From contig NZ_LT607409.1 of NCBI RefSeq assembly GCF_900091505.1, positions 2,790,001 to 2,854,000 on the forward strand: a DNA stretch of 64,000 bases, written 5' to 3'. Origin of the DNA: Micromonospora chokoriensis (GTDB lineage Bacteria; Actinomycetota; Actinomycetes; Mycobacteriales; Micromonosporaceae). Below are positions 1 to 64,000 of this stretch, one piece after another. Below the pieces are notes generated by a model, which did no database searches, had not been told where the DNA came from, and saw only the letters and a list, made by a program, of their open reading frames with translations. The position numbers were made by a program, and so were the translations under genes. The first letter of the stretch is position 1. Every line of letters begins with the position of its first letter.

Positions 1-1683
1 CTCCTACTGCAGCACGAGGGGCAGGATGGGTCGACATCAACGCGCGTACGGATCGTCGAAACGAAGCCGGACGGGCAGTGGATCATTCAACTGACCGTAC
101 ATGCGCCCAACGCGAGAGAGCGGGCGGCGTGGGCCTGGATCGACATCGAATCACCTGACCCCGACAGCGAGGACCCACGCAGCCGCCCCCGCCTCGCAGG
201 CACCCCCCGCTTTTTCGCCCCCATCCTGGAAATCATCGATGCCTGGGACGGTGCCGCACGCCTGACGACGCGACCAATCGTCATCCGCGGCGACGAAGTC
301 GACGAGGTCCATCGAGCGCTCATCGACACCGAGCGACGAGGTGTCGTCTTCGTCGCAGGCAACGACGACTCGCTGCCGTCAGTCCCGTGGACGAACCGGA
401 TCGCCAACCTGACCCGGTTCACCATCGGTATGTCCTCGTGCTACGTGCTGGACGGGGAGGCCACGCAGTTGCTCAACGCCCGGCTCGGTCAGGCACACGC
501 CGTACTGCCCGGCCGTCTTCGGACCTATCGCTATCAGGTTCAACCGGACTCGGTCGTCGACGGGCTGCGGCACCGGGTCCTGAGCGCCGAACGGATTGCC
601 GACGACAACGAACAGCCCCGGCTCGCGCGGGTCCTCGCCTCCAACGCCCAACTGCAGGCTCTCGAACAGCCGCTACCCGCATCGGTAGCGCGGGTACACC
701 GGATGCTGGAACGCATCGCCGACGACATGTTGGTGCACCGGCTCGGCGACGTCAGTCCGAAGCGGCCGTCGCTCGTTCCGTCGCAACCCCAGGCGGCGGC
801 CGTCGAGACGCGAGAGAGTGAGCGCCGGCAAGCTGACGCCAGCGCGCAGCAAGGCATGTTGCTGGACTACCTGAAGATCAAGGTAGGAATCGATGACCTG
901 ACCGTCGACCGGATCGACGAGCTCGTGCGTCTGATTGAGGTCGGTCGGTCATCGCAGGAGGCACAGAACGACATTGCATCCCGACTTGCGCAGCTCCAGG
1001 CCGAACTCGATGAGACACAGAAGGCGTATCACGACGTCAAGTGGCAGCTGGATGATGAGCAGATCGAGAACCGGGACGCGGTTGAACGCCTGACCCGGTC
1101 CGCGGAGACTGAACGGACGCTGCGCCACCGGCTGGCTTCCATGGGGCAAGCAGAAGTGGCCTGGACGGCGCAGCCATCGGAATCGGACGTCGCCCGGCCG
1201 GACAGCTTCGGTGAGTTGCTCCGTTGGCTGCCAAGACTCCAGCACGTCGTGTTCACGGGCGATCCTGACTGCGCTGTGGAACTCGACAGCAAAGACCCCC
1301 TTGGCGCCTGGGCTTCGAAGACCTGGGACGCGTTGTTGGTGCTCCAAGACTATGCAGCGGCGAAGGCAGACGGGCGCTGGGATCGCGACGTGCATGGCTT
1401 CCTGGAGAACACTCCAGATGGCTGCCACGACTGGCCGACGCGACGACACGCCCGTGACGAAAGCGAGGAGGTCCGAACCAACCCGGCGTTCCGGAGGAAA
1501 CGGCTTCTTCCCGTGCCCGCCTCCGTTGTTCAAGTGGGCAGGATCTTCATGGGTGCACACTTCAAGATCGTTAAGTCCGCAATGATCAGCCCCCGCATGC
1601 ACTACTACGACGACACGGCGCGGAGCGGACGGATCTATGTCGGTTACATCGGCCGGCACCTACCGACCGGACAGACCAACTGA
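1..1683 (+). CDS. hypothetical coiled-coil protein, 5'-truncated by the window edge
   Basis: The reading frame is open from base 1 with no stop, so the gene begins left of the window; an internal ATG at 430 is unlikely to be the true start. The visible 560 residues have three parts: an N-terminal mixed alpha/beta region (about 1-290), a strongly heptad-like Gln/Glu/Leu-rich coiled coil (about 313-375), and a basic C-terminal module of about 60 residues ending near a YVGYIGRHLP motif. I do not recognise the family. The compact Arg/Lys/His-rich tail is reminiscent of small RNase-toxin folds (inference only). It faces the PglX-type methyltransferase gene tail to tail, which makes a role in a mobile defence island plausible but unproven. 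Confidence 0.75.
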   Translation, partial: LLLQHEGQDGSTSTRVRIVETKPDGQWIIQLTVHAPNARERAAWAWIDIESPDPDSEDPRSRPRLAGTPRFFAPILEIIDAWDGAARLTTRPIVIRGDEVDEVHRALIDTERRGVVFVAGNDDSLPSVPWTNRIANLTRFTIGMSSCYVLDGEATQLLNARLGQAHAVLPGRLRTYRYQVQPDSVVDGLRHRVLSAERIADDNEQPRLARVLASNAQLQALEQPLPASVARVHRMLERIADDMLVHRLGDVSPKRPSLVPSQPQAAAVETRESERRQADASAQQGMLLDYLKIKVGIDDLTVDRIDELVRLIEVGRSSQEAQNDIASRLAQLQAELDETQKAYHDVKWQLDDEQIENRDAVERLTRSAETERTLRHRLASMGQAEVAWTAQPSESDVARPDSFGELLRWLPRLQHVVFTGDPDCAVELDSKDPLGAWASKTWDALLVLQDYAAAKADGRWDRDVHGFLENTPDGCHDWPTRRHARDESEEVRTNPAFRRKRLLPVPASVVQVGRIFMGAHFKIVKSAMISPRMHYYDDTARSGRIYVGYIGRHLPTGQTN

Positions 1684-1928
1684 CGGGTCATGAAGGATGG
1701 CCACTGCGACGCGACACACTCGGCTGTGAGCATCCACGGCTGGCTCGCGTCGTGCACGGTCGGCTGGTGGCGCGGTAGATCCGCACCCTGCCGCTGGCAT
1801 CCGGTGGGCTGGCGACGGCGGCGTGTTCGTTGACGCGCCACGGCGTGAGGCTGGGAGCGCTTTTCCCGGCCCTTGCCGGTGCGGGCGTCGAGGACGACGA
1901 AGCGTTGCCCCGTTCGGTCTGCCCAAGA
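1684..1928. other. convergent intergenic gap with no recognised gene
   Basis: This 245-base gap lies between two convergent genes. I see no convincing start with ribosome binding site and no strong terminator hairpin. It may hold eroded coding sequence, but nothing is long enough to name. Confidence 0.4.
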
Positions 1929-4900
1929 TTATCCTGCAGAACTCTTCGGCGGTCGCCCTCGCTTCGCGGGCTTTGGGCGCCACCTTCGAATACTCTCATG
2001 CGTGGCGCCGATCCGATTGAGCCAGTCGTCCAAAGGCATGCGGTTGGAACCTTCGACAGGAGCCGCCTTGGTATCGGTAAGATCATGGATTTCTAACAGT
2101 TCTTGTGCGGCGGCTACTAGCGCGATCAGTGCATCAGGATCCTCCTTCCCGCCTGCGAGCGCCTTTTCGATCATGGCCGTCAGCGCGTGGGCTCGTTCCT
2201 TATGGTCCCACCCCGACCAGCCCAGAACTGGACCCCCTTCCCTGTCAGTAACCGCTGGATACGAGAAGAAACGCTCAGACGGCATGTCGCTCTTTCCGCG
2301 TAGTCGCCAATAGCTGGGCTTCCGGAAGTCTCCCGCCGCAAATTTCGGTGGCACCGCTGTCCTTCTGCGGATATCACGCGCAGCGTGATCGTCTCCGGAC
2401 GCCCGGGCCTTATCCTCGATCTGCTGTTGTTGCCAAACCCTAACCCAGTTGGCGCGCTTGGATATTCCGCTGTCCTTGTAGCGCGTCGCGGCAAGGCAGG
2501 GTACGGTCTCGTCTGCAAGTAGCTCGCGAAGAACTTCCACGAGATTTTTGCCTGGCGCGTATAGTGATGCGGCTTCGACTATTGAACGGTTGAGCCGAAG
2601 CTTTTCCCAAAGCGACGAGACGGTCTGGACCTGAGAAGCTCGGCGGCTGTCTTCTGTGTTGTACCAGAGTGCGGGGCGTTCACATTGGTCGAGTAGCCAG
2701 TCGCGTAGGGCTTGTTGTTGCATCGCTTCCCAGCCGGGCGTCGCCCACCTCCGTTTGTTTTCGGGGCTTTCGAGTACGTTGAGGTGACCGTAAGTTGCGA
2801 TCGCCTGGATCCGAGCTTCTACGAGTTCACGATACTGGCTGGGCCAATGATCTGGAATATCGACAACAGGTGCAATGCCGTGCCGCACGAACCACTGCGT
2901 CGTTCCCCTTCCCTCTTCAACTTCACGAGCAAGCGCGATCTCGAATGCTCGCTCGCCTGGCATTAGGAGGGGAATGTCTGCGAGTCCGGGAGCCAAAGTC
3001 TGCTCGGGCAGCAGTCCATAGCGAGCGTAAATTTCCCAGTCCTGCTCTTCGGCAAGGGCGACCATGCGGGCTCGGAGTCTATTCCAGCGCCTGCGCGCCT
3101 CGGCTAGACGATGCGCCGAAGGGGTGTCGGCGGCAATAGTCTTGGCTGGCGTACACCCTTCTACCTCCCTGGCCAGCCAGGCTAACTCCTCACCAAAGCT
3201 TGTGGCTGAATCCAGCGGCAGGGTCAGCTCTTTCAATCTGCCGGGGGTGAATTCGTAGACGGCCTCCCATGGCTCGCCACCGCCGCCCGTGCTCTTGTGG
3301 CTACTCGACACACCCTTACTATTGCTGACCTGCTTAAGCCAGAAGCAAGCCGTTGAGCTGTTCAGCAGCGCTATCAAATCGGCCCGTTCGGTTGACGAGC
3401 TTTGTGGGCCGAGTTCAATGACCGGCGCGGAGGGCAGAGCGATGGCGTCATCCAAAGCGGCAAAGTGGGGGTGAGTTGAGACCCACGCAAAAACAATCCT
3501 TAAAGGATGGCCTGTGGGGCTCCCGGCTACAGAATGCCAGTCATACCAAGCCCGGTTGCTTTCGAAGTACGATCGTCCCGAGTAATCCGGACGATTCCCT
3601 AACAGGGTGCGAAATGGCCAGAGCCTTTGGTGATGGCCCGGCAACTTGCTGAGGTCGACTGTTCGCATCTCACGCGTGCGTGGAAAAAACGCCGAGCGGC
3701 CGGGAGTTGCTGTCCAGTCACGTACATCGGATCCAGACACGACATCAACTATATATTCCTGCTCGGTGTGCTGCCTCGTCCAGTCGCGGCGAGGTGCGGT
3801 AAAGATTTCGTCGGCGCCAGTGCTGGCCAAGTATGAGATCCGTGTAACGGCTTCACTCAACGCTTGGTTGCTGGGTAGGCGCTGCATCACGGCAGATGGT
3901 TGACTTCCGCTTAGCTGCCAAGGAAATGACTGCAGTGCGGCGTGGCCGACGATACGCGATTCGGTCCACCGGTCAGCTCCGCCGCCTTGATGCGCGTGGC
4001 GTAGAATTGACTGCCAGACTAAACCATTCTCCGGATCGACAGGTCTGCTTGGCTCGCCGCGGAGGCCTGCGACGATGAGCACGGAGTCTGATTCCAGGTT
4101 GGGAACGCTACGGCCAAACAAGATTAGTGTGGGGGTGCCGTGTCCAGGTATGAAGGCGCCGGAGCTGTCCACCACCATACTTAGAGTAACGCGTTCTGAG
4201 AGATACTTCTCCACCAGCCTGCGGCCGAACTCGCGCTTCGCGAATGAGTTGGCTGCCAATGCGCCTACATACCCTGCTTCCTCTTTGCCTTCGTTGCGAG
4301 CCAGTTCGAAGAAGCGCTGAATAAATGGCACCGTGAGGGCGTACTTTCCGGCGCAGGTGTTGTAACGCTCTCGATACCGTGCGTTGAGGGCTTGGTCCCT
4401 GACCGTGTGGTACGGCGGATTTCCGACCACCACGTGATACTGGCCGGGGGTCAGCAGGCCGGGATGCGTATCGAAGTCGTCGCCTTTCGCTAGGAGCGAG
4501 TCGCCGGTGGCGACATTTATTGGCCAGTCGGCGGTCGAACTATTCAATCTTGATGAACTCCCGCAAGCCCGCCTGGCCGCAACGAGGAGTCTGAACCGGG
4601 TGATCTGCGCCGCGAACGGGTTCAGGTCGACGCCGTGCACCGCTCCAAGTGCACGACGGACTCGTTCAACCTTTGTCATGTTCGGTGCGGCGGTAGCCCA
4701 ATGCCGCAGGAGGCGCGCGAAGGCACCCAACAGGAAACTCCCTGAGCCGCAGACGGGATCGATGACCTTGAGGTCGTCTAGGCCGAAGCGCTCGACAGCG
4801 GGCTCGAGCGTCTGGTCTAGGATGAACTCTTCTACGAAGACCGGTGTCTGGAGAAGCGCGTACTGACGTCGAGCGTGTTCTGAGAGATCTTGGTAGAGGT

Positions 4901-5381
4901 CGCCAAGGAACCCTGTGTCCAGATCCGTGACACGGAGATCGATTGCGGGGCGGCCCCCGCCTTCTCCGTGCTGCTGCCAGAAGTCGATCAGCAGCTGGGC
5001 TCCATCCTCGGGCATCATGTGGGAGTGTGCGGGCCAGAGCTGGGCCGGCGCCGTCGCCAGCGCGTTCGCCAGCGAGGAGAAGCGCGACAGCCACCAGCTT
5101 CTGGCATCGACAGTTGGAGCTGCCCTTGCGAGTAGTCCGTTGTCCTCCGCGTAGCGGGCAAAGACCGTGCCGAGCAGCCATCCGATAGCAGTTTGTTCCA
5201 CCTGCTCGTCGCGCCACTCCTCCCAGCGCGCCGCCGTCAGTCCTGCCGAGAATGCTCGGTCGTAGCTCGCGCGCAGCTCCGCCTGCAGCGACCCCGCGCC
5301 GTTGAGATGGTCCGAGACGGACTCGGTCAAAAGTCGGACAAGTCGGTGCGATGTTGACAGCAGGAGGGGTGGATCAATCAT
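1929..5381 (-). CDS. pglX: PglX-type adenine-specific DNA methyltransferase (BREX-2 family)
   Basis: 1150 aa, the usual size for actinobacterial BREX-2 PglX. The N-terminal segment (about 40-85, with WRDEQVEQTAIGWLLGTVFAR) is the family helical lead-in. The SAM-binding motif DPVCGSGSFLLGAF lies near residues 208-221, GVDLNPFA near 250, and the catalytic NPPY motif near 321-324. The C-terminal target-recognition region carries the family motif around MPSERFFSYP followed by a GWSGWDH block. PglX methylates adenine in a non-palindromic site so the host is spared by the rest of the BREX/Pgl system. A GGAG sits just upstream of the ATG at 5381. No pglW, pglY, pglZ or brxD is visible, so it is an orphan unless they lie left of the window. 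Codon use is more AT-tolerant than in the core genes further right, consistent with transfer. Confidence 0.88.
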   Translation of the reverse strand: MIDPPLLLSTSHRLVRLLTESVSDHLNGAGSLQAELRASYDRAFSAGLTAARWEEWRDEQVEQTAIGWLLGTVFARYAEDNGLLARAAPTVDARSWWLSRFSSLANALATAPAQLWPAHSHMMPEDGAQLLIDFWQQHGEGGGRPAIDLRVTDLDTGFLGDLYQDLSEHARRQYALLQTPVFVEEFILDQTLEPAVERFGLDDLKVIDPVCGSGSFLLGAFARLLRHWATAAPNMTKVERVRRALGAVHGVDLNPFAAQITRFRLLVAARRACGSSSRLNSSTADWPINVATGDSLLAKGDDFDTHPGLLTPGQYHVVVGNPPYHTVRDQALNARYRERYNTCAGKYALTVPFIQRFFELARNEGKEEAGYVGALAANSFAKREFGRRLVEKYLSERVTLSMVVDSSGAFIPGHGTPTLILFGRSVPNLESDSVLIVAGLRGEPSRPVDPENGLVWQSILRHAHQGGGADRWTESRIVGHAALQSFPWQLSGSQPSAVMQRLPSNQALSEAVTRISYLASTGADEIFTAPRRDWTRQHTEQEYIVDVVSGSDVRDWTATPGRSAFFPRTREMRTVDLSKLPGHHQRLWPFRTLLGNRPDYSGRSYFESNRAWYDWHSVAGSPTGHPLRIVFAWVSTHPHFAALDDAIALPSAPVIELGPQSSSTERADLIALLNSSTACFWLKQVSNSKGVSSSHKSTGGGGEPWEAVYEFTPGRLKELTLPLDSATSFGEELAWLAREVEGCTPAKTIAADTPSAHRLAEARRRWNRLRARMVALAEEQDWEIYARYGLLPEQTLAPGLADIPLLMPGERAFEIALAREVEEGRGTTQWFVRHGIAPVVDIPDHWPSQYRELVEARIQAIATYGHLNVLESPENKRRWATPGWEAMQQQALRDWLLDQCERPALWYNTEDSRRASQVQTVSSLWEKLRLNRSIVEAASLYAPGKNLVEVLRELLADETVPCLAATRYKDSGISKRANWVRVWQQQQIEDKARASGDDHAARDIRRRTAVPPKFAAGDFRKPSYWRLRGKSDMPSERFFSYPAVTDREGGPVLGWSGWDHKERAHALTAMIEKALAGGKEDPDALIALVAAAQELLEIHDLTDTKAAPVEGSNRMPLDDWLNRIGATHESIRRWRPKPAKRGRPPKSSAG

Positions 5382-5457
5382 GCCGGCTCCGAAAATTAGG
5401 TCTGACGGTGTTAGCGGCGCGGTGTTACTCTACCTCCATGACGACGGAGGGCCCGCT

Positions 5458-5754
5458 ATGACCCAGATCGACTCCTGGCAACTCCTCGCCGTACCGTCTG
5501 GCATGGGCGCCGTCGCGCTGGCCGGCGCGCCCTGGCAGGTGGTCATCGTCCTCCTCTTGGTCCTCCCTGTCGTCCATCGGTATCTGAGGTACTGCGAGCG
5601 CCTGCGCGAGTTGGATGTTGCCGAGAAGGCGATCGACCGCAGCGACACCGACCGCATCCCCGAGTTGATGAGTACCGTCTATCACCACGGGCCCATCGAC
5701 CGCCGCGATGCCCAGTCGACGGAGCAGCCCACCCCTTCTACTGCTGCTCCTTGA
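5458..5754 (+). CDS. small single-span membrane protein
   Basis: 98 aa starting at an ATG seven bases after GGAGG (5446-5450). A hydrophobic stretch of about 25 residues (roughly 12-37) reads as one membrane span, followed by a charged, probably cytoplasmic tail with RYCERLRELDVAEKAIDR. It is divergent from the pglX gene (76-base gap) and its 3' end overlaps the 3' end of the DUF2637 gene by 17 bases. Small proteins like this are common beside spd genes of actinomycete integrative elements. No function can be assigned from sequence. Confidence 0.6.
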   Translation: MTQIDSWQLLAVPSGMGAVALAGAPWQVVIVLLLVLPVVHRYLRYCERLRELDVAEKAIDRSDTDRIPELMSTVYHHGPIDRRDAQSTEQPTPSTAAP

Positions 5755-6508
5755 TCGGATGGGATGCGCCGTTGGTCCGGGTGCTTTCGAGTTCGTCGGC
5801 GATGAGGCGCCGTACGTGACGTGGTGATACGCCGGCAGCGGAGGCAACCTCGATCAGGCTTGCGTCAGGACGTTCGGCGCGTAGCCGGGCGACAGTGTCT
5901 GCTGTCCGCTTACCGGATTCCCGACGCCGATCCCGCGTGGTCCCGGCGGAACGCCGCAGCGGCTCTGCTGGTTCACCACCTGCCGTCGAACGTTCGACGA
6001 CAGGAACCGGCTGGACTCCCTCTGGCGGCTTGCCAATCTCCGACGCGGACGGTGTTGCTTGCTCGACATCAGTAAGCGCTTGTCGCCGACGTGCGGGACC
6101 GTCCTCGGCGGCCAGATCATCCCGCTGAGATCCTAACTCTAGGACTGGGGTGGATCTGGTCAGCATCTCCACGACCAGCAGTAACGCTACCGCCGGCCAC
6201 GCCGCCACGATCCGCGCTCCGAGGCTTGGCTCGGCGGCGGCGATATTCGCCGCCACGCTGGCGGCCACCCCGACCACAAACGCCGTCCGGGCTGACCAGC
6301 GGACCCTCCGGCCGGCGCGTTTGTCCTCGACCATGGCCGCCGACGCGACGACCAGCATCCCGTCGACCGACAGCGGCAGCACGTAGGCGACCTCGGGACG
6401 CTCACCGAACCTCAACGCCACGGCGACCATGTGACTCCACGACGACCAGGCAGCAATCCCGGCCACCGCCACCGTGCTCACGTCTCGGGCAAGCCGGGTC
6501 GGCATCAT
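5738..6508 (-). CDS. DUF2637/SpdB-like membrane protein with C-terminal HTH
   Basis: 256 aa. The N-terminal 120 residues hold about four hydrophobic segments with the DUF2637 pattern (WSSWSHM, LPLSVDGMLVVAS, AANIAAAEP, AWPAVALLLVVEML). A disordered, charged linker follows, then a helix-turn-helix-like tail (RPDASLIEVASAAGVSPRHV) near 205-240. DUF2637 proteins are the SpdB-type spread proteins of actinomycete conjugative plasmids and integrative elements (AICEs), thought to help plasmid DNA move between hyphal compartments. The ATG at 6508 overlaps the stop of the upstream gene by four bases (ATGA), indicating translational coupling. It is the best marker that this island derives from an integrative element. 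Confidence 0.8.
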   Translation of the reverse strand: MMPTRLARDVSTVAVAGIAAWSSWSHMVAVALRFGERPEVAYVLPLSVDGMLVVASAAMVEDKRAGRRVRWSARTAFVVGVAASVAANIAAAEPSLGARIVAAWPAVALLLVVEMLTRSTPVLELGSQRDDLAAEDGPARRRQALTDVEQATPSASEIGKPPEGVQPVPVVERSTAGGEPAEPLRRSAGTTRDRRRESGKRTADTVARLRAERPDASLIEVASAAGVSPRHVRRLIADELESTRTNGASHPIKEQQ

Positions 6509-6897
6509 CGAACCATTCCCGACCCGAGCCGTCGCTCGATGGCCTGAACCTCGACGGGGTCCACGGACGGACGTCCGCTGATGTCCAGCCGCGTCTGGAC
6601 ATCAGCCCATCGCCGCCACCGGTCGACGACGTCGCCGGCGTCGAGACCGGTCGCTTCCGCGATGTCCGTCAGGTCCGCGCCCGCCCGTAGAGCGGAGTGG
6701 ATCGTCGAGGGTTGCCAGCGAGTCCACCAGGACACCACCGCAGCGGACAACGCCAGCTCCGCCAGGACGTCATCGAGTCCGGATTCCGGCGTCCCAGCAA
6801 CGGCATGGTCATGAAGATCGAGAAGGAGTTGGAACGGGTTGATCTCTTCCGCATCAGCGAACCGCACCGGCGGGTCGGTCGGTCGGCCCGGGTTCAT
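6505..6897 (-). CDS. hypothetical small HTH-like protein of the spd operon
   Basis: 130 aa, Trp- and acidic-rich, mostly helical in appearance. A stretch near residues 65-95 (LRAGADLTDIAEATGLDAGD) looks like a helix-turn-helix of the kind found in small AICE proteins, so it may bind DNA. It is coupled on both sides by ATGA overlaps (6505-6508 with the DUF2637 gene and 6894-6897 with the preceding small frame). I do not recognise a named family; the operon suggests a role in transfer or maintenance of the element. Confidence 0.6.
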   Translation of the reverse strand: MNPGRPTDPPVRFADAEEINPFQLLLDLHDHAVAGTPESGLDDVLAELALSAAVVSWWTRWQPSTIHSALRAGADLTDIAEATGLDAGDVVDRWRRWADVQTRLDISGRPSVDPVEVQAIERRLGSGMVR

Positions 6898-7052
6898 CGG
6901 GCACCGCCTGACGCCCGTGAGCTGGGCAAAGTCAGCGGTAGCGGGTCACCGGCGATCGTGGCGGTGTGGTTCGCATGGTGGTACCTCCGGCCCACCAACA
7001 GTTTCCCCTGTTCAGCCATGCTGTCGACGTACCAGGCGAACAGCATCGACAT
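6894..7052 (-). CDS. possible small ORF heading the spd operon
   Basis: 52 aa if translation begins at the ATG at 7052 (a second ATG lies at 7046; the frame stays open upstream to 7295, but that part has shadow-like composition). The main support is that its stop overlaps the next start as ATGA at 6894-6897, exactly as in the next junction. There is no clear ribosome binding site. The sequence contains MLFAWYVDSMAEQGKLLVGR followed by a low-complexity tail. Function unknown. Confidence 0.35.
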   Translation of the reverse strand: MSMLFAWYVDSMAEQGKLLVGRRYHHANHTATIAGDPLPLTLPSSRASGGAR

Positions 7053-7237
7053 CCGGGCAGAGGTCCGCACTGAGACCGCAGCAGCACCGCCCGCCGCCCG
7101 GTCAGGGCTTGGCGTAGGTGTCGATCGGGCGTCGGTTGCCCCGTGGGCCGACGAGGTCCGTTCCACGATCTGCGGACTCGCGGTGGATATGGCTTCACGC
7201 CGAGGCGCGGTAGGTGGCAGGGCGGCGCGGGTCCGTG

Positions 7238-7480
7238 ATGGGTGCGAAGATCGCCTATATGAAGCCAGCCAAAAACCCGTGGTGGCAGACAGCAAAGACG
7301 CCGAAGCAGGGTTTCGTCATGGGAGGCATCTGGCTCTTCCTGGCCGCCGGGTGGGTGGTCGTGGCCATCGGAGACCCCTCGCCGTGGCGTTGGGCATTTG
7401 CCGCAGCGTGGGCGGTCGTCGGTGTGGGCAGTCTGGTGTCAGCAGTGTTGCTGCGGCGACGTCAGCGCGACTCGGGATAG
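7238..7480 (+). CDS. small two-span membrane protein
   Basis: 80 aa from the ATG at 7238 (the ATG at 7259 is equally possible). A basic N-terminus (KPAKNPWWQTAKTPKQG) precedes two hydrophobic segments (about residues 28-45 and 52-70) and a short RRRQR tail, so both ends are probably cytoplasmic. It stands alone on the plus strand between island genes on the minus strand. No family recognised. Confidence 0.5.
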   Translation: MGAKIAYMKPAKNPWWQTAKTPKQGFVMGGIWLFLAAGWVVVAIGDPSPWRWAFAAAWAVVGVGSLVSAVLLRRRQRDSG

Positions 7481-7600
7481 CGCAGGTCAGCAGCCGCGGT
7501 CCGGGGCGATCCAGCCCGGTCCGCCAGCAACGACCACGAGGAGCGGTCGTACGAAAGTGCAACGTGCCAGGCGGTCCGAAAGGGACCAGGGCCGCGGCAC

Positions 7601-8026
7601 CTATGGGTGATCGACGTACGTGCCGAACGGCTCGACGGATCCGTCCCAACCGTTCCAGCCCTGTTGAGTCATCTGCCCAGCCGCATAGGTGTAGGACCAG
7701 CGAGCGCCGTCCTCGCCTTCGATGGTGACGACTCCGGAACGGACGAACGGCGCGATGGCGACGTAGAAGGCAGTGGCCTGGTTCGACCACTTGGGGTCAC
7801 CCTCGTCGTCATGATCGAACTCGATCCAGTCGCCGTCGCGGGTGATGGACGCTCGTGCCTCGCACGCCAGGTCGACGAGTGTTTCGTCCGACCGAGACGC
7901 ATCGGGTTCGTACCAACCACCGTGTTCGGCCATGGCGAGCTTGGCGGCGGCGGCCGCCGCGAGGTCATCCGACTCCGGTAGGTGCAGACGGCCGGAGGGC
8001 CACACCGAATATCCCACGCCGGGCAT
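7601..8026 (-). CDS. hypothetical protein
   Basis: 141 aa from the ATG at 8026, chosen because upstream sequence in the frame is Arg/Pro-rich shadow. It is acidic and soluble (FDHDDEGDPKW, SGVVTIEGEDGARWSYTY). The opening GYSVWPSGRLHL and a closing modified-residue/aromatic part recall small standalone actinobacterial proteins such as DUF6205, but the likeness is weak. Encoded among island genes; no function assigned. Confidence 0.5.
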   Translation of the reverse strand: MPGVGYSVWPSGRLHLPESDDLAAAAAAKLAMAEHGGWYEPDASRSDETLVDLACEARASITRDGDWIEFDHDDEGDPKWSNQATAFYVAIAPFVRSGVVTIEGEDGARWSYTYAAGQMTQQGWNGWDGSVEPFGTYVDHP

Positions 8027-8135
8027 CCTACGACTGTCGATGTCCGGGAGCGCCGAAGGCGTCGGTCGCCGGGCGGGGCCGAGTGGTCGGGTCGTGCGAT
8101 GATCAGCGCGAAGGGCCCGTGGCGGGAGGATGAGT

Positions 8136-8738
8136 GTGAGCGATCCGCGGCAGCGCTCCGGACTGCGGGCACCGTTCTGGGAATCGATGGTCGGCATGCT
8201 CACCGCCATCGCGGGCCTGGTCACCGCGATCGTTGGCGTCGCAGCCTTCGTCTATCAGGTCGGCGGCTTCGGCGCAGCCAACGGTCCGCAAGGTGCTGCT
8301 GCGCCCAGCGCCGCGCCCAGTTCGGCGGGCCCGGCTGTTGCCCCGACAACACCGACGCATGTCGATTCGGTGCAGAGCACCGCCGTGGGCCCCTACGAGC
8401 TGCTGTTCAACAACAACGGTGTCGACCTCGACGCGGACCCAGCGACGGTCGCCACGGGCCCGGATCCGAGCATCGACATCTACGACGGCGGCAACTCGAT
8501 ACGCAGCTACCCAGCCTGGTCGGGCCTGGCGAGGTGGGATCGGTCCGGCGCACCGCAACGGCAGGACTGCCTTTCGTTGCTCGGCAGCTTCGCGACGACC
8601 GACTCCAGATACATCAAGGGGAGCCGGTACTGCGTCCGCACGCGAGGTGACCTGCATGTCGCCTTCGTCGAATTCGTCGAACCCATCAGTGGCGGGTGGA
8701 AGATCCGCGTAACGGTATGGCCCGGCACGGCGAGCTGA
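8136..8738 (+). CDS. membrane-anchored extracytoplasmic hypothetical protein
   Basis: 200 aa from the GTG at 8136, which sits six bases after GGGAGG (8124-8129); an ATG at 8130 directly abuts that site and is less likely. One transmembrane helix (about residues 20-43) is followed by an Ala/Ser/Pro-rich linker and an extracellular domain of about 110 residues with two cysteines (RQDCLSLLG and SRYCVRTR) that could form a disulphide. This matches many actinobacterial surface proteins of unknown role. It ends 12 bases before the 3' end of the decayed regulator on the opposite strand. Confidence 0.6.
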   Translation: MSDPRQRSGLRAPFWESMVGMLTAIAGLVTAIVGVAAFVYQVGGFGAANGPQGAAAPSAAPSSAGPAVAPTTPTHVDSVQSTAVGPYELLFNNNGVDLDADPATVATGPDPSIDIYDGGNSIRSYPAWSGLARWDRSGAPQRQDCLSLLGSFATTDSRYIKGSRYCVRTRGDLHVAFVEFVEPISGGWKIRVTVWPGTAS

Positions 8739-8750
8739 CGTCCTGAGCAC

Positions 8751-9424
8751 CTATTGCCGGGCCAGTCCGATGGTGCCGGCCAGGCGGACCACGTCGGCCG
8801 CCGTTGGTCCGGCACGGAGCACGGAGGTCAGCGCTTCCCGGGCGGCGGGGCGGATCCGTGTCTCCGCAGGTGCGATGCGATCGGCGGTGACCAGGGCCCG
8901 GCCGGCAGCGCCTGCGTCTCCACTGTCGAGGTGAGCGTGGGCGATGTCGATCAGGTGGGCTGCCCGATGTTCGGCGGGGAGCAGGTGCCAGGCGTTACCG
9001 CTGGTGGCGCTTCCGTGCCTGGTGACGACCGTGGCGGTACGCCGTCCACGCGTACCCCACCTGGTTGTCGAGCTGGGCCATCGACGGCGTTGGTCGGTCG
9101 TCGTTGCCGGAGCCGGGCATGTCGTAGCGAGCGAGGGCCGCGCGGACCCGTTCCACGTCGCCGCCGGTGTCGGCGGCCTGCTCGCGTGGCGCGCTGTCGG
9201 CAAGCAGGACGTCGGGGGCGACACCGAGGGCCCCGGCGACCGTCTCGATCACCGAGAGTCGATCGAGGGTGCGGACGCCGCGCTCGACCTTGTCCACCCA
9301 GCTCTTCGACTTGCGGATCCGGTCGGCGAAGACCTGCTGGCTCATGCCCCTGTACCGCCTGGCACGGGAGACCGGCTGACTGGCCGTCAGCCAGCCCCGG
9401 CCGGGCGACCACCTTCGTCGTCAC
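8751..9424 (-). pseudogene. decayed XRE-family regulator (frameshifts plus internal deletion)
   Basis: Three pieces of one actinobacterial XRE-type regulator lie in different frames. A start (ATG at 9424, MTTKVVARPGLADG) runs in one frame. The HTH (MSQQVFADRIRKSKSWVDKV, from 9345) is in a second frame and stops at 8995. The family C-terminus (EHRAAHLIDIAHAHLDSGD to GLARQ) is in a third frame ending at 8751. Upstream of the ATG at 9345 the HTH frame reads RARRYRG with no start, as expected for the middle of a longer protein. Intact relatives are about 400 aa with a TPR-like centre; here most of that centre is missing. The HTH fragment could still be made as a 116-aa peptide. Confidence 0.75.
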
Positions 9425-9623
9425 CGAGGGTCTGATCGACTCGGGTTCCGTGAAGCTGCGGTATCGATGCGCGGATGGTGGCCCGACTTCCAGGAACCCG
9501 AGTGGATCACGCAGCGCGGATCCCGCGTTCAGGGCCCCGCCGTGACGCAGGCGATGTCGCGCAGTTCTGCCCCGTCGTAGCCGACGACGAGAAACACCCG
9601 TTCCCGCATCCGTACCGCCTAGG

Positions 9624-12600
9624 CTACCCCTGGGGGGTATTGGTGGTGTCGACGGTGCCCCACAGCTCGCCTCGCGACCGCGCCGGTACGCCGATCGAGG
9701 ACATCGCCTCCACGTAGCGTCGGTACGCCTGGGCGGCCTCGCCGTGCCGGCCCGCAGCCGTCAACGTCCGGACGAACTCGCCGTGCACACCCTCGTCGTA
9801 GGGCTCCAGTTCGAGGGCGCGGCCGAGGTGGCGGACGGTCTCGTCGACGCCGGGGGCCAGCGCGGCCAGCTTGCGGACGACGCGCAGGTAGACCCGACGT
9901 GCCTCCTCGCGGGTCGGACGGGACCAGTCGTCGTACGGCTCGTCCTCCAGGAAGTCGCCCCGGTAGCGCTGCTCGGCGAGCAGGAGCGTGGCGCGTGCGT
10001 CGTCGGTCTCACCGTGCTCCGCCAGCCGGAAGCCGTGTGCGGCTTCGGTGAGGAACTCCTCGACATCCAGCTCGACGTGATCGACGTCGAGCGCCAGGCT
10101 GGGATGCGCGGCGATGACGAAGTGGTCGGTCGACGTACGGCGCTCCGGGTCGAGGACACCGCGGAGGGTGGACAGGGCCACGGACAGCCGGTGACCGACC
10201 CGCTCCGGGTCCTGGGCGGGCCAGAGCATCTCGCCGAGCTGCTCCCGGGGCACCGCGCGACCCCGCCGGGAGGCGAGGATCCGCAGCAGGTCCCGTGCCT
10301 TGCGGGACTGCCAGGCGGTGGCCAGCACCTGCGCGCCGTCCACGTACACCTCGAAGCGTCCGAGGGTGCGGACGGTGACCTGTGCGACGCGGCACGGGCC
10401 GTGCCGGCGGAGCGTCGGCGGCGGTACGCCGGCAGCGGTCAGCCGCTCGGTGGCGAGGAGAGCGTCGACGCGTTCCTGGGGATCGGCGCCGGGCAGCCGG
10501 CTGAGCAGCACCGCGAGTCGGTCCGCGGCCACGGCGGACCTGATGTCGCGCAGCGTCGCCGCGGCCTCCCGCCAGGCTTGGCGGGTGTCGTCGACGTCGA
10601 CGGCGGCGGCCCCGCGAAGCTCCAACGCCTCGGCGAGCGCCGCGCGGTCCCGGTGCAGCCGGGCGGCGGTGGACGCCATCAGCGCCACCGTGGCGGCCCG
10701 CTCGTGGTCGCCGATCTCCAGCGCCACCCAGCCGAGCGCGAGTCGGGCGGTCGCCGAGTCGGGGCCGCGTTCCAGCTCGACGGCGCGTTGGGCCAGGGTG
10801 AACGCCGCAGCGCCGTCCTCGCTGGCCAGCACCCGGGCCAGTCCGGCGAGCGCCGGCACCTGGATCTGGTGGTCGTCGACGGGCTCGCTGGCGCGCAGCG
10901 CCTCCTCGTACGCCGCGCGGGCCAGGGTGGCGCGGCCCCGCAGGGCGTGCACGTCGCCGATGCCCACCAGGGGGTACGCCACCTTGCGCGAGCCCATGCG
11001 CTGCAGCAACGGCACGGCGCGTTCGTAGCACTCGATGGCCTCGGCGAGCTGACCGAGGCGGAAGTAGGCCGCGCCCTCGTTGCAGAGCGCCAACGCGAGC
11101 ATCGCGGCGTGCCCGTTGCGGTGCGCCAACTCCACAGCGGGTCGCACCTCGGCCAGCGCTTCGAGGTACTGGCCCTCGCCGACCAGGGCGGACGCGCGGT
11201 TGGCGCGGATCCGGGTCACCTGGATGGTGTCCCGCGCCGACTCGGCGGCCCGCAGCGCCTTCTCGTGGTGCTCGTCGGCGGCCGGCCGGTCGCCGCGCAG
11301 TTTGGCGTCGAGGGCGAGCGCGGTGTGCGCGGCGGCGAGTGCGGCGTCGCCGCCGACGGCTGTCGCTGCCGCGAGGGCGCGTTCGGCGTTGTCCCGGCAC
11401 GCCTCGGCGTTCCCGGTCGTCCACTGCGCCGAGGCGGTCCAGGCGAGCAGCCGCACGTTGTCGGTGGACGGGTGCGGGTCGAGCTGACCGCGCTGGAAGA
11501 CCTCGAGCGCGGTCTGCGGTTCGCCACGCAGGTAGTGCACGAGGCCGTACTGCCAGGCGAGTCCGGCCGGGAGGGCCTCCCGTCGAGCGTCCAACGCGGC
11601 GTACACGGCGAGTGCGGCGTCGAAGTCGCCCCGCATCTGCAGCGCTTCGCCGTAGAGCAGCCGCAGCGCGTCGGACCGGGCGTGCTCGGGTAGGGCCTGG
11701 TAGGCGTCGACGACGGCCTCGGCGCCGCCCGAGGCGATCAGCTCCGCGCCGTGGCCGTCGAGGACCGGCGCCGCCGCCTCGGCGACACCGGATCTGCCGT
11801 ACGACCGGAGGGCCGGGACGAGGTGCCCGTGCTCCGCGTACCAGGCTGCTGCTCTCGCGTGCAGGTGTTGCGTCGCCGCCGCGCCCAGGGGCAGACGGCG
11901 GCGGGCGACGCCGGCCACGACCGGCACCATCCGGTACGTGTGCCCGCCCGCCGTCACCGGGACGAGAATGCCGGCGCGGGCCAGGTGGTCGACTTGACGA
12001 CCACCGTGCCGGTGCCCGAGGACGCCGGCCAGGTCGGGGTGGATCGGGTCGAGGTGCGCCGCGTCCCGCAGCAGTCGGTGGACTTCCGGCGGCAGCTCCG
12101 CGAACACCTCCCGCACCAGGTAGGACTCCAGGAGCGTTCCGGGCTCGGTCGGGTCGTGCCGGTTCGGGCCGGCGGCAGCGGCCGTGCGGGCGGCCAGGGT
12201 GACCAGTGCCGGCCAGCCACCGGTCGCGGCGTGGATCCGGGCCGCGAGCGCCGGGTCGGTGGGGCTGTGGTCGGCGGCGAGGACGGAGGTTACCTGGTCG
12301 AGCGAGAGCCGGAGATCCGTCGGACCGTGCTCGGCGAGCAGCCCCGACTGCCGCTGGGGCAGTGTCGGCGGGTGACGGGTCACCAGGACGACCCTGAGGT
12401 GCGGGGGCAGCTGTTCGAGGGTGTCCAGCAGGGACTGTAGCCGTCGGCGGGAGAGTCGCGGCACGTCGTCGAGGATGAGCCAGCCCGGTTCGTCGGCGGG
12501 CAGGTCGGTCGCGGATCGGTCGCCGATGGAGGTGAGCCACTCCGGGCCCGTCGTCGCCAGGGCGGCCACATCCGGGCCGTCGCACCACCGCACCGGGCGG

Positions 12601-12701
12601 TCGCCCAGCCAGCCTCGCACGGCGACGGTCTTGCCGTAGCCGGCCGCGGCGACCACGACCGTGCACCGCCGGCTCCATTCGCGATCCGTCGGGGCGTTCA
12701 T
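9624..12701 (-). CDS. large NTPase/TPR transcriptional regulator with C-terminal SARP-type winged helix and BTAD
   Basis: 1025 aa from the ATG at 12701; the frame is open to 12893 but that would run into the divergent gene. A P-loop AAAGYGKT lies near residue 20 and a Walker-B-like LILDDVPRL near 75, as in MalT/LAL ATPases. A long alpha-helical TPR-like region fills about 330-780. A winged-helix segment (LGRFEVYVDG... LLRILASRRGRAVPREQLGE) lies near 785-880 and a bacterial transcriptional activator domain (BTAD) closes the protein. Carrying the SARP DNA-binding unit at the C-terminus is the reverse of AfsR. It is divergent from a secreted-protein gene, with SARP-like repeats between them, and probably controls that promoter region (inference). 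Effector unknown. Confidence 0.8.
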   Translation of the reverse strand: MNAPTDREWSRRCTVVVAAAGYGKTVAVRGWLGDRPVRWCDGPDVAALATTGPEWLTSIGDRSATDLPADEPGWLILDDVPRLSRRRLQSLLDTLEQLPPHLRVVLVTRHPPTLPQRQSGLLAEHGPTDLRLSLDQVTSVLAADHSPTDPALAARIHAATGGWPALVTLAARTAAAAGPNRHDPTEPGTLLESYLVREVFAELPPEVHRLLRDAAHLDPIHPDLAGVLGHRHGGRQVDHLARAGILVPVTAGGHTYRMVPVVAGVARRRLPLGAAATQHLHARAAAWYAEHGHLVPALRSYGRSGVAEAAAPVLDGHGAELIASGGAEAVVDAYQALPEHARSDALRLLYGEALQMRGDFDAALAVYAALDARREALPAGLAWQYGLVHYLRGEPQTALEVFQRGQLDPHPSTDNVRLLAWTASAQWTTGNAEACRDNAERALAAATAVGGDAALAAAHTALALDAKLRGDRPAADEHHEKALRAAESARDTIQVTRIRANRASALVGEGQYLEALAEVRPAVELAHRNGHAAMLALALCNEGAAYFRLGQLAEAIECYERAVPLLQRMGSRKVAYPLVGIGDVHALRGRATLARAAYEEALRASEPVDDHQIQVPALAGLARVLASEDGAAAFTLAQRAVELERGPDSATARLALGWVALEIGDHERAATVALMASTAARLHRDRAALAEALELRGAAAVDVDDTRQAWREAAATLRDIRSAVAADRLAVLLSRLPGADPQERVDALLATERLTAAGVPPPTLRRHGPCRVAQVTVRTLGRFEVYVDGAQVLATAWQSRKARDLLRILASRRGRAVPREQLGEMLWPAQDPERVGHRLSVALSTLRGVLDPERRTSTDHFVIAAHPSLALDVDHVELDVEEFLTEAAHGFRLAEHGETDDARATLLLAEQRYRGDFLEDEPYDDWSRPTREEARRVYLRVVRKLAALAPGVDETVRHLGRALELEPYDEGVHGEFVRTLTAAGRHGEAAQAYRRYVEAMSSIGVPARSRGELWGTVDTTNTPQG

Positions 12702-12775
12702 CGTTCCATTGGGCGCCGCTCCGGCGGCCACGCATACGGGAGCGTCGCCGTTACGACACCGAAAGCCCGGCGCTT

Positions 12776-12804
12776 TTGACGCCACCTTGACGACGCTCTG
12801 AACC
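12776..12804 (+). promoter_or_regulatory. putative SARP operator: 11-bp-phased direct repeats
   Basis: TTGACGC at 12776 and TTGACGA at 12787 are exactly 11 bases apart, and a weaker third copy (CTGAACC) begins at 12798. Heptamer direct repeats with 11-bp period are the classic binding sites of SARP-family activators. The site lies in the divergent region between the SARP-type regulator and the exported-protein gene starting at 12887. Confidence 0.55.
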
Positions 12805-12886
12805 TCGCCTCGAAGGATGTCCCGGACACGCCGAGGCGCGAACCGTCCGGGTCCGCGTCTCACCATCGATCGGGTGAGGAGTTGTG

Positions 12887-13681
12887 ATGGCACGAGTGCT
12901 GTCGGGACGCGCGCTGCTCGCGCTGCTGGTCGTCCTGCCGACGCTGGCCGTGGGGAACGCCACGCCGGCGAGCGCCGCCGGCGGGGCGGCCCCAGCGGTG
13001 TACGACGAGGAGCCGGTGGACCGTGACGTCGAGCTGGCGAAGCTGGGCTACCGCAACGGTGTGCGGGTGGTGTTCTCCCGCGACGAGCTGTCCGGCGACT
13101 GGGGCCTTCGTCAGGACGGTGAGATGGGCCGCAACGCGCCCCTGGCGTACGACGACAAGCAGAGCATGTTGCAGACGTACCTGAGCATCACGCCCAGGTC
13201 GGTGCCGGTGCCCAGGGTGCTGCTGTCGGAACCGCCGGCCGGCACGCCGACCCCACCGGAGCTGGCCTACCGGACCATCGTGGCGTCCCCGGTCGTCGTC
13301 GACGACCTCGTCGCGCCGACGTCGAGTGGAATGTCCACAGCGGCGACGATGACCTGCTGGGACCTGTACTGGAACTCGTACAACTGGGCCGAATTCCCCG
13401 GGTACCCGAATCCGTCGTCGGTGTGGCACCCGGCCAGGACGTACTACGCCTCCGACTTCGGCGGCATGAAGATGTACGCCTACAGCTACCTCGCCAACTG
13501 CGGCGGGTACGCCCGGCACCGGATCTACTACAAGTCGTTCGGTGACTACTACAAGCACCACGACTACGAGGTGGCGTACGCCCACTGGCAGGCGGTCAAG
13601 AAGGGGTCGGTGCACCGTTACCGCAAGGTGCACTACGACGGGACGTGGGGCGACACCCGCAACGGCAAGTACACCGGTTGA
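12887..13681 (+). CDS. secreted hypothetical protein
   Basis: 264 aa. GAGGAG at 12876-12881 favours the ATG at 12887 over the GTG at 12884. A classical signal peptide (LLALLVVLPTLAVG, cleavage near ASA-A at about 28) leads into a mature chain rich in Tyr, His and Trp, with two cysteines (TMTCWDLYW and YLANCGGYARH) that may form a disulphide. The C-terminus (YYKHHDYEVAYAHWQAVKKG) is aromatic and basic. I recognise no enzyme motif. Regulators flank it on both sides, and a SARP-like repeat site lies upstream. Confidence 0.7.
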   Translation: MARVLSGRALLALLVVLPTLAVGNATPASAAGGAAPAVYDEEPVDRDVELAKLGYRNGVRVVFSRDELSGDWGLRQDGEMGRNAPLAYDDKQSMLQTYLSITPRSVPVPRVLLSEPPAGTPTPPELAYRTIVASPVVVDDLVAPTSSGMSTAATMTCWDLYWNSYNWAEFPGYPNPSSVWHPARTYYASDFGGMKMYAYSYLANCGGYARHRIYYKSFGDYYKHHDYEVAYAHWQAVKKGSVHRYRKVHYDGTWGDTRNGKYTG

Positions 13682-13761
13682 CGAGCCAGGTCAGCCGTCG
13701 ATCGTGTCCATTGCGCGACGAACGGATCGAGCGGGCCGGGCTCCGGAACTAGCCTGATCCG

Positions 13762-16572
13762 GTGACCTCGACGGCTGGCACGGGCGTACGGGTCCGGCTG
13801 CTCGGGCCGGTGGAGGTGGTCGTCGCCGACGGTCCGCAGGCGGTCAACGGCCTGCGCCGCAGGGCGGTGCTGGCGACGTTGGCGCTGCACGCGGGCCGGG
13901 TGGTGAGCGTCGACCGGCTGATCGACGTGGTCTGGGGCGACGACCTGCCGGCCACCGCCGCGAACACGTTGCAACGCCACGTCTCCTACCTGCGTGGAGT
14001 GCTCGGCGAGCCTGGCTCGATCGTGGCGCGCCAGCCCGGTTACCTGCTGGACACCGGGCCGGAGTCCACCGATGTGCAGGCCGCCGAGCGTCTCCTCGAC
14101 CGGGCCCGCCGGACGAGCGACCGTCACGAGCGGGTGGCGCAGCTGACCGCGGCGGTGGCGCTGTGGCGCGGACCGCCGCTGGCCGACGTGGCCGGGTCGC
14201 CCTGGCTCGAGGAGCAGGCGGAACACCTGGCCCGTCTGCGGTTGGAGGCCGAACGGGCGCTCGTCGAGGCCCGGCTGTCCGTCGGCGAGCACGCCCGGCT
14301 CGTCCCCGGGTTGGAACGGCTCGTCCGGGAGCACCCGTTCGACGAGCAGCTGCACGCGCAGTTGATGCTCGCCCTGTACCGCGACGGCCGCCAGGGGGAG
14401 GCGGTCGCCACGTACCGGCGGCTGCGCGACACGCTCCGGGACAACCTCGGGATCGACCCAAGTCCGCGGCTGCGCGACCTGGAGTGCGCCATCCTGCGCC
14501 AGGACACCGCGATCGCCGCGCCCGCCCCGACCGCGCCGCCCCAGGTGCCGGTGGCGGCGCAGCTGCCTCCTCCCGTGCCGACGTTCACCGGACGCGACGC
14601 GGAACTGGCCGCCCTCGACGCGCTCGTCGACCGGGGTGGCGCCGTCGTGATCTCCGGTACCGCGGGGGTGGGCAAGACCGCCCTCGCCGTGCACTGGGCG
14701 CACCGTGCGGCCGAGCATTTCCCGGACGGCCAGCTCTACGTGAACCTGCGTGGCTTCGACCCGGGGGCCGCACCGACCGCGCCGGCGCGGGCGCTGCACG
14801 GGTTCCTGGAGGCGCTCGGCGTGCCGGCCGCCCGGATGCCGAGCGACCCAGACGCGATGGTGAGCCTGTACCGCACGACGGTCGCGGGCCGGCGTCTGCT
14901 CGTCGTGCTGGACAACGCGCGCGACGCGGAACAGGTCCGGCCGCTGCTGCCCGGTTCACCGGACTGCCTCGCGATCGTGACCAGCCGCAACCAGCTCGTC
15001 CCGCTGGTCGTCACCGAGAGCGCCCAGCCGGTGCCCCTCGACCTGCTGAGCCCCGGCGAAGCCCGCGACCTGCTGGTCCGTCGACTCGGGGAGCGCCAGG
15101 TCGCCGCCGAACCCGCCGCGGCGGACGACATCGCCGACCGGTGCGCGCGGCTGCCCATCGCCCTGGCCGTCGTCGCGGCCAGAGCCGCCACCAACCGGCA
15201 CTTCTCGTTGGCCGCTGTCGCCGGCGAGCTGAGCAACCTGGCCGGCGTCGCCGGCGAGGTGAGCAACCTGGACGCCTTCGACGGGGGAGACGAGACCACC
15301 AATGTCCGGGCCGTGTTCTCCTGGTCGTGCCGGACGCTCAGCCCACCCGCCGCCCGGCTGTTCCGGCTGCTGAGCCTGCACCCCGGGCCGGACGTCTCCG
15401 CCCCGGCCGTGGCCAGCCTGGCCGGCGTCGCCCCGCCGGCGAGTGGTCCGGTGCTCACCGAACTGACCCGGGCGAACCTCTTCACCGAGCACACCTACGG
15501 GCGGTACGCGTTCCACGACCTGCTGCGCGCGTACGCCGCCGGCCTCGCCGACGAGGCCGAACCACCGGCCGAACGTGCTGCCGCCGTCCACCGGCTGCTC
15601 GACCACTGCCTGCACACCGCCCACGCCGCCGACCTCGTGCTGCACCCGCACTTCAGCGAGATCAGCCTCGCGCCGCCGAGGGAGGGCGTGACGCCGGAAC
15701 GACCCCGGAGCAAGGCGGCCGCCACGGCGTGGTTCACCGCCGAACTCCCGGTCCTGCTCGCCGCCGTGCCGCTCGCGGCGCGGTCCGGTTTCGAGGGTCA
15801 CACCTGGCGGCTTGCCTGGACCATGGCCGGCTTCCTGCACCGGCAGGGGCACTGGCAGGACTGGCTCGGCACGCAGCGGATCGCTCTCGCCGCCGCGTCC
15901 CGCATCGGGGACCAGGCCGGGCAGGGCCACGCGCACCGCAGTCTCGGGCTCGCCTGTTCCCGGCTCCGCCGCTACGACGAGGCCGACGACCATCTGCGGC
16001 GGGCGTTCGACCTGTTCACCGCCGTCGGCGACGACGCCGGGCGGGCACACACGTGCTTGAACCTCGGTCAGCTCGCGGAGCGCCAGGGGCGGTACCAGCA
16101 GGCGCTCACCCACTCCCGGCGGGCGCTGACCCTGTTCCGGGGGACCGACAACCGGGCCGGGCAGGGGTACACCCTCAACGCGGTCGGTTGGCAGGAGGCG
16201 TTGCTCGGCAACTACCACCGCGCCCTGGAGTCGTGCGGTGCGGCGCTGGGGATGCTGCGGGAGGTGGACGACGTCCAGGGGCAGGCCGACACCTGGGACA
16301 GCCTCGGCCACGCCCATCACCAGCTCGGGGACGACCGGCGGGCGGTTGCCTGCTACGAGCAGGCCCTCGACCTCTTCACGCAGGTCCAGGACCGGTACGC
16401 CGAAGCCGGGACGTACGCCAATCTCGGTCGCAGCCACCGGGCCCTCGCCGACGTCGACGCCGCCCGTGCCGCGTGGCGTCGGGCCCTGGCCATCCTCGAC
16501 GACCTCGGCGATGCCGACGCCGAGGCGATCCGCGTCGACCTCGACCAGCTCGACGCCGCCCGACTCCACTGA
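13762..16572 (+). CDS. AfsR/DnrI/RedD-family regulator (SARP with NB-ARC and TPR)
   Basis: 936 aa starting at GTG 13762; TAGCCT six bases upstream may be a -10 element for a leaderless message. Domain order is that of AfsR: winged helix (about 9-90, LLGPVEVVVADG... VVSVDRLIDVVWGD), BTAD (about 95-245), NB-ARC ATPase with P-loop GTAGVGKT near 300 and a later LLVVLDN Walker-B, then TPR repeats (about 690-930). Such proteins activate secondary-metabolism or developmental genes by binding 11-bp-spaced heptamers. Three repeats with that period lie just downstream, in front of the next gene, which is therefore the likeliest target. No TTA codon was noticed. Confidence 0.88.
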   Translation: MTSTAGTGVRVRLLGPVEVVVADGPQAVNGLRRRAVLATLALHAGRVVSVDRLIDVVWGDDLPATAANTLQRHVSYLRGVLGEPGSIVARQPGYLLDTGPESTDVQAAERLLDRARRTSDRHERVAQLTAAVALWRGPPLADVAGSPWLEEQAEHLARLRLEAERALVEARLSVGEHARLVPGLERLVREHPFDEQLHAQLMLALYRDGRQGEAVATYRRLRDTLRDNLGIDPSPRLRDLECAILRQDTAIAAPAPTAPPQVPVAAQLPPPVPTFTGRDAELAALDALVDRGGAVVISGTAGVGKTALAVHWAHRAAEHFPDGQLYVNLRGFDPGAAPTAPARALHGFLEALGVPAARMPSDPDAMVSLYRTTVAGRRLLVVLDNARDAEQVRPLLPGSPDCLAIVTSRNQLVPLVVTESAQPVPLDLLSPGEARDLLVRRLGERQVAAEPAAADDIADRCARLPIALAVVAARAATNRHFSLAAVAGELSNLAGVAGEVSNLDAFDGGDETTNVRAVFSWSCRTLSPPAARLFRLLSLHPGPDVSAPAVASLAGVAPPASGPVLTELTRANLFTEHTYGRYAFHDLLRAYAAGLADEAEPPAERAAAVHRLLDHCLHTAHAADLVLHPHFSEISLAPPREGVTPERPRSKAAATAWFTAELPVLLAAVPLAARSGFEGHTWRLAWTMAGFLHRQGHWQDWLGTQRIALAAASRIGDQAGQGHAHRSLGLACSRLRRYDEADDHLRRAFDLFTAVGDDAGRAHTCLNLGQLAERQGRYQQALTHSRRALTLFRGTDNRAGQGYTLNAVGWQEALLGNYHRALESCGAALGMLREVDDVQGQADTWDSLGHAHHQLGDDRRAVACYEQALDLFTQVQDRYAEAGTYANLGRSHRALADVDAARAAWRRALAILDDLGDADAEAIRVDLDQLDAARLH

Positions 16573-16581
16573 CGTACCCGC

Positions 16582-16614
16582 TTTCAGCGGGCTTTCCGGG
16601 CCGTTTCAGCGGGC
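16582..16614 (+). promoter_or_regulatory. putative SARP operator: three tandem 11-mers
   Basis: TTTCAGCGGGC (16582-16592), TTTCCGGGCCG (16593-16603) and TTTCAGCGGGC (16604-16614) follow one another with an exact 11-bp period; the outer two are identical. This is the geometry of SARP/AfsR binding sites. It sits ten bases after the AfsR-type gene and about 50 bases before the start of the exported-protein gene at 16664. Confidence 0.65.
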
Positions 16615-16663
16615 GCCGGCACCCTTCGGGCACCAGTTTCCTACGCCAGGAATGGAGTGTTCG

Positions 16664-17383
16664 ATGAGTCGCTTGGCACGCTGCCTCGCGGTGGTCGGGG
16701 TGGTCGGCGCGATGGTGCTGACCGTGTCCTCCGCTGCCGTGGCCCAGGCCGACAGGCCGCCGCGCAAGGGCACCGACTGTGTGGTCCGGTACGTCGACGA
16801 ACGCGGTGGGATCGACCGCACCGAGACCGAGCCCGAGGGCCGGGCGCACGGCGTGTTCCGCTGCCTCGGCGGGCGGTGGACGTTCGCCTGGGATCCGTTC
16901 GGGCCGGACGACCTGATCACCGCCGTCGAGATCCAGATCAACCCGTCCGGTGCCGTCTCGGTTCGGCGGTTCACCGGCCCCGCGCTCGGGAACGACCTCA
17001 CGCTGGGCGAGATCGCCGGCATCGCCCGAGCCGTCAGCGGCAGCCGGGAGGTGCTGATCGACCGCGCGGTCGTGGCTGTCGACGACGGCAAGGAGCGGAC
17101 CCCGGAGCAGGTCGCGGCGTTGCTGGCCGGCAAGGACGACACCGGTGTACGCGTGCTCGGCACCCTCGACAAGCCGGATCCCGCCATGTCGACGAAGGAC
17201 GTCGTCGACGAGGTCGGCGGCACACCGGAGACGACCGTCGTCTACTTCAGCCTCTGGGGCGCGATCAAGTCGGTGTTCGCCTGGATCGTCGACACGATCA
17301 GCGATGTCGGTGAGTGGATCGACGACCACTGCGAGTGGGGTTCCCCGAACACAGTGGGCGACCTGGTCACGTGTCGCTGGTAG
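16664..17383 (+). CDS. secreted protein with a module shared with the next gene
   Basis: 239 aa from the ATG at 16664, preceded by GGAG at 16653-16656. Signal peptide about residues 1-28 (CLAVVGVVGAMVLTVSSAAV). The mature part has a cysteine pair (TDCVVRYVD, GVFRCLGGRW) and then a module around 125-185 with VVAVDDGKERTPEQVAALLA and VLGTLDKPDPAMSTKDV. The end is hydrophobic/aromatic (FSLWGAIKSVFAWIVDTI) with two more cysteines, possibly membrane-active or packing against a partner. The downstream gene encodes the same module. Function unknown. The upstream triple repeat suggests control by the AfsR-type regulator. Confidence 0.7.
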   Translation: MSRLARCLAVVGVVGAMVLTVSSAAVAQADRPPRKGTDCVVRYVDERGGIDRTETEPEGRAHGVFRCLGGRWTFAWDPFGPDDLITAVEIQINPSGAVSVRRFTGPALGNDLTLGEIAGIARAVSGSREVLIDRAVVAVDDGKERTPEQVAALLAGKDDTGVRVLGTLDKPDPAMSTKDVVDEVGGTPETTVVYFSLWGAIKSVFAWIVDTISDVGEWIDDHCEWGSPNTVGDLVTCRW

Positions 17384-17425
17384 CCCGGCCGACAGCGATC
17401 ACCGAGACAGCGGAATGAGGACACG

Positions 17426-18310
17426 ATGACAGCTCTGCGGACCATCACCAGGCGCGCCACCATCGTCACGACCGCCCTGATCGTCGGGCTGACCGCCTCG
17501 TACGCCCCGTCGTACGCGGCCAAGGACGAGGCCCGCACGACGGTCACCGACCACCCCGGTGCTCCGGGAACGATGCTCCACCAGATCGAGGACCTGACCG
17601 GTCGGCCCGTCGGCGACCTGGACACGGTGCTGGCCGTCGACACCGGCGGGCGGAACCTCACCGACGACCAGCTCGAAGCGCTCGTCGCCGGCAGGGAGGT
17701 CGACGGCGTCACGGTCGTCGGCACGATGCCGGGCGGCCGGGACATCCTCGGCACGACCATGGCCGACCTCGCCGACGGCACGTACGACGGCAGAGGTGAC
17801 AGCGGGACGGCGACGGCACTGATCTTCGCCTCGTCGGTGCCCGGTGGCCGGAACTGGTGCCTGACCATGTGCGTCGCCAGCGGCAAGTCCGTCTGGGAAT
17901 GCCTCCTGGCGAGCCGGGGAGGCGAACAGACCTTCACCCTCGACCTGGCCGGCGAGACCACTGTGGGTGGCACGAAGGCGGCCTTCGAGAAGGTCAACGG
18001 TGTGGCGGTCGACGGACCGTCCACGGTGCAGACCCTGACCGGTGACGGTGAGCCGTCGGCGGACGAGATCCAGACCCTTCTGGACGGCGGGGACGTCCCG
18101 TCGCTGCGCCGGGTGGCGACGCTGGACCGGCCGGACCCGGAATGGGCGTTGGCCGACATCGCCGGGAAGTCCGGCGTGCCGTACGCGAAGACCAAGGCCC
18201 ACATCTTCACCTTCACCCTTCCCATCCTCGGGAAGTTCCTCGCGGTCTGCGTCTCGCAGGATGACGGGAAGACGTGGAAGTGCTCCGCCCGCCCGTGGGG
18301 CGGGTTCTAG
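17426..18310 (+). CDS. secreted protein with two copies of the shared module
   Basis: 294 aa, starting 42 bases after the previous stop, with a GAGG ribosome site. Signal peptide about 1-32 (TTALIVGLTASYAPSYA). One copy of the module is near residues 64-115 (VLAVDTGGRNLTDDQLEALV... VVGTMPGGRDILGTTMADLA). A second is near 205-260 (PSADEIQTLLDGGDVPSLRR... TLDRPDPEWALADIAG). Between them is a four-cysteine stretch (WCLTMCVASGK, WECLLAS), and two cysteines close the protein (AVCVSQDDGKTWKCSARP), suggesting a disulphide-rich exported protein. Likely co-transcribed with the gene at 16664; no known family recognised. Confidence 0.7.
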   Translation: MTALRTITRRATIVTTALIVGLTASYAPSYAAKDEARTTVTDHPGAPGTMLHQIEDLTGRPVGDLDTVLAVDTGGRNLTDDQLEALVAGREVDGVTVVGTMPGGRDILGTTMADLADGTYDGRGDSGTATALIFASSVPGGRNWCLTMCVASGKSVWECLLASRGGEQTFTLDLAGETTVGGTKAAFEKVNGVAVDGPSTVQTLTGDGEPSADEIQTLLDGGDVPSLRRVATLDRPDPEWALADIAGKSGVPYAKTKAHIFTFTLPILGKFLAVCVSQDDGKTWKCSARPWGGF

Positions 18311-18496
18311 CGGTAGGGCGCCCACCTCCGTCCGGGCCCTGCCGTGCGGGGTCCGGACGGTGTCGGCTCGGCACCGACCCGGGAGACGACGGTCCGGGTA
18401 AGAATTCTTCCGGCGCTCCGTCGAATCTGCGACGAGCCGTTCGTAGACCAGGCGAGGGGCGGCCGAAGGGCGCCGCCGGAACAAGGGAGTCATGCG

Positions 18497-18871
18497 ATGC
18501 CGCGGTACCTGATCTCGTTCGACGACGGCGCGATGGACCACATCCCCGCCGAGGACCTCCCCGACGTGGGCAAGGCCGCGCACGCGGTGAGCCAGGAGGC
18601 TGTGGCCGCCGGCGTGTGGGTGTACGGCGGCGGCCTGGAACGGCAGCAGGCGAGCGTCGTGGCCCCCGACGGTACGGTCACCGACGGCCTCTTCCCGGAG
18701 ACCAAGGAGGTCATCGGCGGTCTCACGATCGTCGACGTGGCCACCCGCGAGGAGGCACTGAGGTGGGCCGCCAAGATGGCCGCCGCGTGCCGGTGCGCAC
18801 AGGAGGTCCGCGAGATCCTGCCGGACCCCGAGGTCGACGCGATGCTCCGCGAGACGGCCGCCCGGGGCTGA
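18497..18871 (+). CDS. YCII-related (DGPF-type) protein
   Basis: 124 aa from the ATG at 18497, with AAGGGAG just upstream. Small dimeric ferredoxin-like alpha/beta barrel pattern: MPRYLISFDDG start, a glycine-rich VYGGGLERQQASVV strand, and GGLTIVDVATREEALRWAAK, the usual YCII arrangement. A pair of cysteines lies in AACRCAQEVREI. YCII-like proteins often sit beside ECF sigma factors as small sensory or enzymatic partners, but no sigma gene is adjacent here. Function not known. Confidence 0.75.
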   Translation: MPRYLISFDDGAMDHIPAEDLPDVGKAAHAVSQEAVAAGVWVYGGGLERQQASVVAPDGTVTDGLFPETKEVIGGLTIVDVATREEALRWAAKMAAACRCAQEVREILPDPEVDAMLRETAARG

Positions 18872-18886
18872 CACCAGCGGCTCCAT

Positions 18887-18918
18887 CCGGCCGGAGGGGT
18901 CGCCAGGCCTCCGGCCGG
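18887..18918. terminator. bidirectional terminator hairpin
   Basis: Perfect 11-bp stem (CCGGCCGGAGG at 18887-18897 pairing with 18908-18918) with a 10-base loop, between two convergent genes. There is no U-tract, as is common in actinomycetes. Confidence 0.6.
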
Positions 18919-18939
18919 GTGGCTCGGCGGCCCGCCCGT

Positions 18940-19440
18940 TCAGTGGCCGGCGAGTTGTGGCACCAGGGCGATCGTGACGAAGCGGATCGTCCGGCCCAGC
19001 AGGCACGCGGCCGCGAAGGCGGCCGGGGGCATGGGTGTACGACCGAGGTAGACGCTGGTGGCCAGCAGCGGCGGAAACCCGGTGACGGCGCTGACCAGCA
19101 GCATCCCGGCCGTGTGGCGGGGGCGTTCCCACACCTCGACGAGCCGGGCCCCCGCCGCCTTCGGCCGCGCGAACATCGTGGCGAGCCGGCCCGGTGGCTG
19201 CGTCGCGGTGGCCGGAGGTCTGCTGAGCCGGCGTCGCAGCCACTGTGAGCGGATCGCGCCGCGCGCGCCGAGGAAGATCAGGAACTTACCGGCGGTCTGA
19301 CCGGCCGCGGCGGCCACGCCGAGCGCCACCGGCGGCGTGCCGGTCGTCGTCACGGCCGCGATCAGGTACGGCTCGGCCGGGGTGAACGGCAGGAACGCCG
19401 ACAGGAGTCCGACGGCCGCGGCCACCAGGACGGTGATCAT
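18940..19440 (-). CDS. small DedA/VTT-like integral membrane protein
   Basis: 166 aa from the ATG at 19440; longer upstream frames are Arg-rich shadow. Hydrophobic segments near 1-28, 32-55 and 100-155 with short loops, including a GFPPLLATSVYLGR loop and a GRTIRFVTIA segment typical of SNARE-associated/VTT membrane proteins. Its start overlaps the stop of the CDP-alcohol phosphotransferase gene as ATGA (19437-19440), so the two are coupled, suggesting a lipid-handling role. The family assignment is tentative. Confidence 0.6.
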   Translation of the reverse strand: MITVLVAAAVGLLSAFLPFTPAEPYLIAAVTTTGTPPVALGVAAAAGQTAGKFLIFLGARGAIRSQWLRRRLSRPPATATQPPGRLATMFARPKAAGARLVEVWERPRHTAGMLLVSAVTGFPPLLATSVYLGRTPMPPAAFAAACLLGRTIRFVTIALVPQLAGH

Positions 19441-20027
19441 GACGGGGTGTGCGGCAGGCCCACCGGCAGCCTGGCGGCGCGGATCAGCGAGACGACCTTC
19501 ACCACGGCGACGGCGAGGGCGAAGGTGACGGCCACGGCTGTCGGCGTGCAGATCGCCAGGATCACCACCGCGGCGGTGTTCAGGGCCTTCGCCGGCGGCG
19601 ACCAGTTCCACAGGTAGATGCGGCGGTCGACGCGGGCGAAGTAGTTCGGGCTGAGCAGGGGCCAGCGCAGGAACATCAGACTCAGCAACTGGTCGACGAC
19701 CATGAACTGGACGAGGAAGACCCCGATCGGCAGGGCGGTGTCGGGTCGCAGCACGACCAGCGCGGCGGCGCAGGCCGACGTGCAGGCGCGGTCGGCGACG
19801 ATGTCGAAGACCGCGCCGTTGCGGGTCTCCTGCCCGAGGGCCCGGGCCGTGAGACCGTCGAGGATGTCGCCGATCCAGTAGATCAGGTACGCGGCGACGA
19901 GCAGGTGGACGCTGCGGTGGGTCAGGGCCGCCACGGCGAGCCCGACGGAGGCGGCCGTCCGGACCGCGGTGATGGCGTTGGGGGCGTTGAGCAGCGTGGC
20001 CGGCGGACTGAGACCGATCGCTGTCAT
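19437..20027 (-). CDS. CDP-alcohol phosphatidyltransferase family protein
   Basis: 196 aa, several membrane spans. The full metal/CDP-binding signature is present near residues 52-80: D-xx-DG-xx-AR, then eight residues to G, then D and D (seen as GDILDGLTAR and NGAVFDIVADR). Enzymes of this family move a phosphatidyl or phosphoalcohol group from a CDP-lipid to an alcohol acceptor such as glycerol phosphate or inositol phosphate. The acceptor cannot be read from sequence. It is the third gene of an operon behind an ArsR-type regulator and overlaps both neighbours by four bases. Confidence 0.85.
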   Translation of the reverse strand: MTAIGLSPPATLLNAPNAITAVRTAASVGLAVAALTHRSVHLLVAAYLIYWIGDILDGLTARALGQETRNGAVFDIVADRACTSACAAALVVLRPDTALPIGVFLVQFMVVDQLLSLMFLRWPLLSPNYFARVDRRIYLWNWSPPAKALNTAAVVILAICTPTAVAVTFALAVAVVKVVSLIRAARLPVGLPHTPS

Positions 20028-20251
20028 TCCGCGTCCTTGAGGATGCGGTGCATGTCCGCCGTGCGCCGGTTCAGCTCGGCCAACTGCGCGCTCATGTCGG
20101 TGAGCAGGCGCTGCGTCTCGGCGGCCTGCTCGGCGTACTGCCGCTGGGTGTCGCTGGACACGGTGACCCGCGCGCGAACAGCGGCGTACCAGACGCCCGC
20201 GATGAGCAGGGCGGCGATGGCAACGAGGAAGACCGAGGCGGTGTAGTCCAT
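20024..20251 (-). CDS. small bitopic membrane protein with coiled coil
   Basis: 75 aa: one N-terminal membrane helix (about 5-27) then a heptad-patterned amphipathic helix (TQRQYAEQAAETQRLL, LTDMSAQLAELNRRTADMH) reaching the end. It starts directly after the stop of the ArsR gene and overlaps the next start by four bases. A scaffold or partner for the membrane enzyme downstream is plausible; no named family. Confidence 0.7.
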   Translation of the reverse strand: MDYTASVFLVAIAALLIAGVWYAAVRARVTVSSDTQRQYAEQAAETQRLLTDMSAQLAELNRRTADMHRILKDAE

Positions 20252-20593
20252 CTAACTGTTTCCTTTCGGGTCGGCTTCGCCGTCACCGGCGTTGCTCAGG
20301 GTCGTGACGGCGACTGCCACCACGTCGGGCGTGAGGTGCAACGAGAACGGGCTGATCTCGTAGTACTTGAGTGCCTTGCCGTCCTCGGACAACTCCAGAT
20401 GCGCGGTGACGAGCCCGGCCTTCTCCAGCTTCTTGAGGTGCACCTGCAGCAGTGCGCGGCTGATGCCCAGGTCGCGGGCGAGCTGTGACACGTAGGCGCG
20501 GCCGCCGGTCAGTGCCGCGAGCACGCGTAGTCGGTGCGGGCTGGCCAGGGTGGCGAGGACCTCGATCAGCCGGTCGCCACTCACGTCTCCCAT
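20252..20593 (-). CDS. ArsR-family winged-helix regulator
   Basis: 113 aa. Winged-helix pattern throughout: LASPHRLRVLAALTGGRAYV, SQLARDLGISRALLQVHLKK (recognition helix) and a wing at LSEDGKALKYYEISPF. There are no metal-binding cysteines, so it probably senses a lipid, a protein or redox by another means. It heads a four-gene operon (regulator, small coiled-coil membrane protein, CDP-alcohol phosphotransferase, VTT-like protein). A dyad operator lies in the promoter immediately upstream, indicating autoregulation. AAGGTGAG precedes the ATG. Confidence 0.88.
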   Translation of the reverse strand: MGDVSGDRLIEVLATLASPHRLRVLAALTGGRAYVSQLARDLGISRALLQVHLKKLEKAGLVTAHLELSEDGKALKYYEISPFSLHLTPDVVAVAVTTLSNAGDGEADPKGNS

Positions 20594-20601
20594 AGCTCAC
20601 C

Positions 20602-20629
20602 TTGGCTCATGCCAACTATTATTGGCATG
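20602..20629 (-). promoter_or_regulatory. dyad operator with three half-sites before the ArsR gene
   Basis: CATGCCAA (20608-20615) and TTGGCATG (20622-20629) form a perfect 8-bp inverted repeat with a six-base spacer. A third half-site TTGGC at 20602-20606 pairs with GCCAA at 20611-20615 across TCAT. The ATG is nine bases further on, so regulator binding would block the promoter. Confidence 0.7.
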
Positions 20630-20755
20630 CGCAAGTCGCATCGTCAAACGAAGGGTGGACGGATTGGGCCACTCCACTCAACCCTGGTCCCCGTCGCCGT
20701 CGTCTGACAGTGCGTCCGCACGCGAACGCGAGGGCGGACGCGACCTGGAGGTGGC

Positions 20756-21283
20756 GTGAGTCGGCACGAGGACGACGAACAGTTCCGGCTGTTCGTCCAG
20801 CGGCAGTGGGGATCGTTGCTCCGAACGGCCTACCTGCTCACCGGCGACCGGGGGACAGCCGAGGACCTGACGCAGTCGGCGTTGGAGAAGACCCACCGGC
20901 GCTGGGGGCGGGTGCTGCGCAAAGACGCCCCCGAGGTCTACGTACGCCGGGTGATGGTCAACACGGCGATCTCCTGGCGACGTCGGCGGCGGCCGTTGGA
21001 GGTGCCCCTGCTGACCTCCGACAGCACACCGGCACACGACGCGTACGCGCAGGTGGAGCAGCGCCACCTGCTCCTGGCCGCGCTGCGACGGTTGCCGCCC
21101 AGGACCCAGGCGGTGCTCGTGCTGCGCTACTTCGAGGACCTCAGCGAGGCCGACACCGCCGCGGTCCTCGGTTGCTCCGTCGGCTCGGTCAAGAGTCAGG
21201 CGTCGCGCGGGTTGGCCCGACTGCGGGTCGATTTCGTCCCGTCGGCGCAGCCCCCGGTACGGCTTGAGGAGGAACTGGCATGA
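20756..21283 (+). CDS. SigE-family ECF RNA polymerase sigma factor
   Basis: 175 aa from GTG 20756 after GGAGGTGGC. Region 2 is FRLFVQRQWGSLLRTAYLLT with AEDLTQSALEKTHRRW. Region 4 is HLLLAALRRLPPRTQAVLVL with the HTH at SEADTAAVLGCSVGSVKSQA. This is the actinobacterial SigE family (SigE-like/SigM-like, region 4 ending RGLARLR). It is coupled by an ATGA overlap to a gene for a membrane protein that may serve as its anti-sigma or sensor partner. Promoter specificity is unknown. Confidence 0.88.
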   Translation: MSRHEDDEQFRLFVQRQWGSLLRTAYLLTGDRGTAEDLTQSALEKTHRRWGRVLRKDAPEVYVRRVMVNTAISWRRRRRPLEVPLLTSDSTPAHDAYAQVEQRHLLLAALRRLPPRTQAVLVLRYFEDLSEADTAAVLGCSVGSVKSQASRGLARLRVDFVPSAQPPVRLEEELA

Positions 21284-22686
21284 CCGAGGACTTCGCGGGT
21301 TCGACGCTCGGTCCCACGCTCCGGCAGGCGGCGCACGGAGTCGACGTACCCGATGATCCGTGGCCGATGTTCGCGCGCCGTGAGCGACGGCACCAGCGGA
21401 CGCGGCTGATCCGGACGGCGGTGGCCGCCGCGGTCGGGGTCGCGCTCGTCGGGATCCAGGCCAACGTGGTGCCGCTGCCCGGATGGGCGCCGGGCATCGC
21501 AGTCGCCGCCGCCCCGACCGCGCTCCTCGACGCACCGCCACGGGGCGCGCTGGCCGGCGACCACGCCTGGCTGGACGCGTTGCGGAAGCGGATCAGCGCC
21601 GAGTCGCCGGTGCGGACCGACACCCCGGTGGGCAGGTGGAGGATCGACAGCGACCGGATCCGCCTGGTCTACGGCAGCGACCAGCCGGGCCACCGGGTCG
21701 CGCTGGTCGCGGTGCCGCTGCGGCTGGGCCTGCTGAGCAAGGAGACCCTGGTCTGGTACGCGGGTCCGGCCGGCGGTAGCGCCGATGAGATGCGCTACGG
21801 CGGCCACAGCGAGAGCGCCGACGACCCGGTGATGACACTGATGCAGGCCGGTCCCGGCGGATTCGCCGTCGTCGTCGGCCCGGCCGACTCCTCCGTCTTG
21901 ATCACCGGCGAACCTCGGTACACGGCGAGGGGCACCCTGGAGTACGAGAACCTCGCCACGGCCGACGACACCGGCGTCGGGATCGCCGCCCTGCCCGCCA
22001 CGCCACTTCCGAGCGAGCCGGTGGTCCGGGTCAGCCGAGGCGGTCGGGTGCTCTACCAGGGCGGCCTGGGCGGTGGCCCGTACGCCGCGATCGACCCCAC
22101 CGGGCCGGAGATGGACGCCCTGCTGGCCACCGCCCGGCGAGGTGCTTCGCTCGATGACGCCAGCCTGCGCACCTTGGTGGAGACGGCGCTACAGGACAGT
22201 CGCCTCCCAGCCGCCGGCACGACCGTACGGGTGCGGTGGTCGGGCAGCGCACACGGCCAGGCCGCCGCCCTGCTCACCGTGCAGCCGGAAGGCGGGGGAG
22301 TGATCGCGTACGCGATGCACGGCGACGAACGGACCGGCTGGTGGACCGATCTGCGGCTGCTGCTGCCGGCCGAGGGCGTCGACAGTCGGCCGGTCGGCTG
22401 GCGGGTGCGGGGCGACGACGGCACCCGCACGGCGACCGGTCAGGTACGGGTGATCGCCCCGCCGGGCGCGGCCCGCGTCACGGTCACGGTACGTGGCGCG
22501 CCCCCGGCCCCGGTGACCTTCGACGCGTCGAGCGCCGGCAGCGCCTCCGTGCCCCCGGACCAGCCGGCGACCCTCACCGCGTACGCCCCGGACGGCAGCG
22601 TCCTCGGCGTCACCCCGTTGCCGCCGGTCGAGGCCGACATGTCGGGCCTGCCCGGGGACAGCCCGGCCACCCGGGTGACCCCCTGA
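21280..22686 (+). CDS. membrane-anchored protein coupled to the sigma factor (possible anti-sigma/sensor)
   Basis: 468 aa. A cytoplasmic segment of about 38 residues (DDPWPMFARRERRHQR) precedes one membrane helix (about 46-66), followed by a large extracytoplasmic domain of beta-rich character that ends in Ala/Pro/Val-rich strands. The cytoplasmic part has no zinc-binding anti-sigma HxxxCxxC motif, so it is not a classical ZAS protein. The ATGA overlap with the sigma gene argues for a regulatory partnership, common for SigE-family loci in Micromonospora. This is inference from position and topology. Confidence 0.65.
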   Translation: MTEDFAGSTLGPTLRQAAHGVDVPDDPWPMFARRERRHQRTRLIRTAVAAAVGVALVGIQANVVPLPGWAPGIAVAAAPTALLDAPPRGALAGDHAWLDALRKRISAESPVRTDTPVGRWRIDSDRIRLVYGSDQPGHRVALVAVPLRLGLLSKETLVWYAGPAGGSADEMRYGGHSESADDPVMTLMQAGPGGFAVVVGPADSSVLITGEPRYTARGTLEYENLATADDTGVGIAALPATPLPSEPVVRVSRGGRVLYQGGLGGGPYAAIDPTGPEMDALLATARRGASLDDASLRTLVETALQDSRLPAAGTTVRVRWSGSAHGQAAALLTVQPEGGGVIAYAMHGDERTGWWTDLRLLLPAEGVDSRPVGWRVRGDDGTRTATGQVRVIAPPGAARVTVTVRGAPPAPVTFDASSAGSASVPPDQPATLTAYAPDGSVLGVTPLPPVEADMSGLPGDSPATRVTP

Positions 22687-22759
22687 CGCGTCGCGAGCGG
22701 GCCGAGCCGACCTCCGAACAAACCCGAACAGGCCCGTGAGCAGCCCGGACGGGTGTACG

Positions 22760-22774
22760 CCTGTTCGGAACAGG
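22760..22774. promoter_or_regulatory. palindrome with GAACAGG half-sites, possible operator
   Basis: CCTGTTCGGAACAGG is a perfect palindrome (7-bp arms around one base). Two more copies of CCGAACA (22714 and 22724) lie just upstream in direct orientation. It is about 160 bases before the small secreted peptide gene. The matching regulator is unknown. Confidence 0.4.
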
Positions 22775-22935
22775 CATCGACTGTGGCGGTCGCCGAGCCG
22801 ACGTCAATACGCTGGGATCCGGTCACCTCTGGCGCCGGCCACGCGAGACCGGGTGACGAGTTCCGCCTGCTACGGGGGCCCCGAGCACGTCCCGCTGTCC
22901 ACCCGACAGCTCACCTGTTCGAGTGAGGAGAATCC

Positions 22936-23073
22936 ATGCGAATTCGTCGTGTCGTGTACGCGATGGCGATCGGAGCCCTGCTGGCGATCGGTGCGATGGC
23001 CGCGCCGGCGCAGGCCGGGGGTGTCTCGGAAGAGCCCACCGTGACCACGATGGGTTGGGAATACGGCGACTGA
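22936..23073 (+). CDS. 45-aa secreted peptide
   Basis: A short gene: GAGGAG then ATG at 22936 and TGA at 23071-23073. The product is 45 aa: a clear signal peptide (RRVVYAMAIGALLAIGAMAA, cleavage after AQA near 27) and an acidic mature peptide of about 18 residues with one Trp and one Tyr, ending MGWEYGD. No cysteine or precursor-processing motif beyond signal cleavage. The next gene is convergent, so it is monocistronic. A secreted signal or small surface factor is possible; the function is unknown. Confidence 0.6.
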   Translation: MRIRRVVYAMAIGALLAIGAMAAPAQAGGVSEEPTVTTMGWEYGD

Positions 23074-23090
23074 CACCACGGGGGAATGCG

Positions 23091-23125
23091 GGCGGGCCGG
23101 TGTCTCGGGGGGACTCCGGCCCGCC
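23091..23125. terminator. terminator hairpin between convergent genes
   Basis: GGCGGGCCGG (23091-23100) pairs perfectly with 23116-23125 around a 15-base loop, between the peptide gene and the flavoprotein gene, and could serve both strands. Confidence 0.6.
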
Positions 23126-23137
23126 CCGCACGGCGTG

Positions 23138-24325
23138 TCACGGGGTGGTGGTGACGCTCTCCGGCCGGTTCGCGGTGATGCGGTGGCGGCGCACCGGGTA
23201 CAGCATCGGGTGGGAGATGGCCCAGGCCGCGCCCTTGCAGACGACCTCCTTGTAGCGGGCCGCCAGCCTCCCCGTGAGCAGGGACGGCTTGGCCCGGTCG
23301 TCGGCGGTCACGTACTGGATGATGCCGTCGCGGCGGCCGAGGCTGATGCACTGGTTGAAGTAGCGCAGCGGCGCCTTCGGGAACTTCGACCGGCCGGTCA
23401 GTCGCGCGGCGATGGCATCGGCGGCCTGCCACGCCATCGGGGTTCCCGAGGCGCAGGACATCCGCAGCGGCTTGCCGCCCGGTCCGGCGGCGAGGCCGGC
23501 GTCGCCGACCGCGTACACGTCGGGGTGGGAGACCGACCGCATCGTGTCGTCGACCACGATCTGCCCGTTCGCCGCGACCGTCAGGGTCGTGGCGGCGGCG
23601 ATCGGGTGAACGGCGAAGCCGGTCGTCCACACCGTCACCTCGGCCCGGATCTCCCGGCCGTCGCCGGTGACCACACCGGTCGCGTCGACCCGGGCGACGT
23701 CGGCGTGCTCGTGCACGGTGATGCCGAGCCGGCCACAGACGCCGTGCAGGTGCCGCTGCGCCCTGTCGTTGAGCCAGTCACCGAGGCCGCCCCGGGTCGC
23801 GAGCGCGACGTCGAGGTCCGGCCGGGCCTCGGCGATCTCGGTGACCGCTTCGAGGCCGGTGAGGCCTCCGCCGACGACGAGCACGGTCCCGCCGGCCGCG
23901 AGGTGGGCGAGGCGGTCACGCAACCGCAGCGCCGCCGGCCGGCCCGCGATGTCGTACGCGTGCTCGGCGACGCCGGGGACGCCGTGGTCGGCGGCGGTGC
24001 TGCCCAGGGCGTAGACGAGCGTGTCGTACGCGATCTCGTCGGTGCCGTGCTCGCCGGCCAGCGCGACGGTCCGGCTGTCGACGTCGACGGCGGTGACCCG
24101 CGCCTGTCGGACCGTGACGCCGGTGCCGGCGTAGACGTCGCGAAGCGGGCGGTGTGCGAGGTCCTGCCCGGTGGCGAGCTGGTGCATGCGGACCCGCTCG
24201 ACGAAGTCGGCGTCGGCGTTGACGACGGTGATCTCGGTGTCGTCGGGGTGCAGTCGCCGGGCGAGGCGTCCCGCGGCGATGGCGCCGCTGTAGCCGGCTC
24301 CGAGGACGACGATGCGGTGTCTCAT
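23138..24325 (-). CDS. NDH-2-like FAD-dependent oxidoreductase (ECF41 partner)
   Basis: 395 aa from the ATG at 24325. FAD-binding dinucleotide fold at the start (VVLGAGYSGAIAAGRLA), second nucleotide fold near 145-165 (VLVVGGGLTGLEA), and the FAD motif YAVGDAGLA near 275. The overall layout is that of type II NADH dehydrogenase/pyridine nucleotide-disulphide oxidoreductases. There is no C-terminal membrane helix, so association with the membrane is uncertain. It lies directly downstream of, and on the same strand as, an ECF41 sigma factor; ECF41 genes are typically paired with oxidoreductases, carboxymuconolactone decarboxylases or epimerases. Confidence 0.82.
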   Translation of the reverse strand: MRHRIVVLGAGYSGAIAAGRLARRLHPDDTEITVVNADADFVERVRMHQLATGQDLAHRPLRDVYAGTGVTVRQARVTAVDVDSRTVALAGEHGTDEIAYDTLVYALGSTAADHGVPGVAEHAYDIAGRPAALRLRDRLAHLAAGGTVLVVGGGLTGLEAVTEIAEARPDLDVALATRGGLGDWLNDRAQRHLHGVCGRLGITVHEHADVARVDATGVVTGDGREIRAEVTVWTTGFAVHPIAAATTLTVAANGQIVVDDTMRSVSHPDVYAVGDAGLAAGPGGKPLRMSCASGTPMAWQAADAIAARLTGRSKFPKAPLRYFNQCISLGRRDGIIQYVTADDRAKPSLLTGRLAARYKEVVCKGAAWAISHPMLYPVRRHRITANRPESVTTTP

Positions 24326-24408
24326 GGTGGCGCTCCTGTCTCGGCGGGTGGTCGCCTCCTGAACCGGGCAGCGACGCGTTTCCTGACAGGAGCCGCCTAT
24401 GAGCTGGG

Positions 24409-25350
24409 TCACCAGACGCGGAAGAGGGCTTCCCCGTGCGGGGCCGCGGCCCATTGCCGAGTGGCACGGGCGAGCTTGTCGGGGTTGACCTGGTTGTGGA
24501 TGGCCGCGACGCCGTCGGGCGTCACGTCCAGGAACATGACGCCGACGACCCGGTCGTCGATCACCACCACCACGGCCGGACCGCCGTTCGCGGCGGCGAT
24601 GTGCACCGTGGGACGGCCGCCGACCAGGTCCCGCTTGACGTCGGCGGGCTTGAAAAGGCCACGCAGGAACTTCGCCACCGCCACCGCCCCGGTGATCGAG
24701 GCCCGGGCCGGGATCTTGCCCCCGCCGTCGGCGGTGCTCCGGACGTCGTCGGTCAGCAGCTCGACCAGCCGCTGGATCTCGCCGTTGTTGGCCGCCGTCA
24801 GGAACTCCGCGATGATCTTCTGGGCGGTGGCGCGGTCGACCTCCGTACGGGCCCGCTCCGCGGCGACATGCTGCTTGGCCCGCCGGTAGATCTGCTGGCA
24901 GTTCGACTCGGTGCGGCCGATGATCTCGGCGATCTCACCGTGCGGGTAGCCGAAGGCCTCGCGCAACACGTACACCGCGCGCTCGCTGGGGGAGAGCCGC
25001 TCCAGCAGGGTGAGCACCGCCATCGAGACCGACTCGCGCTGCTCGGCGGTGTCGAGTGGGCCGAGCATCCGGTCGCCGGCGAGGACCGGCTCGGGCAGCC
25101 AACTGCCCACGTAGGTCTCGCGCCTGGCCCGCGCCGAGGTGAGCTGGTTGAGGCAGACGTTGGTGAGCACCTTCGTCAGCCATGCTGCGGGCGTCTCGAC
25201 GTGCCCCCGATCGGCGGCCTGCCAGCGCAGGAAGGTGTCCTGCACGGCGTCCTCGGCGTCGCTCGCCGAGCCCAGCAGGCGATAGGCGATCGCCTCCAGA
25301 CGAGCCCGGGAACGCTCGAACAGCTCGACCTCGTCCGGACTCAGCGGCAT
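24409..25350 (-). CDS. sigJ: ECF41-group sigma factor with SnoaL-like extension (SigJ type)
   Basis: 313 aa from the ATG at 25350. Sigma region 2 (EAIAYRLLGSASDAEDAVQD) and region 4 (LLERLSPSERAVYVLREAFG, GEIAEIIGRTESNCQQIYRR) are complete. Both ECF41 hallmarks are visible: WLPEP in the linker (near 90) and DGGGK in the C-terminal SnoaL-like domain (near 220). In this group the fused C-terminal domain tunes activity in place of a separate anti-sigma factor. The oxidoreductase gene downstream is the probable target. No ribosome binding site is seen, so the message may be leaderless. Confidence 0.88.
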   Translation of the reverse strand: MPLSPDEVELFERSRARLEAIAYRLLGSASDAEDAVQDTFLRWQAADRGHVETPAAWLTKVLTNVCLNQLTSARARRETYVGSWLPEPVLAGDRMLGPLDTAEQRESVSMAVLTLLERLSPSERAVYVLREAFGYPHGEIAEIIGRTESNCQQIYRRAKQHVAAERARTEVDRATAQKIIAEFLTAANNGEIQRLVELLTDDVRSTADGGGKIPARASITGAVAVAKFLRGLFKPADVKRDLVGGRPTVHIAAANGGPAVVVVIDDRVVGVMFLDVTPDGVAAIHNQVNPDKLARATRQWAAAPHGEALFRVW

Positions 25351-25694
25351 GGCTAGACAGTATCCAGATGACCGCGAGGCCGGTCCCTTCGAACCGGCCC
25401 GCCGTGCGAGCAACCAGACCGCGCCGGCGACAGCCGCCATGTTCGTGATCAAGAGGTTTGCGTCACCGAGGACTCCGTTCGTGACGCAAACCTCTTGATC
25501 ACCGCAGGCTTCGTCGTGGTTGCCGCCATCAGGCTGGTGTGCCAGTACGACTGGTTCACGGCCAAGCCACGCTCTGGGCACTCGACGCGGCCTGTCGTCG
25601 GGATACGTCATCACGACGCACGGCGTCGGGCGACACCCGCCGTGCGCCCATCGGGTGCGCTGATCAGCGCCGGAGGTCGCCTAGGATGGGGCCT
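25351..25694. other. divergent intergenic region holding a long inverted repeat
   Basis: 344 bases between the sigJ and Uma2 gene starts. No gene is seen. Its main content is the perfect inverted repeat at 25445-25502. TAGGAT seven bases before the Uma2 ATG may be a -10 element of a leaderless message. Confidence 0.5.
25445..25502. repeat. perfect 22-bp inverted repeat
   Basis: The arms at 25445-25466 and 25481-25502 are perfectly complementary over 22 bases (outer ends GTGATCAAGAGG, inner ends GCGTCAC) around a 14-base loop. The site is between divergent genes, so it is not an ordinary terminator for either. It could form a long hairpin or cruciform. Confidence 0.9.
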
Positions 25695-26249
25695 ATGGGC
25701 GCGGAGGCTGTCGGCATGCACATGCCCGCTGTTGTGACGCTCGACGACGTGGCGGCGATGAACGCTGCCGATTCGAATGGTCACCGCTACGAGACCAGCC
25801 CCGAGGGGGTTTTGTCGGTCATGCCCCCGCCCGATTCGGAACACGCCATGATCGCCAGTCGCCTCTTCGCCTGGTTGATCATGGCCGGGTGGCCCGCCGA
25901 GCAGGTGCTCCAGGCAGCCGGCGTCCGCATCTCCGGCCCGGACGGTGACGGCGGGCGCATTCCCGACCTGAGCGTCTGGCGTAAACCGCCGCTCCGCAGT
26001 GTCTGGGCTGCGGTCGCCGACGTCGTGCTCGTCGTGGAGATCGTCTCGCCGGGCTCGGAGGCGATGGACTCGGTGACCAAGGTCCGCGAGTACGCCTCGG
26101 CGGGGATTCCGCAGTACTGGGTCGTCGATCGGGACAGCGCGCAGACCGTCACCCTGCACCGCTTGAGCGGGAGTGGCGCGTACGAGGCGCAAGCGCGGAT
26201 GCCACTGGCCTGGCTGCTCCAGACCGTCCCCGCCGATCACCTCGACTGA
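25695..26249 (+). CDS. Uma2 family (DUF820) PD-(D/E)XK nuclease-like protein
   Basis: 184 aa from the ATG at 25695. The Uma2 restriction-endonuclease-like core is visible: PDSEHAMIASRLF, then IPDLSVW supplying the first acid near 95, and VVEIVSPGSEAMDSVTK with E and K near 116-128, followed by YASAGIPQYWVVD. Uma2 proteins are widespread in actinobacteria and cyanobacteria, often in many copies; their substrate is not established. It is a single gene, possibly leaderless. Confidence 0.85.
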   Translation: MGAEAVGMHMPAVVTLDDVAAMNAADSNGHRYETSPEGVLSVMPPPDSEHAMIASRLFAWLIMAGWPAEQVLQAAGVRISGPDGDGGRIPDLSVWRKPPLRSVWAAVADVVLVVEIVSPGSEAMDSVTKVREYASAGIPQYWVVDRDSAQTVTLHRLSGSGAYEAQARMPLAWLLQTVPADHLD

Positions 26250-26717
26250 GCGCCCGCACCGGGGCACTCGACGCGTCACGTGCCGGGTACTGCCAGCGAC
26301 CTTGTCACAAACCGGACAAGACGGTAAAGCCCCTGGTAGAGCACCCTTGGATCAGGTGGAGGTAGACGGGTGGCGGGCCACATCCTGATCCTCCGGCCCC
26401 GGCAGGGACACCATCGTCCGTACCGGCGCCGCCCTCACCCAGCCCGGCCTCGACGCCGAGGCGGTCACGGCACAGATGCCGTGCCGGTCACGTGCACGAC
26501 GGACCCGGGCTGCCACTGACACCCTGCGGGCGCCCGCAGCGGTGCCTCCGCCCACCGGGACAGGGACGTCCGCACCGCCGGTAGTCAGGCGACGCCTCCC
26601 ACCGGTCGTGCCTGCCGTCCCCGTGCCCCGCCGGCCTTTCGCACTGTGGACCCCGCCGGGTCCGGCGTCGCTCGACCGCGCGCCGACGCCTGGCGGCCGA
26701 GCCAGAAAGGGCCCGAC
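26250..26717. other. 468-base region with no recognised gene
   Basis: Between the Uma2 gene and the phage-like pair. One plus-strand stretch around 26400-26480 (GRDTIVRTGAALTQPGLDA in one frame) has a coding look but lacks a start and runs into low-complexity sequence, so it may be a remnant. TTGTCACA near 26304 followed by GGTAAA could be promoter elements. Nothing firmer is seen. Confidence 0.35.
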
Positions 26718-26987
26718 ATGGCCGCTCCCACCGCAACCGCAGCCCTGAACGCCACCGTCTTCGCGCCGGGCGACCAGATGCTGCTGACCGTCACCTACTC
26801 GGACGCCGACACCAAGCCGCTGACCGTCACCATCGTGGTCACCGACGCGCAGGGCAACAGCAGCGCGCCGGTCAAGGTCACCGCGGTCATCGACCCGCTC
26901 ACCGTGACCGTCACCGACAACTCCGGGCGTACCTGGACCCGGGTCTCCGACAACGGCTCCGTGGCCGTGTACCGGTCGGTGGCGTGA
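26718..26987 (+). CDS. small Ig-like/phage-tail-associated domain protein
   Basis: 89 aa from the ATG at 26718, with GAAAGGG upstream. All beta in appearance: TVFAPGDQMLLTVTYSDAD, TIVVTDAQGNSS, TVTDNSGRTWTRVSDNG. This alternating Thr/Val pattern is that of immunoglobulin-like domains found in actinophage tail and surface proteins. It has no signal peptide. Its stop and the next start overlap (TGATG at 26985-26989), so the two genes are translated together. The function is inferred to be structural or binding, probably of phage origin. Confidence 0.6.
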   Translation: MAAPTATAALNATVFAPGDQMLLTVTYSDADTKPLTVTIVVTDAQGNSSAPVKVTAVIDPLTVTVTDNSGRTWTRVSDNGSVAVYRSVA

Positions 26988-28030
26988 TGCCCCGGGTCAC
27001 CGTCCAGGTCCGCGACGCCGGTGGGAACACCGCGACGGCCGGCGTCGACTACAGCCTGGTCCCACAACAACCCGTACTCGGGGGCTACTACCTGTCCGGG
27101 GGCGCGGACCCGACCGCCGACATGACCGGCGGCAACTTCCGGTCGCTCACCCAGTACCGCAGCTTCGCCGACGGCTTCATCTTCCCCGGCTACAACCGGC
27201 CCTGGCTGGTCAACCTGGGCAAGGCCGGTGTGCAGATGAACATGGTCCTGGAGTTGAAGCACTACGGCGCGCCCAACCAGGGGCCGCAGAGCTTCACCGT
27301 GGACGGCGTCAGCTACACGGTCCCGGCACCGTCGATGACCATCCAGCAGCGACCCGGCACGACCTTCCCGAAGGCGTACGGCTACGGACAGGTGATCAAG
27401 GGGCAGTGCGACGGGCTGTTCGCCCGTGCCCTGTCGCAGTACCGGGCGCTCGGCTTCGGGGTGAACATCCAGCTCGCCTCCGAGTTGGACACCGACCACG
27501 AGTTCGGCACCACCGAGGACGGCAAGGCGTACACCTGGGCCGAGTCGGACGCCCGGGCGGTACAGGCGATCAACTACATCATCACCTGGTTCAAGGCGCG
27601 GTCGCTGCCCACCAACACCACGTTCTCCGTGGGGCTGGGTGGCTTCGACCGGGCCTGCTTCCAGCGCACCCACCCGGAGTCGCTGATGGCCCGCCTCGAC
27701 TTCCTCCAGTGGAACGCGTACGGCACCGACGCCAGCCACACCGCGCTGGCCCGGTTCCGCCGTACCAAGGACTGGGCGGTGGCCGACCTCGGCCCGGTGG
27801 CGCTGTCCCGGCCCGTGATCATCGCGGAGTGGGGGGTGCGGGCGGCCGAGATCCCCAACCAGGCCGCCTGGATCGCCACCGTGCCTGCGGCGATCGCCCA
27901 GCTCAACGCCGAGCGGGGGCCCCGGATCGTGCGCACCAACTACTTCAACTCGGGGTGGGGCACCCTGGTCCCGAAGGCCACCGGGTTGACGGCGCTGCGT
28001 GAGGCGTACGCCAAGCGGCCGTACGTCTGA
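26987..28030 (+). CDS. glycoside-hydrolase-like protein, probably phage-derived
   Basis: 347 aa. A short beta-rich lead (VTVQVRDAGGNTATAGVDYS) continues the style of the preceding gene. A TIM-barrel-like domain follows, with LVNLGKAGVQMNMVLELKHY near 80, IQLASELDTDHEFG near 160 and RPVIIAEWGVRAAEIPN near 280. The IIAEWG strand with its glutamate resembles the catalytic nucleophile region of GH26-type glycosidases. No signal peptide is present, so export would need another route such as a phage tail or lysis. The family is not certain. Confidence 0.6.
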   Translation: MPRVTVQVRDAGGNTATAGVDYSLVPQQPVLGGYYLSGGADPTADMTGGNFRSLTQYRSFADGFIFPGYNRPWLVNLGKAGVQMNMVLELKHYGAPNQGPQSFTVDGVSYTVPAPSMTIQQRPGTTFPKAYGYGQVIKGQCDGLFARALSQYRALGFGVNIQLASELDTDHEFGTTEDGKAYTWAESDARAVQAINYIITWFKARSLPTNTTFSVGLGGFDRACFQRTHPESLMARLDFLQWNAYGTDASHTALARFRRTKDWAVADLGPVALSRPVIIAEWGVRAAEIPNQAAWIATVPAAIAQLNAERGPRIVRTNYFNSGWGTLVPKATGLTALREAYAKRPYV

Positions 28031-28106
28031 GTGCCGCCGGCGGCCCGGTCGGCGCGACTGCCGGCCGGGCCGACCAGGCATGCGCCAGCGAGACTCTGAC
28101 GCCCGG

Positions 28107-28529
28107 TCAGGCGCGGTGGGCGCCCGTCCCGAGCGCGTTCGGGTCGCCCAGCACGGTGTCCAGGCGCCCGTCCCGGTCACTGTCCACGTAGGTGATGTCC
28201 GGTATGCCGTCGCCGTCCACGTCGATCTGGACGACGTCGGCGACCCCGTCGCCGTCGAGGTCGGTGACCACCTCCACCGAACCGTCCAGGTGGTGGGTCA
28301 CGATCGACTGGGCGCCGGCCGCGCGTGGCGGGGGCCCGGGTGTCGGCACCGGCGTCGGCGCGGGCGCGGGTGCCGGTGTGGGCCGGGGACCGGGGGTGGG
28401 CGCCGGGTGGCTCGGCAACCCGCCGACCGGCGGCGCGCTGGCCTGCTCGATGACCGTGCCGGTCGGGTCCAGCTCCTCCTCGGAGGGGAAGACGTCACCT
28501 CGTGCGGCCGGATCGCGGTAGCTGCTCAT
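28107..28529 (-). CDS. proline-rich protein with calcium-loop (DxDGDG) repeats
   Basis: 140 aa from the ATG at 28529 (28562 is also possible). A Pro/Ala-rich linker (about 45-80) precedes three tandem acidic loops: DLDGDGVADVVQIDV, DVDGDGIPDITYVDS and DSDRDGRLDTV, the pattern of dockerin-like or EF-hand-like calcium-binding repeats. No signal peptide or membrane segment is seen, odd for a domain normally found outside the cell. Function unknown. Convergent with the gene before it. Confidence 0.6.
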   Translation of the reverse strand: MSSYRDPAARGDVFPSEEELDPTGTVIEQASAPPVGGLPSHPAPTPGPRPTPAPAPAPTPVPTPGPPPRAAGAQSIVTHHLDGSVEVVTDLDGDGVADVVQIDVDGDGIPDITYVDSDRDGRLDTVLGDPNALGTGAHRA

Positions 28530-28649
28530 GGGCGTAGGGTTCCCCGACGACGACGAGAACAACCGTGCCCGATCGACCGGTGTCCCTGGTGCCCGGTTCG
28601 GCGGAAGATGTCGGGACCGACGCCACGGTCATGAAACGGGGGTCCGAGC

Positions 28650-29402
28650 GTGGAACTGCGCCGGAATCGGGGGGCCCGTGCGCTCGCCCTGGTGTGCGTA
28701 CTCGGTGGAGTGCTTCTGTTGGTCTATCCCAGCGACGGGCACCTGCTCCGGACGGTCATCGCGGTGGGGGCGATCGGGCTGGGCGCCGTCGCGCTGGTCA
28801 GCGCGGTGCGGCCGTTCCGGTTCGGGATCCACGCGGACGGGCTCAGCATCCGGCGGCCGGGTCTGCGCCAGGAGATCCGGTGGGACGAGGTCGACACGCT
28901 GGTCCTCGACGAGCCGCCCCGACGCGACGGCTACGCGGGGCCTCCGCGACTGCTGCTGGTTCCTGTGCAGGGTGTGCCGCGTGAGCTGGTCACCGCCCGG
29001 CACCCGGTCGACGGCCGCCCGGCCATCGAGCTGCTCGTCCTCGACCAGGTCCGCGAGCAGCCCGAGCAGGTGTCCGCCGCTCTCGCCCGCCACGCCGGGG
29101 ACCGCTTCGTCGACCTGCTCGCGCTGCGTCGCGACGCCTTCGCCACCCCGGATCTGACGGTCGGGCTGCGCGGCTACCAGATGGGCCGGGTCGACCGGTT
29201 GATCCGACGCGGGCAGGACGCCCTGATGTCCGGGGACGCGTCGGCCCGGCAGGCGGCCCGGGGGGAGATCGAACGCGCCACCGCCGCCGGTCTGCCGGTC
29301 GCCCAACGTGGTTACAGCACGTACCAGACGGATACGGTTCTGGACGCCCTCGTCACCGCGTTGGCCGACCACCAGCCCACCGATCGGGAGACCGCCACAT
29401 GA
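28650..29402 (+). CDS. membrane protein with PH-like domain and helical tail
   Basis: 250 aa from GTG 28650. Two membrane helices near 10-27 and 33-52 are followed by a PH-like beta domain (RFGIHADGLSIRRPGLRQEI, RWDEVDTLVLDE) near 55-130 and a helical C-terminus (LTVGLRGYQMGRVDRLIRRG) resembling the DivIVA-type motif found in many actinobacterial proteins. Its stop overlaps the start of the alditol oxidase gene (ATGA at 29399-29402), so the pair is co-translated. Role unknown. Confidence 0.65.
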   Translation: MELRRNRGARALALVCVLGGVLLLVYPSDGHLLRTVIAVGAIGLGAVALVSAVRPFRFGIHADGLSIRRPGLRQEIRWDEVDTLVLDEPPRRDGYAGPPRLLLVPVQGVPRELVTARHPVDGRPAIELLVLDQVREQPEQVSAALARHAGDRFVDLLALRRDAFATPDLTVGLRGYQMGRVDRLIRRGQDALMSGDASARQAARGEIERATAAGLPVAQRGYSTYQTDTVLDALVTALADHQPTDRETAT

Positions 29403-30667
29403 CCCAGCAGGGACCGCAGGCCGCAGTTCCCGAGGTGCCGCGCCGCAACTGGGCCGGCAACGTGCGGTACGCCGCCCAGGCGTTCCACCGACCGACCTCC
29501 ACCGACGACCTGCGCCGACTGGTCGCCGGCAGCACCCGGCTCCGGGCGGTGGGCAGCGGGCACTCGTTCAACCGCTTCGGCGACACCGACGGCGACCTGG
29601 TCAGCCTCGCCGGGCTGCCCCAGACCGTCGAGGTGGACCACGAGCGCGGGCAGGTCACCGTGAGCGGCGCGATGCGCTACGGCGACCTCGCGCGACAGCT
29701 GCACACCCAGGGGTACGCGTTGGCGAACCTCGCCTCACTGCCGCACATCTCGGTCGCCGGCGCGGTGGCCACCGCCACCCACGGCTCCGGTCCGACCCAC
29801 GGCAACCTGGCCAGCGCGGTCGCCGCCCTGGAGCTGGTCACCGCCGACGGCGACCTGCTGCGGGTCGACCGCGACACCGACAGGTTCGCCGGCATGGTGG
29901 TCGGGCTCGGCGCGCTCGGCCTGGTCACCCGGGTCACCCTGGACGTGGTGCCGGCCTTCGAGCTGCGCCAGTACGTACGGCTCGACCTCGACCGGGAGGC
30001 GCTGGACGAGGCGCTCGCCTCGGCGTACAGCGTGAGTGTCTTCACCGACTGGCGTACGCCCCGACTGCGCGAGGTGTGGCGCAAGCAGGCCGCCGACCAA
30101 CCGCCACCCCCGGCGGACTGGCTGGGCACCACCGCCGCCGACCGGCCGCGACACCCGGTGCTCGGCATGCCGCCGGAGAACTGCACCCCGCAACTCGGCG
30201 AGCCGGGCCCGTGGCACGAGCGGCTGCCGCACTTCAAGCTCGGGTTCACCCCGAGCAGCGGTGACGAGTTGCAGTCCGAGTACCACCTGCCGCGTGCCGC
30301 CGCGGCCGACGCGCTCGCCGCCCTGGACGACGTGGCGCACCTGATCGCCCCGGTGCTGCTGGTGTGCGAGCTGCGTACGGTGGCGGCCGACGAGCTGTGG
30401 CTCAGCCCGAACCACCGGCGGGACAGCTTCGTCGTGCACTTCACCTGGATCGACGACACCGCCGCCGTCCTGCCGGTGGTGGCCGCCGTGGAGGAGCGCC
30501 TGGCGCCGTTCGCGCCCCGCCCGCACTGGGGCAAGGTCTTCGTCACCGACCCGGCGGAGCTGGCCGCCCGCTACCCCCACCACGCCGACTTCACCACCCT
30601 GCTGTCCGACCTGGACCCCAAGAACAAGTTCCAGACCGCCCCCCTGAACCACTACTTCCCCCGCTAA
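29399..30667 (+). CDS. xyoA: FAD-dependent alditol oxidase
   Basis: 422 aa, the size of Streptomyces AldO. The VAO-fold FAD domain is clear: RAVGSGHSFN near 50 with the His that carries covalent FAD in AldO, ASLPHISVAGAVATATHGSG near 120, and GLGALGLVTRVTLDV near 170. The substrate domain keeps the AldO active-site Glu and Arg in CELRTVAADELWLSP near 325 and HFTWIDDTAAVLP near 345. The C-terminal HWGKVF motif is present. The reaction is oxidation of terminal hydroxyls of alditols such as xylitol or sorbitol with O2, giving aldose and H2O2. No signal peptide, so cytoplasmic. Confidence 0.88.
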   Translation: MTQQGPQAAVPEVPRRNWAGNVRYAAQAFHRPTSTDDLRRLVAGSTRLRAVGSGHSFNRFGDTDGDLVSLAGLPQTVEVDHERGQVTVSGAMRYGDLARQLHTQGYALANLASLPHISVAGAVATATHGSGPTHGNLASAVAALELVTADGDLLRVDRDTDRFAGMVVGLGALGLVTRVTLDVVPAFELRQYVRLDLDREALDEALASAYSVSVFTDWRTPRLREVWRKQAADQPPPPADWLGTTAADRPRHPVLGMPPENCTPQLGEPGPWHERLPHFKLGFTPSSGDELQSEYHLPRAAAADALAALDDVAHLIAPVLLVCELRTVAADELWLSPNHRRDSFVVHFTWIDDTAAVLPVVAAVEERLAPFAPRPHWGKVFVTDPAELAARYPHHADFTTLLSDLDPKNKFQTAPLNHYFPR

Positions 30668-30740
30668 CCCACCCCCGCCCCCCGCCCTGCCCCCGCCCCC
30701 CGCCCCGCCCCCGCCCCCCGCCCCCCGCCCCCGCCCCGTC
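30668..30740. repeat. C-rich low-complexity tract
   Basis: About 70 bases made almost only of CCCCCGCCCC-type units directly after the oxidase stop. The minus strand carries many closely spaced G-runs and could form G-quadruplexes; the plus strand could form an i-motif. Confidence 0.8.
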
Positions 30741-30742
30741 AC

Positions 30743-30822
30743 CCCGTCGATCATGGAGTTGTGGTGACCGGTTCGGGGCCTGACAGGCGTTTTGTCCCCA
30801 CCACAACTCCATGATCGACGGG
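30743..30822. terminator. perfect 24-bp inverted repeat between convergent genes
   Basis: Arms at 30743-30766 and 30799-30822 are perfectly complementary over 24 bases (starting CCCGTCGATCATGGAG) with a 32-base loop. It lies between the alditol oxidase and site-2 protease genes and can act as a bidirectional terminator. It shares a GATCATG core with hairpins at 43189 and 61570. Confidence 0.7.
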
Positions 30823-30841
30823 AAGTGTGTGGGCGGACCCG

Positions 30842-31981
30842 TCAGCGGGAGGGGGTGGGGGCGGTGAGGGTTCTGCGTTGGACTGCGCGGGCGATGTCGC
30901 TGGGGGAGACGATGCCGGTCAGGCGACCGTCGTCACCGACCACCAGGGCTCTGCCGTCGGCGCACTCACTGAGCCGGGGGAGCAGGTCGTTGAGCTGTTC
31001 ACCCGGTCGGGCGAGCACCAGGTCGTCGGCCCGGCAGGCCACCTCCGCGAGGGTGGTCGACGCCCGCCGGTCGGACGGCACGCCCCGTACCCGGTCGACG
31101 GTGACCAGACCGGTCGGTCGGCCGTCCTCGGTCAGCGGCAACGCCGAGTGCCGGTACGCGAAGAGGTAGTGGTCGACGAAGTCGGCGACCGTCACCTCCG
31201 CCGAGACGGTCTGCGGCTGCGGGGTCATCACGTCGCCCACCCGGATGCCGCGTAGTGCGCTTCCGGTGCGGGCCTGCCGCTCCTCCGCACCGGCCGCGCC
31301 GATCAGGAACCAACCGATCAGGGCCAGCCAGAGCCCACCGAAACCGACCCCGGACAGGAACTGCCACAACCCGAGGCCGATCAGGAGCACACCCAGCACC
31401 CAGCCCGCGCGGGCGGCGACCACCGACGCCCTGGTCCGGTCGCCGGTGGCCTTCCACACCGCGGCACGGAGCAGCCGACCGCCGTCCAGGGGCGCGGCGG
31501 GCAGCACGTTGAAGACGGCCAGCAGGACGTTGATGCCGGCCAGCCACGCCACCGCCCCGAGCAGCAACCCACCCTGCCCGGCCAGGGCGAGCAGCGCGGC
31601 CACGGCACCGAAGACCGCTCCGATCAGGAGGCTGACCAGCGGGCCGACCCCGGCGATCCGCAGCTCCGCCCCTGGGTCGCGCGGCTCGCCGCGCAACTCG
31701 GCCACCCCACCGAACAGCCACAGCGTGATGCCGTCGACGGTGAGCCCGTTGCGCTTGGCCACCACCGCGTGCGACACCTCGTGGGCGAGCAGACCGACGA
31801 AGAAGACCACCGCCGCGGCCAGGCCGGCGAGGGTGTACGCCACCGGCGAGCGGTCCGGGTACGACCGCGGGAACTGGTTGGCGGCCAACCCCCACGCGAT
31901 CAGCGCGAAGATGACCAGAACGCTCCAGTTGACGCCGACCGGCACTCCCGCGACCCGGCCGATCCGGAAACTCGCCCTCAT
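30842..31981 (-). CDS. site-2 protease family metalloprotease with CBS domains
   Basis: 379 aa from the ATG at 31981. Membrane zinc protease of the S2P/SpoIVFB type: the HEVSH zinc motif sits in a helix near residue 66, and the third ligand motif NVLPAAPLDGGR near 155. About six membrane helices in the first 230 residues. The C-terminal part (about 240-370) holds a pair of CBS domains (GDVMTPQPQTVSAEVTVADF, LTGIVSPSDIARAV), which sense adenine nucleotides. Likely role is intramembrane cleavage of anti-sigma factors or remnant peptides; the target is unknown. Confidence 0.88.
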   Translation of the reverse strand: MRASFRIGRVAGVPVGVNWSVLVIFALIAWGLAANQFPRSYPDRSPVAYTLAGLAAAVVFFVGLLAHEVSHAVVAKRNGLTVDGITLWLFGGVAELRGEPRDPGAELRIAGVGPLVSLLIGAVFGAVAALLALAGQGGLLLGAVAWLAGINVLLAVFNVLPAAPLDGGRLLRAAVWKATGDRTRASVVAARAGWVLGVLLIGLGLWQFLSGVGFGGLWLALIGWFLIGAAGAEERQARTGSALRGIRVGDVMTPQPQTVSAEVTVADFVDHYLFAYRHSALPLTEDGRPTGLVTVDRVRGVPSDRRASTTLAEVACRADDLVLARPGEQLNDLLPRLSECADGRALVVGDDGRLTGIVSPSDIARAVQRRTLTAPTPSR

Positions 31982-32034
31982 CCCCGGTGCGTACCCCGTT
32001 GGGGCGCGGGCATGCCGAAGGGGCAGGCGTGTGG

Positions 32035-32454
32035 TCAGTCGGCGGTGCCGGGCGGGACTACCCAGGCGCTCGGTTGCCCGGTGATAGCGCTGATCAGATC
32101 GAAGTCGCCGTCGTAGTGCAGGACGGTGACCCCGTGCCGCTCGGCGGTGGCGGCGATCAGCAGATCCGCCATGGACAGGGCGCGGTGGTTCCCCTTGTGC
32201 AGGGCCTGCACCTGCACGTCGATTGCGCGGTCCCAGACGTCGTCGGGCATCGACAACCACCGGAAGCCGCCCATCAACCACCGGGCACGCTGCGCGTCCT
32301 GCGCCGTGCGGGCGCTGTGAATGACCTCGATCTCCACCGCCCCACAAACGGCCAGCACCCCTCGGTCGGAGAGTTCGTCGAGCACCGGAGCGACCAGGCG
32401 CTTGGGCCAGCGGGCGAGGGCTGACTTGTCCAGCAGGTAGTGCTCGTGCCTCAC
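32035..32454 (-). CDS. vapC: VapC-type PIN-domain ribonuclease toxin
   Basis: 139 aa. PIN acidic residues are visible: D in YLLDKSALAR (residue 9), E in AVEIEVIHSAR near 42, D in SMADLLIAATAERHG near 96, and D in LHYDGDFDLI near 115. VapC toxins cleave RNA, usually tRNA or rRNA, when freed from the antitoxin. The start overlaps the vapB stop by four bases, the standard arrangement. No sign of inactivation. Confidence 0.88.
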   Translation of the reverse strand: MRHEHYLLDKSALARWPKRLVAPVLDELSDRGVLAVCGAVEIEVIHSARTAQDAQRARWLMGGFRWLSMPDDVWDRAIDVQVQALHKGNHRALSMADLLIAATAERHGVTVLHYDGDFDLISAITGQPSAWVVPPGTAD

Positions 32455-32651
32455 GCCGCGTCCGGCTTGGCGGTGTCGGTCAGGTCGGGCAGCCCGCCGC
32501 TCTTGAGCCAGTCGGCGAACTGCCGCCGCTTGTCCCGGTCGACAACCGCCTTGAGGGCGGCGTTGACAGTGGCCTTCTTCGTCGTGGTGCCGAGGATCTC
32601 GCCCGCTTCGGTGAGTAGTTCGTCATCGACGTCAAGAATCGTCCGGCTCAC
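32451..32651 (-). CDS. vapB: VapB-type antitoxin
   Basis: 66 aa from the GTG at 32651, preceded by AGGAGG with good spacing; the ATG at 32690 would lie within the operator. Ribbon-helix-helix start (SRTILDVDDELLTEAGEILG, TTTKKATVNAALKAVV) is the type II VapB pattern. The C-terminal tail (FADWLKSGGLPDLTDT) should wrap the toxin. It binds its own promoter as a complex with VapC; matching dyads lie upstream at 32682-32712. Confidence 0.88.
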   Translation of the reverse strand: MSRTILDVDDELLTEAGEILGTTTKKATVNAALKAVVDRDKRRQFADWLKSGGLPDLTDTAKPDAA

Positions 32652-32681
32652 GGTGCCTCCTCGATAGCCGACCAGCGTCGA

Positions 32682-32712
32682 TGATATCAAGTTGGCAGGC
32701 TTTTGATATCAA
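32682..32712 (-). promoter_or_regulatory. vapBC promoter overlapped by TTGATATCAA dyads
   Basis: TGATATCAA at 32682-32690 and the palindrome TTGATATCAA at 32703-32712 are about 21 bases apart. On the minus strand TTGATA and TGATAT are separated by 17 bases, a good -35/-10 pair, so each operator half covers a promoter element. This is the expected layout for conditional repression by the VapBC complex. Confidence 0.65.
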
Positions 32713-32898
32713 TCCCCGCCGCGTCGTGACACCGCCGACGGATCGTGGACGCGTGAGGGGTGTATCGAGATGGTTGTGGGGTGGCCGACGCCGACGGATG
32801 ACGATGACGACTCGTGCCGCCCCCCGCTGCGCGTGATCCGGCCGGCGAGAGCGCCGCGGCAGTGGTCGGCGAAGCGAACTGACAGAGAGGCTCGGCGT

Positions 32899-33753
32899 TC
32901 AGCGGCGCGGGGTCTCGCTGGCGATCGTCGCCTCGCGGGGTAGGGCTGCCGCGCGCAGCGCCCAGTCCAGCGCGTAGTCGGCGATCTTCTCCCAGCCGTC
33001 CTGCCCCACCGTGAAGTGTGTTCGGCCGGGAAACTCCTGGTACGCGGTCAGGGCCCGGGACTTCTGGTAGAGCCCCGCGTTGGCGCGGACCACCGACGCC
33101 GGCACCACGTGGTCGTTGTCGCCGGCCATCAGCAGTAGCGGTGGGCGGTTGTCGCGGCCGACGTCGACCCGGGCGGGTGAGCGGGGGTCGACGTTGGCGA
33201 AGGCGCCTTCGAAGAACACCCGGCCGGCACCGGGGACGGCGTAGCGCTGCCAGGCCCGGTCGGAGTCCTCGCGGCTCATGGCGTTGCCGAAGGTGTAGGC
33301 GAAGTCGTCCGTGGTGAACGGGACGGCCTTGCCCCGGTTGGCGGGGCTGCGCAGGATCGGGAAGCCGGAGCGCAGTTGGCTCAGCGGCACCTTGAGCACA
33401 CCCTTCACCGCCGCCGGGTGTACCCCCACCACCGCCGCGCCGAGACCCCGGTCGGCGAGGACCTGGGCGAACAGACCGCCGAACGAGTGGCCCATGATGA
33501 TCGGCGGCCGGGGCAGCGCTCTGATGATCTTGTCGTAGTGCGCGACGATGGTGGCCATGCTCTGCTCGGCGATCGGGCCGGGGTCGTCGCGCAGCTGCTC
33601 CACGGACCGGTCCATTCCGGGCCAGGCGGGGGCGATGACGTGCATGCCGCGCGCGGTGTACCGCTCGGCCCATTTCTCCCAGCTGCGTGAGGTCATCCAG
33701 AGACCGTGGATCAGCACGACCGTGTCGACCCGGCCCTGCGGCGTGGCACCCAT
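32899..33753 (-). CDS. alpha/beta hydrolase
   Basis: 284 aa from the ATG at 33753 (MGATPQGRVD). Alpha/beta-hydrolase fold: HGLWMTSRSWEKW oxyanion loop near 15, nucleophile elbow GHSFGG near 87, acid in MAGDNDHVVP near 225, and His in GRTHFTV near 252. The substrate is not indicated; this set resembles esterase- or lysophospholipase-like hydrolases of actinobacteria. Divergent from the ABC transporter operon. Confidence 0.85.
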   Translation of the reverse strand: MGATPQGRVDTVVLIHGLWMTSRSWEKWAERYTARGMHVIAPAWPGMDRSVEQLRDDPGPIAEQSMATIVAHYDKIIRALPRPPIIMGHSFGGLFAQVLADRGLGAAVVGVHPAAVKGVLKVPLSQLRSGFPILRSPANRGKAVPFTTDDFAYTFGNAMSREDSDRAWQRYAVPGAGRVFFEGAFANVDPRSPARVDVGRDNRPPLLLMAGDNDHVVPASVVRANAGLYQKSRALTAYQEFPGRTHFTVGQDGWEKIADYALDWALRAAALPREATIASETPRR

Positions 33754-33852
33754 CGCGTCCTCCCGGTGTGGCGGTCCGGCCCGGCGGTTACCCGCTCCCG
33801 CGCCGGCAATGCCCGCGCCGGCCGCTCCGCCAGGACCGCGGCGAACGGCCCC

Positions 33853-33864
33853 TGACAAATGTCA
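33853..33864. promoter_or_regulatory. TGACAAATGTCA dyad, candidate response-regulator operator
   Basis: A TGACA-AA-TGTCA inverted repeat, about 50 bases before the ABC transporter ATP-binding gene and in the divergent promoter region. The dyad form is typical of NarL/LuxR-type response-regulator sites, and such a regulator is encoded at the end of the same operon. Confidence 0.45.
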
Positions 33865-33915
33865 CGGCCGGGACGTGACGGCCGCTCCAGGCATCGGAGT
33901 ACGCGCCGCCGGAGC

Positions 33916-34824
33916 ATGACTGACATGACCAGTACGCATCCGGCTGTCGAGTTGGACGGCCTCACCAAGTCCTTCGGCGCGGTCACCGCTGTCGACCGGT
34001 TGAGCCTGCGGGTTCAGCCCGGCGAGGTGGTGGCCTTCCTCGGCCCGAACGGCGCGGGCAAGACCACCACCATCGACATGCTGCTCGGGTTGGCCCGTCC
34101 GGACGCGGGCAGCGTCCGCATCCTCGGGGGCACCCCGGACACCGCGGTGGCCCAGGGTCGGGTCGCCGCCGTCCTGCAGACCGGAGGGTTGCTCAAGGAC
34201 CTCACCGTGGGCGAGACGGTGCAGATGACCGCCCACTTCTACCGGCACACCCGTCCGGTGGCCGAGGTGCTGGAGCGGGCCGGCATCGCCGACATCGCGG
34301 GGCGGGTGGTGGGGCGCTGCTCCGGCGGCCAGCAGCAGCGGCTGCGCTTCGCGTTGGCCCTGCTGCCCGACCCGGACCTGATGGTGCTCGACGAGCCGAC
34401 GACCGGCATGGACGTCGAGGGCCGCCGGGACTTCTGGCAGGCGCTGCGCCGCGACGCCCGGGCCGGACGGACCGTCATCTTCGCCACCCACTACCTGGAC
34501 GAGGCGGACGCGTACGCCGACCGGATCGTGCTGGTCCGGCAGGGACGTGTCGTCGCCGACGGCACCACCGCGGAGATCAAGAACCTGGCCGCCGGTCGCA
34601 CCGTGCGGGCCACCCTGCCCGGCGCCGACCAGGCCGCGCTCGCCGCGTTGCCCGGCGTGGACGCCGTCGAGGTACGCGGCGACAGTGTGCTGGTGCGTAC
34701 CCGTGACTCGGACGCCATCGCCCGGCACCTGCTCACCCGGACCGCCGCCCGGGACGTGGAGATCACCTCCCGCAACCTTGAGGACGCCTTCCTCGCCCTG
34801 ACCACCGCGCAGACCGGAGCCTGA
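33916..34824 (+). CDS. ABC-2 type transporter ATP-binding protein
   Basis: 302 aa from the ATG at 33916 (33925 is possible). Walker A GPNGAGKTT near 45, signature CSGGQQQR near 137, Walker B LMVLDEPTTG near 157, and H-loop FATHYLD near 192. A C-terminal extension (about 215-300) resembles the NodI/CcmA-like domain of drug exporters. First gene of a four-gene operon (ATPase, permease, histidine kinase, response regulator). The substrate is probably a drug, lipid or peptide, by analogy to DesKR- and bacitracin-type loci. Confidence 0.88.
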   Translation: MTDMTSTHPAVELDGLTKSFGAVTAVDRLSLRVQPGEVVAFLGPNGAGKTTTIDMLLGLARPDAGSVRILGGTPDTAVAQGRVAAVLQTGGLLKDLTVGETVQMTAHFYRHTRPVAEVLERAGIADIAGRVVGRCSGGQQQRLRFALALLPDPDLMVLDEPTTGMDVEGRRDFWQALRRDARAGRTVIFATHYLDEADAYADRIVLVRQGRVVADGTTAEIKNLAAGRTVRATLPGADQAALAALPGVDAVEVRGDSVLVRTRDSDAIARHLLTRTAARDVEITSRNLEDAFLALTTAQTGA

Positions 34825-34825
34825 G

Positions 34826-35626
34826 ATGACCACAGTGTCGGCCACCCCGAACCGCACCGTCGAGCCGGACCGTCGGCTGCCCGCCCTGGGCGGGTTCTCC
34901 CCGGACGTCCTGCGCATCGAGTTGCGCCGGGTGCTGCGTAACCGCCGTACCCTCGCGTTCACGCTGATCATGCCGGGGGTCTTCTTCCTCATCTTCGGTC
35001 TGCCGCAGGGCGGGCAGAACCTGGACAACGGTCGCCCGGTGACGGCGTACATCATGATCAGCCTCGCCGTGTACGCGGCCATGGTGGCGACCACCAGCGC
35101 GGGTGGCGCGGTGGCCACCGAGCGGGCGCTGGGCTGGAGCCGACAGTTGCGGCTCACCCCGCTGCGCCCGAGCGCGTACGTGGCCACCAAGCTGACCACC
35201 GCGATGGCTCTCGGCCTGCTCGCTGTCGTCGTCGAGTTCCTGGTGGGCGCGGCGGCGGGCGTCCGGGTCCCGGCGTACGTGTGGCTGCTGTCCGGGCTCG
35301 CCGCCTGGATCGGCTCGCTGGTCTTCGCCGCGTTCGGCCTGTTCGTCGGCTACCTGGCGCCGGCCGAGAACGTCATGCAGTTCATCGGCCCGATCCTGGC
35401 CGTGCTGGCCATGTTCGGCGGACTGTTCGTGCCGGTCGAGGTGCTGCCGCAGGTGCTCCAGCACGTCGCCACGTTCACCCCCGTGTACGGCGTGGGGGTG
35501 CTGGCCCGCGCCCCGCTGACCGGAGACGGGGTGAGCATGGCGGCGGTGGCCAACCTGGTGGTCTGGGCGCTGGTCTTCGGCGTCGGTGCGACCCGGCTGT
35601 TCCGCCGGGACACCGCCCGGGTCTGA
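34826..35626 (+). CDS. ABC-2 type transporter permease
   Basis: 266 aa, starting one base after the ATPase stop. Six hydrophobic segments in the ABC-2 arrangement: one near 45-65 (FTLIMPGVFFLIFGLPQGG), then a long amphipathic loop and five helices from about 85 to 258. Contains the ABC-2 motif region GWSRQLRLTPLRPSAYVATK near 110. Forms the membrane channel with the upstream ATPase. Confidence 0.86.
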   Translation: MTTVSATPNRTVEPDRRLPALGGFSPDVLRIELRRVLRNRRTLAFTLIMPGVFFLIFGLPQGGQNLDNGRPVTAYIMISLAVYAAMVATTSAGGAVATERALGWSRQLRLTPLRPSAYVATKLTTAMALGLLAVVVEFLVGAAAGVRVPAYVWLLSGLAAWIGSLVFAAFGLFVGYLAPAENVMQFIGPILAVLAMFGGLFVPVEVLPQVLQHVATFTPVYGVGVLARAPLTGDGVSMAAVANLVVWALVFGVGATRLFRRDTARV

Positions 35627-35652
35627 CCACGGCGACGGATAGCGTGAACCCG

Positions 35653-36783
35653 ATGGACCTGACGACCGGGCAGCCTCGGCCGGTGAGCCGCCACTGGCGG
35701 TTCACCGGCTGGCTGTTGGCCGCCGTGTGGTTGTTCTTCCTCAACGTGCCGCTCGCCACGGCGCTGCACCAGCCGGAGCTGTGGCGGCGGGTGGTCGGTG
35801 TGACGGCGCTCGTCGCCTTCAGCGTCGGCTATGTGCTGCTCTTCCAGTGGGCCCGCGGGCTGCGGCAGGCCCTGCGGCCGATCCCGGCCTGTCGGGCGCG
35901 GGTCGGGTTGGCACTGCTGGTCGCGGTGGGCCTGGCCAGCATGCCGGGCACCGCCGGGGACTGGCTGGCCACCCTGGTCTACGTGGCGGCGGCGGCGGTG
36001 TTCCTGCTGCCGCCGGGGGAGGCGTTGGCGGTGGTGGTGGTCTGCGCCGTGACGCCCGTGCTGGCCTCGTGGCTGGTGCCCGGATGGGAGGCGGAGAGCG
36101 GCATCGTCTTCGCGGTGCTGCTCGCCTCGTTCGCGATGTTCGGGGTGGCCCAGTTGGCCCAGCGCAACAGCCAGCTCCAGGCCGCCCAGCAGGAGATCGC
36201 CCGGCTCGCCATCGCCGAGGAACGGGCTCGCGCCGCCCGGGACCTGCACGACATCCTCGGGCACTCGCTGACCGTGGTGGCGATCAAAGCCGAGCTGGCC
36301 GGCCGGCTGATCGAGATGGACACCGGCCGGGCCGCCGTGGAGATCGCCGAGGTGGAGGCGCTGGCCCGGGCGGCACTCGCGGATGTGCGGCAGACCGCCG
36401 GGGCGTACCGCGACGTCACTCTCGCCACGGAGCTGGCCGGCGCCCGCTCCGCGCTGGCCGCGGCGGGCATCGCGGCGGATCTGCCGGCCGAGGTGCCGGA
36501 ACTGCCGAAGGAGTGGGACCGGTTGTTCGGCTGGGCGGTACGGGAAGGGGTGACGAACGTGGTCCGGCACAGCGGGGCGCGGTGCTGCACGGTCCGGGTG
36601 TACGCGGACCGGGTCGAGGTGAGTGACGACGGGCGTGGCCCGTCCACTCCCGACGCCACCGGCTCCGGTCTCGTCGGTCTGCGGGAACGGGCGGGGCGGC
36701 TGGGCGCGGCGGTGACCGTCGGCCGCCGACCGGGCGGCGACGGCTTCCTGCTGCGGGTGCACGCGCCGGGGGAGACCCGGTGA
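35653..36783 (+). CDS. NarL/DesK-type sensor histidine kinase
   Basis: 376 aa from the ATG at 35653 (an in-frame GTG lies at 35644). Four to five membrane helices in the first 165 residues with almost no extracytoplasmic loop. HisKA_3 H-box with the phospho-acceptor His in RDLHDILGHS near 198, N-box REGVTNVVRHSG near 300, and G-box GSGLVGLRERAG near 340. DesK-like kinases sense membrane state; here the target is the linked ABC transporter or the envelope. The stop overlaps the regulator start (GTGA). Confidence 0.87.
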   Translation: MDLTTGQPRPVSRHWRFTGWLLAAVWLFFLNVPLATALHQPELWRRVVGVTALVAFSVGYVLLFQWARGLRQALRPIPACRARVGLALLVAVGLASMPGTAGDWLATLVYVAAAAVFLLPPGEALAVVVVCAVTPVLASWLVPGWEAESGIVFAVLLASFAMFGVAQLAQRNSQLQAAQQEIARLAIAEERARAARDLHDILGHSLTVVAIKAELAGRLIEMDTGRAAVEIAEVEALARAALADVRQTAGAYRDVTLATELAGARSALAAAGIAADLPAEVPELPKEWDRLFGWAVREGVTNVVRHSGARCCTVRVYADRVEVSDDGRGPSTPDATGSGLVGLRERAGRLGAAVTVGRRPGGDGFLLRVHAPGETR

Positions 36784-37412
36784 GCGGCGGGCCCGCGCCG
36801 ATCCGGTTGCTGCTCGCCGACGACCAGGCGCTGGTCCGGGGCGCGTTGGCCGCGTTGCTCTCGTTGGAACCGGACCTGACGGTGGTGGCCGAGGTGGGCC
36901 GGGGCGACGAGGTGGTGCCCGAGGCCCTGCGCAGCGACCCCGACGTGGCCCTGCTGGACGTGGAGATGCCCGGCCTGGACGGGATCGCGGCCACCACCGC
37001 CTTGCGGGCCGCGGTGCCGACCTGTCGGGTGCTGGTGGTGACCACCTTCGGGCGGCCCGGCTACCTGCGCCGGGCGATGGAGGCCGGCGCGAGCGGCTTC
37101 GTGGTCAAGGACACCCCGGCCCGACAACTCGCCGACGCGGTCCGCCGGGTGCACGCCGGCCTGCGGGTCGTCGACCCGACGCTGGCGGCGGAGACCCTCG
37201 CCACCGGGGTCAGCCCGTTGACCGAACGGGAGACCGAGGTGCTGCGGACGGCCCGGGGCGGTGGCACTGTCGCCGACCTGGCGGGTGCGCTGCACCTGTC
37301 GGAGGGGACGGTACGCAACCACCTCTCGGCGGCGATCGGTAAGACCGGCGCGCGTAACCGTGCCGACGCGATCCGGGTCGCCGAGCAGAACGGTTGGCTG
37401 CTCGGCGACTGA
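36780..37412 (+). CDS. NarL/LuxR-type response regulator
   Basis: 210 aa from GTG 36780. Receiver domain with the acidic pocket in LLADDQALV and phospho-acceptor Asp in ALLDVEMPGLDG near 57, Thr in VVTTFGRPG near 85, and Lys in FVVKDTPA near 107. The C-terminal LuxR HTH is LTERETEVLRTARGGGTVAD with LSEGTVRNHLSAAIGKTG. It most likely acts on the operon promoter, where a TGACA-TGTCA dyad lies at 33853-33864. Confidence 0.88.
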   Translation: MSGGPAPIRLLLADDQALVRGALAALLSLEPDLTVVAEVGRGDEVVPEALRSDPDVALLDVEMPGLDGIAATTALRAAVPTCRVLVVTTFGRPGYLRRAMEAGASGFVVKDTPARQLADAVRRVHAGLRVVDPTLAAETLATGVSPLTERETEVLRTARGGGTVADLAGALHLSEGTVRNHLSAAIGKTGARNRADAIRVAEQNGWLLGD

Positions 37413-37437
37413 ACGGCAGGTCTGCGCGTGCCGGCGC

Positions 37438-38346
37438 TCAGGCGGTCGGCGGTGGGGCGGGCAACTGGTCGACCACCACCACGCTGCTGCCGGGGCGGAC
37501 CTCGGCGAGCAGCTCCCGTTGACCGGATCGGGTCAGCCGGATGCAGCCGTTGGTGACGTTCTCGCCCAACTCGTCGTCGTTGTGCCAGGTGTGCACCCCG
37601 ATGTGCGCGCCGCGCAGCCCGGCCGGCACCGACTCCGGGTCGTCGGGCACCGACCCGAGCGCGTAGATGTCCACCCCGCCGTAGACCGACTCCGGCGGTG
37701 GGGTGCGACCCAGGATGAAGGTCCGCCCGAGCGGCGTGTCCTGCCCGGCCTGGCCGAGGCTGACCTCCCAGGAGCGCACCGCCTTGCCGGCCCGGTACCA
37801 GGTGAGTCGGTGCGCCTTGCGTTCCACCACGATCTGGTCGCGCAGCGGCACGGTGTCGAAGCCGCCGGGGGGCAGCCAGGCGAGTCGCCGATTGGCCGAG
37901 GGCAGCAGGACGGCCGTCCAGCCGGCACGCCGGTCGGCGATCGGCATGGTCAGCTCCACGCCCCGGATCGTCGGTTCGAGGAAGGCTCGCGGACGGCCGC
38001 CGGGGGCGTCGTAGGCGGCGATCCGTTTCGTCGGGTGCGCGCCCTCGGTCAACGGCGTGGTGTCCATGGTGGCCGGGTCGGCGGGGAACCCACCGGGGGC
38101 GGGGTCGTAGTCGACCACCGGCAACCCCGCCGGGGCGGGCGCGGCCGGTGGGATCGACTCCTCCGCGTTCTGCTCCACACTGCTCGGCGTCGGGTCGGCT
38201 TTCGCGACGACCCGCTCGGGGGCCGTCGGGTCCGGAGTGAGGGCCTGCCCGACCAGCAACGCCGTCACCAGCAGCACGGGGACGGCGATGGCGGCGGTCA
38301 CCCAGACGCCACGACGGCGGTACGGAGTCTTTCCGTCAAACGACAC
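37438..38346 (-). CDS. L,D-transpeptidase (YkuD family), membrane-anchored
   Basis: 302 aa from the GTG at 38346. An N-terminal membrane anchor (about 12-36, WVTAAIAVPVLLVTALLVG), a Pro/Ala-rich spacer with an N-terminal accessory region (about 60-190), and a C-terminal YkuD domain. The catalytic motif is IGVHTWHN followed by ENVTNGCIRL, with the reactive Cys in NGCIRL. It forms 3-3 cross-links or attaches proteins to meso-DAP peptidoglycan outside the membrane and resists most beta-lactams other than carbapenems. Divergent from the cytochrome-like gene. Confidence 0.86.
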   Translation of the reverse strand: MSFDGKTPYRRRGVWVTAAIAVPVLLVTALLVGQALTPDPTAPERVVAKADPTPSSVEQNAEESIPPAAPAPAGLPVVDYDPAPGGFPADPATMDTTPLTEGAHPTKRIAAYDAPGGRPRAFLEPTIRGVELTMPIADRRAGWTAVLLPSANRRLAWLPPGGFDTVPLRDQIVVERKAHRLTWYRAGKAVRSWEVSLGQAGQDTPLGRTFILGRTPPPESVYGGVDIYALGSVPDDPESVPAGLRGAHIGVHTWHNDDELGENVTNGCIRLTRSGQRELLAEVRPGSSVVVVDQLPAPPPTA

Positions 38347-38548
38347 GAAACGACTGTATCGGACATGTCTCTGTCGAGAAGGGGTCCTTCCCGCACAAAA
38401 ATCGATAAAAGGGGGTGCTCTGCGGCGCGAGCGGGGGGCGCAACGCACGGCGGCACCACTCGGTTCGATCCCCACCCAGAAATTTTCCGCGGCGGGTGAT
38501 CCGCGCGCCCCGTCAGTCCGTACTGGATGGGGGAGCAGGGGTCGGCCG

Positions 38549-40180
38549 GTGGTACGCCGCCGCGAGACGATCGAGGAGCAGATGGCCCGGGCACAGCAGG
38601 ACAAGAAGGCGGCGACCGTCCGGACCAGCGCCAGCAGTCGGGGGGTGCGAACCCCGTCGCGGCCTGCGGTCGGCATGCTGATCGCGTCGGCGCTCACCGC
38701 GCTCTGGGCGGCGATCATGCTGACCGGCGCCGGACAGAAGGCGTACGCGTACGGCTTCTTCTTCACCGAGTTCTTCGCCGGGGTGATCTCCCTGGTGGCA
38801 TTGAGCCTGACCGTGATGCTCGGTCTGCTCGCCACCGACCGGCTGGTGCTGCGCATCCCGCACCGGGTGCTGATGCAGTCGGCGCACCGCGCCACCGGCG
38901 TGCTCGGCGTAGCCGGGCTCGGATTCCACGTCCTCACCAAGATCGCCACCGGCCGGGCGGCGGCGACCGACGCGGTGGTGCCGTTCGTCGGCGGCCGCGG
39001 GCTCTACATCGGCCTCGGCACGGTGGCCGCCCTGCTCATGGTCAGCGTGATCTGGACCGGGATCATCCGGGCCCGCTTCGCCGACGTCGGTCCGAAGTGG
39101 CTGTGGCGCGCCCTGCACTCCGTCGCGTACCTGGCCTGGCCCTTCGCCGTGCTGCACGGCCTCAACGCCGGTCGGGCCGCGGCGCCCTGGGTGATGTTCA
39201 GCTACCTGGGCTGCATCCTGCTCGTGGTGCTGGCCCTGCTGGTGCGGCTCTCGGTCAGCATCGGTCGGCGCAGCCGCGAACAGCACCAGTCGGCGGTGCG
39301 CAACGCGGTGATGGCCGGGCGGGCCGAGGAGGCGAAGACCGCCCGGACGCTGCTTGCCGGGCTGGGGCGCCGCAGCAAGACCGCCGACAAGCGTCCCGCC
39401 TGGGCGGACACCACCACCGCCACCTGGGCCGCGCCGGCCGCACGGCGTGACCCGGAACGGTTCACCGTTCCGGTGGTGCCCGAGCCCGGCTCCCTCGTGG
39501 AGCCCACCCGGCCCAGCCGACGTCGACGCGACGAGGAACCGGCCGCCCGCCGCGACACCGAACGGACGTCCCGCAGCCGGCGCGACGAGGCGGAGCCCAC
39601 CACCCGCCGGTCGACCCGCCGCAGTGTCGAGGAGACCGGCGTCCGCCGGCGCGACGAGGAGGAGTTGGCGCCGGTGGCCCGGCGGCGCGGCTCGCGTACC
39701 CGGGACGAGGAGGCTCCGACCCGCCGGCGACGCGCCGAGGAGTCGGACGTCGAGCGGCCCACCCGACGGTCCCGCCGCGAGGACGAGGACAGCAGGTACT
39801 CGGCCCCACCGCTGCCGACGGCCGAGCCCGAGGAGCCGTGGGACAGCCCGCGCCGGTGGCAGGCCGCCGAGCCGATCTCCGCCGGCCCGGTCTCCGCCGA
39901 ACCGATCTCCAGCAGCCCGATCTCGGCGACGCCGCGCAGCGGCAGCGGCCGGCACAGCGCGGAGGACGACCTGCCGGAGGAGCCGGACTACTGGCGTCCG
40001 CCGGCCCGGTACGTGCCGGACGAGGAACCGCCGGTCGACGACACGCCGACCCTTGTCGACCTGGCCTCGCGCCGCGCCAAGCGGGCCGCCGGGGAGGGCC
40101 GCTCCGCCAAGCGCCGCAAGGCCAGCGCCGACGCGGTGGACGGGGCGTACTGGGCCGGGCTGCGGGGTGAGGCCAAGTGA
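38549..40180 (+). CDS. ferric-reductase-like/cytochrome b-type membrane protein with long charged tail
   Basis: 543 aa from the GTG at 38549, or 532 from the ATG at 38582. Six or so helices in the first 260 residues with histidines placed for heme ligation (HRVLMQSAHRATGV, LGFHVLTKI, ALHSVAYLAW, VLHGLNAG), as in ferric-reductase-like transmembrane domains. The last 250 residues are low-complexity and alternate Arg and Glu (RRRDEEP, RRSRREDED), likely disordered. Its stop shares one base with the start of the NuoF-like gene, so an electron path from NAD(P)H through iron-sulphur and heme to the outer side is plausible. Confidence 0.75.
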   Translation: MVRRRETIEEQMARAQQDKKAATVRTSASSRGVRTPSRPAVGMLIASALTALWAAIMLTGAGQKAYAYGFFFTEFFAGVISLVALSLTVMLGLLATDRLVLRIPHRVLMQSAHRATGVLGVAGLGFHVLTKIATGRAAATDAVVPFVGGRGLYIGLGTVAALLMVSVIWTGIIRARFADVGPKWLWRALHSVAYLAWPFAVLHGLNAGRAAAPWVMFSYLGCILLVVLALLVRLSVSIGRRSREQHQSAVRNAVMAGRAEEAKTARTLLAGLGRRSKTADKRPAWADTTTATWAAPAARRDPERFTVPVVPEPGSLVEPTRPSRRRRDEEPAARRDTERTSRSRRDEAEPTTRRSTRRSVEETGVRRRDEEELAPVARRRGSRTRDEEAPTRRRRAEESDVERPTRRSRREDEDSRYSAPPLPTAEPEEPWDSPRRWQAAEPISAGPVSAEPISSSPISATPRSGSGRHSAEDDLPEEPDYWRPPARYVPDEEPPVDDTPTLVDLASRRAKRAAGEGRSAKRRKASADAVDGAYWAGLRGEAK

Positions 40181-41643
40181 TGCGGACGGCTGTGCCACCG
40201 GTGGCCTGTGTGGGTGAGCCGCGGCTCACCGCGGGCTTCGCCGAGTACGGACGACTCGACCTGGCGGCGCACGAGGAGGTGCACGGGCCGATCGGGCCGA
40301 TGGAGCCGGCGCAGCTGCTCCGGCTCGCCGAGGGCATGCAGCTCAAGGGCAAGGGCGGTGCGGGCTTCCCGTTCGCCCGCAAGATGCGCGCGGTGCTGGA
40401 GTCCTGCGAACGGCAGGACCTCGCCGCCGTCGTGGTGGTCAACGCCACCGAGGGTGAGCCGGCCAGTTGGAAGGACAAGGTGCTGCTGACCCGCGCACCG
40501 CACCTGATCCTGGACGGCGCGGCGCTGGCCGCGTACGCGCTGGACGCCGACGAGATCGTCATCGGCGTGGCCGACGACGGGGTCGGCAAGGACTCGCTGA
40601 TGGAGGCCCTCGAAGAGCGCCGGATGCCGGTGATGACGACGATCGTGACGGTGCCGCACCGGTTCATCTCCGGTGAGGGCGGTGCGCTCGTCAACGGCAT
40701 CAACGGGCTGCCGCACATCCCGCCCGGCACCAAGAAGCGCTCCAGCGACTCCGGGGTCAGCGGCCTGCCCACCCTGCTGTCCAACGCCGAGACGTACGCC
40801 CAACTCGCTGTCGGCGCCCGACTCGGCCCGTACGAGTACGCGGCCCTCGGCACCGACGACGAGCCGGGCACCGTGCTGCTCACCGTGACCGGCGCGGCCG
40901 GTCGACCGGCCGTGGTGGAGTGCACCGCCGGCATGCCGCTGCGTGACGTCCTCGACCTGTGCGAGGTCCCGGACGTGCAGGGCATCCTGATGGGCGGCTA
41001 CCACGGCAAGTGGATCACTCCGGAGGCGGCGGAGAAGGCCGAGGTGTCCCGCAAGGGACTGGCCGCGGTCGGCGGCACCCTCGGCGCGGGCATCATCGTC
41101 CCGGTCGGGGTCGACACCTGCCCGCTCGGTGAGGCCGCGCAGGTGGTGCGGTACCTGGCCGGGGAGTCCGCCGGCCAGTGCGGACCCTGCAAGATGGGCC
41201 TGCCCGACCTCGCCCGCGCGGTGGACCTGGCCGTGGCCGGTAGCCAACCGGCGGACGTGGTGCGGGCCGCCGCCGGCGAGGTGAGGGGCCGGGGCGCGTG
41301 CAGCCACCCGGACGGCACCGCCCGGTTCGCGCTCTCCGCGATCGAGGTCTTCGCCGAGGATCTGCGGCTGCACAGCACCGGCGACGGCTGCGGCCGACGG
41401 GTCAAGGGCGTGATGGGGCTGCCGGGCGCGCCGGACGCGAACCCGCAGAAGCTCACCCTGGACTGGTCGCGCTGTGACGGGCACGGCCTGTGTGCGCACG
41501 TCGTACCGGACTTCATCCGGCTGGACGCGAACGGATACCCGGCCTTCCCGGCCACCCCCGTGCCGACCTGGCTGCGCGAGGGCGCGTTGAAGGCGGTCAA
41601 GGTGTGCCCGGAGCTGGCTCTGCGCCTCGCCAAGGCCGAGTAG
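40180..41643 (+). CDS. NuoF-like NADH dehydrogenase/ferredoxin fusion
   Basis: 487 aa from the ATG at 40180. NuoF-type flavin/NADH motif GKGGAGFPFARK near 60 and FMN/NAD-binding NATEGEPASWKDK near 90. The 4Fe-4S site of the family follows (SAGQCGPCKMG near 330, plus GRGACSHPDG near 370). The end holds a small ferredoxin-like domain with a single cluster: CDGHGLCAHVVPDF near 440 and VKVCPEL near 480. It lacks complex I partners, so it is a stand-alone NAD(P)H-to-iron-sulphur unit feeding the cytochrome-like protein encoded just upstream. The final acceptor is not known. Confidence 0.82.
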   Translation: MRTAVPPVACVGEPRLTAGFAEYGRLDLAAHEEVHGPIGPMEPAQLLRLAEGMQLKGKGGAGFPFARKMRAVLESCERQDLAAVVVVNATEGEPASWKDKVLLTRAPHLILDGAALAAYALDADEIVIGVADDGVGKDSLMEALEERRMPVMTTIVTVPHRFISGEGGALVNGINGLPHIPPGTKKRSSDSGVSGLPTLLSNAETYAQLAVGARLGPYEYAALGTDDEPGTVLLTVTGAAGRPAVVECTAGMPLRDVLDLCEVPDVQGILMGGYHGKWITPEAAEKAEVSRKGLAAVGGTLGAGIIVPVGVDTCPLGEAAQVVRYLAGESAGQCGPCKMGLPDLARAVDLAVAGSQPADVVRAAAGEVRGRGACSHPDGTARFALSAIEVFAEDLRLHSTGDGCGRRVKGVMGLPGAPDANPQKLTLDWSRCDGHGLCAHVVPDFIRLDANGYPAFPATPVPTWLREGALKAVKVCPELALRLAKAE

Positions 41644-41695
41644 GGAAGCCCCGAGGTCCAGCAGAGGTCCCTTCCGGACCGGAACGGAGAAGCGG

Positions 41696-42349
41696 ATGCG
41701 GATCGGCATGGCGGAGGGATCGGTCGGGCGGGTGCGTCGCCGGGCCGGGGTCGGGCGGCTGCGCCGCGTCGTCACCGCCGGTGCGCTCGTCACGGCCCTG
41801 TTCGGTGTCGCCGCCTGCACCGGCACCGCGCCGGGTGGGCCCGCCGCCGCCGGATCGCCCTCGGCCTCGACCGGCTCGCCGGCCACGCCGACCGGGGCAC
41901 CGGCCACGCCGAGCGGCGGACCACCCGCCGCTCCGGCGCAGGTCCCGGACGTTCTGCGCTTCACCGGGACCACCCTCACCGGCGCCGCGTTCGACGCGGC
42001 GCAGTTCGCCGGCAGGCCGGTGGTGCTGTGGTTCTGGGCGCCGTGGTGCGCCACCTGCGCCAGTCAGGCGTGGACGGTGGCCGAGATCGCGCCGAAGTAC
42101 CGGGACACGGTGCCGATCGTCGGCGTCGCCGGGCTGGGTGAGCAGCGGGCCATGAAGGACTTCGTCACCGAGTTCGAGCTGACCGGGACGACCCAGGTCG
42201 ACGACCGCAAGGGCGCGCTCTGGAAGCGGTTCAAGGTCACCGAACAGAGCATCTTCGTGATCATCGACCGGACCGGAGCGGTGGTGCACCGGGGATTCCT
42301 GGACGGCGAGGCGCTCAGCGCCCGCGTCGCCGCCCTGGCCGGGGCGTGA
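41696..42349 (+). CDS. TlpA-like thioredoxin-fold lipoprotein
   Basis: 217 aa. Type II signal peptide with lipobox FGVAAC (Cys about 42), preceded by an unusually long N-terminus, then a Ser/Pro/Ala-rich linker and a thioredoxin fold (about 90-217). Active site is WCATC in VVLWFWAPWCATC near 120; a cis-Pro region is less clear (VTEQSIFVII). TlpA-like proteins reduce disulphides outside the membrane with electrons from CcdA/DsbD; the next gene encodes a CcdA and overlaps this one (GTGA at 42346). Confidence 0.84.
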   Translation: MRIGMAEGSVGRVRRRAGVGRLRRVVTAGALVTALFGVAACTGTAPGGPAAAGSPSASTGSPATPTGAPATPSGGPPAAPAQVPDVLRFTGTTLTGAAFDAAQFAGRPVVLWFWAPWCATCASQAWTVAEIAPKYRDTVPIVGVAGLGEQRAMKDFVTEFELTGTTQVDDRKGALWKRFKVTEQSIFVIIDRTGAVVHRGFLDGEALSARVAALAGA

Positions 42350-43236
42350 CCGCCGCGCTGCTGCTCGCGCTGACCGCCGGCATGCTCGGCGCGGTCAACC
42401 CGTGCGGCTTCGCGTTGCTGCCCGCGTACCTCTCGCTGTTGGTCGCCGGAGCGTCGGACACCCGCGGCGCGGTCGGCCGCGCGCTCACCGCGGCGGCCGG
42501 GCTGACAGTGGGGTACGTGCTGGTCTTCGGCGCGTTCGGCCTGGCGCTCGCGCCGCTGGCCGGCTGGCTGCGGCCCCGCCTGCCGTGGCTGACGGTGACG
42601 CTCGGTGTGCTGCTGGTGCTGGTCGGTTGTTGGTTGCTCGCCGGACGGCGACTGCCCAGCCCCGGCTGGTCGGCGCGTGCGCCCCGGCTGACCCGTTCCT
42701 GGCCGTCGATGGTCCTGTTCGGCGCGGCGTACGCGTTGGCGTCGCTGGGCTGCGCCATCGCCCCGTTCCTGGCGATCGTGGTGACGAGCCTCCAGGCCGG
42801 CTCGACCGGTCGTGGGCTGGCGCTGTTCGGGGCGTACGCGCTCGGGATGGGTCTGGTGGTCGCGGTCGCCGCGCTCGGTGTGGCGCTGCTGCGCGACGGG
42901 CTGGTGGCCCGGCTGCGTGTCGCCGGCGCGCTGGTGCCCCGGCTCAGCGGTCTGATGCTGCTGGTGACCGGTGGTTACGTCGCCTGGTACGGCTGGTACG
43001 AGCTACGCCTGGCCGCCGGCCGACGCGACGCCCTGCACGATCCGGTCATCCGGACGGCCGCCCACATCCAGCGAACCCTGGCCGACGCCCTGGACCGGAT
43101 CGGCCCGGCGCTGCTGCTGGCCGCTCTGGCCCTGCTGCTTCTGACCGCCCTCCTGCGGAGGCGCGCCCACCGCCCCACCCCAGCCTCCGTTGATCATGAC
43201 GTTGTCGTCCCGACGCGCCCGGGACAGGGTCGTTAA
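42346..43236 (+). CDS. CcdA-type thiol electron transporter
   Basis: 296 aa from GTG 42346. Six hydrophobic helices. The CcdA cysteines lie in helices 1 and 4: AVNPCGFALLPAYLS near 18 and LGCAIAPFLAIV near 140. It passes electrons from cytoplasmic thioredoxin to exported thioredoxin-fold proteins, here most likely the TlpA-like lipoprotein just upstream. The final residues run into a GATCATG-type hairpin (43189-43249), so the 3' end overlaps that element. Confidence 0.86.
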   Translation: MTAALLLALTAGMLGAVNPCGFALLPAYLSLLVAGASDTRGAVGRALTAAAGLTVGYVLVFGAFGLALAPLAGWLRPRLPWLTVTLGVLLVLVGCWLLAGRRLPSPGWSARAPRLTRSWPSMVLFGAAYALASLGCAIAPFLAIVVTSLQAGSTGRGLALFGAYALGMGLVVAVAALGVALLRDGLVARLRVAGALVPRLSGLMLLVTGGYVAWYGWYELRLAAGRRDALHDPVIRTAAHIQRTLADALDRIGPALLLAALALLLLTALLRRRAHRPTPASVDHDVVVPTRPGQGR

Positions 43237-43249
43237 CCCCATGATCAAC
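43189..43249. repeat. imperfect inverted repeat with GATCATG core
   Basis: GTTGATCATG at 43189-43198 pairs perfectly with 43240-43249; pairing continues inward for 13 more positions with five mismatches. The left arm lies inside the last codons of the CcdA gene and the right arm just after its stop. It could serve as terminator and belongs with the hairpins at 30743 and 61570. Confidence 0.55.
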
Positions 43250-43320
43250 TGCCCGGGGCGCGGCGACCCGGGGTAGCGATGATGGTCTTGACATCGGGAA
43301 AAGATCGTCGGAGTCTGTCG

Positions 43321-43332
43321 GACAACGTTGTC
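43321..43332. promoter_or_regulatory. LacI-type operator GACAACGTTGTC
   Basis: A perfect 12-bp palindrome 17 bases before the discoidin-domain gene. Actinobacterial LacI-family repressors commonly bind TGACAACGTTGTCA-like sites. TTGACA at 43288 may be the -35 of the same promoter. Sugar-responsive control of the gene downstream is inferred. Confidence 0.6.
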
Positions 43333-43348
43333 ACACCGAAGGACCACC

Positions 43349-46300
43349 ATGCGCATATCCGAATTCGAGCTGAGCAGGCGGCGGCTCCTCATCCTGGGCA
43401 GCGCCGTCGGCGCTGGACTCGCCGTCACCCGACCCGCCGCCGCCCAGGCCGCGCCGGCCGCCACCACGCCACCGGCTGCGGCCACCGGCCCGGTCGCCGA
43501 CACCTACCACGCGCTGCTGCTCGCCCACACCCGATGGGCCGAGGAGCAGTGGGATCCGGCGATCAACGCGTACCGCCTCGCGGACTTCAGGTTCGCGGTC
43601 GTCCTCGGTAACGCGGTCCTGCTCATCTCGCCCGGGTACGACCCGGCGGTGACCGGCGTCGACCGGGACACGCTGCACGCCCGCACCATCGCCACCATCC
43701 GCCGGTTCGCGGCCACCAACCGACTCACCGGTGGCACCGAGTGGGGTCGGCAGCTGTTCTGGGACAGCACCTTCGAGCTGTACTTCGTCCTGGCCGCCCG
43801 CCTGCTCTGGTCCGACCTGGACGAGGTGACCCGCACCAACGTCGACCGCATCGCCCGCGGGCAGGCCGCGTACGCCCACTCCCTCGGCACCGGTAACGAC
43901 CCGCTCAGCGGCAGTTGGACGCCGAACGGTCGCACCGGGGGCTGGGTCGGTGACACCAAGCTCGAGGAGATGGGGGTCTACGCCCAGGCGATCGCGCCCG
44001 GCCTGGCCTGGGCGTCGGACGACCCCGCCGCCGCGGCGTGGCACGAGCGGTTCTCGATGTGGACGCTCAACGCGAGTGGACTACCGGCAGCCGACCGCGC
44101 CAACCCCGCCCTCGTCGACGGGCGGGCGGTCGCCGACTGGAACACCGCCCACAACATCCACGACACGTTCCTCGTCGAGAACCACGGCTCCTTCGGCCCG
44201 CACTACCAGGAAGAACTGTGGCGGACCGCGGGTCGTACCGCGGCGCACTTCCTGACCGCCGGCCAACCGCTCCCCGAGGCGCTGTCCCGGCAGCCCAACG
44301 GCGACCAGCTGTGGCGGACCATGCGGCTGATGGCCAGCGACGCCGGCGAACCCTTCATGCCGATGGTCGCGGACCGCTACCACCTGTACGGCCGTGACGT
44401 CCTGCCGCTCAGCTTCCTCGCGCAGGTCCAGGGTGACCGGCACGCCGCCCGGGCCGAGGCGGACCTCGCCGAGCGGCTCATGCCCTACCTGAACTACCCG
44501 CCCGAGAACCGGCTCACCAAGTTCAGCGGCGAGCCGAAGTACGAGCCCGAAGCCCGGGCCGAGGTCGCCATCAGCTACCTCTTCCACGCCTGGCGGGCGG
44601 CCAACGGCGGCGTGGTCCAGCCGGTCGCCAGCAGCACGTTCTTCGCGGCGGCGGCGGGCACCCGGGACTTCGGGTCGCAGGCCGGGCTGACCGCCCACCA
44701 GACCCCGGCCGCCTTCGCCGCGGCGGTCAGCAAGACCGGATTCGTCTCGTTCCAGTGGGCCCCCGCCCACGACAACTGGCTGTTCGACACCCGGGCCGCC
44801 GCGCTGCTGCCGAGGCAGTCCGCGCCGGTCCTCGGCCGCACCTCCGCCGCGTACACAGTGGCCCGGGACGGTGTCGACGCCACGGCGACCGTCCTGCGCG
44901 TCGCCGGCGGCACCGCCGGATACGTCACGCTGCCCACCGGTACGGTCGTGTACGCCACCACCGGCACCGGTGCCGACGAGGGCGTGTTCACACTGTTCAA
45001 CCTGAACATGCCCGGCGTCCCCGGGCTCACCGGCACCCGTACCTTCACCGGCGAACAGGGGTCCGTCACCCTGGCCGGACAATCGGGCGTCGGCGACGGC
45101 GGCACCGACCAGATCAGCTTCGCCCCCCGTGCCGCCCGGCACGTACGGATGCTCGGACGATCCGCCGCCACCCAGTACGGCTACTCGCTGTTCGCCTTCG
45201 CCGTGCTCAACGCCGACGGGGTCGACCTCGCCACCGGCCGGCCCACCACGGCCTCGTCCGCCGACCCCGCCTACCCCGCGGCGCGGGCGACCGACGGCAA
45301 CCCCGGCACCCGCTGGGCGGTCGCCCGGGAGGAACGCGCCCGCGCGGACAGCTGGCTCGCCGTCGACCTCGGCGACTCCGTCGACATCAGCGGCGTACGC
45401 CTGGACTGGGAAGCCGCGTACGGCACCCGCTACGTCATCCAGACCTCGCTCGACGGCACCACCTGGACCGACGCGGCGGTCGTGCCGGACAGCCCGACCA
45501 TCGCCGGCTCCTGGCTGGACGTCGACGGACGAGCGGGTCTGGTGGTCCACAACGCCCAGAACCCGATCACCGTGACCGCCACCACCGTCACCCTGTCCAG
45601 CGGACCGGCCACCGGCAGCACCCGGCTGCTCGTCGAGGGGTACGCGGGCGCGAACCGGTCGGCCCTGGCCGCCGCGGCGTCTCGGACCCTGCCCAGCGGT
45701 GGTCCGGAGGCGTTGCGGGTGAGTGACGCGGACGGCTACCTGAGCCTGTTCAACCTGTCCGGCGACGCCATCACCACGGCGGCCGTCACGCTTCCGCAGC
45801 GCGCCACGCTGCGGCTCTACCACGGAAGCCAGGTCACCGGATCGGGAACCACCACCTACCAGGTCGACCTCGCCGCCGCGACCGCACGCGTCGAGCCGCC
45901 CCGGTTCACCGTGACCGCGGCACAGCCGGAGAAGGCGATCCCCGCCGGTACCCGCTTCGACGTCACCGACTCGCACCACGTCCGCATCACCGCACCCGCC
46001 GGGCACATCGTCAAGGTGCAGGTGGAGTCCGCGTCCGGCGGCGTCCGACAGCGCGTGACGGTTCCCGCCGGACACCGCAAGGACGTCGCGTTCGCGGGTG
46101 CGACGGTGACACCGACCAGCGACCTGGCCCGGTCCCGGACGACCTACCCGACGTCACCGCTGCCGGCGGGCATGACCGACCCGTCGGCCGTCGTCGACGG
46201 CGACCCGGGGACCGCCTGGCAACCCGGCCCGAACGGCCGCCTGGTGATCGACCTCGGATCGCTCCGGGAACTGGCCTCGGTCCGCCTGACCTGGACTCCC

Positions 46301-46492
46301 GGTCGGCGGCGACCGATCACCGTGTCCACCTCGGCCGACGGGCTCAGCTACGCGACGGTCGCCTCGGTCCCGAAGCCGAAACCCGAGACCACCGTCACCA
46401 CCACGTCCTCCGGGCGGTACCTCGCGGTCGCCGTCGCCGACTGGCAGCCCGGTGACGCCCGGCTGACCTCCGTGGAGGCGTTCGGTGCCTGA
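43349..46492 (+). CDS. Tat-exported carbohydrate-active protein with two discoidin domains
   Basis: 1047 aa from the ATG at 43349, with AAGGA upstream. Tat signal SRRRLLILGSAVGAG at 9-23 and cleavage near AQA. The first 400 residues form an all-helical toroid-like domain (WGRQLFWDSTFELYFVLAARL, WNTAHNIHDTFLVENHGSF), as in glycosidases and polysaccharide lyases of the alpha/alpha-barrel class. A beta-rich part follows. F5/8-type discoidin domains lie near 630-740 (DGNPGTRWAV) and 945-1047 (DGDPGTAWQPG), expected to bind sugars. The exact substrate is not clear, but a LacI-type operator upstream supports carbohydrate use. Confidence 0.78.
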   Translation: MRISEFELSRRRLLILGSAVGAGLAVTRPAAAQAAPAATTPPAAATGPVADTYHALLLAHTRWAEEQWDPAINAYRLADFRFAVVLGNAVLLISPGYDPAVTGVDRDTLHARTIATIRRFAATNRLTGGTEWGRQLFWDSTFELYFVLAARLLWSDLDEVTRTNVDRIARGQAAYAHSLGTGNDPLSGSWTPNGRTGGWVGDTKLEEMGVYAQAIAPGLAWASDDPAAAAWHERFSMWTLNASGLPAADRANPALVDGRAVADWNTAHNIHDTFLVENHGSFGPHYQEELWRTAGRTAAHFLTAGQPLPEALSRQPNGDQLWRTMRLMASDAGEPFMPMVADRYHLYGRDVLPLSFLAQVQGDRHAARAEADLAERLMPYLNYPPENRLTKFSGEPKYEPEARAEVAISYLFHAWRAANGGVVQPVASSTFFAAAAGTRDFGSQAGLTAHQTPAAFAAAVSKTGFVSFQWAPAHDNWLFDTRAAALLPRQSAPVLGRTSAAYTVARDGVDATATVLRVAGGTAGYVTLPTGTVVYATTGTGADEGVFTLFNLNMPGVPGLTGTRTFTGEQGSVTLAGQSGVGDGGTDQISFAPRAARHVRMLGRSAATQYGYSLFAFAVLNADGVDLATGRPTTASSADPAYPAARATDGNPGTRWAVAREERARADSWLAVDLGDSVDISGVRLDWEAAYGTRYVIQTSLDGTTWTDAAVVPDSPTIAGSWLDVDGRAGLVVHNAQNPITVTATTVTLSSGPATGSTRLLVEGYAGANRSALAAAASRTLPSGGPEALRVSDADGYLSLFNLSGDAITTAAVTLPQRATLRLYHGSQVTGSGTTTYQVDLAAATARVEPPRFTVTAAQPEKAIPAGTRFDVTDSHHVRITAPAGHIVKVQVESASGGVRQRVTVPAGHRKDVAFAGATVTPTSDLARSRTTYPTSPLPAGMTDPSAVVDGDPGTAWQPGPNGRLVIDLGSLRELASVRLTWTPGRRRPITVSTSADGLSYATVASVPKPKPETTVTTTSSGRYLAVAVADWQPGDARLTSVEAFGA

Positions 46493-46536
46493 ACCGTCGG
46501 GACCGACCACGGTCTGACACCCGGGGCCCGAAACGA

Positions 46537-46577
46537 CGGCGGCGGGGCTGGTGCGATCCGCACCAGCCCCGCCGCCG
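46537..46577. terminator. strong bidirectional terminator hairpin
   Basis: A perfect 19-bp stem (46537-46555 with 46559-46577) and a three-base loop, GC-rich, between the discoidin gene and the convergent serS gene. Confidence 0.8.
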
Positions 46578-46583
46578 GCTGAT

Positions 46584-47870
46584 TCAGCGCAGCGGGGTCA
46601 GCCGGTCGGTGCCCAGGCGCTCCTGCAGGACCTTCGGGACCAGGACACTGCCGTCGGCCTGCTGGTACTGCTCCAGGATGGCCGGGAAGAGCCGGCTGGT
46701 AGCCAGCGCCGAGCCGTTGAGCGTGTGCACGAAACGGGTCTGCTTGCCGCCCGGCTCGCGGTAACGGATGGCGGCGCGACGCGCCTGGTAGTCACCGGCC
46801 CAGGAGACCGACGACACCTCCTTGTACTTGCCGGTGCTCGGCATCCACACCTCGATGTCGAGGGTCTTCTTCATCGAGGCGCTGGCGTCACCCGCCGAGA
46901 GCAACGTGCGCTGGTAGTGCAGGCCCAGCCCCTCGACCAGGCTCTCCGCGTGGGCGAGCATCTCCTCCAGAGCGGCGTCGGCCTGCTCCGGGAGGGTGAA
47001 CTGGAAGATCTCCACCTTGTTGAACTGGTGCCCGCGCACGGTGCCGCGCTCGTCGGAGTGCGAGCCGGCCGACTCCCGCCGGTAGCACGGGGTGTACGCG
47101 AACGCCTTCAACGGCAGCTTCGGGGTCTCCAGGATCTCGTCCTGGTAGGCGCCGAGGATCGCCGTCTCCGACGTCGGCAGCAGGAACTGGCCACGCGGGG
47201 CGGACGCCGAATCGAGGTGGTAGACGTCGTCGTAGAACTTGGGGAACTGCCCGGCGGCGAAGCCGGCCGAGTCCAGCAACAGGTGCGGCGGGAGCAGGAA
47301 CTCGTAACCGGCCCGGATGTGCTGGTCGACGAAGTAGTTGAGCAGCGCCCACTCCAGCCGGGCGCCGATGCCGGTGTAGATCCAGAAACCGGACCCACCG
47401 AGCTTGACCCCGCGCTCGTAGTCGACCAGGCCCAGCGCCCGGCTCAGCTCCACGTGGTCGCGGACCTTCTCGATCACCGGCGGCTCGCCGAAGGTCTTCA
47501 CGACCCGGTTGGCTTCCTTGCCGCCGGCCACGACGTCGTCGCTGGGCAGGTTGGGCAGCTCGCTCATCGCGTCGCGCAGCCGGGCCTGCACCTCGTCCAG
47601 CTGGGACTCCAGGTCGGCGAGCTGTCGACGCTCGGCGTCGGGTGCGACGACCTGCGGCTCCTCACCGGCACGCAACGCCAGCGCGTACGCCCGGGCCTCC
47701 GCCTTGCGGCGCTGCCGCTCGGCGTCGATCTCCGTGATCAGCGCGCGTCGTTCCTGGTCGAGCCGCTGGATCTCGTCCAGGGATCGGGTGACCTCGGCGG
47801 GATCCAGTCGCTTCGCCAACGCGGTCGCCACCGCCTCGCGATCCTTCCGGATCAACTCCATGTCGAGCAT
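46584..47870 (-). CDS. serS: seryl-tRNA synthetase
   Basis: 428 aa. N-terminal long coiled-coil arm (about 25-110, with AEVTRSLDEIQRLDQERR) that binds the tRNA-Ser variable arm. Class II catalytic core: motif 2 near TPCYRRESAGSHSDERGTVR (about 270) and motif 3 in the C-terminus, TLNGSALATSRLFPAILE near 390. It charges serine on tRNA-Ser and, in the same pool, on tRNA-Sec. No T-box is seen in the short leader. Its neighbours do not form an operon with it. Confidence 0.95.
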   Translation of the reverse strand: MLDMELIRKDREAVATALAKRLDPAEVTRSLDEIQRLDQERRALITEIDAERQRRKAEARAYALALRAGEEPQVVAPDAERRQLADLESQLDEVQARLRDAMSELPNLPSDDVVAGGKEANRVVKTFGEPPVIEKVRDHVELSRALGLVDYERGVKLGGSGFWIYTGIGARLEWALLNYFVDQHIRAGYEFLLPPHLLLDSAGFAAGQFPKFYDDVYHLDSASAPRGQFLLPTSETAILGAYQDEILETPKLPLKAFAYTPCYRRESAGSHSDERGTVRGHQFNKVEIFQFTLPEQADAALEEMLAHAESLVEGLGLHYQRTLLSAGDASASMKKTLDIEVWMPSTGKYKEVSSVSWAGDYQARRAAIRYREPGGKQTRFVHTLNGSALATSRLFPAILEQYQQADGSVLVPKVLQERLGTDRLTPLR

Positions 47871-47966
47871 GCTGCTCCGTACGCCTCCGTCCGGGGTTCA
47901 CTGGTGAACCATCAGATGCTACCGTCGCGCACGTTTTCACCCGGGGACGGGGAGCGCGAGGGATTT

Positions 47967-49049
47967 CTACAGCCGGATCGGCATCAGCACCGAATAGGTG
48001 TCCGCGTCGTCCGGACGGCGTACGGCCAGCGGGCCGATCGGCCCGTCCAACTCCAGCACCAGTTGCGGCCCGCCGGCCGCGTTCAACGCGTCCAGCAGGT
48101 AGCCGCCGTCCACCCCGACCAGCAGCGCCTCCGAGGTCAGCTCGGTGTCCGGGAGCAGCCGCAGGTCGCCGGTGTCGTCGACGCCGAGCACGGTGACCGC
48201 GCGCGCCGTGCCGTCGTGGTCGCGGGCGACAGTGGGCGCCGCCGGGTCGGCCAGCGCGGCGCGCAGCGCCGCCACGTCCACCGGGATGCGGCGGGCGGTG
48301 GGTCGCTCGCCGACGGCCTGGCGCACCAGTCGGCGGTAGTCCGGGAAGTCGTACGGCAGGGCGCTGCCGGCCAGGGTCCGCCCGGCCACCAGCACCCGCA
48401 GGTCCGCGCCCGCCACGGTCAGCCGCACCGGCCGGGCGTCGGCGGCGGTGAGCAGCGCCCGGATCCGGTCGACGAGATCGACGGGTGCGAACACCCGCAC
48501 CGGCGGACCGTCGACGTCGGCCCGGGCCCGCGCCAGCGCGAGCCGGTACCGGTCGGTCGCGACCAGCCGCACCCCGTCGGACTCCACGTCGAGCAGCACG
48601 CCGGAGAGCATCGGCAGCTCCGGGTCGGCGCCGACGGCGAAGCGCACCGCGTCGAGCGCGGCGGCCAGGTCGGCGGGGGAGAAAAGCACGGTGGTGCTGG
48701 TCTGCGGTGCCGGGTCGACGAGCGTCCGGAGTCGGGTCACCTCACGGCGGGCGTCGGCGAGCCCGTCGACCAGCCGACGCAGGTGCGCGTCGAGCAACAG
48801 GTGCACCGCGGCCGGCTCGGCGCGTACCGCGGCGGCGATCTCCGGCACCGGCATGCCGATCCGGCGCAGCCCGGCCACCAGGCGGGCCGGCGCGATCTGC
48901 TCGTCGGTGTACCAGCGGTAGCCGGTCACCGGGTCGACCAGGGCCGGTTCCAGCACTCCCGCCGAGTCGTAGAAGCGCAGGGCGCTGACGGTCAGGCCAC
49001 TGGCCCGGGCCAGCTCACCGATGCTGTGCAGGTCGCTCACGCTGGGCAT
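47967..49049 (-). CDS. MerR-type HTH fused to a DNA-polymerase III beta-clamp-like domain
   Basis: 360 aa from the ATG at 49049; a GTG at 49040 has better ribosome-site spacing. The N-terminus is a MerR winged helix (SIGELARASGLTVSALRFYD, then YRWYTDEQIAPARLVAGLRR) with a short coiled helix. From about 120 to the end the sequence matches DnaN sliding-clamp domains: LPMLSGVLLDVESDGVRLVA, TDRYRLALARA, LPYDFPDYRRL, and an end YSVLMPIRL like the DnaN terminus YLLMPVRL. A canonical clamp has three such domains; only about two fit here. It may bind DNA polymerase partners or use the clamp fold for dimerisation. Function unknown. Confidence 0.82.
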   Translation of the reverse strand: MPSVSDLHSIGELARASGLTVSALRFYDSAGVLEPALVDPVTGYRWYTDEQIAPARLVAGLRRIGMPVPEIAAAVRAEPAAVHLLLDAHLRRLVDGLADARREVTRLRTLVDPAPQTSTTVLFSPADLAAALDAVRFAVGADPELPMLSGVLLDVESDGVRLVATDRYRLALARARADVDGPPVRVFAPVDLVDRIRALLTAADARPVRLTVAGADLRVLVAGRTLAGSALPYDFPDYRRLVRQAVGERPTARRIPVDVAALRAALADPAAPTVARDHDGTARAVTVLGVDDTGDLRLLPDTELTSEALLVGVDGGYLLDALNAAGGPQLVLELDGPIGPLAVRRPDDADTYSVLMPIRL

Positions 49050-49074
49050 CCTGCCCCCTCGACCCGGTCGAGGG

Positions 49075-50256
49075 TCAAGCCGACGGGTCCAGCACCCGGA
49101 AGGTGAGCCCGGCGCGGACGAGCCGGTCGAGCAGCGCGTCGCCCATCGCGGTGACCGGGGTGACCTGACCGGCGGTCGGCGGCAGGTCGTCGAGCGCCAG
49201 GCAGAGCGCCGACTCACCGAGCATCTTCGCCGTCTCGTCGTAGCCCGGGTCGCCGCCGGCCACCTCGGTGACCACCCGCCGCCCACCCCCGGTGCCGACG
49301 AACCGCACCCGGAACCAGGACGCGGCCCGCTGCTCGGGGGTCGGGCCCTGCCCGGAGGCCAGTCGACCAAGCAGCCACCGTCGACTGGGTGGCACCTTCA
49401 CCAGCCCGATCAGCGCGCCGAGCCCGGCCGCGCCGGCCAGCACGGTGGGCAGCCGCCTCACCGCCGCGAAGTGCCGGTAACGGAAGTCCGGGCCGTACTC
49501 CGGGCGGGCCGCCGCCGATCGGCGGACGACCTGCGGGTCGATGGTCGGCAGCGGGACGGTCCAGATGCCCAGCTCGGCGGAGCGGGCCAGCCGGCCGGGT
49601 ACCGCCCGGACCCGGCGGTCGGTGGGGCGCGGCTCGACCGCACGGCGGTCCCGGGCGGCCCGGCTGGCCTGTGCCGTGCGGGAGAACGCGGTGAGCGCGG
49701 AATGGTACGTGCCGGCGGAGAACCGACCACCGGCGCGCACGTAACCGTCCACGGTGATCGGCACGTCGGCGGGCAGGTGCCTGACGGTGAACCAGGCCCC
49801 CAGGTCGTGCGGGATCGAGTCGAACCCGCAGGCGTGCACCAGCCGCGCCCCGGTGCGGGTCGCCTCGTCGTGGTGGCGCACGTACATCAGGTCGACGAAC
49901 TCCGGCTCGCCGGTGATGTCCAGGTAGTCGGTGCCGGCCCGGGCGCAGGCCCCGACCAGCGGCTCCCCGTGGTGGATGTACGGGCCGACCGTGCTGGCCA
50001 CCACCCGGGCGCTCTCCGCGACCGCGCGCAGCGAGCCCGCGTCGGTCACGTCGGCGGTCAGCAGCGGCAACTCGGCCAGCGCCGGGTCGATCGCCGCGAG
50101 CCGGTCCCGGACGGCGGCGAGACGCTGCTGGTTGCGCCCGGCCAGCGCCCAGCGCAGCCCGGCCGGCGCGTGCCGGGCCAGGTATTCAGCGGTCAGACCG
50201 CCGGTGAACCCGGTCGCCCCGAACAGCACCACGTCGTACGTCCGCTCCCCAGTCAT
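49075..50256 (-). CDS. saccharopine dehydrogenase-like/trans-acting enoyl reductase family protein
   Basis: 393 aa. N-terminal Rossmann fold VVLFGATGFTGGLTAEYLAR (about 9-28) for NAD(P)H, then a family motif VASTVGPYIHHGEPLVGACA near 88 and GTDYLDITGEPEF near 108, followed by HACGFDSIPHDLG near 142. The C-terminal domain is membrane-leaning (TVLAGAAGLGALIGLVKVPP). Relatives include mycobacterial trans-acting enoyl reductases of lipid synthesis and uncharacterised reductases. The substrate is not known. Minus-strand neighbours with short spacing suggest a shared transcript. Confidence 0.8.
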   Translation of the reverse strand: MTGERTYDVVLFGATGFTGGLTAEYLARHAPAGLRWALAGRNQQRLAAVRDRLAAIDPALAELPLLTADVTDAGSLRAVAESARVVASTVGPYIHHGEPLVGACARAGTDYLDITGEPEFVDLMYVRHHDEATRTGARLVHACGFDSIPHDLGAWFTVRHLPADVPITVDGYVRAGGRFSAGTYHSALTAFSRTAQASRAARDRRAVEPRPTDRRVRAVPGRLARSAELGIWTVPLPTIDPQVVRRSAAARPEYGPDFRYRHFAAVRRLPTVLAGAAGLGALIGLVKVPPSRRWLLGRLASGQGPTPEQRAASWFRVRFVGTGGGRRVVTEVAGGDPGYDETAKMLGESALCLALDDLPPTAGQVTPVTAMGDALLDRLVRAGLTFRVLDPSA

Positions 50257-50306
50257 CCCCGGAGTCTGCCATTCGCGGCCCCCGACGGCAGATCACGAAG
50301 AGGCCG

Positions 50307-51455
50307 TCAGGGCGTGAACACGGCCCGTACACAACCGTCGGCCCGGTCCCGGAACAACGCGTACCCGTGGGCGGCCTGCTCCAGCGGCAGCCGGTGGGTG
50401 GCCAGATGCTCGGTACGCAGCTCGTCGCGGGCCATCCGGTCCAGCAGCATCGGCACGTCGCGAAGGTCCGGCCGGCGTACCCCGTGCAGCGTGAGCCGCC
50501 GGTCGGTGACCGTGCCCAGCGGGAACGCGTCGACGAAGCCGCCGGTCGCGCCGAGCACCACCACCACACCGCCCTTGCGGCAGGCGTGCACTGCCTCCCG
50601 CAGGGCGTCCGGTCGGTCGGCGGTGTGGCCACCGAACCGGTCGATCAGCGATCGGGCCGGCGGCGTGCCGACCGCCACCACGCACACGTCCGGACCACGT
50701 CCACCGCTGCGGTCGCGCAGCTCCACCGCGACGTCGGTGCGACCGTAGTCCAACGGCTCCGCGCCGCAGTGCCGCTCGGCCATCCGCAACCGCTGCTCGT
50801 GACGGTCGACCACCAGCACCCGGGCGGCGCCGCGCAGCACCGCCGCCCGGGCGGTCAGCTGGCCCACCGCCCCGGCGCCCCAGATCGCCACCACGTCGCC
50901 AGGACGCACCGCCCCCACCTCCGCCGCTAGCCACCCGGTCGGCGCCGCGTCGGCGGCGAACACCGCCCGGTCGTCGTCGACCCCGTCCGGCACCCCGAAC
51001 GCGCCCACGTCGGCGTACGGCACCCGCACGTACTCGGCGTGACCGCCGACGAACCCGCCCGCCGCCCGGGGCCGGCCGAAGCAGCCGGCGTCGGAGCGCC
51101 CCCCGTCGGGGTCCGCGCTCGCCGGCTCGGCGCTGCCGTTGTCGCAGCAGGAGTGCAGGCCCTGACGGCAGTACCAGCAGCCCCCGCAGGCGACGCTCGC
51201 GGCCACGACCACCCGGTCGCCGGCCCGGTGCCGGCGCACCGCGGGCCCGACCTCGACCACCTCGCCCAGGAACTCGGCCCCGAGCACGTCACCGGCCCGC
51301 AGCAGCGGGTCCCGGCCGGCCAGCAGCGGCAGGTCACCGCCGCAGGTGGTGCTGCGCCGAACGCGGACGATGACGTCCCGCTCGTTGCGCAGCTCCGGGT
51401 CGGGCACCTCGCGTACCGCCACCTCGTCGGCCGCCACCCAGCACAGGGCCCTCAC
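50307..51455 (-). CDS. zinc-dependent alcohol dehydrogenase family protein
   Basis: 382 aa from the GTG at 51455, which overlaps the upstream stop by four bases. MDR fold: catalytic-zinc Cys in RSTTCGGDLPLL near 38, structural-zinc lobe with four Cys (CGGCWYCRQGLHSCC, about 92-106), NAD fold GAGAVGQLTARAAV near 190, and a VVVDRHEQR Rossmann-like beta strand with Asp near 210, favouring NAD. The substrate is probably an alcohol or polyol. Translationally coupled to the small protein gene upstream. Confidence 0.86.
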   Translation of the reverse strand: MRALCWVAADEVAVREVPDPELRNERDVIVRVRRSTTCGGDLPLLAGRDPLLRAGDVLGAEFLGEVVEVGPAVRRHRAGDRVVVAASVACGGCWYCRQGLHSCCDNGSAEPASADPDGGRSDAGCFGRPRAAGGFVGGHAEYVRVPYADVGAFGVPDGVDDDRAVFAADAAPTGWLAAEVGAVRPGDVVAIWGAGAVGQLTARAAVLRGAARVLVVDRHEQRLRMAERHCGAEPLDYGRTDVAVELRDRSGGRGPDVCVVAVGTPPARSLIDRFGGHTADRPDALREAVHACRKGGVVVVLGATGGFVDAFPLGTVTDRRLTLHGVRRPDLRDVPMLLDRMARDELRTEHLATHRLPLEQAAHGYALFRDRADGCVRAVFTP

Positions 51456-51892
51456 CCGCGCGCCTCGGGGCGGTCCAGCGCGGACCGGTCCGCGCGCAGC
51501 ACCTCGCCGGCCTCCACGCGCTGCTTGACCTGGCGCAACGTCCGGCGTACCAGCAGAGCCGGGTCGTCGCCCACCAGGTGCGCGGCCAACCCGGCGGGCG
51601 GGGGTCCGCCGGTCAGGGGCCGGGCGGCCAGCTCCGTGCCCCGGTCGCCGGGCGCCGGGCGTACCCGGACCTCGATCGCGCCGTCCAGTCGGTGCAGTGG
51701 CTCGGGCCAGCGCCCGTCCGGAAGCACCTGCTCGGGCGGCCGGTCGACGGTCACCACCTCCCACCGGGCCGACACGCCAGGATCGCCGTCCGCGCCGGTC
51801 CGGCCCCGCGCGGTCGCAGCGCCGTCCGCGCCCGACCAACCCACCCACCGGGGTACGCGCAGCACGCGCACCGCCCGCGCCAGCCGTCCCAT
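51452..51892 (-). CDS. small SRPBCC-like hypothetical protein
   Basis: 146 aa from the ATG at 51892. A WEVVTVDRPPEQVLPDGRWP segment and GAIEVRVRPAPGDRGTELAA strand recall polyketide-cyclase/SRPBCC-like or uncharacterised ligand-binding folds, with a helical, charged end (RRTLRQVKQRVEAGEVLRAD). The link to the dehydrogenase gene downstream (GTGA overlap, 51452-51455) suggests a common job. It is divergent from the LuxR-type regulator gene. Family assignment is weak. Confidence 0.55.
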   Translation of the reverse strand: MGRLARAVRVLRVPRWVGWSGADGAATARGRTGADGDPGVSARWEVVTVDRPPEQVLPDGRWPEPLHRLDGAIEVRVRPAPGDRGTELAARPLTGGPPPAGLAAHLVGDDPALLVRRTLRQVKQRVEAGEVLRADRSALDRPEARG

Positions 51893-52036
51893 CGGTCCCA
51901 CAGGTCCTCCCCGTCCACGTCCCCCGATCCTCGGTCCCGGTCGGGTGAAGCGTGCTCGCCCGGAAGGGGTGAACCGCCCTCCGCCGGGTAACCGCTCGCC
52001 GACCGGGGGCGGAACGTGCGGTGGGGGTGGGGCTGG

Positions 52037-54901
52037 GTGTCGGAACAGGATCGCGTGCGGGTCGAGCCGGCAGTGGGGCCGCCGCTGCTGGCGTCCCGGC
52101 TGACTCCGGCAGTGCCGCCGGAACCGGTGGTGGCCCGACCCCGACTGCTGCGCCGGTTGGACGAGGGCAGCGCGGCGCCGGTCACCCGGATCGCTGCTCC
52201 GGCCGGCTGGGGTAAGACCACGTTGCTCGCGTCCTGGGTACGGCTGGGTGGCGCTCCGGCCCAGGTCGAGCCGGGTGCTGTCGTGCCCGACTCCGGCGAA
52301 CTGACGGCACCGCCCGAGTCCGGCCCGGTTCCGGCGTGGGTGTCCGTGGAGGTCGGCGACGACGGTGACCGGCTCTGGTCGTACCTCGCTGCGGCGCTGC
52401 GGGCGGCGACCGGCTCGACGGAGAGCGGACCGGTGCCGGACCGGTCGCCGCGCCCCGAGCACCTGGAGGCGCTGGCTGCCTCGCTCGCCGCCGCGGACCG
52501 GCCGGTGCTGCTGATCCTGGACGACCTGCACCGGGTCGCCGACCCGGCCGCGTTGACCGGGTTGGAGTTCCTGCTGCGTCACGCCGGGCAGCGGCTGCGT
52601 CTGGTGATCGGCGCGCGGGCCGGGCTGCACCTGCCGCTGCACCGGCTCCGCCTCGCCGGTGAGCTGACCGAGATCGGCCCGGACGAGTTGGCGTTCACCG
52701 ACGACGAGGTTGCCGACCTGCTCACCGCGCACGGCGCCGCGCTGCCGGCGGCTGCCGTGCACCGCCTGCGGGAGCGGACCGGAGGGTGGCCGGCCGCGCT
52801 GCGCATCGCGGCCCTGGCGGTACGCGGTCAGGGCGACCCGGAGCGCTGGGCGGGACAGTTCGGCGGCGACCAACCGGAGATCGCCGGCTACCTGCACGAG
52901 GAGGTGCTCGCGACGCTCGAACCGGCCGAGGAGGACCTGCTGCGCCGTACCGCGGTCGTCGACACCGTCTGCGCCGACCTGGCCGAGGCGCTGACCGGCC
53001 GCGCCGATGCCGGGCAGGCGCTCGCCGACCTGGCCGGGGCCGGTGGCCTGCTGCACCGGGAGGACACCCGCCCGGCCTGGTACCGGTGCGAGCCCCTGCT
53101 CGCCGACCTGCTCCGCGCCGACCTGGCCCGGTTGCCCGCCGACGACCTGCGCGAGCTGCACGCCCGGGCCGCCGACTGGTACGCGGGCGACGGCCGGCCG
53201 GCCGACGGCCTGCGGCACGCGTTGGTCGCCGGCCGGTGGGACCTGGCCGGCGACCTGTTCGTCGCCCACTGGCCGGAGCTGACCCGCTACGACCGCGAAC
53301 CGGCGCACGCCCCGGCCCCCGTGGCTCCACCGGGGGAGGTGGTCCGCGCCGACCCGGAGGTGGCGTTGGCCTGTGCCGCCGAGCGTGTGTGCGCCGCCGA
53401 CCTGCCGGCCGCGAGGGCCCACCTGGGCGTGGCGGCCGACCACGCCGCGGGCCTTCCCACGCCCCGACGCGACCGGTTCCTGCGGTTGGTCACCGCGCTG
53501 GAGGTGAGCGTGGCCCGGCTCGCCGACGACCAGGCGGAGGTCCGCGCCGCCGCCGCCCGACTGCTGCGAACCCGCCCGGGGGGCGCCACACCGACCCGGC
53601 TGCCGGACTCCGCGCCGACCGGGCCGTCGAGCTCCGCTCCCACCACCGGTGGCGGCGCGGCGGCCGACGACGCGGACCTGAGGGCGTTCACCGGCACCGC
53701 GCTGGGGCTGGTCGAGTTGGCCGACGGCGCGTTGCCGGCCGCCCGCTTCGTCCGGGCCCGGTCGGCGGCCCGGGAGGCCGGTCGGCCGCGTACCGAGCTG
53801 GTCGCCGCCAGCCGTGCCGCACTGCTGCTCGCGGTCCGCGGTGACCTGCGGGCGGCCGAGCAGGCGGCCCGGGACGCGCTGGGCATGCCGCCCTGCCGGG
53901 GTTGGTCGGGTCGGCTGGACTGCGGCTACGCGTACCTGGCGCTGGCCCTGGTGGCGCTGCTGCGCGACCAGCCCGAGGAGGCCGTGGCCAACCTCGCCCT
54001 CGCCGGCCCGGCGTTCGGTGTCGCGGACGGGTGGGGCGGTGACGCCGAGGCCGGTACCGGTGAGGCGTGGCTCGCCGCCGCGCCCGACGAGCCGGTGGCG
54101 GCGGCGGTGGCGGCCCTGTGCCGGGCGCAGTTGCACCGCGACGCCGGCGACCCGGCGGTCGGCCAGCGGCTGCTCGTCCGGGCCGGCGCGGCACTGGCCG
54201 ACAGTCCCTCTGCCACCGAACTGACCAGCCTCCTGCGGGCCGCCGAGGCCGAGCTACGCGCCGAGCGGGGGGACCTGGACGCCGCCCGTGACCTGCTGGC
54301 CGGAACCGCCGACGACGGGACCGATCCGGTGCTGGCGGTGACGGCGGCGAAGGTGGAACTGCTGGCCGGCGACACCGCCGCTGCCGGGCGGGCCCTGCCG
54401 GGCTGGCAGGCGCCGACGGCCACGGCCTGGCCCCTGCCGGTACGCCTGGACGCGGGCCTGCTGGACGCGGTGCTGGCCGAGCGGGCCGGGGACGGTCGTC
54501 GGGCCGGCCGGATCCTGGAAGAGGTGCTGGACCTCGCCGGCCCGCCGGGCTGCCGGCGGGTCTTCACCCGCGCCGCACCACCCGTACGGGACCTGCTGGC
54601 CGCCCACCTGGACGCCGGCACCGCGCACTTCACGCTGGTCAGCGACCTGGTCCGGGGGGCCAGCACGAGCACTGCCCGGCCGACCGCGACGCCCCGGGGC
54701 GTTCTCGACGAGCCACTCACCGAGCGTGAGCTGACCATCCTGCGCTACCTGCAGAGCATCCTGTCCAACGTGGAGATCGCCAGCGAACTGTCGCTCTCCG
54801 TCAACACGGTGAAGACACACGTCCGCAACATCTACCGCAAACTCGACGCGACCCGCCGGCGTGAAGCGGTCCGGCGGGCGCGCGAGCTGCGGCTGATCTG
54901 A
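52037..54901 (+). CDS. LAL-type LuxR transcriptional regulator (MalT-like)
   Basis: 954 aa from the GTG at 52037. P-loop APAGWGKTTLLASW near 58, Walker B VLLILDDLHRV near 160, and a STAND-type winged-helix region (RTGGWPAALRIAAL) near 250; helical TPR-like centre; LuxR HTH at the end (LTERELTILRYLQSILSNVE, LSVNTVKTHVRNIYRKLDA) near 890-950. LALs act as ATP-dependent switches that sense a small molecule or protein. It is divergent from the short oxidoreductase operon, whose genes are candidate targets. Confidence 0.88.
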   Translation: MSEQDRVRVEPAVGPPLLASRLTPAVPPEPVVARPRLLRRLDEGSAAPVTRIAAPAGWGKTTLLASWVRLGGAPAQVEPGAVVPDSGELTAPPESGPVPAWVSVEVGDDGDRLWSYLAAALRAATGSTESGPVPDRSPRPEHLEALAASLAAADRPVLLILDDLHRVADPAALTGLEFLLRHAGQRLRLVIGARAGLHLPLHRLRLAGELTEIGPDELAFTDDEVADLLTAHGAALPAAAVHRLRERTGGWPAALRIAALAVRGQGDPERWAGQFGGDQPEIAGYLHEEVLATLEPAEEDLLRRTAVVDTVCADLAEALTGRADAGQALADLAGAGGLLHREDTRPAWYRCEPLLADLLRADLARLPADDLRELHARAADWYAGDGRPADGLRHALVAGRWDLAGDLFVAHWPELTRYDREPAHAPAPVAPPGEVVRADPEVALACAAERVCAADLPAARAHLGVAADHAAGLPTPRRDRFLRLVTALEVSVARLADDQAEVRAAAARLLRTRPGGATPTRLPDSAPTGPSSSAPTTGGGAAADDADLRAFTGTALGLVELADGALPAARFVRARSAAREAGRPRTELVAASRAALLLAVRGDLRAAEQAARDALGMPPCRGWSGRLDCGYAYLALALVALLRDQPEEAVANLALAGPAFGVADGWGGDAEAGTGEAWLAAAPDEPVAAAVAALCRAQLHRDAGDPAVGQRLLVRAGAALADSPSATELTSLLRAAEAELRAERGDLDAARDLLAGTADDGTDPVLAVTAAKVELLAGDTAAAGRALPGWQAPTATAWPLPVRLDAGLLDAVLAERAGDGRRAGRILEEVLDLAGPPGCRRVFTRAAPPVRDLLAAHLDAGTAHFTLVSDLVRGASTSTARPTATPRGVLDEPLTERELTILRYLQSILSNVEIASELSLSVNTVKTHVRNIYRKLDATRRREAVRRARELRLI

Positions 54902-54913
54902 GAGGGTCGCCGG

Positions 54914-55462
54914 TCAGGCGTCGCCGGCCGCGTCCACGGCGGTCAACAGGTCGGCCAGGTCGTAGCCGCCGTCGTGTCGGACGCCGTTGACGAACAGGGT
55001 CGGGGTGCCGTTCACCCCGCTTCGGATGCCGCCCACGAAGTCCCGGCGTACCCGGTCGGCGTGCGTACGGCTCTCCACCTCGGCGTTCAACTCGTCCGGT
55101 GGCAACCCGACCTGCTCGACACCGAGCGAGAGGTGCACCGGGTCGAGTTGGTCCTGGTGCTCGTAGAGCCAGTCGTGCATCTCCCAGAACCGGCCCCGCA
55201 CCCCGGCGGCCTCGGCCGTCTCGGCGGCGCGTTCGGCGTACGGGTGCACGTTGGCGATCGGGAAGTACCGGTAGACCAGCCGGACGGTGTCGGCCCGCTG
55301 CCGCAGCAACTCGTGCAGGTTCGGGTACGCGGCACCGCAGAACTGGCACTGGAAGTCGCCGTACTCGACGACGGTGACCGCCGCGTCGGCCGGCCCGCGG
55401 ATGTGGTCCTCGGTGGTCACCGGGTCCCGGAGTCGGGCGGTGACCTGCAGTGGCGTGGTCAT
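54914..55462 (-). CDS. DsbA-family thiol-disulphide protein
   Basis: 182 aa. DsbA/thioredoxin-like fold with active site VEYGDFQCQFCGAAYP near 30 (CQFC) and a cis-Pro loop NGTPTLFVNG near 155. The insertion of helices between them (HPYAERAAETAEAAGVRGRF) is the DsbA pattern. No signal peptide, so cytoplasmic. It overlaps the stop of the peroxiredoxin gene by four bases, suggesting the two act in one thiol pathway; it could also serve as a redox partner for the peroxidase. Confidence 0.85.
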   Translation of the reverse strand: MTTPLQVTARLRDPVTTEDHIRGPADAAVTVVEYGDFQCQFCGAAYPNLHELLRQRADTVRLVYRYFPIANVHPYAERAAETAEAAGVRGRFWEMHDWLYEHQDQLDPVHLSLGVEQVGLPPDELNAEVESRTHADRVRRDFVGGIRSGVNGTPTLFVNGVRHDGGYDLADLLTAVDAAGDA

Positions 55463-55956
55463 CCGGTCGTCACCTTCCGTTCGGCGGCGAGCTTGTCCAG
55501 CGCGTCGAAGATGCCGTCCGCGCCCGGGTTCACGTCCGGCGGCGAGAGATGACTCCAGGTCACCACGCCGGCCGGGTCGAGCACCACGAGCGCGCGGGCG
55601 GCCTCACCCTGCGGTTGGTATGCGCCGTAGGCACGGGCCACCTCGCCCTTGGGCTCGAAGTCGGCCAGCAGGGGGAACTCGATGCCCCGGCTCTCCGCGA
55701 ACGCCCGGTGCGACCAGATGCCGTCCACCGAGACGCCGAGCACTACCGCGTCGTACTGCGCGAAGACGGGTGCCGCCGACTGGTAGAGCGACATCTGGTC
55801 ACCGCAGACCGGGCTCCAGTCGGCGGGGTAGAAGGCGAGCACCACCGGTCGCCCGCGGAACTGCCCGGGCCCCACCGGATCCCCGGCCGGGGTGGCCGGC
55901 AGGGTGAAGTCGGGCGGGGCGTGCCCCGGTTGGATCAGCCCGTTCGGATCACTCAT
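55459..55956 (-). CDS. AhpC/TSA-family peroxiredoxin (1-Cys, AhpE-like)
   Basis: 165 aa from the ATG at 55956 (MSDPNGLI). The peroxidatic Cys lies in FYPADWSPVCGDQMSL near 49. The family Arg is in QGEAARALVVLDPAG near 125. No second cysteine is visible, so it is a 1-Cys type needing an external thiol. It removes H2O2, organic peroxide or peroxynitrite. It is co-translated with a DsbA-like protein, a plausible reductant partner. Confidence 0.86.
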   Translation of the reverse strand: MSDPNGLIQPGHAPPDFTLPATPAGDPVGPGQFRGRPVVLAFYPADWSPVCGDQMSLYQSAAPVFAQYDAVVLGVSVDGIWSHRAFAESRGIEFPLLADFEPKGEVARAYGAYQPQGEAARALVVLDPAGVVTWSHLSPPDVNPGADGIFDALDKLAAERKVTTG

Positions 55957-56096
55957 GCCCCCAGCCTGCTCCCGGGGTGGGTGAGACGGACTCACCCGCC
56001 CCGGGTGGTTCCGCGCCCGCTCAGCGCGTCGCCGAGGCAGGGCGCTCAGCGCCGTGGCGCGCTCGCATCGTGCTGAGCACCGCGCGTGCCGTCGGC

Positions 56097-56783
56097 CTAT
56101 CGCAGCACCGGGGCGACGGCGATGTGGTTCTGCACCTCACGGATGCCTGGTGCGGACCACGCCACCTGCTCGACCTCGGCCCGCTCGGGCATCGAGTGCA
56201 CCAGACCGGCGAGCACCGCCGTGTCACCGTGCACCCGGACGGTGATCCGTTCGGCTTCGGTCGCCCCGGCTCGGGCGAGGGCGTCGACGATCCGCTCGGC
56301 CAGGTTCCGACCGTCCGGCGCGGCGGTCGGCTGGACGGCGATGCCGTTGCTCACCCCGCGTACGCCGGTCAGTCGGCCGACCGCCCGTTCGGCAGCGCGG
56401 CGCTGGTACTCCCACTCCACGTCGCCGTGCAACGTCACCCAGCCGGTCGAGACGGTGACCTGGAGCTTCTCGATGGGTACGAACGCGTCCCACTCCAGTG
56501 CGTGGCTGGCGGCGGCGGCCAGGTCGGGGTCGGTGCGCTCCGCGCCGGTGGCCAGTTGCACGGCCAGGTCGTCGGCGACCGCCCGGACCTGGGCGACCCG
56601 GTGCGCGGCGCGTTCGGCGGCCCACTTCTTCGCGTAGCTGTCCACCCGCCCGGTCAGCGTGACGACACCGTCGGCGACGGTCACGCCGATCTCGTGCGGC
56701 TGCACCCGTGGTTCCCAGGTCAGCTCGTCGAGTACGGCGGACTGGATGTCCTGGTCGGTGCGGCTGATCTCCGCGATGGCCAT
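56097..56783 (-). CDS. three-BON-domain protein
   Basis: 228 aa with GGAGGAGGA before the ATG at 56783. Three consecutive BON domains, about 10-75, 78-145 and 150-218, each with a GVVTLTGRVDSYAKK- or GWVTLHGDVEWEYQR-type strand. BON domains bind phospholipid or help hold envelope stress proteins. There is no signal peptide, so this is the cytoplasmic or peripheral kind seen in actinobacterial stress loci. A direct 21-bp repeat lies upstream. Confidence 0.85.
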   Translation of the reverse strand: MAIAEISRTDQDIQSAVLDELTWEPRVQPHEIGVTVADGVVTLTGRVDSYAKKWAAERAAHRVAQVRAVADDLAVQLATGAERTDPDLAAAASHALEWDAFVPIEKLQVTVSTGWVTLHGDVEWEYQRRAAERAVGRLTGVRGVSNGIAVQPTAAPDGRNLAERIVDALARAGATEAERITVRVHGDTAVLAGLVHSMPERAEVEQVAWSAPGIREVQNHIAVAPVLR

Positions 56784-56810
56784 CTGTCCTCCTCCCGTGC
56801 TCCGGTGGCG

Positions 56811-56864
56811 AACCGGGCGGCGACGTGCAGCGCTTCGGTGACTAACCGGGCGGCGACGTGCAGC
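56811..56864. repeat. direct repeat of 21 bp, period 33
   Basis: Copies at 56811-56831 and 56844-56864 are identical over 21 bases (AACCGGGCGG then CGACGTGCAGC). They lie just upstream of the BON gene start and may be recombination or regulatory repeats. Confidence 0.7.
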
Positions 56865-56949
56865 CGGAGGCCCGCCGACGTCGAATCTGCCGCCGCTCCG
56901 GGTGAACCGTCTTCGCCCGGACGGGGTGACATGGAGACTGTTTCCTCCA

Positions 56950-56963
56950 TGGGAGCGCTTCCA
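56950..56963 (+). promoter_or_regulatory. CebR-like operator TGGGAGCGCTTCCA
   Basis: Differs at one position from the cellulose-utilisation repressor box TGGGAGCGCTCCCA of actinobacteria. No intact cellulase gene follows on the plus strand, so it may be an orphan site. Confidence 0.5.
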
Positions 56964-57215
56964 TCACGAGTGCATTTCGGTTACGGTAATCGCGTTCCTC
57001 GATCGCGGAAGCCGTCGCGTCGGGTGGTGGAGCCAGGGCAACTCCGTCCCCGTCGTCGTGCTCGTCCCCCGGGCCACGACGCTTCCGCCCGGTCGGCCCC
57101 GTCCCCCGGGGTGAGCCCCACCATCACCACCACCACCCGAGCACCGGTCCGCCGGGCCGCCTGAGGGGTCCGGCACCCGGCGGACCGGCCCCACCCCGTC
57201 CCCGACCCAGCGGTA

Positions 57216-57249
57216 CGGGCCCCGATCGACGTCTGTCGAACGGGGCCCG
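57216..57249. terminator. terminator hairpin of the 133-aa membrane protein gene
   Basis: CGGGCCCCG (57216-57224) pairs with CGGGGCCCG (57241-57249); five further inner base pairs (TCGAC/GTCGA) close a four-base loop, with one A-A mismatch between the two stems. It follows the stop of the minus-strand gene at 57267. Confidence 0.7.
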
Positions 57250-57266
57250 GAGGTTCGGGAACGTGC

Positions 57267-57668
57267 TCAGACCGCAGGCGAGTTGGGACGGTCGACGTCG
57301 ACGAACTCCACGTCGTCGACGGAGGGGTTGTCCCGGCTGCCGGCGGCCCGCGCGGCGGAACCGACGGCCCAGCCGACCGCCGCGCCGACGAGTGCTGCGC
57401 CGATCAGCAGTGTCCAGGGCAGAGCCGGCTGGCGACCGGCCAGTGCGTCGAAGGCCAGCGAGGCGCGGCGTCGCGCCTCTTCGGCGGCGGAGCCCACCAG
57501 GTCACCGGCGCCGTCGGCCAGGTCGCTGCTGTTGCGACGGGCCGACCGTGCGGTGTCCCGCATGCTGTCTCCGGCGGAGCTGACGGCCGAGAGCAGGTGC
57601 TCCCAGGCCTGGTCCGCGATCCGCTCCGGCTTGCTGCGGCGGTCCAGCAGGCTGGTTCCGAACATCAT
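57267..57668 (-). CDS. small membrane-associated hypothetical protein
   Basis: 133 aa; GAGG lies a few bases before the ATG at 57668. An amphipathic helical N-terminal part (about 10-75, rich in Ala/Arg/Ser), one membrane helix near 82-107 (LPWTLLIGAALVGAAVGWAV), and a short acidic tail (DVEFVDVD). The layout is that of YtxH-like or apolipoprotein-like stress proteins, but identity is uncertain. It has its own terminator. Confidence 0.6.
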   Translation of the reverse strand: MMFGTSLLDRRSKPERIADQAWEHLLSAVSSAGDSMRDTARSARRNSSDLADGAGDLVGSAAEEARRRASLAFDALAGRQPALPWTLLIGAALVGAAVGWAVGSAARAAGSRDNPSVDDVEFVDVDRPNSPAV

Positions 57669-57793
57669 GGTTACCTCCTCGGGTGCCGAAGCCGCCGGCC
57701 ACTTCGGACCTCGGCGTCTGTTCAGCGCGTCACGGTTCGCCTACCCCGCCAGTGCCCAGGTGCGCCCGAGCGCAAACCCGGCACGCCGGAACC

Positions 57794-57937
57794 TCAGCGC
57801 ACCGCCACTGCGGCAACGCCCCGCGCGAAGTCGTCGTCGTCGTCGCCGTCATCGCCGTCGCCTCCGCCGAAACCGCAGGCCAGTACGAGGGCGAGCAGTA
57901 CGCCGACGCCAGCCAGCCCCGCAAGTCGCTTGATCAT
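57794..57937 (-). CDS. 47-aa lipoprotein with Gly/Asp-rich mature part
   Basis: Starts at ATG 57937 after GGAGAGGA. A short type II signal peptide (RLAGLAGVGVLLALVLAC, Cys at about 21) precedes a mature part of FGGGDGDDGDDDDDFARG. The acidic tail could bind metal ions at the outer surface. Single gene; no family recognised. Confidence 0.65.
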   Translation of the reverse strand: MIKRLAGLAGVGVLLALVLACGFGGGDGDDGDDDDDFARGVAAVAVR

Positions 57938-58325
57938 CGAAGGTCCTCTCCGTCGCGGTGGGTGTCCCGGCCCGATGCTAGGACGAAACGGCAACCACGG
58001 GCGCCGATCGGGGTGCGCGGGCGCGGGCGACACGCCGGTGGCACACGGGACGGGCGTACGTCATGGGGCGGTTGTCCGGCGTGCCGGGCCCGGACGGCTA
58101 CCCTGATCCGGCGACGCGTCGGTCACGACTGATCGACAAGGTGCAGATAACGAAAAGTGTTGAGTAATCAGATACTGAAAAGTACGGATATGGGTCGCTT
58201 TGTTGGCTCGGATCCGCGAATTACTCATCCCGAGGGGTGGCGACCGAGGCCGTTGGAGGAATACTCTCGGTCGCGGCCCGCGTACTGATGAGGCGCCCGG
58301 GGGACGGGCGGGTGGAGGTGCTCGC
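57938..58325. other. 388-base region before the STAS gene
   Basis: Contains an AT-richer stretch at about 58140-58200 with GAAAAGT repeated at 58152 and 58177 (25 bases apart), likely the promoter region of the STAS gene. No gene seen. Confidence 0.4.
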
Positions 58326-58688
58326 GTGAGCCTGTCGATCGTGAAGTCGGTTCTGTCCGGTGGTGTCGTGGAGATCGCCCCGCGGGGCGAGATCGACGTC
58401 GACACAGCGTACGAGGTGCGCGAAGCGATCGCGGAGGTGCTGGCGAAAGGCCGGCCCCTACGCATCGAGCTCAACATGAGGCTGGTCACCTTCATCGACT
58501 CCGTCGGCATCAGCGCCATGGTCGCCGGCTTCCAGACGGCCGAGGTCAGCGACGTCAAGCTGGTGGTCACCGAACCGAGCCGGTTCGTGCACCGGCAGCT
58601 GTGGGTGACCGGCCTGCTCGGCCTGTTCGGTGCCCCCGAGCCCTACTTCGCCGGTGCCGCCACCCCCGAGGTGCTGCCCGGCGCCTGA
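58326..58688 (+). CDS. STAS-domain anti-sigma factor antagonist
   Basis: 120 aa from GTG 58326 after GGAGGT. The STAS core has the phospho-acceptor Ser in VTFIDSVGISAMVAGF near 58, preceded by IAPRGEIDVDTAYEVREAI. SpoIIAA-like antagonists bind an anti-sigma kinase and free a SigB/SigF-type sigma factor. The matching kinase is not in the window. The end is slightly hydrophobic (LWVTGLLGLFGAPEPYF). Confidence 0.86.
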   Translation: MSLSIVKSVLSGGVVEIAPRGEIDVDTAYEVREAIAEVLAKGRPLRIELNMRLVTFIDSVGISAMVAGFQTAEVSDVKLVVTEPSRFVHRQLWVTGLLGLFGAPEPYFAGAATPEVLPGA

Positions 58689-58705
58689 GCGCGCCCGACA
58701 TCACG

Positions 58706-59533
58706 TCAGGTCTGCTCGTCCAGCCCGGTCAGGTCGACGTCGGTCGCTTCGGTGACCGCCCGGATGGCCGTCACCGACGCGTACCCGGCGGCCAGCAACG
58801 CCACGTCCGTGCCGGGCTGCGCGGCCTGCCCCGGCTCCTCCAACGAGGTACGCACGAAGCCGTGACCGGATTCGGCCACCGTCATCTGCACCTGGCCGAA
58901 GCTGGCCAGCGCACCGCGACGCACCCCGCGCAACTGTCCGTGCGGCAGGTCCGGCGCGTTCACGTTCAGCACGCTCTCCAGCGGCGCTGATCGCAACCGG
59001 GGGAGGAGATCGAGGGCGACCCGCGCGGCGGTGCTCCAGTGCCGCTCCGCGTCCCGTACCCGGGCTGCGGCGTCCACTGCGGCGCCGCCGCTCGCCGCCG
59101 TCGCCTCACCCGCGGAGAGCACGTCGAGGGAGACCGCCATCGCGCGGCACCCGTTCGTGGCGGCGGTGAACGCGGCCCCCACCGTCCCGGAGTGCAACAC
59201 GGCCCGACCGGCGTTGGCGCCCCGGTTGATGCCGGAGAGCACCACCGACGGCGGTGGGCCGAACGCGCCGTGCAGGGCGATCAACGTGATGAAGCCGGGG
59301 GAGCCGCCCACTCCGTACGCCGGCACTCCCGCCAGGTCCGGTAGCGGGTGGTCGTTCACGACGACCCTCCCGTCCCGTTCCATGGCGCTCATCGCGGCGC
59401 TGGTGCCGCTCGCCTCCTCCAACGGCGCGGCGACCACCACGTCCAGGCCCCGCTGCACGGCCGCCCAGGCCAGGGCCTGGATGCCGGGCGCGGCTATCCC
59501 GTCGTCGTTGGTGATCAACACCCGCACCGTCAT
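58706..59533 (-). CDS. surE: 5'/3'-nucleotidase SurE
   Basis: 275 aa. Metal-binding motifs: LITNDDGIAAPG at 6-17 (Asp pair), SGTSAAMS near 42 (Ser) and VVLSGINRGANAG near 97 (Asn). The usual SurE size and fold. It hydrolyses 5'- or 3'-nucleoside monophosphates and short polyphosphates. The start overlaps the upstream PfkB gene stop by four bases, an unusual pairing that links phosphate removal with sugar or nucleoside phosphorylation. Confidence 0.88.
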   Translation of the reverse strand: MTVRVLITNDDGIAAPGIQALAWAAVQRGLDVVVAAPLEEASGTSAAMSAMERDGRVVVNDHPLPDLAGVPAYGVGGSPGFITLIALHGAFGPPPSVVLSGINRGANAGRAVLHSGTVGAAFTAATNGCRAMAVSLDVLSAGEATAASGGAAVDAAARVRDAERHWSTAARVALDLLPRLRSAPLESVLNVNAPDLPHGQLRGVRRGALASFGQVQMTVAESGHGFVRTSLEEPGQAAQPGTDVALLAAGYASVTAIRAVTEATDVDLTGLDEQT

Positions 59534-60525
59534 CGGTCGACCACCCGGTCGGCCAGTTCATCGGGGGTGGTCCGCTCCTGTGGCCGGCTGTCCGCCGGCA
59601 CCAGACGGACCCGGTCCACCAGGCCGGTGATCGAGTCCAGCCGTCCGGTGCCCAGGCCGTGCCGGGTCACGTTGAGCGCGCCGGCCGCGGCGCCGGTCCG
59701 GATGGCGGTCCGGATGTCTCCGCCGCCGGCCACGATGGCGGCCACCCCGGCGGTCATCGAGTCACCCGCGCCACGCGGGTCGGCGGCCTCCAGTCGGGGC
59801 ATCTCGACCTCGAACAACTCCCCGTCGATGAGCGCGAGCGCCGGCTGGTCGGCTCGGCTCACCACCACCGTCTCGGCACCGGTCGCGTGCAACTCGTACA
59901 TGGCCCGGGTCAGTTCGGCGGTGTCGTCGGTGCGGGCGCGGCCGTCACGGATCAACTCCTCGTGGCTCACCTTGAGGAAGAACACGCCGCTCTCCAGCAC
60001 CGCTCCGAGATGATCGCCGGAGAGGTCGACCACGACCCGGCCGCCGTTGGCGCCGAGGTCCGCCGCGAAACGCCGGTACAGGTCGGCGGGGACGAGCCAC
60101 GGCGCGTTCGGCCCGCTGAGAATGCTCACGGCGGCCCGCAGGCCCTCGCCGAGGGCCAGGTTGTACAACTCGTCGAGCTCGTGTCGGCTCAACGGCTGTC
60201 CGGGTACGTCGGCGATCTCCTGCCGGGACCCGCGCCGGCGGTCGTGCACGTACCCGCCGCTGCCGGAGTCGCGGACCACCACCTTGAGGTCGACGCCCTC
60301 GCTGACCAGCAATGGCTCCAACACCTGGCCGATCTCGCCGCCGAGGGCGGCGCAGAGCACCACGTCGACACCGAGCGACATCACCATCCGGGCCTGCCAT
60401 ACGCCCTGCCCACCGGGGTGCAGGTGCAGTTCGGGGTGGTCGTTGGGCTGGTCCAGGGTCACCGTCAGCTGTGGCGTGGGCGCGAAGACCATCACGTGCC
60501 CGCTCACCGGATCGTCGCCGTTCAT
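59530..60525 (-). CDS. PfkB-family carbohydrate/nucleoside kinase
   Basis: 331 aa from the ATG at 60525; ATGs at 60558 and 60495 are possible. Ribokinase fold with the catalytic signature DPRGAGDSMTAGVAA near 250 (Asp of GAGD as base). The N-terminal signature is atypical: HPGGQGVWQARMVMSLG near 38 has Trp where the family usually has Asn in GGKGxNVA. Likely a 1-phosphofructokinase-like or nucleoside kinase. The substrate is unknown. Confidence 0.78.
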   Translation of the reverse strand: MNGDDPVSGHVMVFAPTPQLTVTLDQPNDHPELHLHPGGQGVWQARMVMSLGVDVVLCAALGGEIGQVLEPLLVSEGVDLKVVVRDSGSGGYVHDRRRGSRQEIADVPGQPLSRHELDELYNLALGEGLRAAVSILSGPNAPWLVPADLYRRFAADLGANGGRVVVDLSGDHLGAVLESGVFFLKVSHEELIRDGRARTDDTAELTRAMYELHATGAETVVVSRADQPALALIDGELFEVEMPRLEAADPRGAGDSMTAGVAAIVAGGGDIRTAIRTGAAAGALNVTRHGLGTGRLDSITGLVDRVRLVPADSRPQERTTPDELADRVVDR

Positions 60526-60647
60526 GGTGTCCGCCCCCAGCACGTTCGGGTAATCCATCACTAATGGGACAAATGGTAGCTCCCTGTCCGGTCGTCCTGG
60601 GTTCGTCCGCCGGGGCGTTGCCAGCCGGACATCGGTAGGGGACGATC

Positions 60648-61142
60648 GTGCGACCATCGACGGCGGGAGACGGTGTGCTCAAGAGCGATACCTTCAGCTA
60701 CACCGTCCAGGCCCGGTGCTCGCCGGCCCACGCGGCGGCGATGCTCAGCGACCTGACCCGCCAGGGCGAGCTGCACCCCCTGATCGTCCAGGTCCGTCGA
60801 CTGCCACCCCGACCCGGCGCGCAGGCCAGTTACACGATCAACGACCGTCTGTCGGTGGGCCCGGCGCGCTTCACGACCACGTACCACGCGGACGTGCTGA
60901 TCAACGAGGACGACGAGATCGTCATGGTGGCCCGCCAGTGGCCGGCCACCACAGTGCGAAACCACACCCGGCTGCGCCCCGAGCCGGACGGCCTGGTCCG
61001 GATCGACGTCGAGATCACCCTGACCGCGCCCGCCCCACTGTTCCGGTACGCGTTCCGCCAGGCCCGTGCCGCCCACCTCGCCCTGGCCACCCGACTGGGC
61101 CCGGCCCTGGAACGCGCCGACGACCCCCCACCCGCCGCCTGA
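60648..61142 (+). CDS. SRPBCC-fold hypothetical protein
   Basis: 164 aa from GTG 60648. Strand pattern FSYTVQARCSPAHAAAMLSD, LHPLIVQVRRL, and RFTTTYHADVLINEDDEIV fits the helix-grip START/SRPBCC fold, with a long C-terminal helix (FRQARAAHLALATRLGPAL). Such proteins hold small hydrophobic ligands. It is divergent from the PfkB gene and ends right before repeat-rich DNA. Confidence 0.65.
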   Translation: MRPSTAGDGVLKSDTFSYTVQARCSPAHAAAMLSDLTRQGELHPLIVQVRRLPPRPGAQASYTINDRLSVGPARFTTTYHADVLINEDDEIVMVARQWPATTVRNHTRLRPEPDGLVRIDVEITLTAPAPLFRYAFRQARAAHLALATRLGPALERADDPPPAA

Positions 61143-61154
61143 CCCCGCGCGCCC

Positions 61155-61390
61155 ACGCCCCGCGCCCACGCCTCACGCCCGGGCCTTGCGCCTCGCGCCT
61201 CGCGCCTGGGCCTTGCGCCTTGCGCCTCGCGCCTGGGCCTTGCGCCTCGCGCCTGGGCCTTGCGCCTTGCGCCTCGCGCCTGGGCCTTGCGCCTCGCGCC
61301 CGGGCCTCGCGCCTGGGCCTTGCGCCTCGCGCCCGGGCCTCGCGCCTGGGCCTTGCGCCTCGCGCCCGGGCCTCGCGGCCGGGCCTTGCG
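61155..61390. repeat. GCGCCT-rich short tandem repeat tract
   Basis: Degenerate tandem units of about 20 bases (such as GCGCCTGGGCCTTGCGCCTC) that change to about 33-base units near the end, roughly ten copies in all. It follows the SRPBCC gene stop and does not extend into it. Confidence 0.75.
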
Positions 61391-61425
61391 CCCCGGCGTC
61401 CCGCGTCCCCGCCCCGCGCCCTGCG

Positions 61426-61507
61426 TCAAGATCCGCGCAATATCCCGGATGTTGCTGCCTCCGACGGGCGGGAGGCAGCACTATTCCTGATGTTGCGCGG
61501 ATCTTGA
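61426..61507. repeat. 37-bp imperfect inverted repeat
   Basis: Left arm 61426-61462 and right arm 61471-61507, 37 bases each with six mismatches or wobbles, around an eight-base loop. The outer 15 base pairs (TCAAGATCCGCGCAA) are perfect. A strong hairpin able to stop transcription from either side. Confidence 0.75.
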
Positions 61508-61576
61508 GGGCGAACACCCGGCGCCGCCCAGGAGCGGATCGGCGCGCCCGCAGCCGTCAAGGTCACGCTCGATCAT

Positions 61577-61619
61577 GGACGTAGTGGCCTGACGGCGCTC
61601 AGGAGACCACTACATCGTG
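61577..61619. repeat. imperfect hairpin beside a GATCATGG sequence
   Basis: TAGTGG-CCTGA (61582-61592) pairs with TCAGG...CCACTA (61599-61612), with a three-base bulge and weaker outer pairs. GATCATGGACG stands just before it, and a second GATCATGGTGC lies at about 61630. Confidence 0.5.
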
Positions 61620-61643
61620 GTTACAGCGCGATCATGGTGCTGT

Positions 61644-61774
61644 GGTCACGGTCGGCGTGTCGGCGCGGTCGGGGTGTGGTCACGGCCGGGGTGCGGTCAC
61701 GGTCGGCGTGTCGGCGCGGTCGGGGTGTGGTCACGGCCGGGGTGCGGTCACGGTCGGCGTGTCGGCGCGGTCGG
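61644..61774. repeat. 51-bp tandem repeat, about 2.6 copies
   Basis: Units begin GGTCACGGTCGGCGTG at 61644, 61695 and 61746, exactly 51 bases apart; the third copy ends near 61774. The stop codon of the minus-strand membrane protein gene (61748-61750) is inside the third copy, so changes in copy number could shift the gene end only outside the repeat. Confidence 0.85.
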
Positions 61775-62251
61775 TGTGGTCGTTCGGGCGGCCTGTCGGC
61801 GGCCCCACGGCTTGTAGGTGGACAGCACCGTCGCGATGATCATGAGGGTGGTCGACACCGCGGGCGCGATCACCAGGTCGGCGCGATCCCGTGCGGGGAG
61901 GGCGGAGCCCAACGCTCCGGCGTGCCGCAGATTCGGGGTGAGCAGGAACAGCACCAGCCCGACCATCACCGTGGTGATCACGAGCTTGACCAACACCCAC
62001 CGATAGCGCAGGAGGCCCCACGGGGTGAGCAGCGCGCTGACGACACCGATCAGCCAGGCCAGGACGCTGAGCGGTGCGAACAGGACGGTGCCGACCACCG
62101 CGCCGACCGGGTAGAAGACGGCCGGGTCGGCGCCCCGCTGTACGGCGATGCCGAGGGTGAGCAGCACCAGGTCGGCGCCGAGCCAGCCCAGCGAGGTGAC
62201 CAGGTGCAGGGTGAGCAGCGCCTTGCGGGCGGTGGGTGGGATCCGAGGCAT
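61748..62251 (-). CDS. four-span integral membrane protein (DUF2269-like)
   Basis: 167 aa from the ATG at 62251. Four hydrophobic helices (about 12-33, 45-70, 75-100, 125-150) with short loops; the TLHLVTSLGWLGADLVLLTL start and a PNLRHAGALGS loop are like DUF2269-type proteins. The basic tail (RRQAARTTTPTAPTRRP) runs into the 51-bp tandem repeat. Role unknown. Confidence 0.65.
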   Translation of the reverse strand: MPRIPPTARKALLTLHLVTSLGWLGADLVLLTLGIAVQRGADPAVFYPVGAVVGTVLFAPLSVLAWLIGVVSALLTPWGLLRYRWVLVKLVITTVMVGLVLFLLTPNLRHAGALGSALPARDRADLVIAPAVSTTLMIIATVLSTYKPWGRRQAARTTTPTAPTRRP

Positions 62252-62368
62252 GCCGCGATGCTGCCCGCCGACCGTCGCCGGGTCGTCCGACGACCGGCGA
62301 CATCGGGTGTACGTCCCGCGACGTAGCCGTGGCCGGTGCCCCTCGACGGGGGCACCGGCCACGAGTGG

Positions 62369-63433
62369 TCAGTAGACCGACAGGTGTACGTGGTTGGTGT
62401 GGTCGCTGGACGGGTCGCCGCCCGCCCCGCTGTACGCCTTCCACCCGCTGCTGGGCAGCCAGATCTGCCGGTACCAGATCACGTACAGCACGGCGAGCCG
62501 GTCGGCGTTGCGGATGAAGTACGCCGCCAGGTTGTTGCCGTACGTCTTGTCACCGCCGGTGGCGTCCCCGCCGAAGCCGCCCTTCTGCGCGGCGAAGTCG
62601 CAGGCTCGGCCCTTCGGGTGTTCGCCCGAGCCTCCGTTGCGGTGGCAGGAGACGTACCGGGTGAAGCCTGCGGCCTTGGCCTGGTTGAGGGCATGCAGGG
62701 TGCGCGGGGTGATGCAGCCGCTGGCCGGGGTGGGGTCGTCGACGCTGCACGACTCCTTCGGCCAGGAGCCGTCGGAGTTGCGCGGCGCGGCCTTGGCGTT
62801 GCTGGTGGAGGTGCCCCGGTTGGAGTCGGTGTCGGCGGTGGTCCGTGGCTTCGGGGTGGTGGCGACGGTCAGGGCTCGCTCGGCCTGCTCCTTGCGCTTG
62901 GCCATCACCGCGACCTGCTTGCGTTGCTCGTTGATCTCACCGTCCAGGGCGGCGCGGGTCCGGTTGGCCTGGTCCTTGGTGGTGAGGAGGTCGCGCAGCA
63001 CCCGGTCCTCGTTGGCGGCCACCGCGTCCAGGGAGGCGGCCCGGTCCATGAAGCCTTCCGGGGTGTTGCTGTTGAGCAGCGCCGATATGGTGCTGAGTCG
63101 GCCGGTGCGGTACGCGACGCCGGCGATCTCGCCGACCTTGCCGTTGCGCTGGTCGAGCTCGACCTCGATGGTCTTCAGTTGGGTGGTGAGCTGCTGCTGC
63201 CGCTGCACGGAGGTGTCCAGGGCGCGTTTCGCGTCCAGGTAGCCCTTGCTGGCGGCTTCCAGTTGGGCGCGGAGCGCCGGGGTGCCGCCCTCTTCGTCGG
63301 AGTCGGGTGCGGCGGCCCGCTGGCCGGTCGGGGGAGCGGCCGAGGCGGTGCCGGCCGGGAGTGCGACGCCGAGAGCGAGCATCGCGACGATCAGGGCCGC
63401 CAGTCGGGCGGCGGGATGTCGTGCTGGTGCCAC
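62369..63433 (-). CDS. exported coiled-coil protein with M15-like peptidase C-terminus
   Basis: 354 aa from GTG 63433. Signal peptide about 1-32 (LAALIVAMLALGVALPAGTA). Long coiled coil from about 53 to 195 (RAQLEAASKGYLDAKRALD... LDGEINEQRKQVAVMAKRKE), then a Ser/Thr linker and a C-terminal domain (about 225-354) with GGSGEHPKGRACDFAAQ and SSDHTNHVHLSVY, matching the His, Asp and His zinc-ligand pattern of M15-type peptidoglycan peptidases. Cysteines near SCSVDD and SCHRN may bridge. A c-di-AMP riboswitch upstream fits a wall hydrolase. Confidence 0.8.
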   Translation of the reverse strand: MAPARHPAARLAALIVAMLALGVALPAGTASAAPPTGQRAAAPDSDEEGGTPALRAQLEAASKGYLDAKRALDTSVQRQQQLTTQLKTIEVELDQRNGKVGEIAGVAYRTGRLSTISALLNSNTPEGFMDRAASLDAVAANEDRVLRDLLTTKDQANRTRAALDGEINEQRKQVAVMAKRKEQAERALTVATTPKPRTTADTDSNRGTSTSNAKAAPRNSDGSWPKESCSVDDPTPASGCITPRTLHALNQAKAAGFTRYVSCHRNGGSGEHPKGRACDFAAQKGGFGGDATGGDKTYGNNLAAYFIRNADRLAVLYVIWYRQIWLPSSGWKAYSGAGGDPSSDHTNHVHLSVY

Positions 63434-63448
63434 TGTCAGTCCTTCCGT

Positions 63449-63560
63449 CAGCCGCCGACCGGGTTAGCTGACGGGTTCGGGACGGAAGATCCCTACCGCT
63501 GACGCGGATGCACCCCAGGAACGTGGTTCCCCGGTTCGCCCGTGTGGGCGATTAGGCGAC
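63449..63560 (-). ncRNA. ydaO/yuaA-type cyclic di-AMP riboswitch
   Basis: On the minus strand, the leader of the peptidase gene carries the ydaO signature blocks in order: TCGCCTAATC, AACCGGGGAACC, GGGGTGCATCCGC, GTAGGGATC, CCCGAACCCGTCAGCTAACC and GTCGGCGG. The end is about 16 bases before the GTG start. In actinobacteria this class usually precedes wall hydrolase and resuscitation-factor genes and turns them off when c-di-AMP is high. Confidence 0.9.
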
Positions 63561-63681
63561 GACCACCACCGGCGCCGGGAGGCGCCGCCTGGTGGCGGCC
63601 GGGACAGAGCCTACCGGTACTCGTGGGGCGGCTGCAGCGAATGTGACGGACGGTGAGTGCGTCAGTACGGGGAACTCACCG

Positions 63682-64000
63682 TCACCACTCGATCGAGCCA
63701 CAGGCCCCGGAGTTGGCGCCCGGCTCGATCTGCAGCGTCGCGTGTTCGATCCGGAAGTCGTCGTGCAGGGCCGTACGCGCGGCGGTGAGCACCGCGCCGA
63801 CCTCTGCGCCGGGCTCCATGGTGAGGTGTGCGGAGGCGACGTCCATGCCCGAGGTGAGCGTCCAGACGTGCAGGTCGTGCACCTCGACCACACCGGGGAC
63901 CGCCGCCAGCCGGTCGTGCACGGCGGTCACCTGGAGGTGTTCCGGTGCGGCCTGCACCAGGATGCGGATGGCCGCCCGGGCCAGCCGCCAGGTGCGCGGC
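63682..64000 (-). CDS. cation diffusion facilitator (CDF) transporter, C-terminal part
   Basis: Open to the right edge with no start, so the gene begins beyond 64000. The visible 105 residues contain the end of the membrane domain (WRLARAAIRILVQAAPEHLQ) and the cytoplasmic metal-binding domain: VPGVVEVHDLHVWTLTSGMD and the DFRIEHATLQIEP strand. These fit CzcD/ZitB-type efflux proteins for Zn, Co or related ions. The last residues (GACGSIEW) include a cysteine. Confidence 0.85.
   Translation of the reverse strand, partial: PRTWRLARAAIRILVQAAPEHLQVTAVHDRLAAVPGVVEVHDLHVWTLTSGMDVASAHLTMEPGAEVGAVLTAARTALHDDFRIEHATLQIEPGANSGACGSIEW

Follow-up and report, generated by a model that had tools for sequence, protein, structure and literature searches.

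A dispersed gene-end palindrome in Micromonospora: a probable bidirectional 3'-end hairpin whose families appear to turn over in place

The window analysed here, a stretch of 64,000 nucleotides (64 kb) of Micromonospora DNA, contains a perfect 22-bp inverted repeat that a sequence-only reading had pointed out and that proved exact. Its left arm (25445-25466, plus strand; 22 nt, with the core 20-mer TGATCAAGAGGTTTGCGTCA at 25446-25465) is followed by a loop of 14 nt (25467-25480; in the register of the family, 16 nt at 25466-25481) and by a right arm (25481-25502, minus strand) that is the left arm's perfect inverted copy, the two 22-nt arms being 100% complementary. The repeat lies, as had also been correctly stated, between divergent genes, both of them outside the element: an ECF-type sigma factor on the minus strand (24409-25350; Sigma70_r2 and Sigma70_r4_2, with SnoaL_2 under the cut-off) and a Uma2-family putative nuclease on the plus strand (25695-26249). 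The closest named relatives of the sigma factor belong to Micromonospora species, and the genus is assigned on that basis. The predicted RNA fold of the hairpin has an energy of -48.8 kcal/mol (z = -9.2), which none of 200 shuffles equalled; the arm has no second occurrence within the 64-kb window, and 100 dinucleotide shuffles gave no arm match. At the hairpin itself, Rfam covariance models gave no match at E up to 1, a terminator scan detected nothing, and no promoter-like match was detected. Over 23138-25350 of the minus strand an oxidoreductase-like reading frame comes after the sigma factor, a pairing typical of one ECF group; Micromonospora belongs to a group known for its natural products.

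The stretch of approximately 280 bp around the hairpin (25367-25647) coincides with a synteny breakpoint, relatives aligning up to about 25366 on the sigma side and from 25648 on the Uma2 side. In the nearest relative found (G002), the aligned sequence breaks off at about 25366 and is picked up again at 26302, some 5.5 kb of other sequence intervening, and in genomes that have the Uma2 gene alignment begins at 25648 or later. The sigma and Uma2 genes are neighbours in G045 as well, where a membrane-protein-like reading frame lies between them and the element is missing; the idea of a gene remnant beneath the hairpin was abandoned, as comparison with this neighbouring locus of G045 gave nothing significant. 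The region preceding the sigma gene has no hairpin in the relatives' loci read, and the 11 Uma2 loci of relatives read have no element, the few arm-like words there being unpaired. We read the window copy as an exception, lodged in a rearranged divergent gap at a synteny breakpoint, which would explain its being one of only two divergent copies in its genome; it probably has little effect on either neighbour. The distances from the hairpin to the two gene starts (95 bp to sigma, about 190 bp to Uma2) would suit a regulatory site for two adjoining divergent promoters, and a protein-binding site serving both had indeed been proposed, but the missing promoter-like match, the absence of the hairpin from the relatives' sigma upstream regions and the 11 Uma2 loci, and the scarcity of divergent copies (2 of 46 classifiable, below baseline) together render this explanation very improbable.

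The repeat is one of many. When the window's own genome (G000; 6,897,719 bases) was searched with the 22-mer at up to 3 mismatches, 91 arm matches were obtained, 46 forward and 45 reverse, against 0 for a reversed-pattern control, and pairing of the arms resolved them into 48 elements. The earlier suggestion of a mobile hairpin repeat, with its advice to count copies of the arm, is borne out in the sense of a dispersed repeat, at 48 paired copies in this genome and with the arm in 53 of 61 sampled genomes of the genus. Absence from all other loci and from close relatives, which had been offered as grounds for refutation, applies to the exact window site, where relatives lack the hairpin, and not to the family, which is present at other loci and in relatives.

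Each element is built of a 20-nt arm, a loop variable in sequence and nearly fixed in length, and the inverted arm, with an arm-to-arm distance of 36 nt in 36 of 48 copies (32-37 nt overall). Inspection by eye placed all 91 matches within the 48 paired sites and revealed neither solitary arms nor arm pairs that are widely spaced or flank a longer element; nor was a target-site duplication evident by eye among the 48. Seven arm positions are identical in all 96 arms, and at five others no more than one or two arms deviate. G/C exchanges and T to C are the most frequent changes, mostly one-sided and not compensatory, and upon folding of the G000 elements a mean of 19 of 20 arm pairs form. The contrast between arms and loops is pronounced in five same-family comparisons at orthologous slots, in which 4 of 200 arm positions and 38 of 88 loop columns differ, although these five were found by a search allowing at most 4 mismatches per arm, which favours conserved arms. 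The bases at the arm feet are mostly GG or GT before and CC or AC after. The first outer base pair covaries (z = 3.4) and the outer flanks beyond it show no covariation; a longer stem was considered and dropped, since right flanks swapped among sites give almost the same number of outer pairs (19.3 vs 19.8). The chromosome of G000 also has a stretch of 1,605,167 bp (4.20-5.80 Mb) without any element; a gap as large as this arose in none of 20,000 randomisations of the 48 sites.

The position of the copies with respect to genes, as assigned with a simple codon-usage gene caller, is far from even. Intergenic copies number 46 of 48, and the full set comprises 24 convergent, 20 tandem and 2 divergent contexts, 1 copy inside a predicted gene and 1 unclassified, such that 44 of the 46 classifiable copies are convergent or tandem. 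These contexts (24/20/2) differ from a baseline of 51 convergent, 137 tandem and 60 divergent gaps (p = 2e-7; gaps of 40-700 bases from the window and larger stretches of G000 and G002, some of them fetched for holding elements), divergent copies being fewer than the baseline. Among tandem copies, 19 of 20 are nearer the 3' end of the upstream gene, and several copies supply the stop codon with their own TGA (distance -3). A stable hairpin directly after the stop codon is typical of the element, the window copy being an exception. The earlier statement that the repeat can be a terminator for neither flanking gene holds for the window, where both genes start away from it, but misleads as a guide to the family.

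The gene ends that carry an element have a skewed composition, the excess of C over G in the 15 nt past the stop codon being 0.39 in convergent gaps with the element (n = 20 gene ends) vs 0.09 without (n = 82), and 0.47 in tandem gaps with it (n = 4) vs 0.07 without. No U-tract accompanies the palindrome: 0 of 96 flanks have at least 4 T in the 8 nt that follow it, the maximum on either strand being 3 T. Runs rich in C or in G lie beside many copies and may form G-quadruplexes; at L334 (G002, the slot of G000 2308418) long GGGGGT-type runs adjoin the hairpin. Gaps that lack the element are themselves instructive, for among those of 40-300 bases strong inverted repeats (scores of at least 11) were present in 18 of the 30 between convergent genes and 29 of the 111 between tandem genes, compared with 1 of the 47 between divergent genes (convergent vs divergent, p = 8e-9). 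Convergent slots thus usually hold a hairpin, and the element is one filler among others.

What occupies such a slot can be followed into G002, whose flanks are mostly 86-96% identical (about 90%). Both flanks aligned at 27 of the 48 slots; the other 21 were not placed, mostly because the guessed regions missed them. A TGATCA-type hairpin with different arms was found at 22 of these 27, a hairpin with the same arms as in G000 at 1, and none at 4; the 22 have arms of the TGATCATGAAGTTATTGCC kind in 15 cases and other TGATCA-type palindromes, some degenerate, in 7. Twelve of the 27 slots had been fetched for a G002 arm match there and are biased (11 of the TGATCATGAAGTTATTGCC kind, 1 other), and the 15 slots that are left after dropping them hold 4 of the TGATCATGAAGTTATTGCC kind, 6 other TGATCA-type, 1 of the G000 kind and 4 none (10/1/4). 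The loops at swapped slots are dissimilar by eye between G000 and G002, so that replacement seems to have involved the entire element and not the arms alone. On these comparisons the slot appears to be conserved and the resident hairpin family to change between species. Copy number, location, structure and this turnover at the slots are direct observations.

More distant relatives give some indication of direction. Hairpins of the G000 kind, sometimes altered or stacked, are present at slots 3400818 and 6519762 (G008 and G012), 3071879 (G012) and 1928896 (G008), and at 1928896 the aligned left flank has a G002 element. The presence of the G000 kind in the farther G008 and G012 points to replacement on the G002 side, or to parallel gain, at slots 3071879, 6519762 and 1928896. 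Where relatives lack the family, the slot often has an ordinary GC-rich hairpin (G012 and G003 at 3363105; G004 at 2977335). Some slots of G008 and G012 contain two or three successive hairpins, and replacement may have come about by stacking and subsequent loss. A separate array in G012 (L222:1740-1899) consists of four direct arms at 30-31 nt spacing and then one inverted arm, with AAAC after each of the first three arms, each of which could fold as its own small hairpin.

A repeat of this kind might be a selfish palindrome, REP- or MITE-like, whose copies are useless and are spread by a putative enzyme, gene ends being simply harmless sites for it. The variation in copy number over the 61 genomes of the genus (0 to 97 arm matches per strand), the stacked hairpins in single slots of G008 and G012 with the tandem arm array in G012, and the placement of REPs elsewhere, also mostly between convergent or unidirectional genes according to the available part of PMC3733652, are all in keeping with such a process. 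The REP-associated transposase that the sequence-only reading had recommended looking for did not materialise where it would matter: in a profile search of the 61 genomes, PF01797 (Y1_Tnp) was found in 17, without link to copy number, and was absent from G000 and from four high-copy genomes with 54 to 97 arm matches per strand (G008, G012, G037 and G049). A REP transposase as the spreader is rejected on these grounds, and the missing Y1_Tnp weighs against selfish spread more generally, as do the pairing of all 91 G000 matches with none flanking a longer element (by eye), the want of a target-site duplication evident by eye, and the fact that slots are common to different species. Furthermore, strongly diverged loops between conserved arms would be odd for recent copying. 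We regard selfish spread as a tentative possibility.

Across genomes, an 18-mer search with 1 mismatch found the arm in 53 of the 61 genomes of the genus, at 0 to 97 matches per strand; among 296 genomes of the class, 4 had it, 3 of these within the genus. A looser palindrome pattern, with TGATCA at each foot and arms fixed in part, extended this to 69 of 200 family genomes, spread over 14 of 44 genera, and the control gave no match. The arms differ by genus, and the loop stretch GACACGCCG is common to several other genera and to the Micromonospora relative G002; these arms and this common stretch together establish a superfamily with lineage-typical arms. In two genomes of genus g125 (G401 and G421; L353, L354), arms of TGATCAAGGGATT or TGATCATGGTGTTGTC with recurrent loop motifs are further arm families. 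Within the genus, the second arm kind, that of G002, is present in 36 of 61 genomes, which excludes the notion of a dialect private to that species; several genomes carry both kinds, and both are abundant in several, for example G024, G034 and G056. Judged from these counts, the arm families vary in abundance between genomes and replace one another at slots. The literature searched yielded no recognisable description of the hairpin family, the Micromonospora papers being judged by their search entries.

These patterns bring up a further alternative, namely that a trans-acting DNA- or RNA-binding factor recognises the arm sequence, in which case the arms would mark operator-like sites or the species itself, comparably to DNA uptake dialects. 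Constraint on the arm sequence far exceeds that on the loop, and the arms vary among genera and species. In the G002 elements (L313-L352) a hypervariable stretch of 7-8 nt and fixed length lies beside GACACGCCG in nearly all copies; GACACGCCG is nearly unchanged in 28 of 30 elements read, the next 7-8 nt are highly variable, and the spacing is the same in 30 of 30, a fixed spacing that would also suit recognition. Uptake sequences, moreover, are known to form terminators in pairs and to have dialects (PMC1852404 and PMC3630211, in the parts accessible). Set against this are the small number of arms (about 96 per genome vs at least 1,000 for uptake signals), the absence of solitary arms in G000, and the coexistence of two abundant arm families in G024, G034 and G056, which speaks against one changing receptor. 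Such a recognition system is, in our estimation, quite unlikely.

The account that we consider reasonably likely is that the dispersed palindrome acts at 3' ends as a terminator-like hairpin working in both directions, with one family giving way to another at the same site. Copies lying directly after stop codons, mostly between convergent genes, would yield a long RNA hairpin from either transcribed strand; this hairpin, C-rich before and G-rich after on each strand, would help to stop or release the polymerase, possibly with Rho, and/or would shield the 3' end from exonucleases, and the slot would stay as the hairpin family that fills it changes among species. Termination or 3'-end protection is thus what we infer from the genomic record. 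The lack of a U-tract, the divergent position of the window copy itself and the conservation of the arms as sequence argue against a 3'-end role. The last of these is what the terminator account chiefly leaves unexplained: a plain terminator would have no need of a particular arm sequence, yet selection seems to have kept one, and something may therefore read it. It is on this apparent selection that a more speculative idea is founded, in which a trans-acting system of the Micromonosporaceae reads the arms and swaps gene-end hairpins in place (a 'homing' terminator). A new palindrome family would then take over existing slots genome-wide, and close species would keep their slots and exchange the hairpin; we hold this to be doubtful.

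Gene-end palindromic repeats are already known, and the interest here lies in finding a different family in the same slot of a close relative with flanks about 90% identical. The sharing of slots makes it possible to test spread without a recognisable transposase, and to distinguish parasites from working 3'-end signals; the catalogue of slots is ready for 3'-end mapping.

Among known systems, REPs tagged with GTAG or CGTC are numerous intergenic palindromes, mostly between convergent or unidirectional genes and likely to form RNA hairpins, as far as the accessible text of PMC3733652 goes, and the Micromonospora element resembles them as a many-copy intergenic palindrome with similar placement and a likely hairpin RNA. 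It differs from them in size, at 56-58 bp with arms of 20-22 nt and a loop of 14-16 nt, compared with 20-40 bp for REPs in that same text. It differs also in having no GTAG tag in the bases flanking the arms (CGTC occurs within the arm, not at the foot), in having no Y1 transposase (RAYT) in high-copy genomes, and in families that swap in place. As regards a MITE of an insertion sequence, G000 is devoid of widely spaced arm pairs, and duplications were judged by eye only. DNA uptake sequences (DUS) of Neisseriaceae and Pasteurellaceae occur as inverted pairs at terminators and in dialects, and the element is like them in its inverted pairs at gene ends and its lineage-specific variants of a common core (PMC1852404 and PMC3630211, as partially available); it is unlike them in having some 96 arms of 20 nt, always paired in G000, where DUS number thousands of about 9-12 nt according to those excerpts. 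From bidirectional intrinsic terminators the element is set apart by the lack of a U-tract on either strand and by an arm sequence conserved between copies. In M. tuberculosis, most terminator-like structures are without a plain U trail (PMC8355165, in the portion available), and a study in that paper's reference list has the mycobacterial polymerase, by its title, requiring a U-tract. The element nevertheless shares with bidirectional intrinsic terminators its position, its palindromic symmetry and the GC-rich hairpins that replace it at the same slots.

Follow-up and report, generated by a model that had tools for sequence, protein, structure and literature searches.

A MerR-Type Regulator Carrying a Degenerate Copy of the Sliding Clamp in Micromonospora, a Candidate Sensor of Clamp Ligands

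The window analyzed here is a 64,000-nucleotide stretch of Micromonospora chokoriensis DNA (NZ_LT607409.1, 2,790,001 to 2,854,000, forward strand), and all positions are counted within it. On its minus strand, a single open frame at 47967..49040 begins with GTG and encodes 357 amino acids plus a stop, a product that the original prediction described as a MerR-type head and a DnaN-like clamp fold in one protein. Pfam, PDB matches, and an AlphaFold2 model agree on this description, and the MerR-DnaN fusion is confirmed as genuine, one continuous minus-strand protein at these coordinates. The head is a winged helix-turn-helix (residues 1-75, 48816..49040) that is recognized by Pfam (PF13411/PF00376; MerR_1, PF13411, at 9-76, E 2e-12, above the cutoff) and over which BmrR-type MerR proteins align in a PDB search. 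It is followed by a putative dimerization (coiled-coil) helix, a single 33-residue helix in the AlphaFold2 model (residues 76-108, 48717..48815), by clamp domain II (residues 113-243, 48312..48704; PF02767, DNA_pol3_beta_2, at 127-237, E 1.3e-12), and by a degenerate clamp domain III (residues 244-357, 47970..48311), which is matched structurally and for which the Pfam hit is partial and subthreshold (PF02768, DNA_pol3_beta_3, at 303-359, E 2.6e-4); all of these lie on the minus strand. PDB clamps align over 122-360. The NCBIfam dnaN model covers 119-360 of the protein and begins only at profile position 125; therefore, clamp domain I is absent. The AlphaFold2 model, with 34 relatives as input, has a pLDDT of 92.4, and its residues 113-357 superpose on residues 123-366 of the E. 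coli clamp with Z 25.9 and an rmsd of 2.1 Å over 226 residues. Structure prediction against DnaN, the check suggested with the original prediction, recovers the topology of clamp domains II and III (Z about 26), so that the clamp identity holds for two DnaN domains and not for a full clamp. A separate, normal dnaN is present in the same genome. An assembly or frame artifact was considered and rejected because the fusion recurs throughout the genus and in further genera.

About 96 of the 101 genus genomes have the fusion, which also occurs in Streptomyces, Actinoplanes, and others. A set of 395 Actinomycetes genomes yields about 30 full-length matches, most of the sampled genomes being without the regulator. 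In a tree of the clamp part, clade A and the divergent clade B group together, separate from the actinobacterial DnaN proteins sampled, which is consistent with a single fusion origin for both clades. The flanking genes, assigned by eye from the ORF list, are saccharopine-dehydrogenase-like upstream (49075..50256, minus strand) and seryl-tRNA-synthetase-like, serS, downstream (46584..47870, minus strand), each conserved as a neighbor in Micromonospora only. Reading an operon function from the adh, saccharopine-dehydrogenase, and serS context was rejected, as this context (by eye) is kept only within Micromonospora. Separately, the same genome encodes a MerR paralogue fused to a PP2C-type phosphatase domain (L103:3925-4989; G000:C1 around 4662933), and MerR-PP2C-like fusions were also seen by eye in L107, L109, L110, and L113. 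Elsewhere in the window, a c-di-AMP riboswitch (Rfam RF00379, 91 bits) lies at 63437-63568 on the minus strand.

Directly upstream of the fusion gene is a MerR-type promoter/operator (49048..49078, minus strand) in which TTGACC and CAGGAT flank a 19-bp spacer with the dyad CCTCGACCGGGTCGAGG. It is present in 30/30 genus orthologues and across genera, and in the 30 genus orthologues first read, it is nearly fixed as TTGACC-CTCGACCnGGTCGAGnnnn-CAGGAT; the stop codon of the gene upstream falls within the -35 element. The genus orthologues share a GTG 6-8 bases past CAGGAT, and the fusion gene is leaderless. The frame given in the original prediction, which starts at ATG 49049, is open; however, because this ATG falls inside the conserved -10 element and it is the GTG at 49040, not the ATG, that is conserved, translation of the 357 residues almost certainly starts at GTG 49040. 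An equivalent promoter layout stands at the fusion gene in Plantactinospora, Actinoplanes, Virgisporangium, and Streptomyces, and clade B has a related but different dyad. Spacers of 19-20 bp mark MerR-regulated promoters (PMC9909328), and a conserved dyad promoter of this type immediately before the gene makes its autoregulation very likely. In one Actinoplanes genome (L098), the promoter/operator upstream of the fusion gene occurs in two to three tandem copies.

The pocket residues and ring-closing residues of the E. coli clamp are listed in a review (PMC11139829), and griselimycin and mycoplanecin bind the peptide pocket of DnaN (PMC10817943). Three minus-strand motifs of the fusion gene encode the corresponding pocket: ATDRYRLAL (48534..48560), around E. 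coli T172-L177; FPDYRRL (48327..48347), around P242-V247; and LMPIRL (47970..47987), equivalent to V361-L366. Among 32 non-redundant clade-A sequences, T162 and R166 in the first motif, P233 in the second, and M353 and P354 in the third are invariant, and R356 is kept in 31 of 32. Over the same set, mean conservation is 0.877 at the 18 pocket positions versus 0.657 at the other 218 clamp columns, a value reached by 0 of 100,000 permutations; even the DNA-binding head, at 0.83, is below the pocket. Identity to the host's own DnaN is 13/18 in the pocket versus 43/218 elsewhere in the clamp part (Fisher 7e-6), where the copy has diverged to about 20% identity. The domain III ring-closing residues I272, L273, E298, and E304 are replaced, mostly by V/A/T, P/R, D/G/A, and R/T. 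With domain I and the interface residues lost, the fusion protein is not a DNA-encircling ring, and a full ring-forming clamp was rejected. The suggestion that the regulator encircles DNA or dimerizes through its clamp is thus not supported; the helix that probably serves for dimerization is the MerR coiled coil, 76-108. The accompanying suggestion, that partners may be recruited or bound via the clamp, agrees with the selective way in which the peptide pocket has been conserved. Because the pocket has been selectively kept while the ring was lost, the clamp part resembles a ligand receptor.

A strict pattern search of the 6.9-Mb genome returned one perfect operator, at the fusion gene, and a relaxed pattern with at most one mismatch returned three sites only: the fusion gene, the dnaN side, and a TPR-protein gene. 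The operator was found in 94 of the 101 genus genomes (93 of the 100 of good quality), mostly in one or two copies, and a reversed-pattern control gave 0 matches across the 101. Many second sites lie ~0.7 kb upstream of dnaN, past dnaA, and adjoin TTGTCCACA DnaA boxes; in M. chokoriensis, the site reads TGGACTCTCGACATGGTGTAGGCCACAGGAT. The dnaN-side site is 688-717 bp upstream of dnaN, at the dnaA-side edge of oriC. The first genomes with this site had been picked by pattern, and hence, 30 further genomes, chosen for diversity and for absence of the gene, were scored with a matrix built solely from the fusion gene's own promoters. In this set, the site lies at 688-704 bp in 22 of the 25 gene-carrying genomes (a weak match in two), and the four genomes without the clade-A gene have no dnaN-side site; in the draft genome G464, the fusion gene was not found and the site is present. 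The site was seen in 42 Micromonospora genomes in total, with 1.40 bits/column versus 0.37 in the upstream flank. Because the genomes without it form one clade plus the single genome G012, the covariation of gene and site represents about one evolutionary event.

The dnaN-side site keeps the -35, the -10, and the 19-bp spacing, and a GTG or ATG mostly follows 6-8 nt past the -10. A leaderless peptide at this position was rejected, as there is probably no ORF; the frames are unequal (20-146 codons) and run over DnaA boxes. Since the site is 0.7 kb from dnaN with oriC in between, its effect may be on origin firing and not on dnaN. It was seen in Micromonospora only; in Streptomyces, the operator stands at the gene in 7/7 gene-carrying genomes, where only the fusion gene's own operator was detected, and 0/14 genomes that lack the gene have the operator. 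The extra dnaN copies in prophage-like regions have no operator at them. In two Micromonospora genomes, a region resembling a prophage encodes a second DnaN (L306:9269-10381 and L307:9186-10316), 60% and 77% identical, respectively, to the DnaN of the window genome.

The third operator of the genome precedes a leaderless TPR-protein gene. Several genera have relatives of this gene under the operator in trans (weakly in G051), and at 13 of 17 clade-B loci, the fusion gene is immediately followed by the TPR gene. The model of the TPR protein is all-helical and TPR-like; a fold search gave weak matches only, none with E <= 0.001, and no specific function or PDB match. A Streptomyces TPR homologue was rejected as a regulon member because it is without the operator; it adjoins ung (by eye). 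In two small-genome Micromonospora relatives (L286 and L300), the clade-B fusion gene next to the TPR gene seems to be broken. An operator with three mismatches precedes a leaderless MFS exporter gene of the H+-antiporter/Mef type in M. chokoriensis, and this operator is found in 9/9 true orthologues versus 0/8 distant paralogues. In another genus of the family, YunG-family genes follow the same operator (L245, L248, and L253; Pfam for L253, the others by eye).

The fusion, the ring loss, the selective pocket conservation, the promoter anatomy, and the recurrence of the operator at named genes are established by sequence and prediction. The operator, its copy near dnaN, and the exporter and TPR targets led us to read this odd fusion as a putative clamp-ligand sensor with a regulon, the simplest account that joins the pocket, the promoter type, and the targets. 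We put at about even the chance that the protein is a MerR switch that senses clamp ligands via the copied pocket, with antibiotics as the likeliest ligand. The sliding clamp, a drug target in the organism itself, would then have been copied in degenerate form as the sensor, and a dimer formed by the MerR helix would occupy four promoters with 19-bp spacers: those of the regulator's own gene, the dnaA-dnaN/oriC interval, the MFS exporter, and the TPR-protein gene. Once the copied pocket holds a molecule with affinity for the pocket between clamp domains II and III, the ligand-bound dimer would kink the spacer, as BmrR does, turning the promoters on; the outcome would be more target (clamp), more export, and more sensor. 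Operator binding, activation with its sign, and the ligand are the steps that we infer here. As for the ligand class, griselimycin/mycoplanecin-like antibiotics are possibly the best candidates, followed by clamp-binding peptides of cellular proteins. The narrower version, in which the clamp copy mimics the target to detect clamp-binding antibiotics and induces the clamp gene, the exporter, and the TPR partner, we rate at somewhat below even.

The same pocket could instead read the motifs with which the cell's polymerases, clamp loader, or repair proteins bind the clamp, and so couple the free level of these proteins to dnaN and oriC transcription. This sensing of replisome state would suit a pocket of the same kind as the DnaN peptide site and an operator that adjoins DnaA boxes upstream of dnaN, but a Mef/H+-antiporter-type exporter target fits a drug response better and most of the Actinomycetes sampled do not have the regulator; we consider it rather unlikely. 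It is improbable that the MerR part mainly anchors a clamp-like dock at the origin, recruiting or titrating replication proteins with transcription secondary: that 42 genomes hold the site at one place, the dnaA-side edge of oriC, would agree, yet the site retains its promoter elements and spacing, and leaderless genes remote from oriC are preceded by this operator as well. We assign a similarly low probability to an ordinary MerR regulator whose clamp fold is merely a structural or dimerization domain. MerR regulators do carry many kinds of C-terminal domain, but here, the conserved part is the pocket and not the ring interface, and the pocket was retained in a copy ~20% identical elsewhere. 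A sensor of phage attack on the clamp, through phage clamp inhibitors or phage-borne DnaN, is very improbable, since no defense genes adjoin the fusion gene (neighbors viewed by eye) and an exporter is among the targets, even though prophage-like regions of the genus carry their own DnaN, phage clamp-binding inhibitors exist, and the Gp168 complex is among the structural matches.

If the narrower, antibiotic-sensing version holds, clamp-targeting antibiotics would be common enough in nature to select a dedicated receptor. If the clamp-ligand sensor is the correct reading, transcription in antibiotic-producing actinomycetes would be tied to the replication clamp and the origin. The protein would then offer a biosensor of natural origin for compounds that bind the clamp, griselimycin-type antituberculosis leads among them, and one 31-bp operator would provide a simple rule for finding clamp-ligand-responsive genes. 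Neither a MerR-clamp fusion nor a transcription factor with a sliding-clamp pocket as its sensor is described in the literature searched; the architecture may be on record in automatic domain databases.

By the features tested (the N-terminal winged helix-turn-helix, the predicted coiled-coil helix 76-108, and the dyad in a 19-bp spacer), the fusion protein is a MerR protein, yet it is neither of the BmrR type nor a DnaN, and it is unusual for a MerR protein in both sensor and regulon. With the drug sensors BmrR, TipA, and EcmrR, a class that senses drugs and controls exporters, it shares the winged helix, the coiled coil, a C-terminal sensor, and the 19-bp-spacer promoter; it differs in that clamp domains II and III replace their GyrI-like or TipAS sensor and in that its operator is also found at dnaN/oriC. 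With DnaN, it shares domains II and III and the peptide/antibiotic pocket between them, whereas domain I, and thus the three-domain architecture, and the ring-closing interface are absent and a DNA-binding head is present. It is not the replication clamp, the genome having a normal dnaN. The beta-lactam receptors BlaR1 and MecR1 likewise control resistance genes through a sensor domain related to the drug target. The likeness is one of working and not of descent, as these are membrane receptors that signal by protease and have no sequence relation to the fusion protein. Lastly, GriR and MypR, the extra DnaN-derived resistance clamps of griselimycin and mycoplanecin producers (PMC10817943), are also DnaN-derived proteins tied to clamp antibiotics, a tie that for the fusion protein is hypothetical; unlike it, they are full DnaN proteins that confer resistance rather than regulators.
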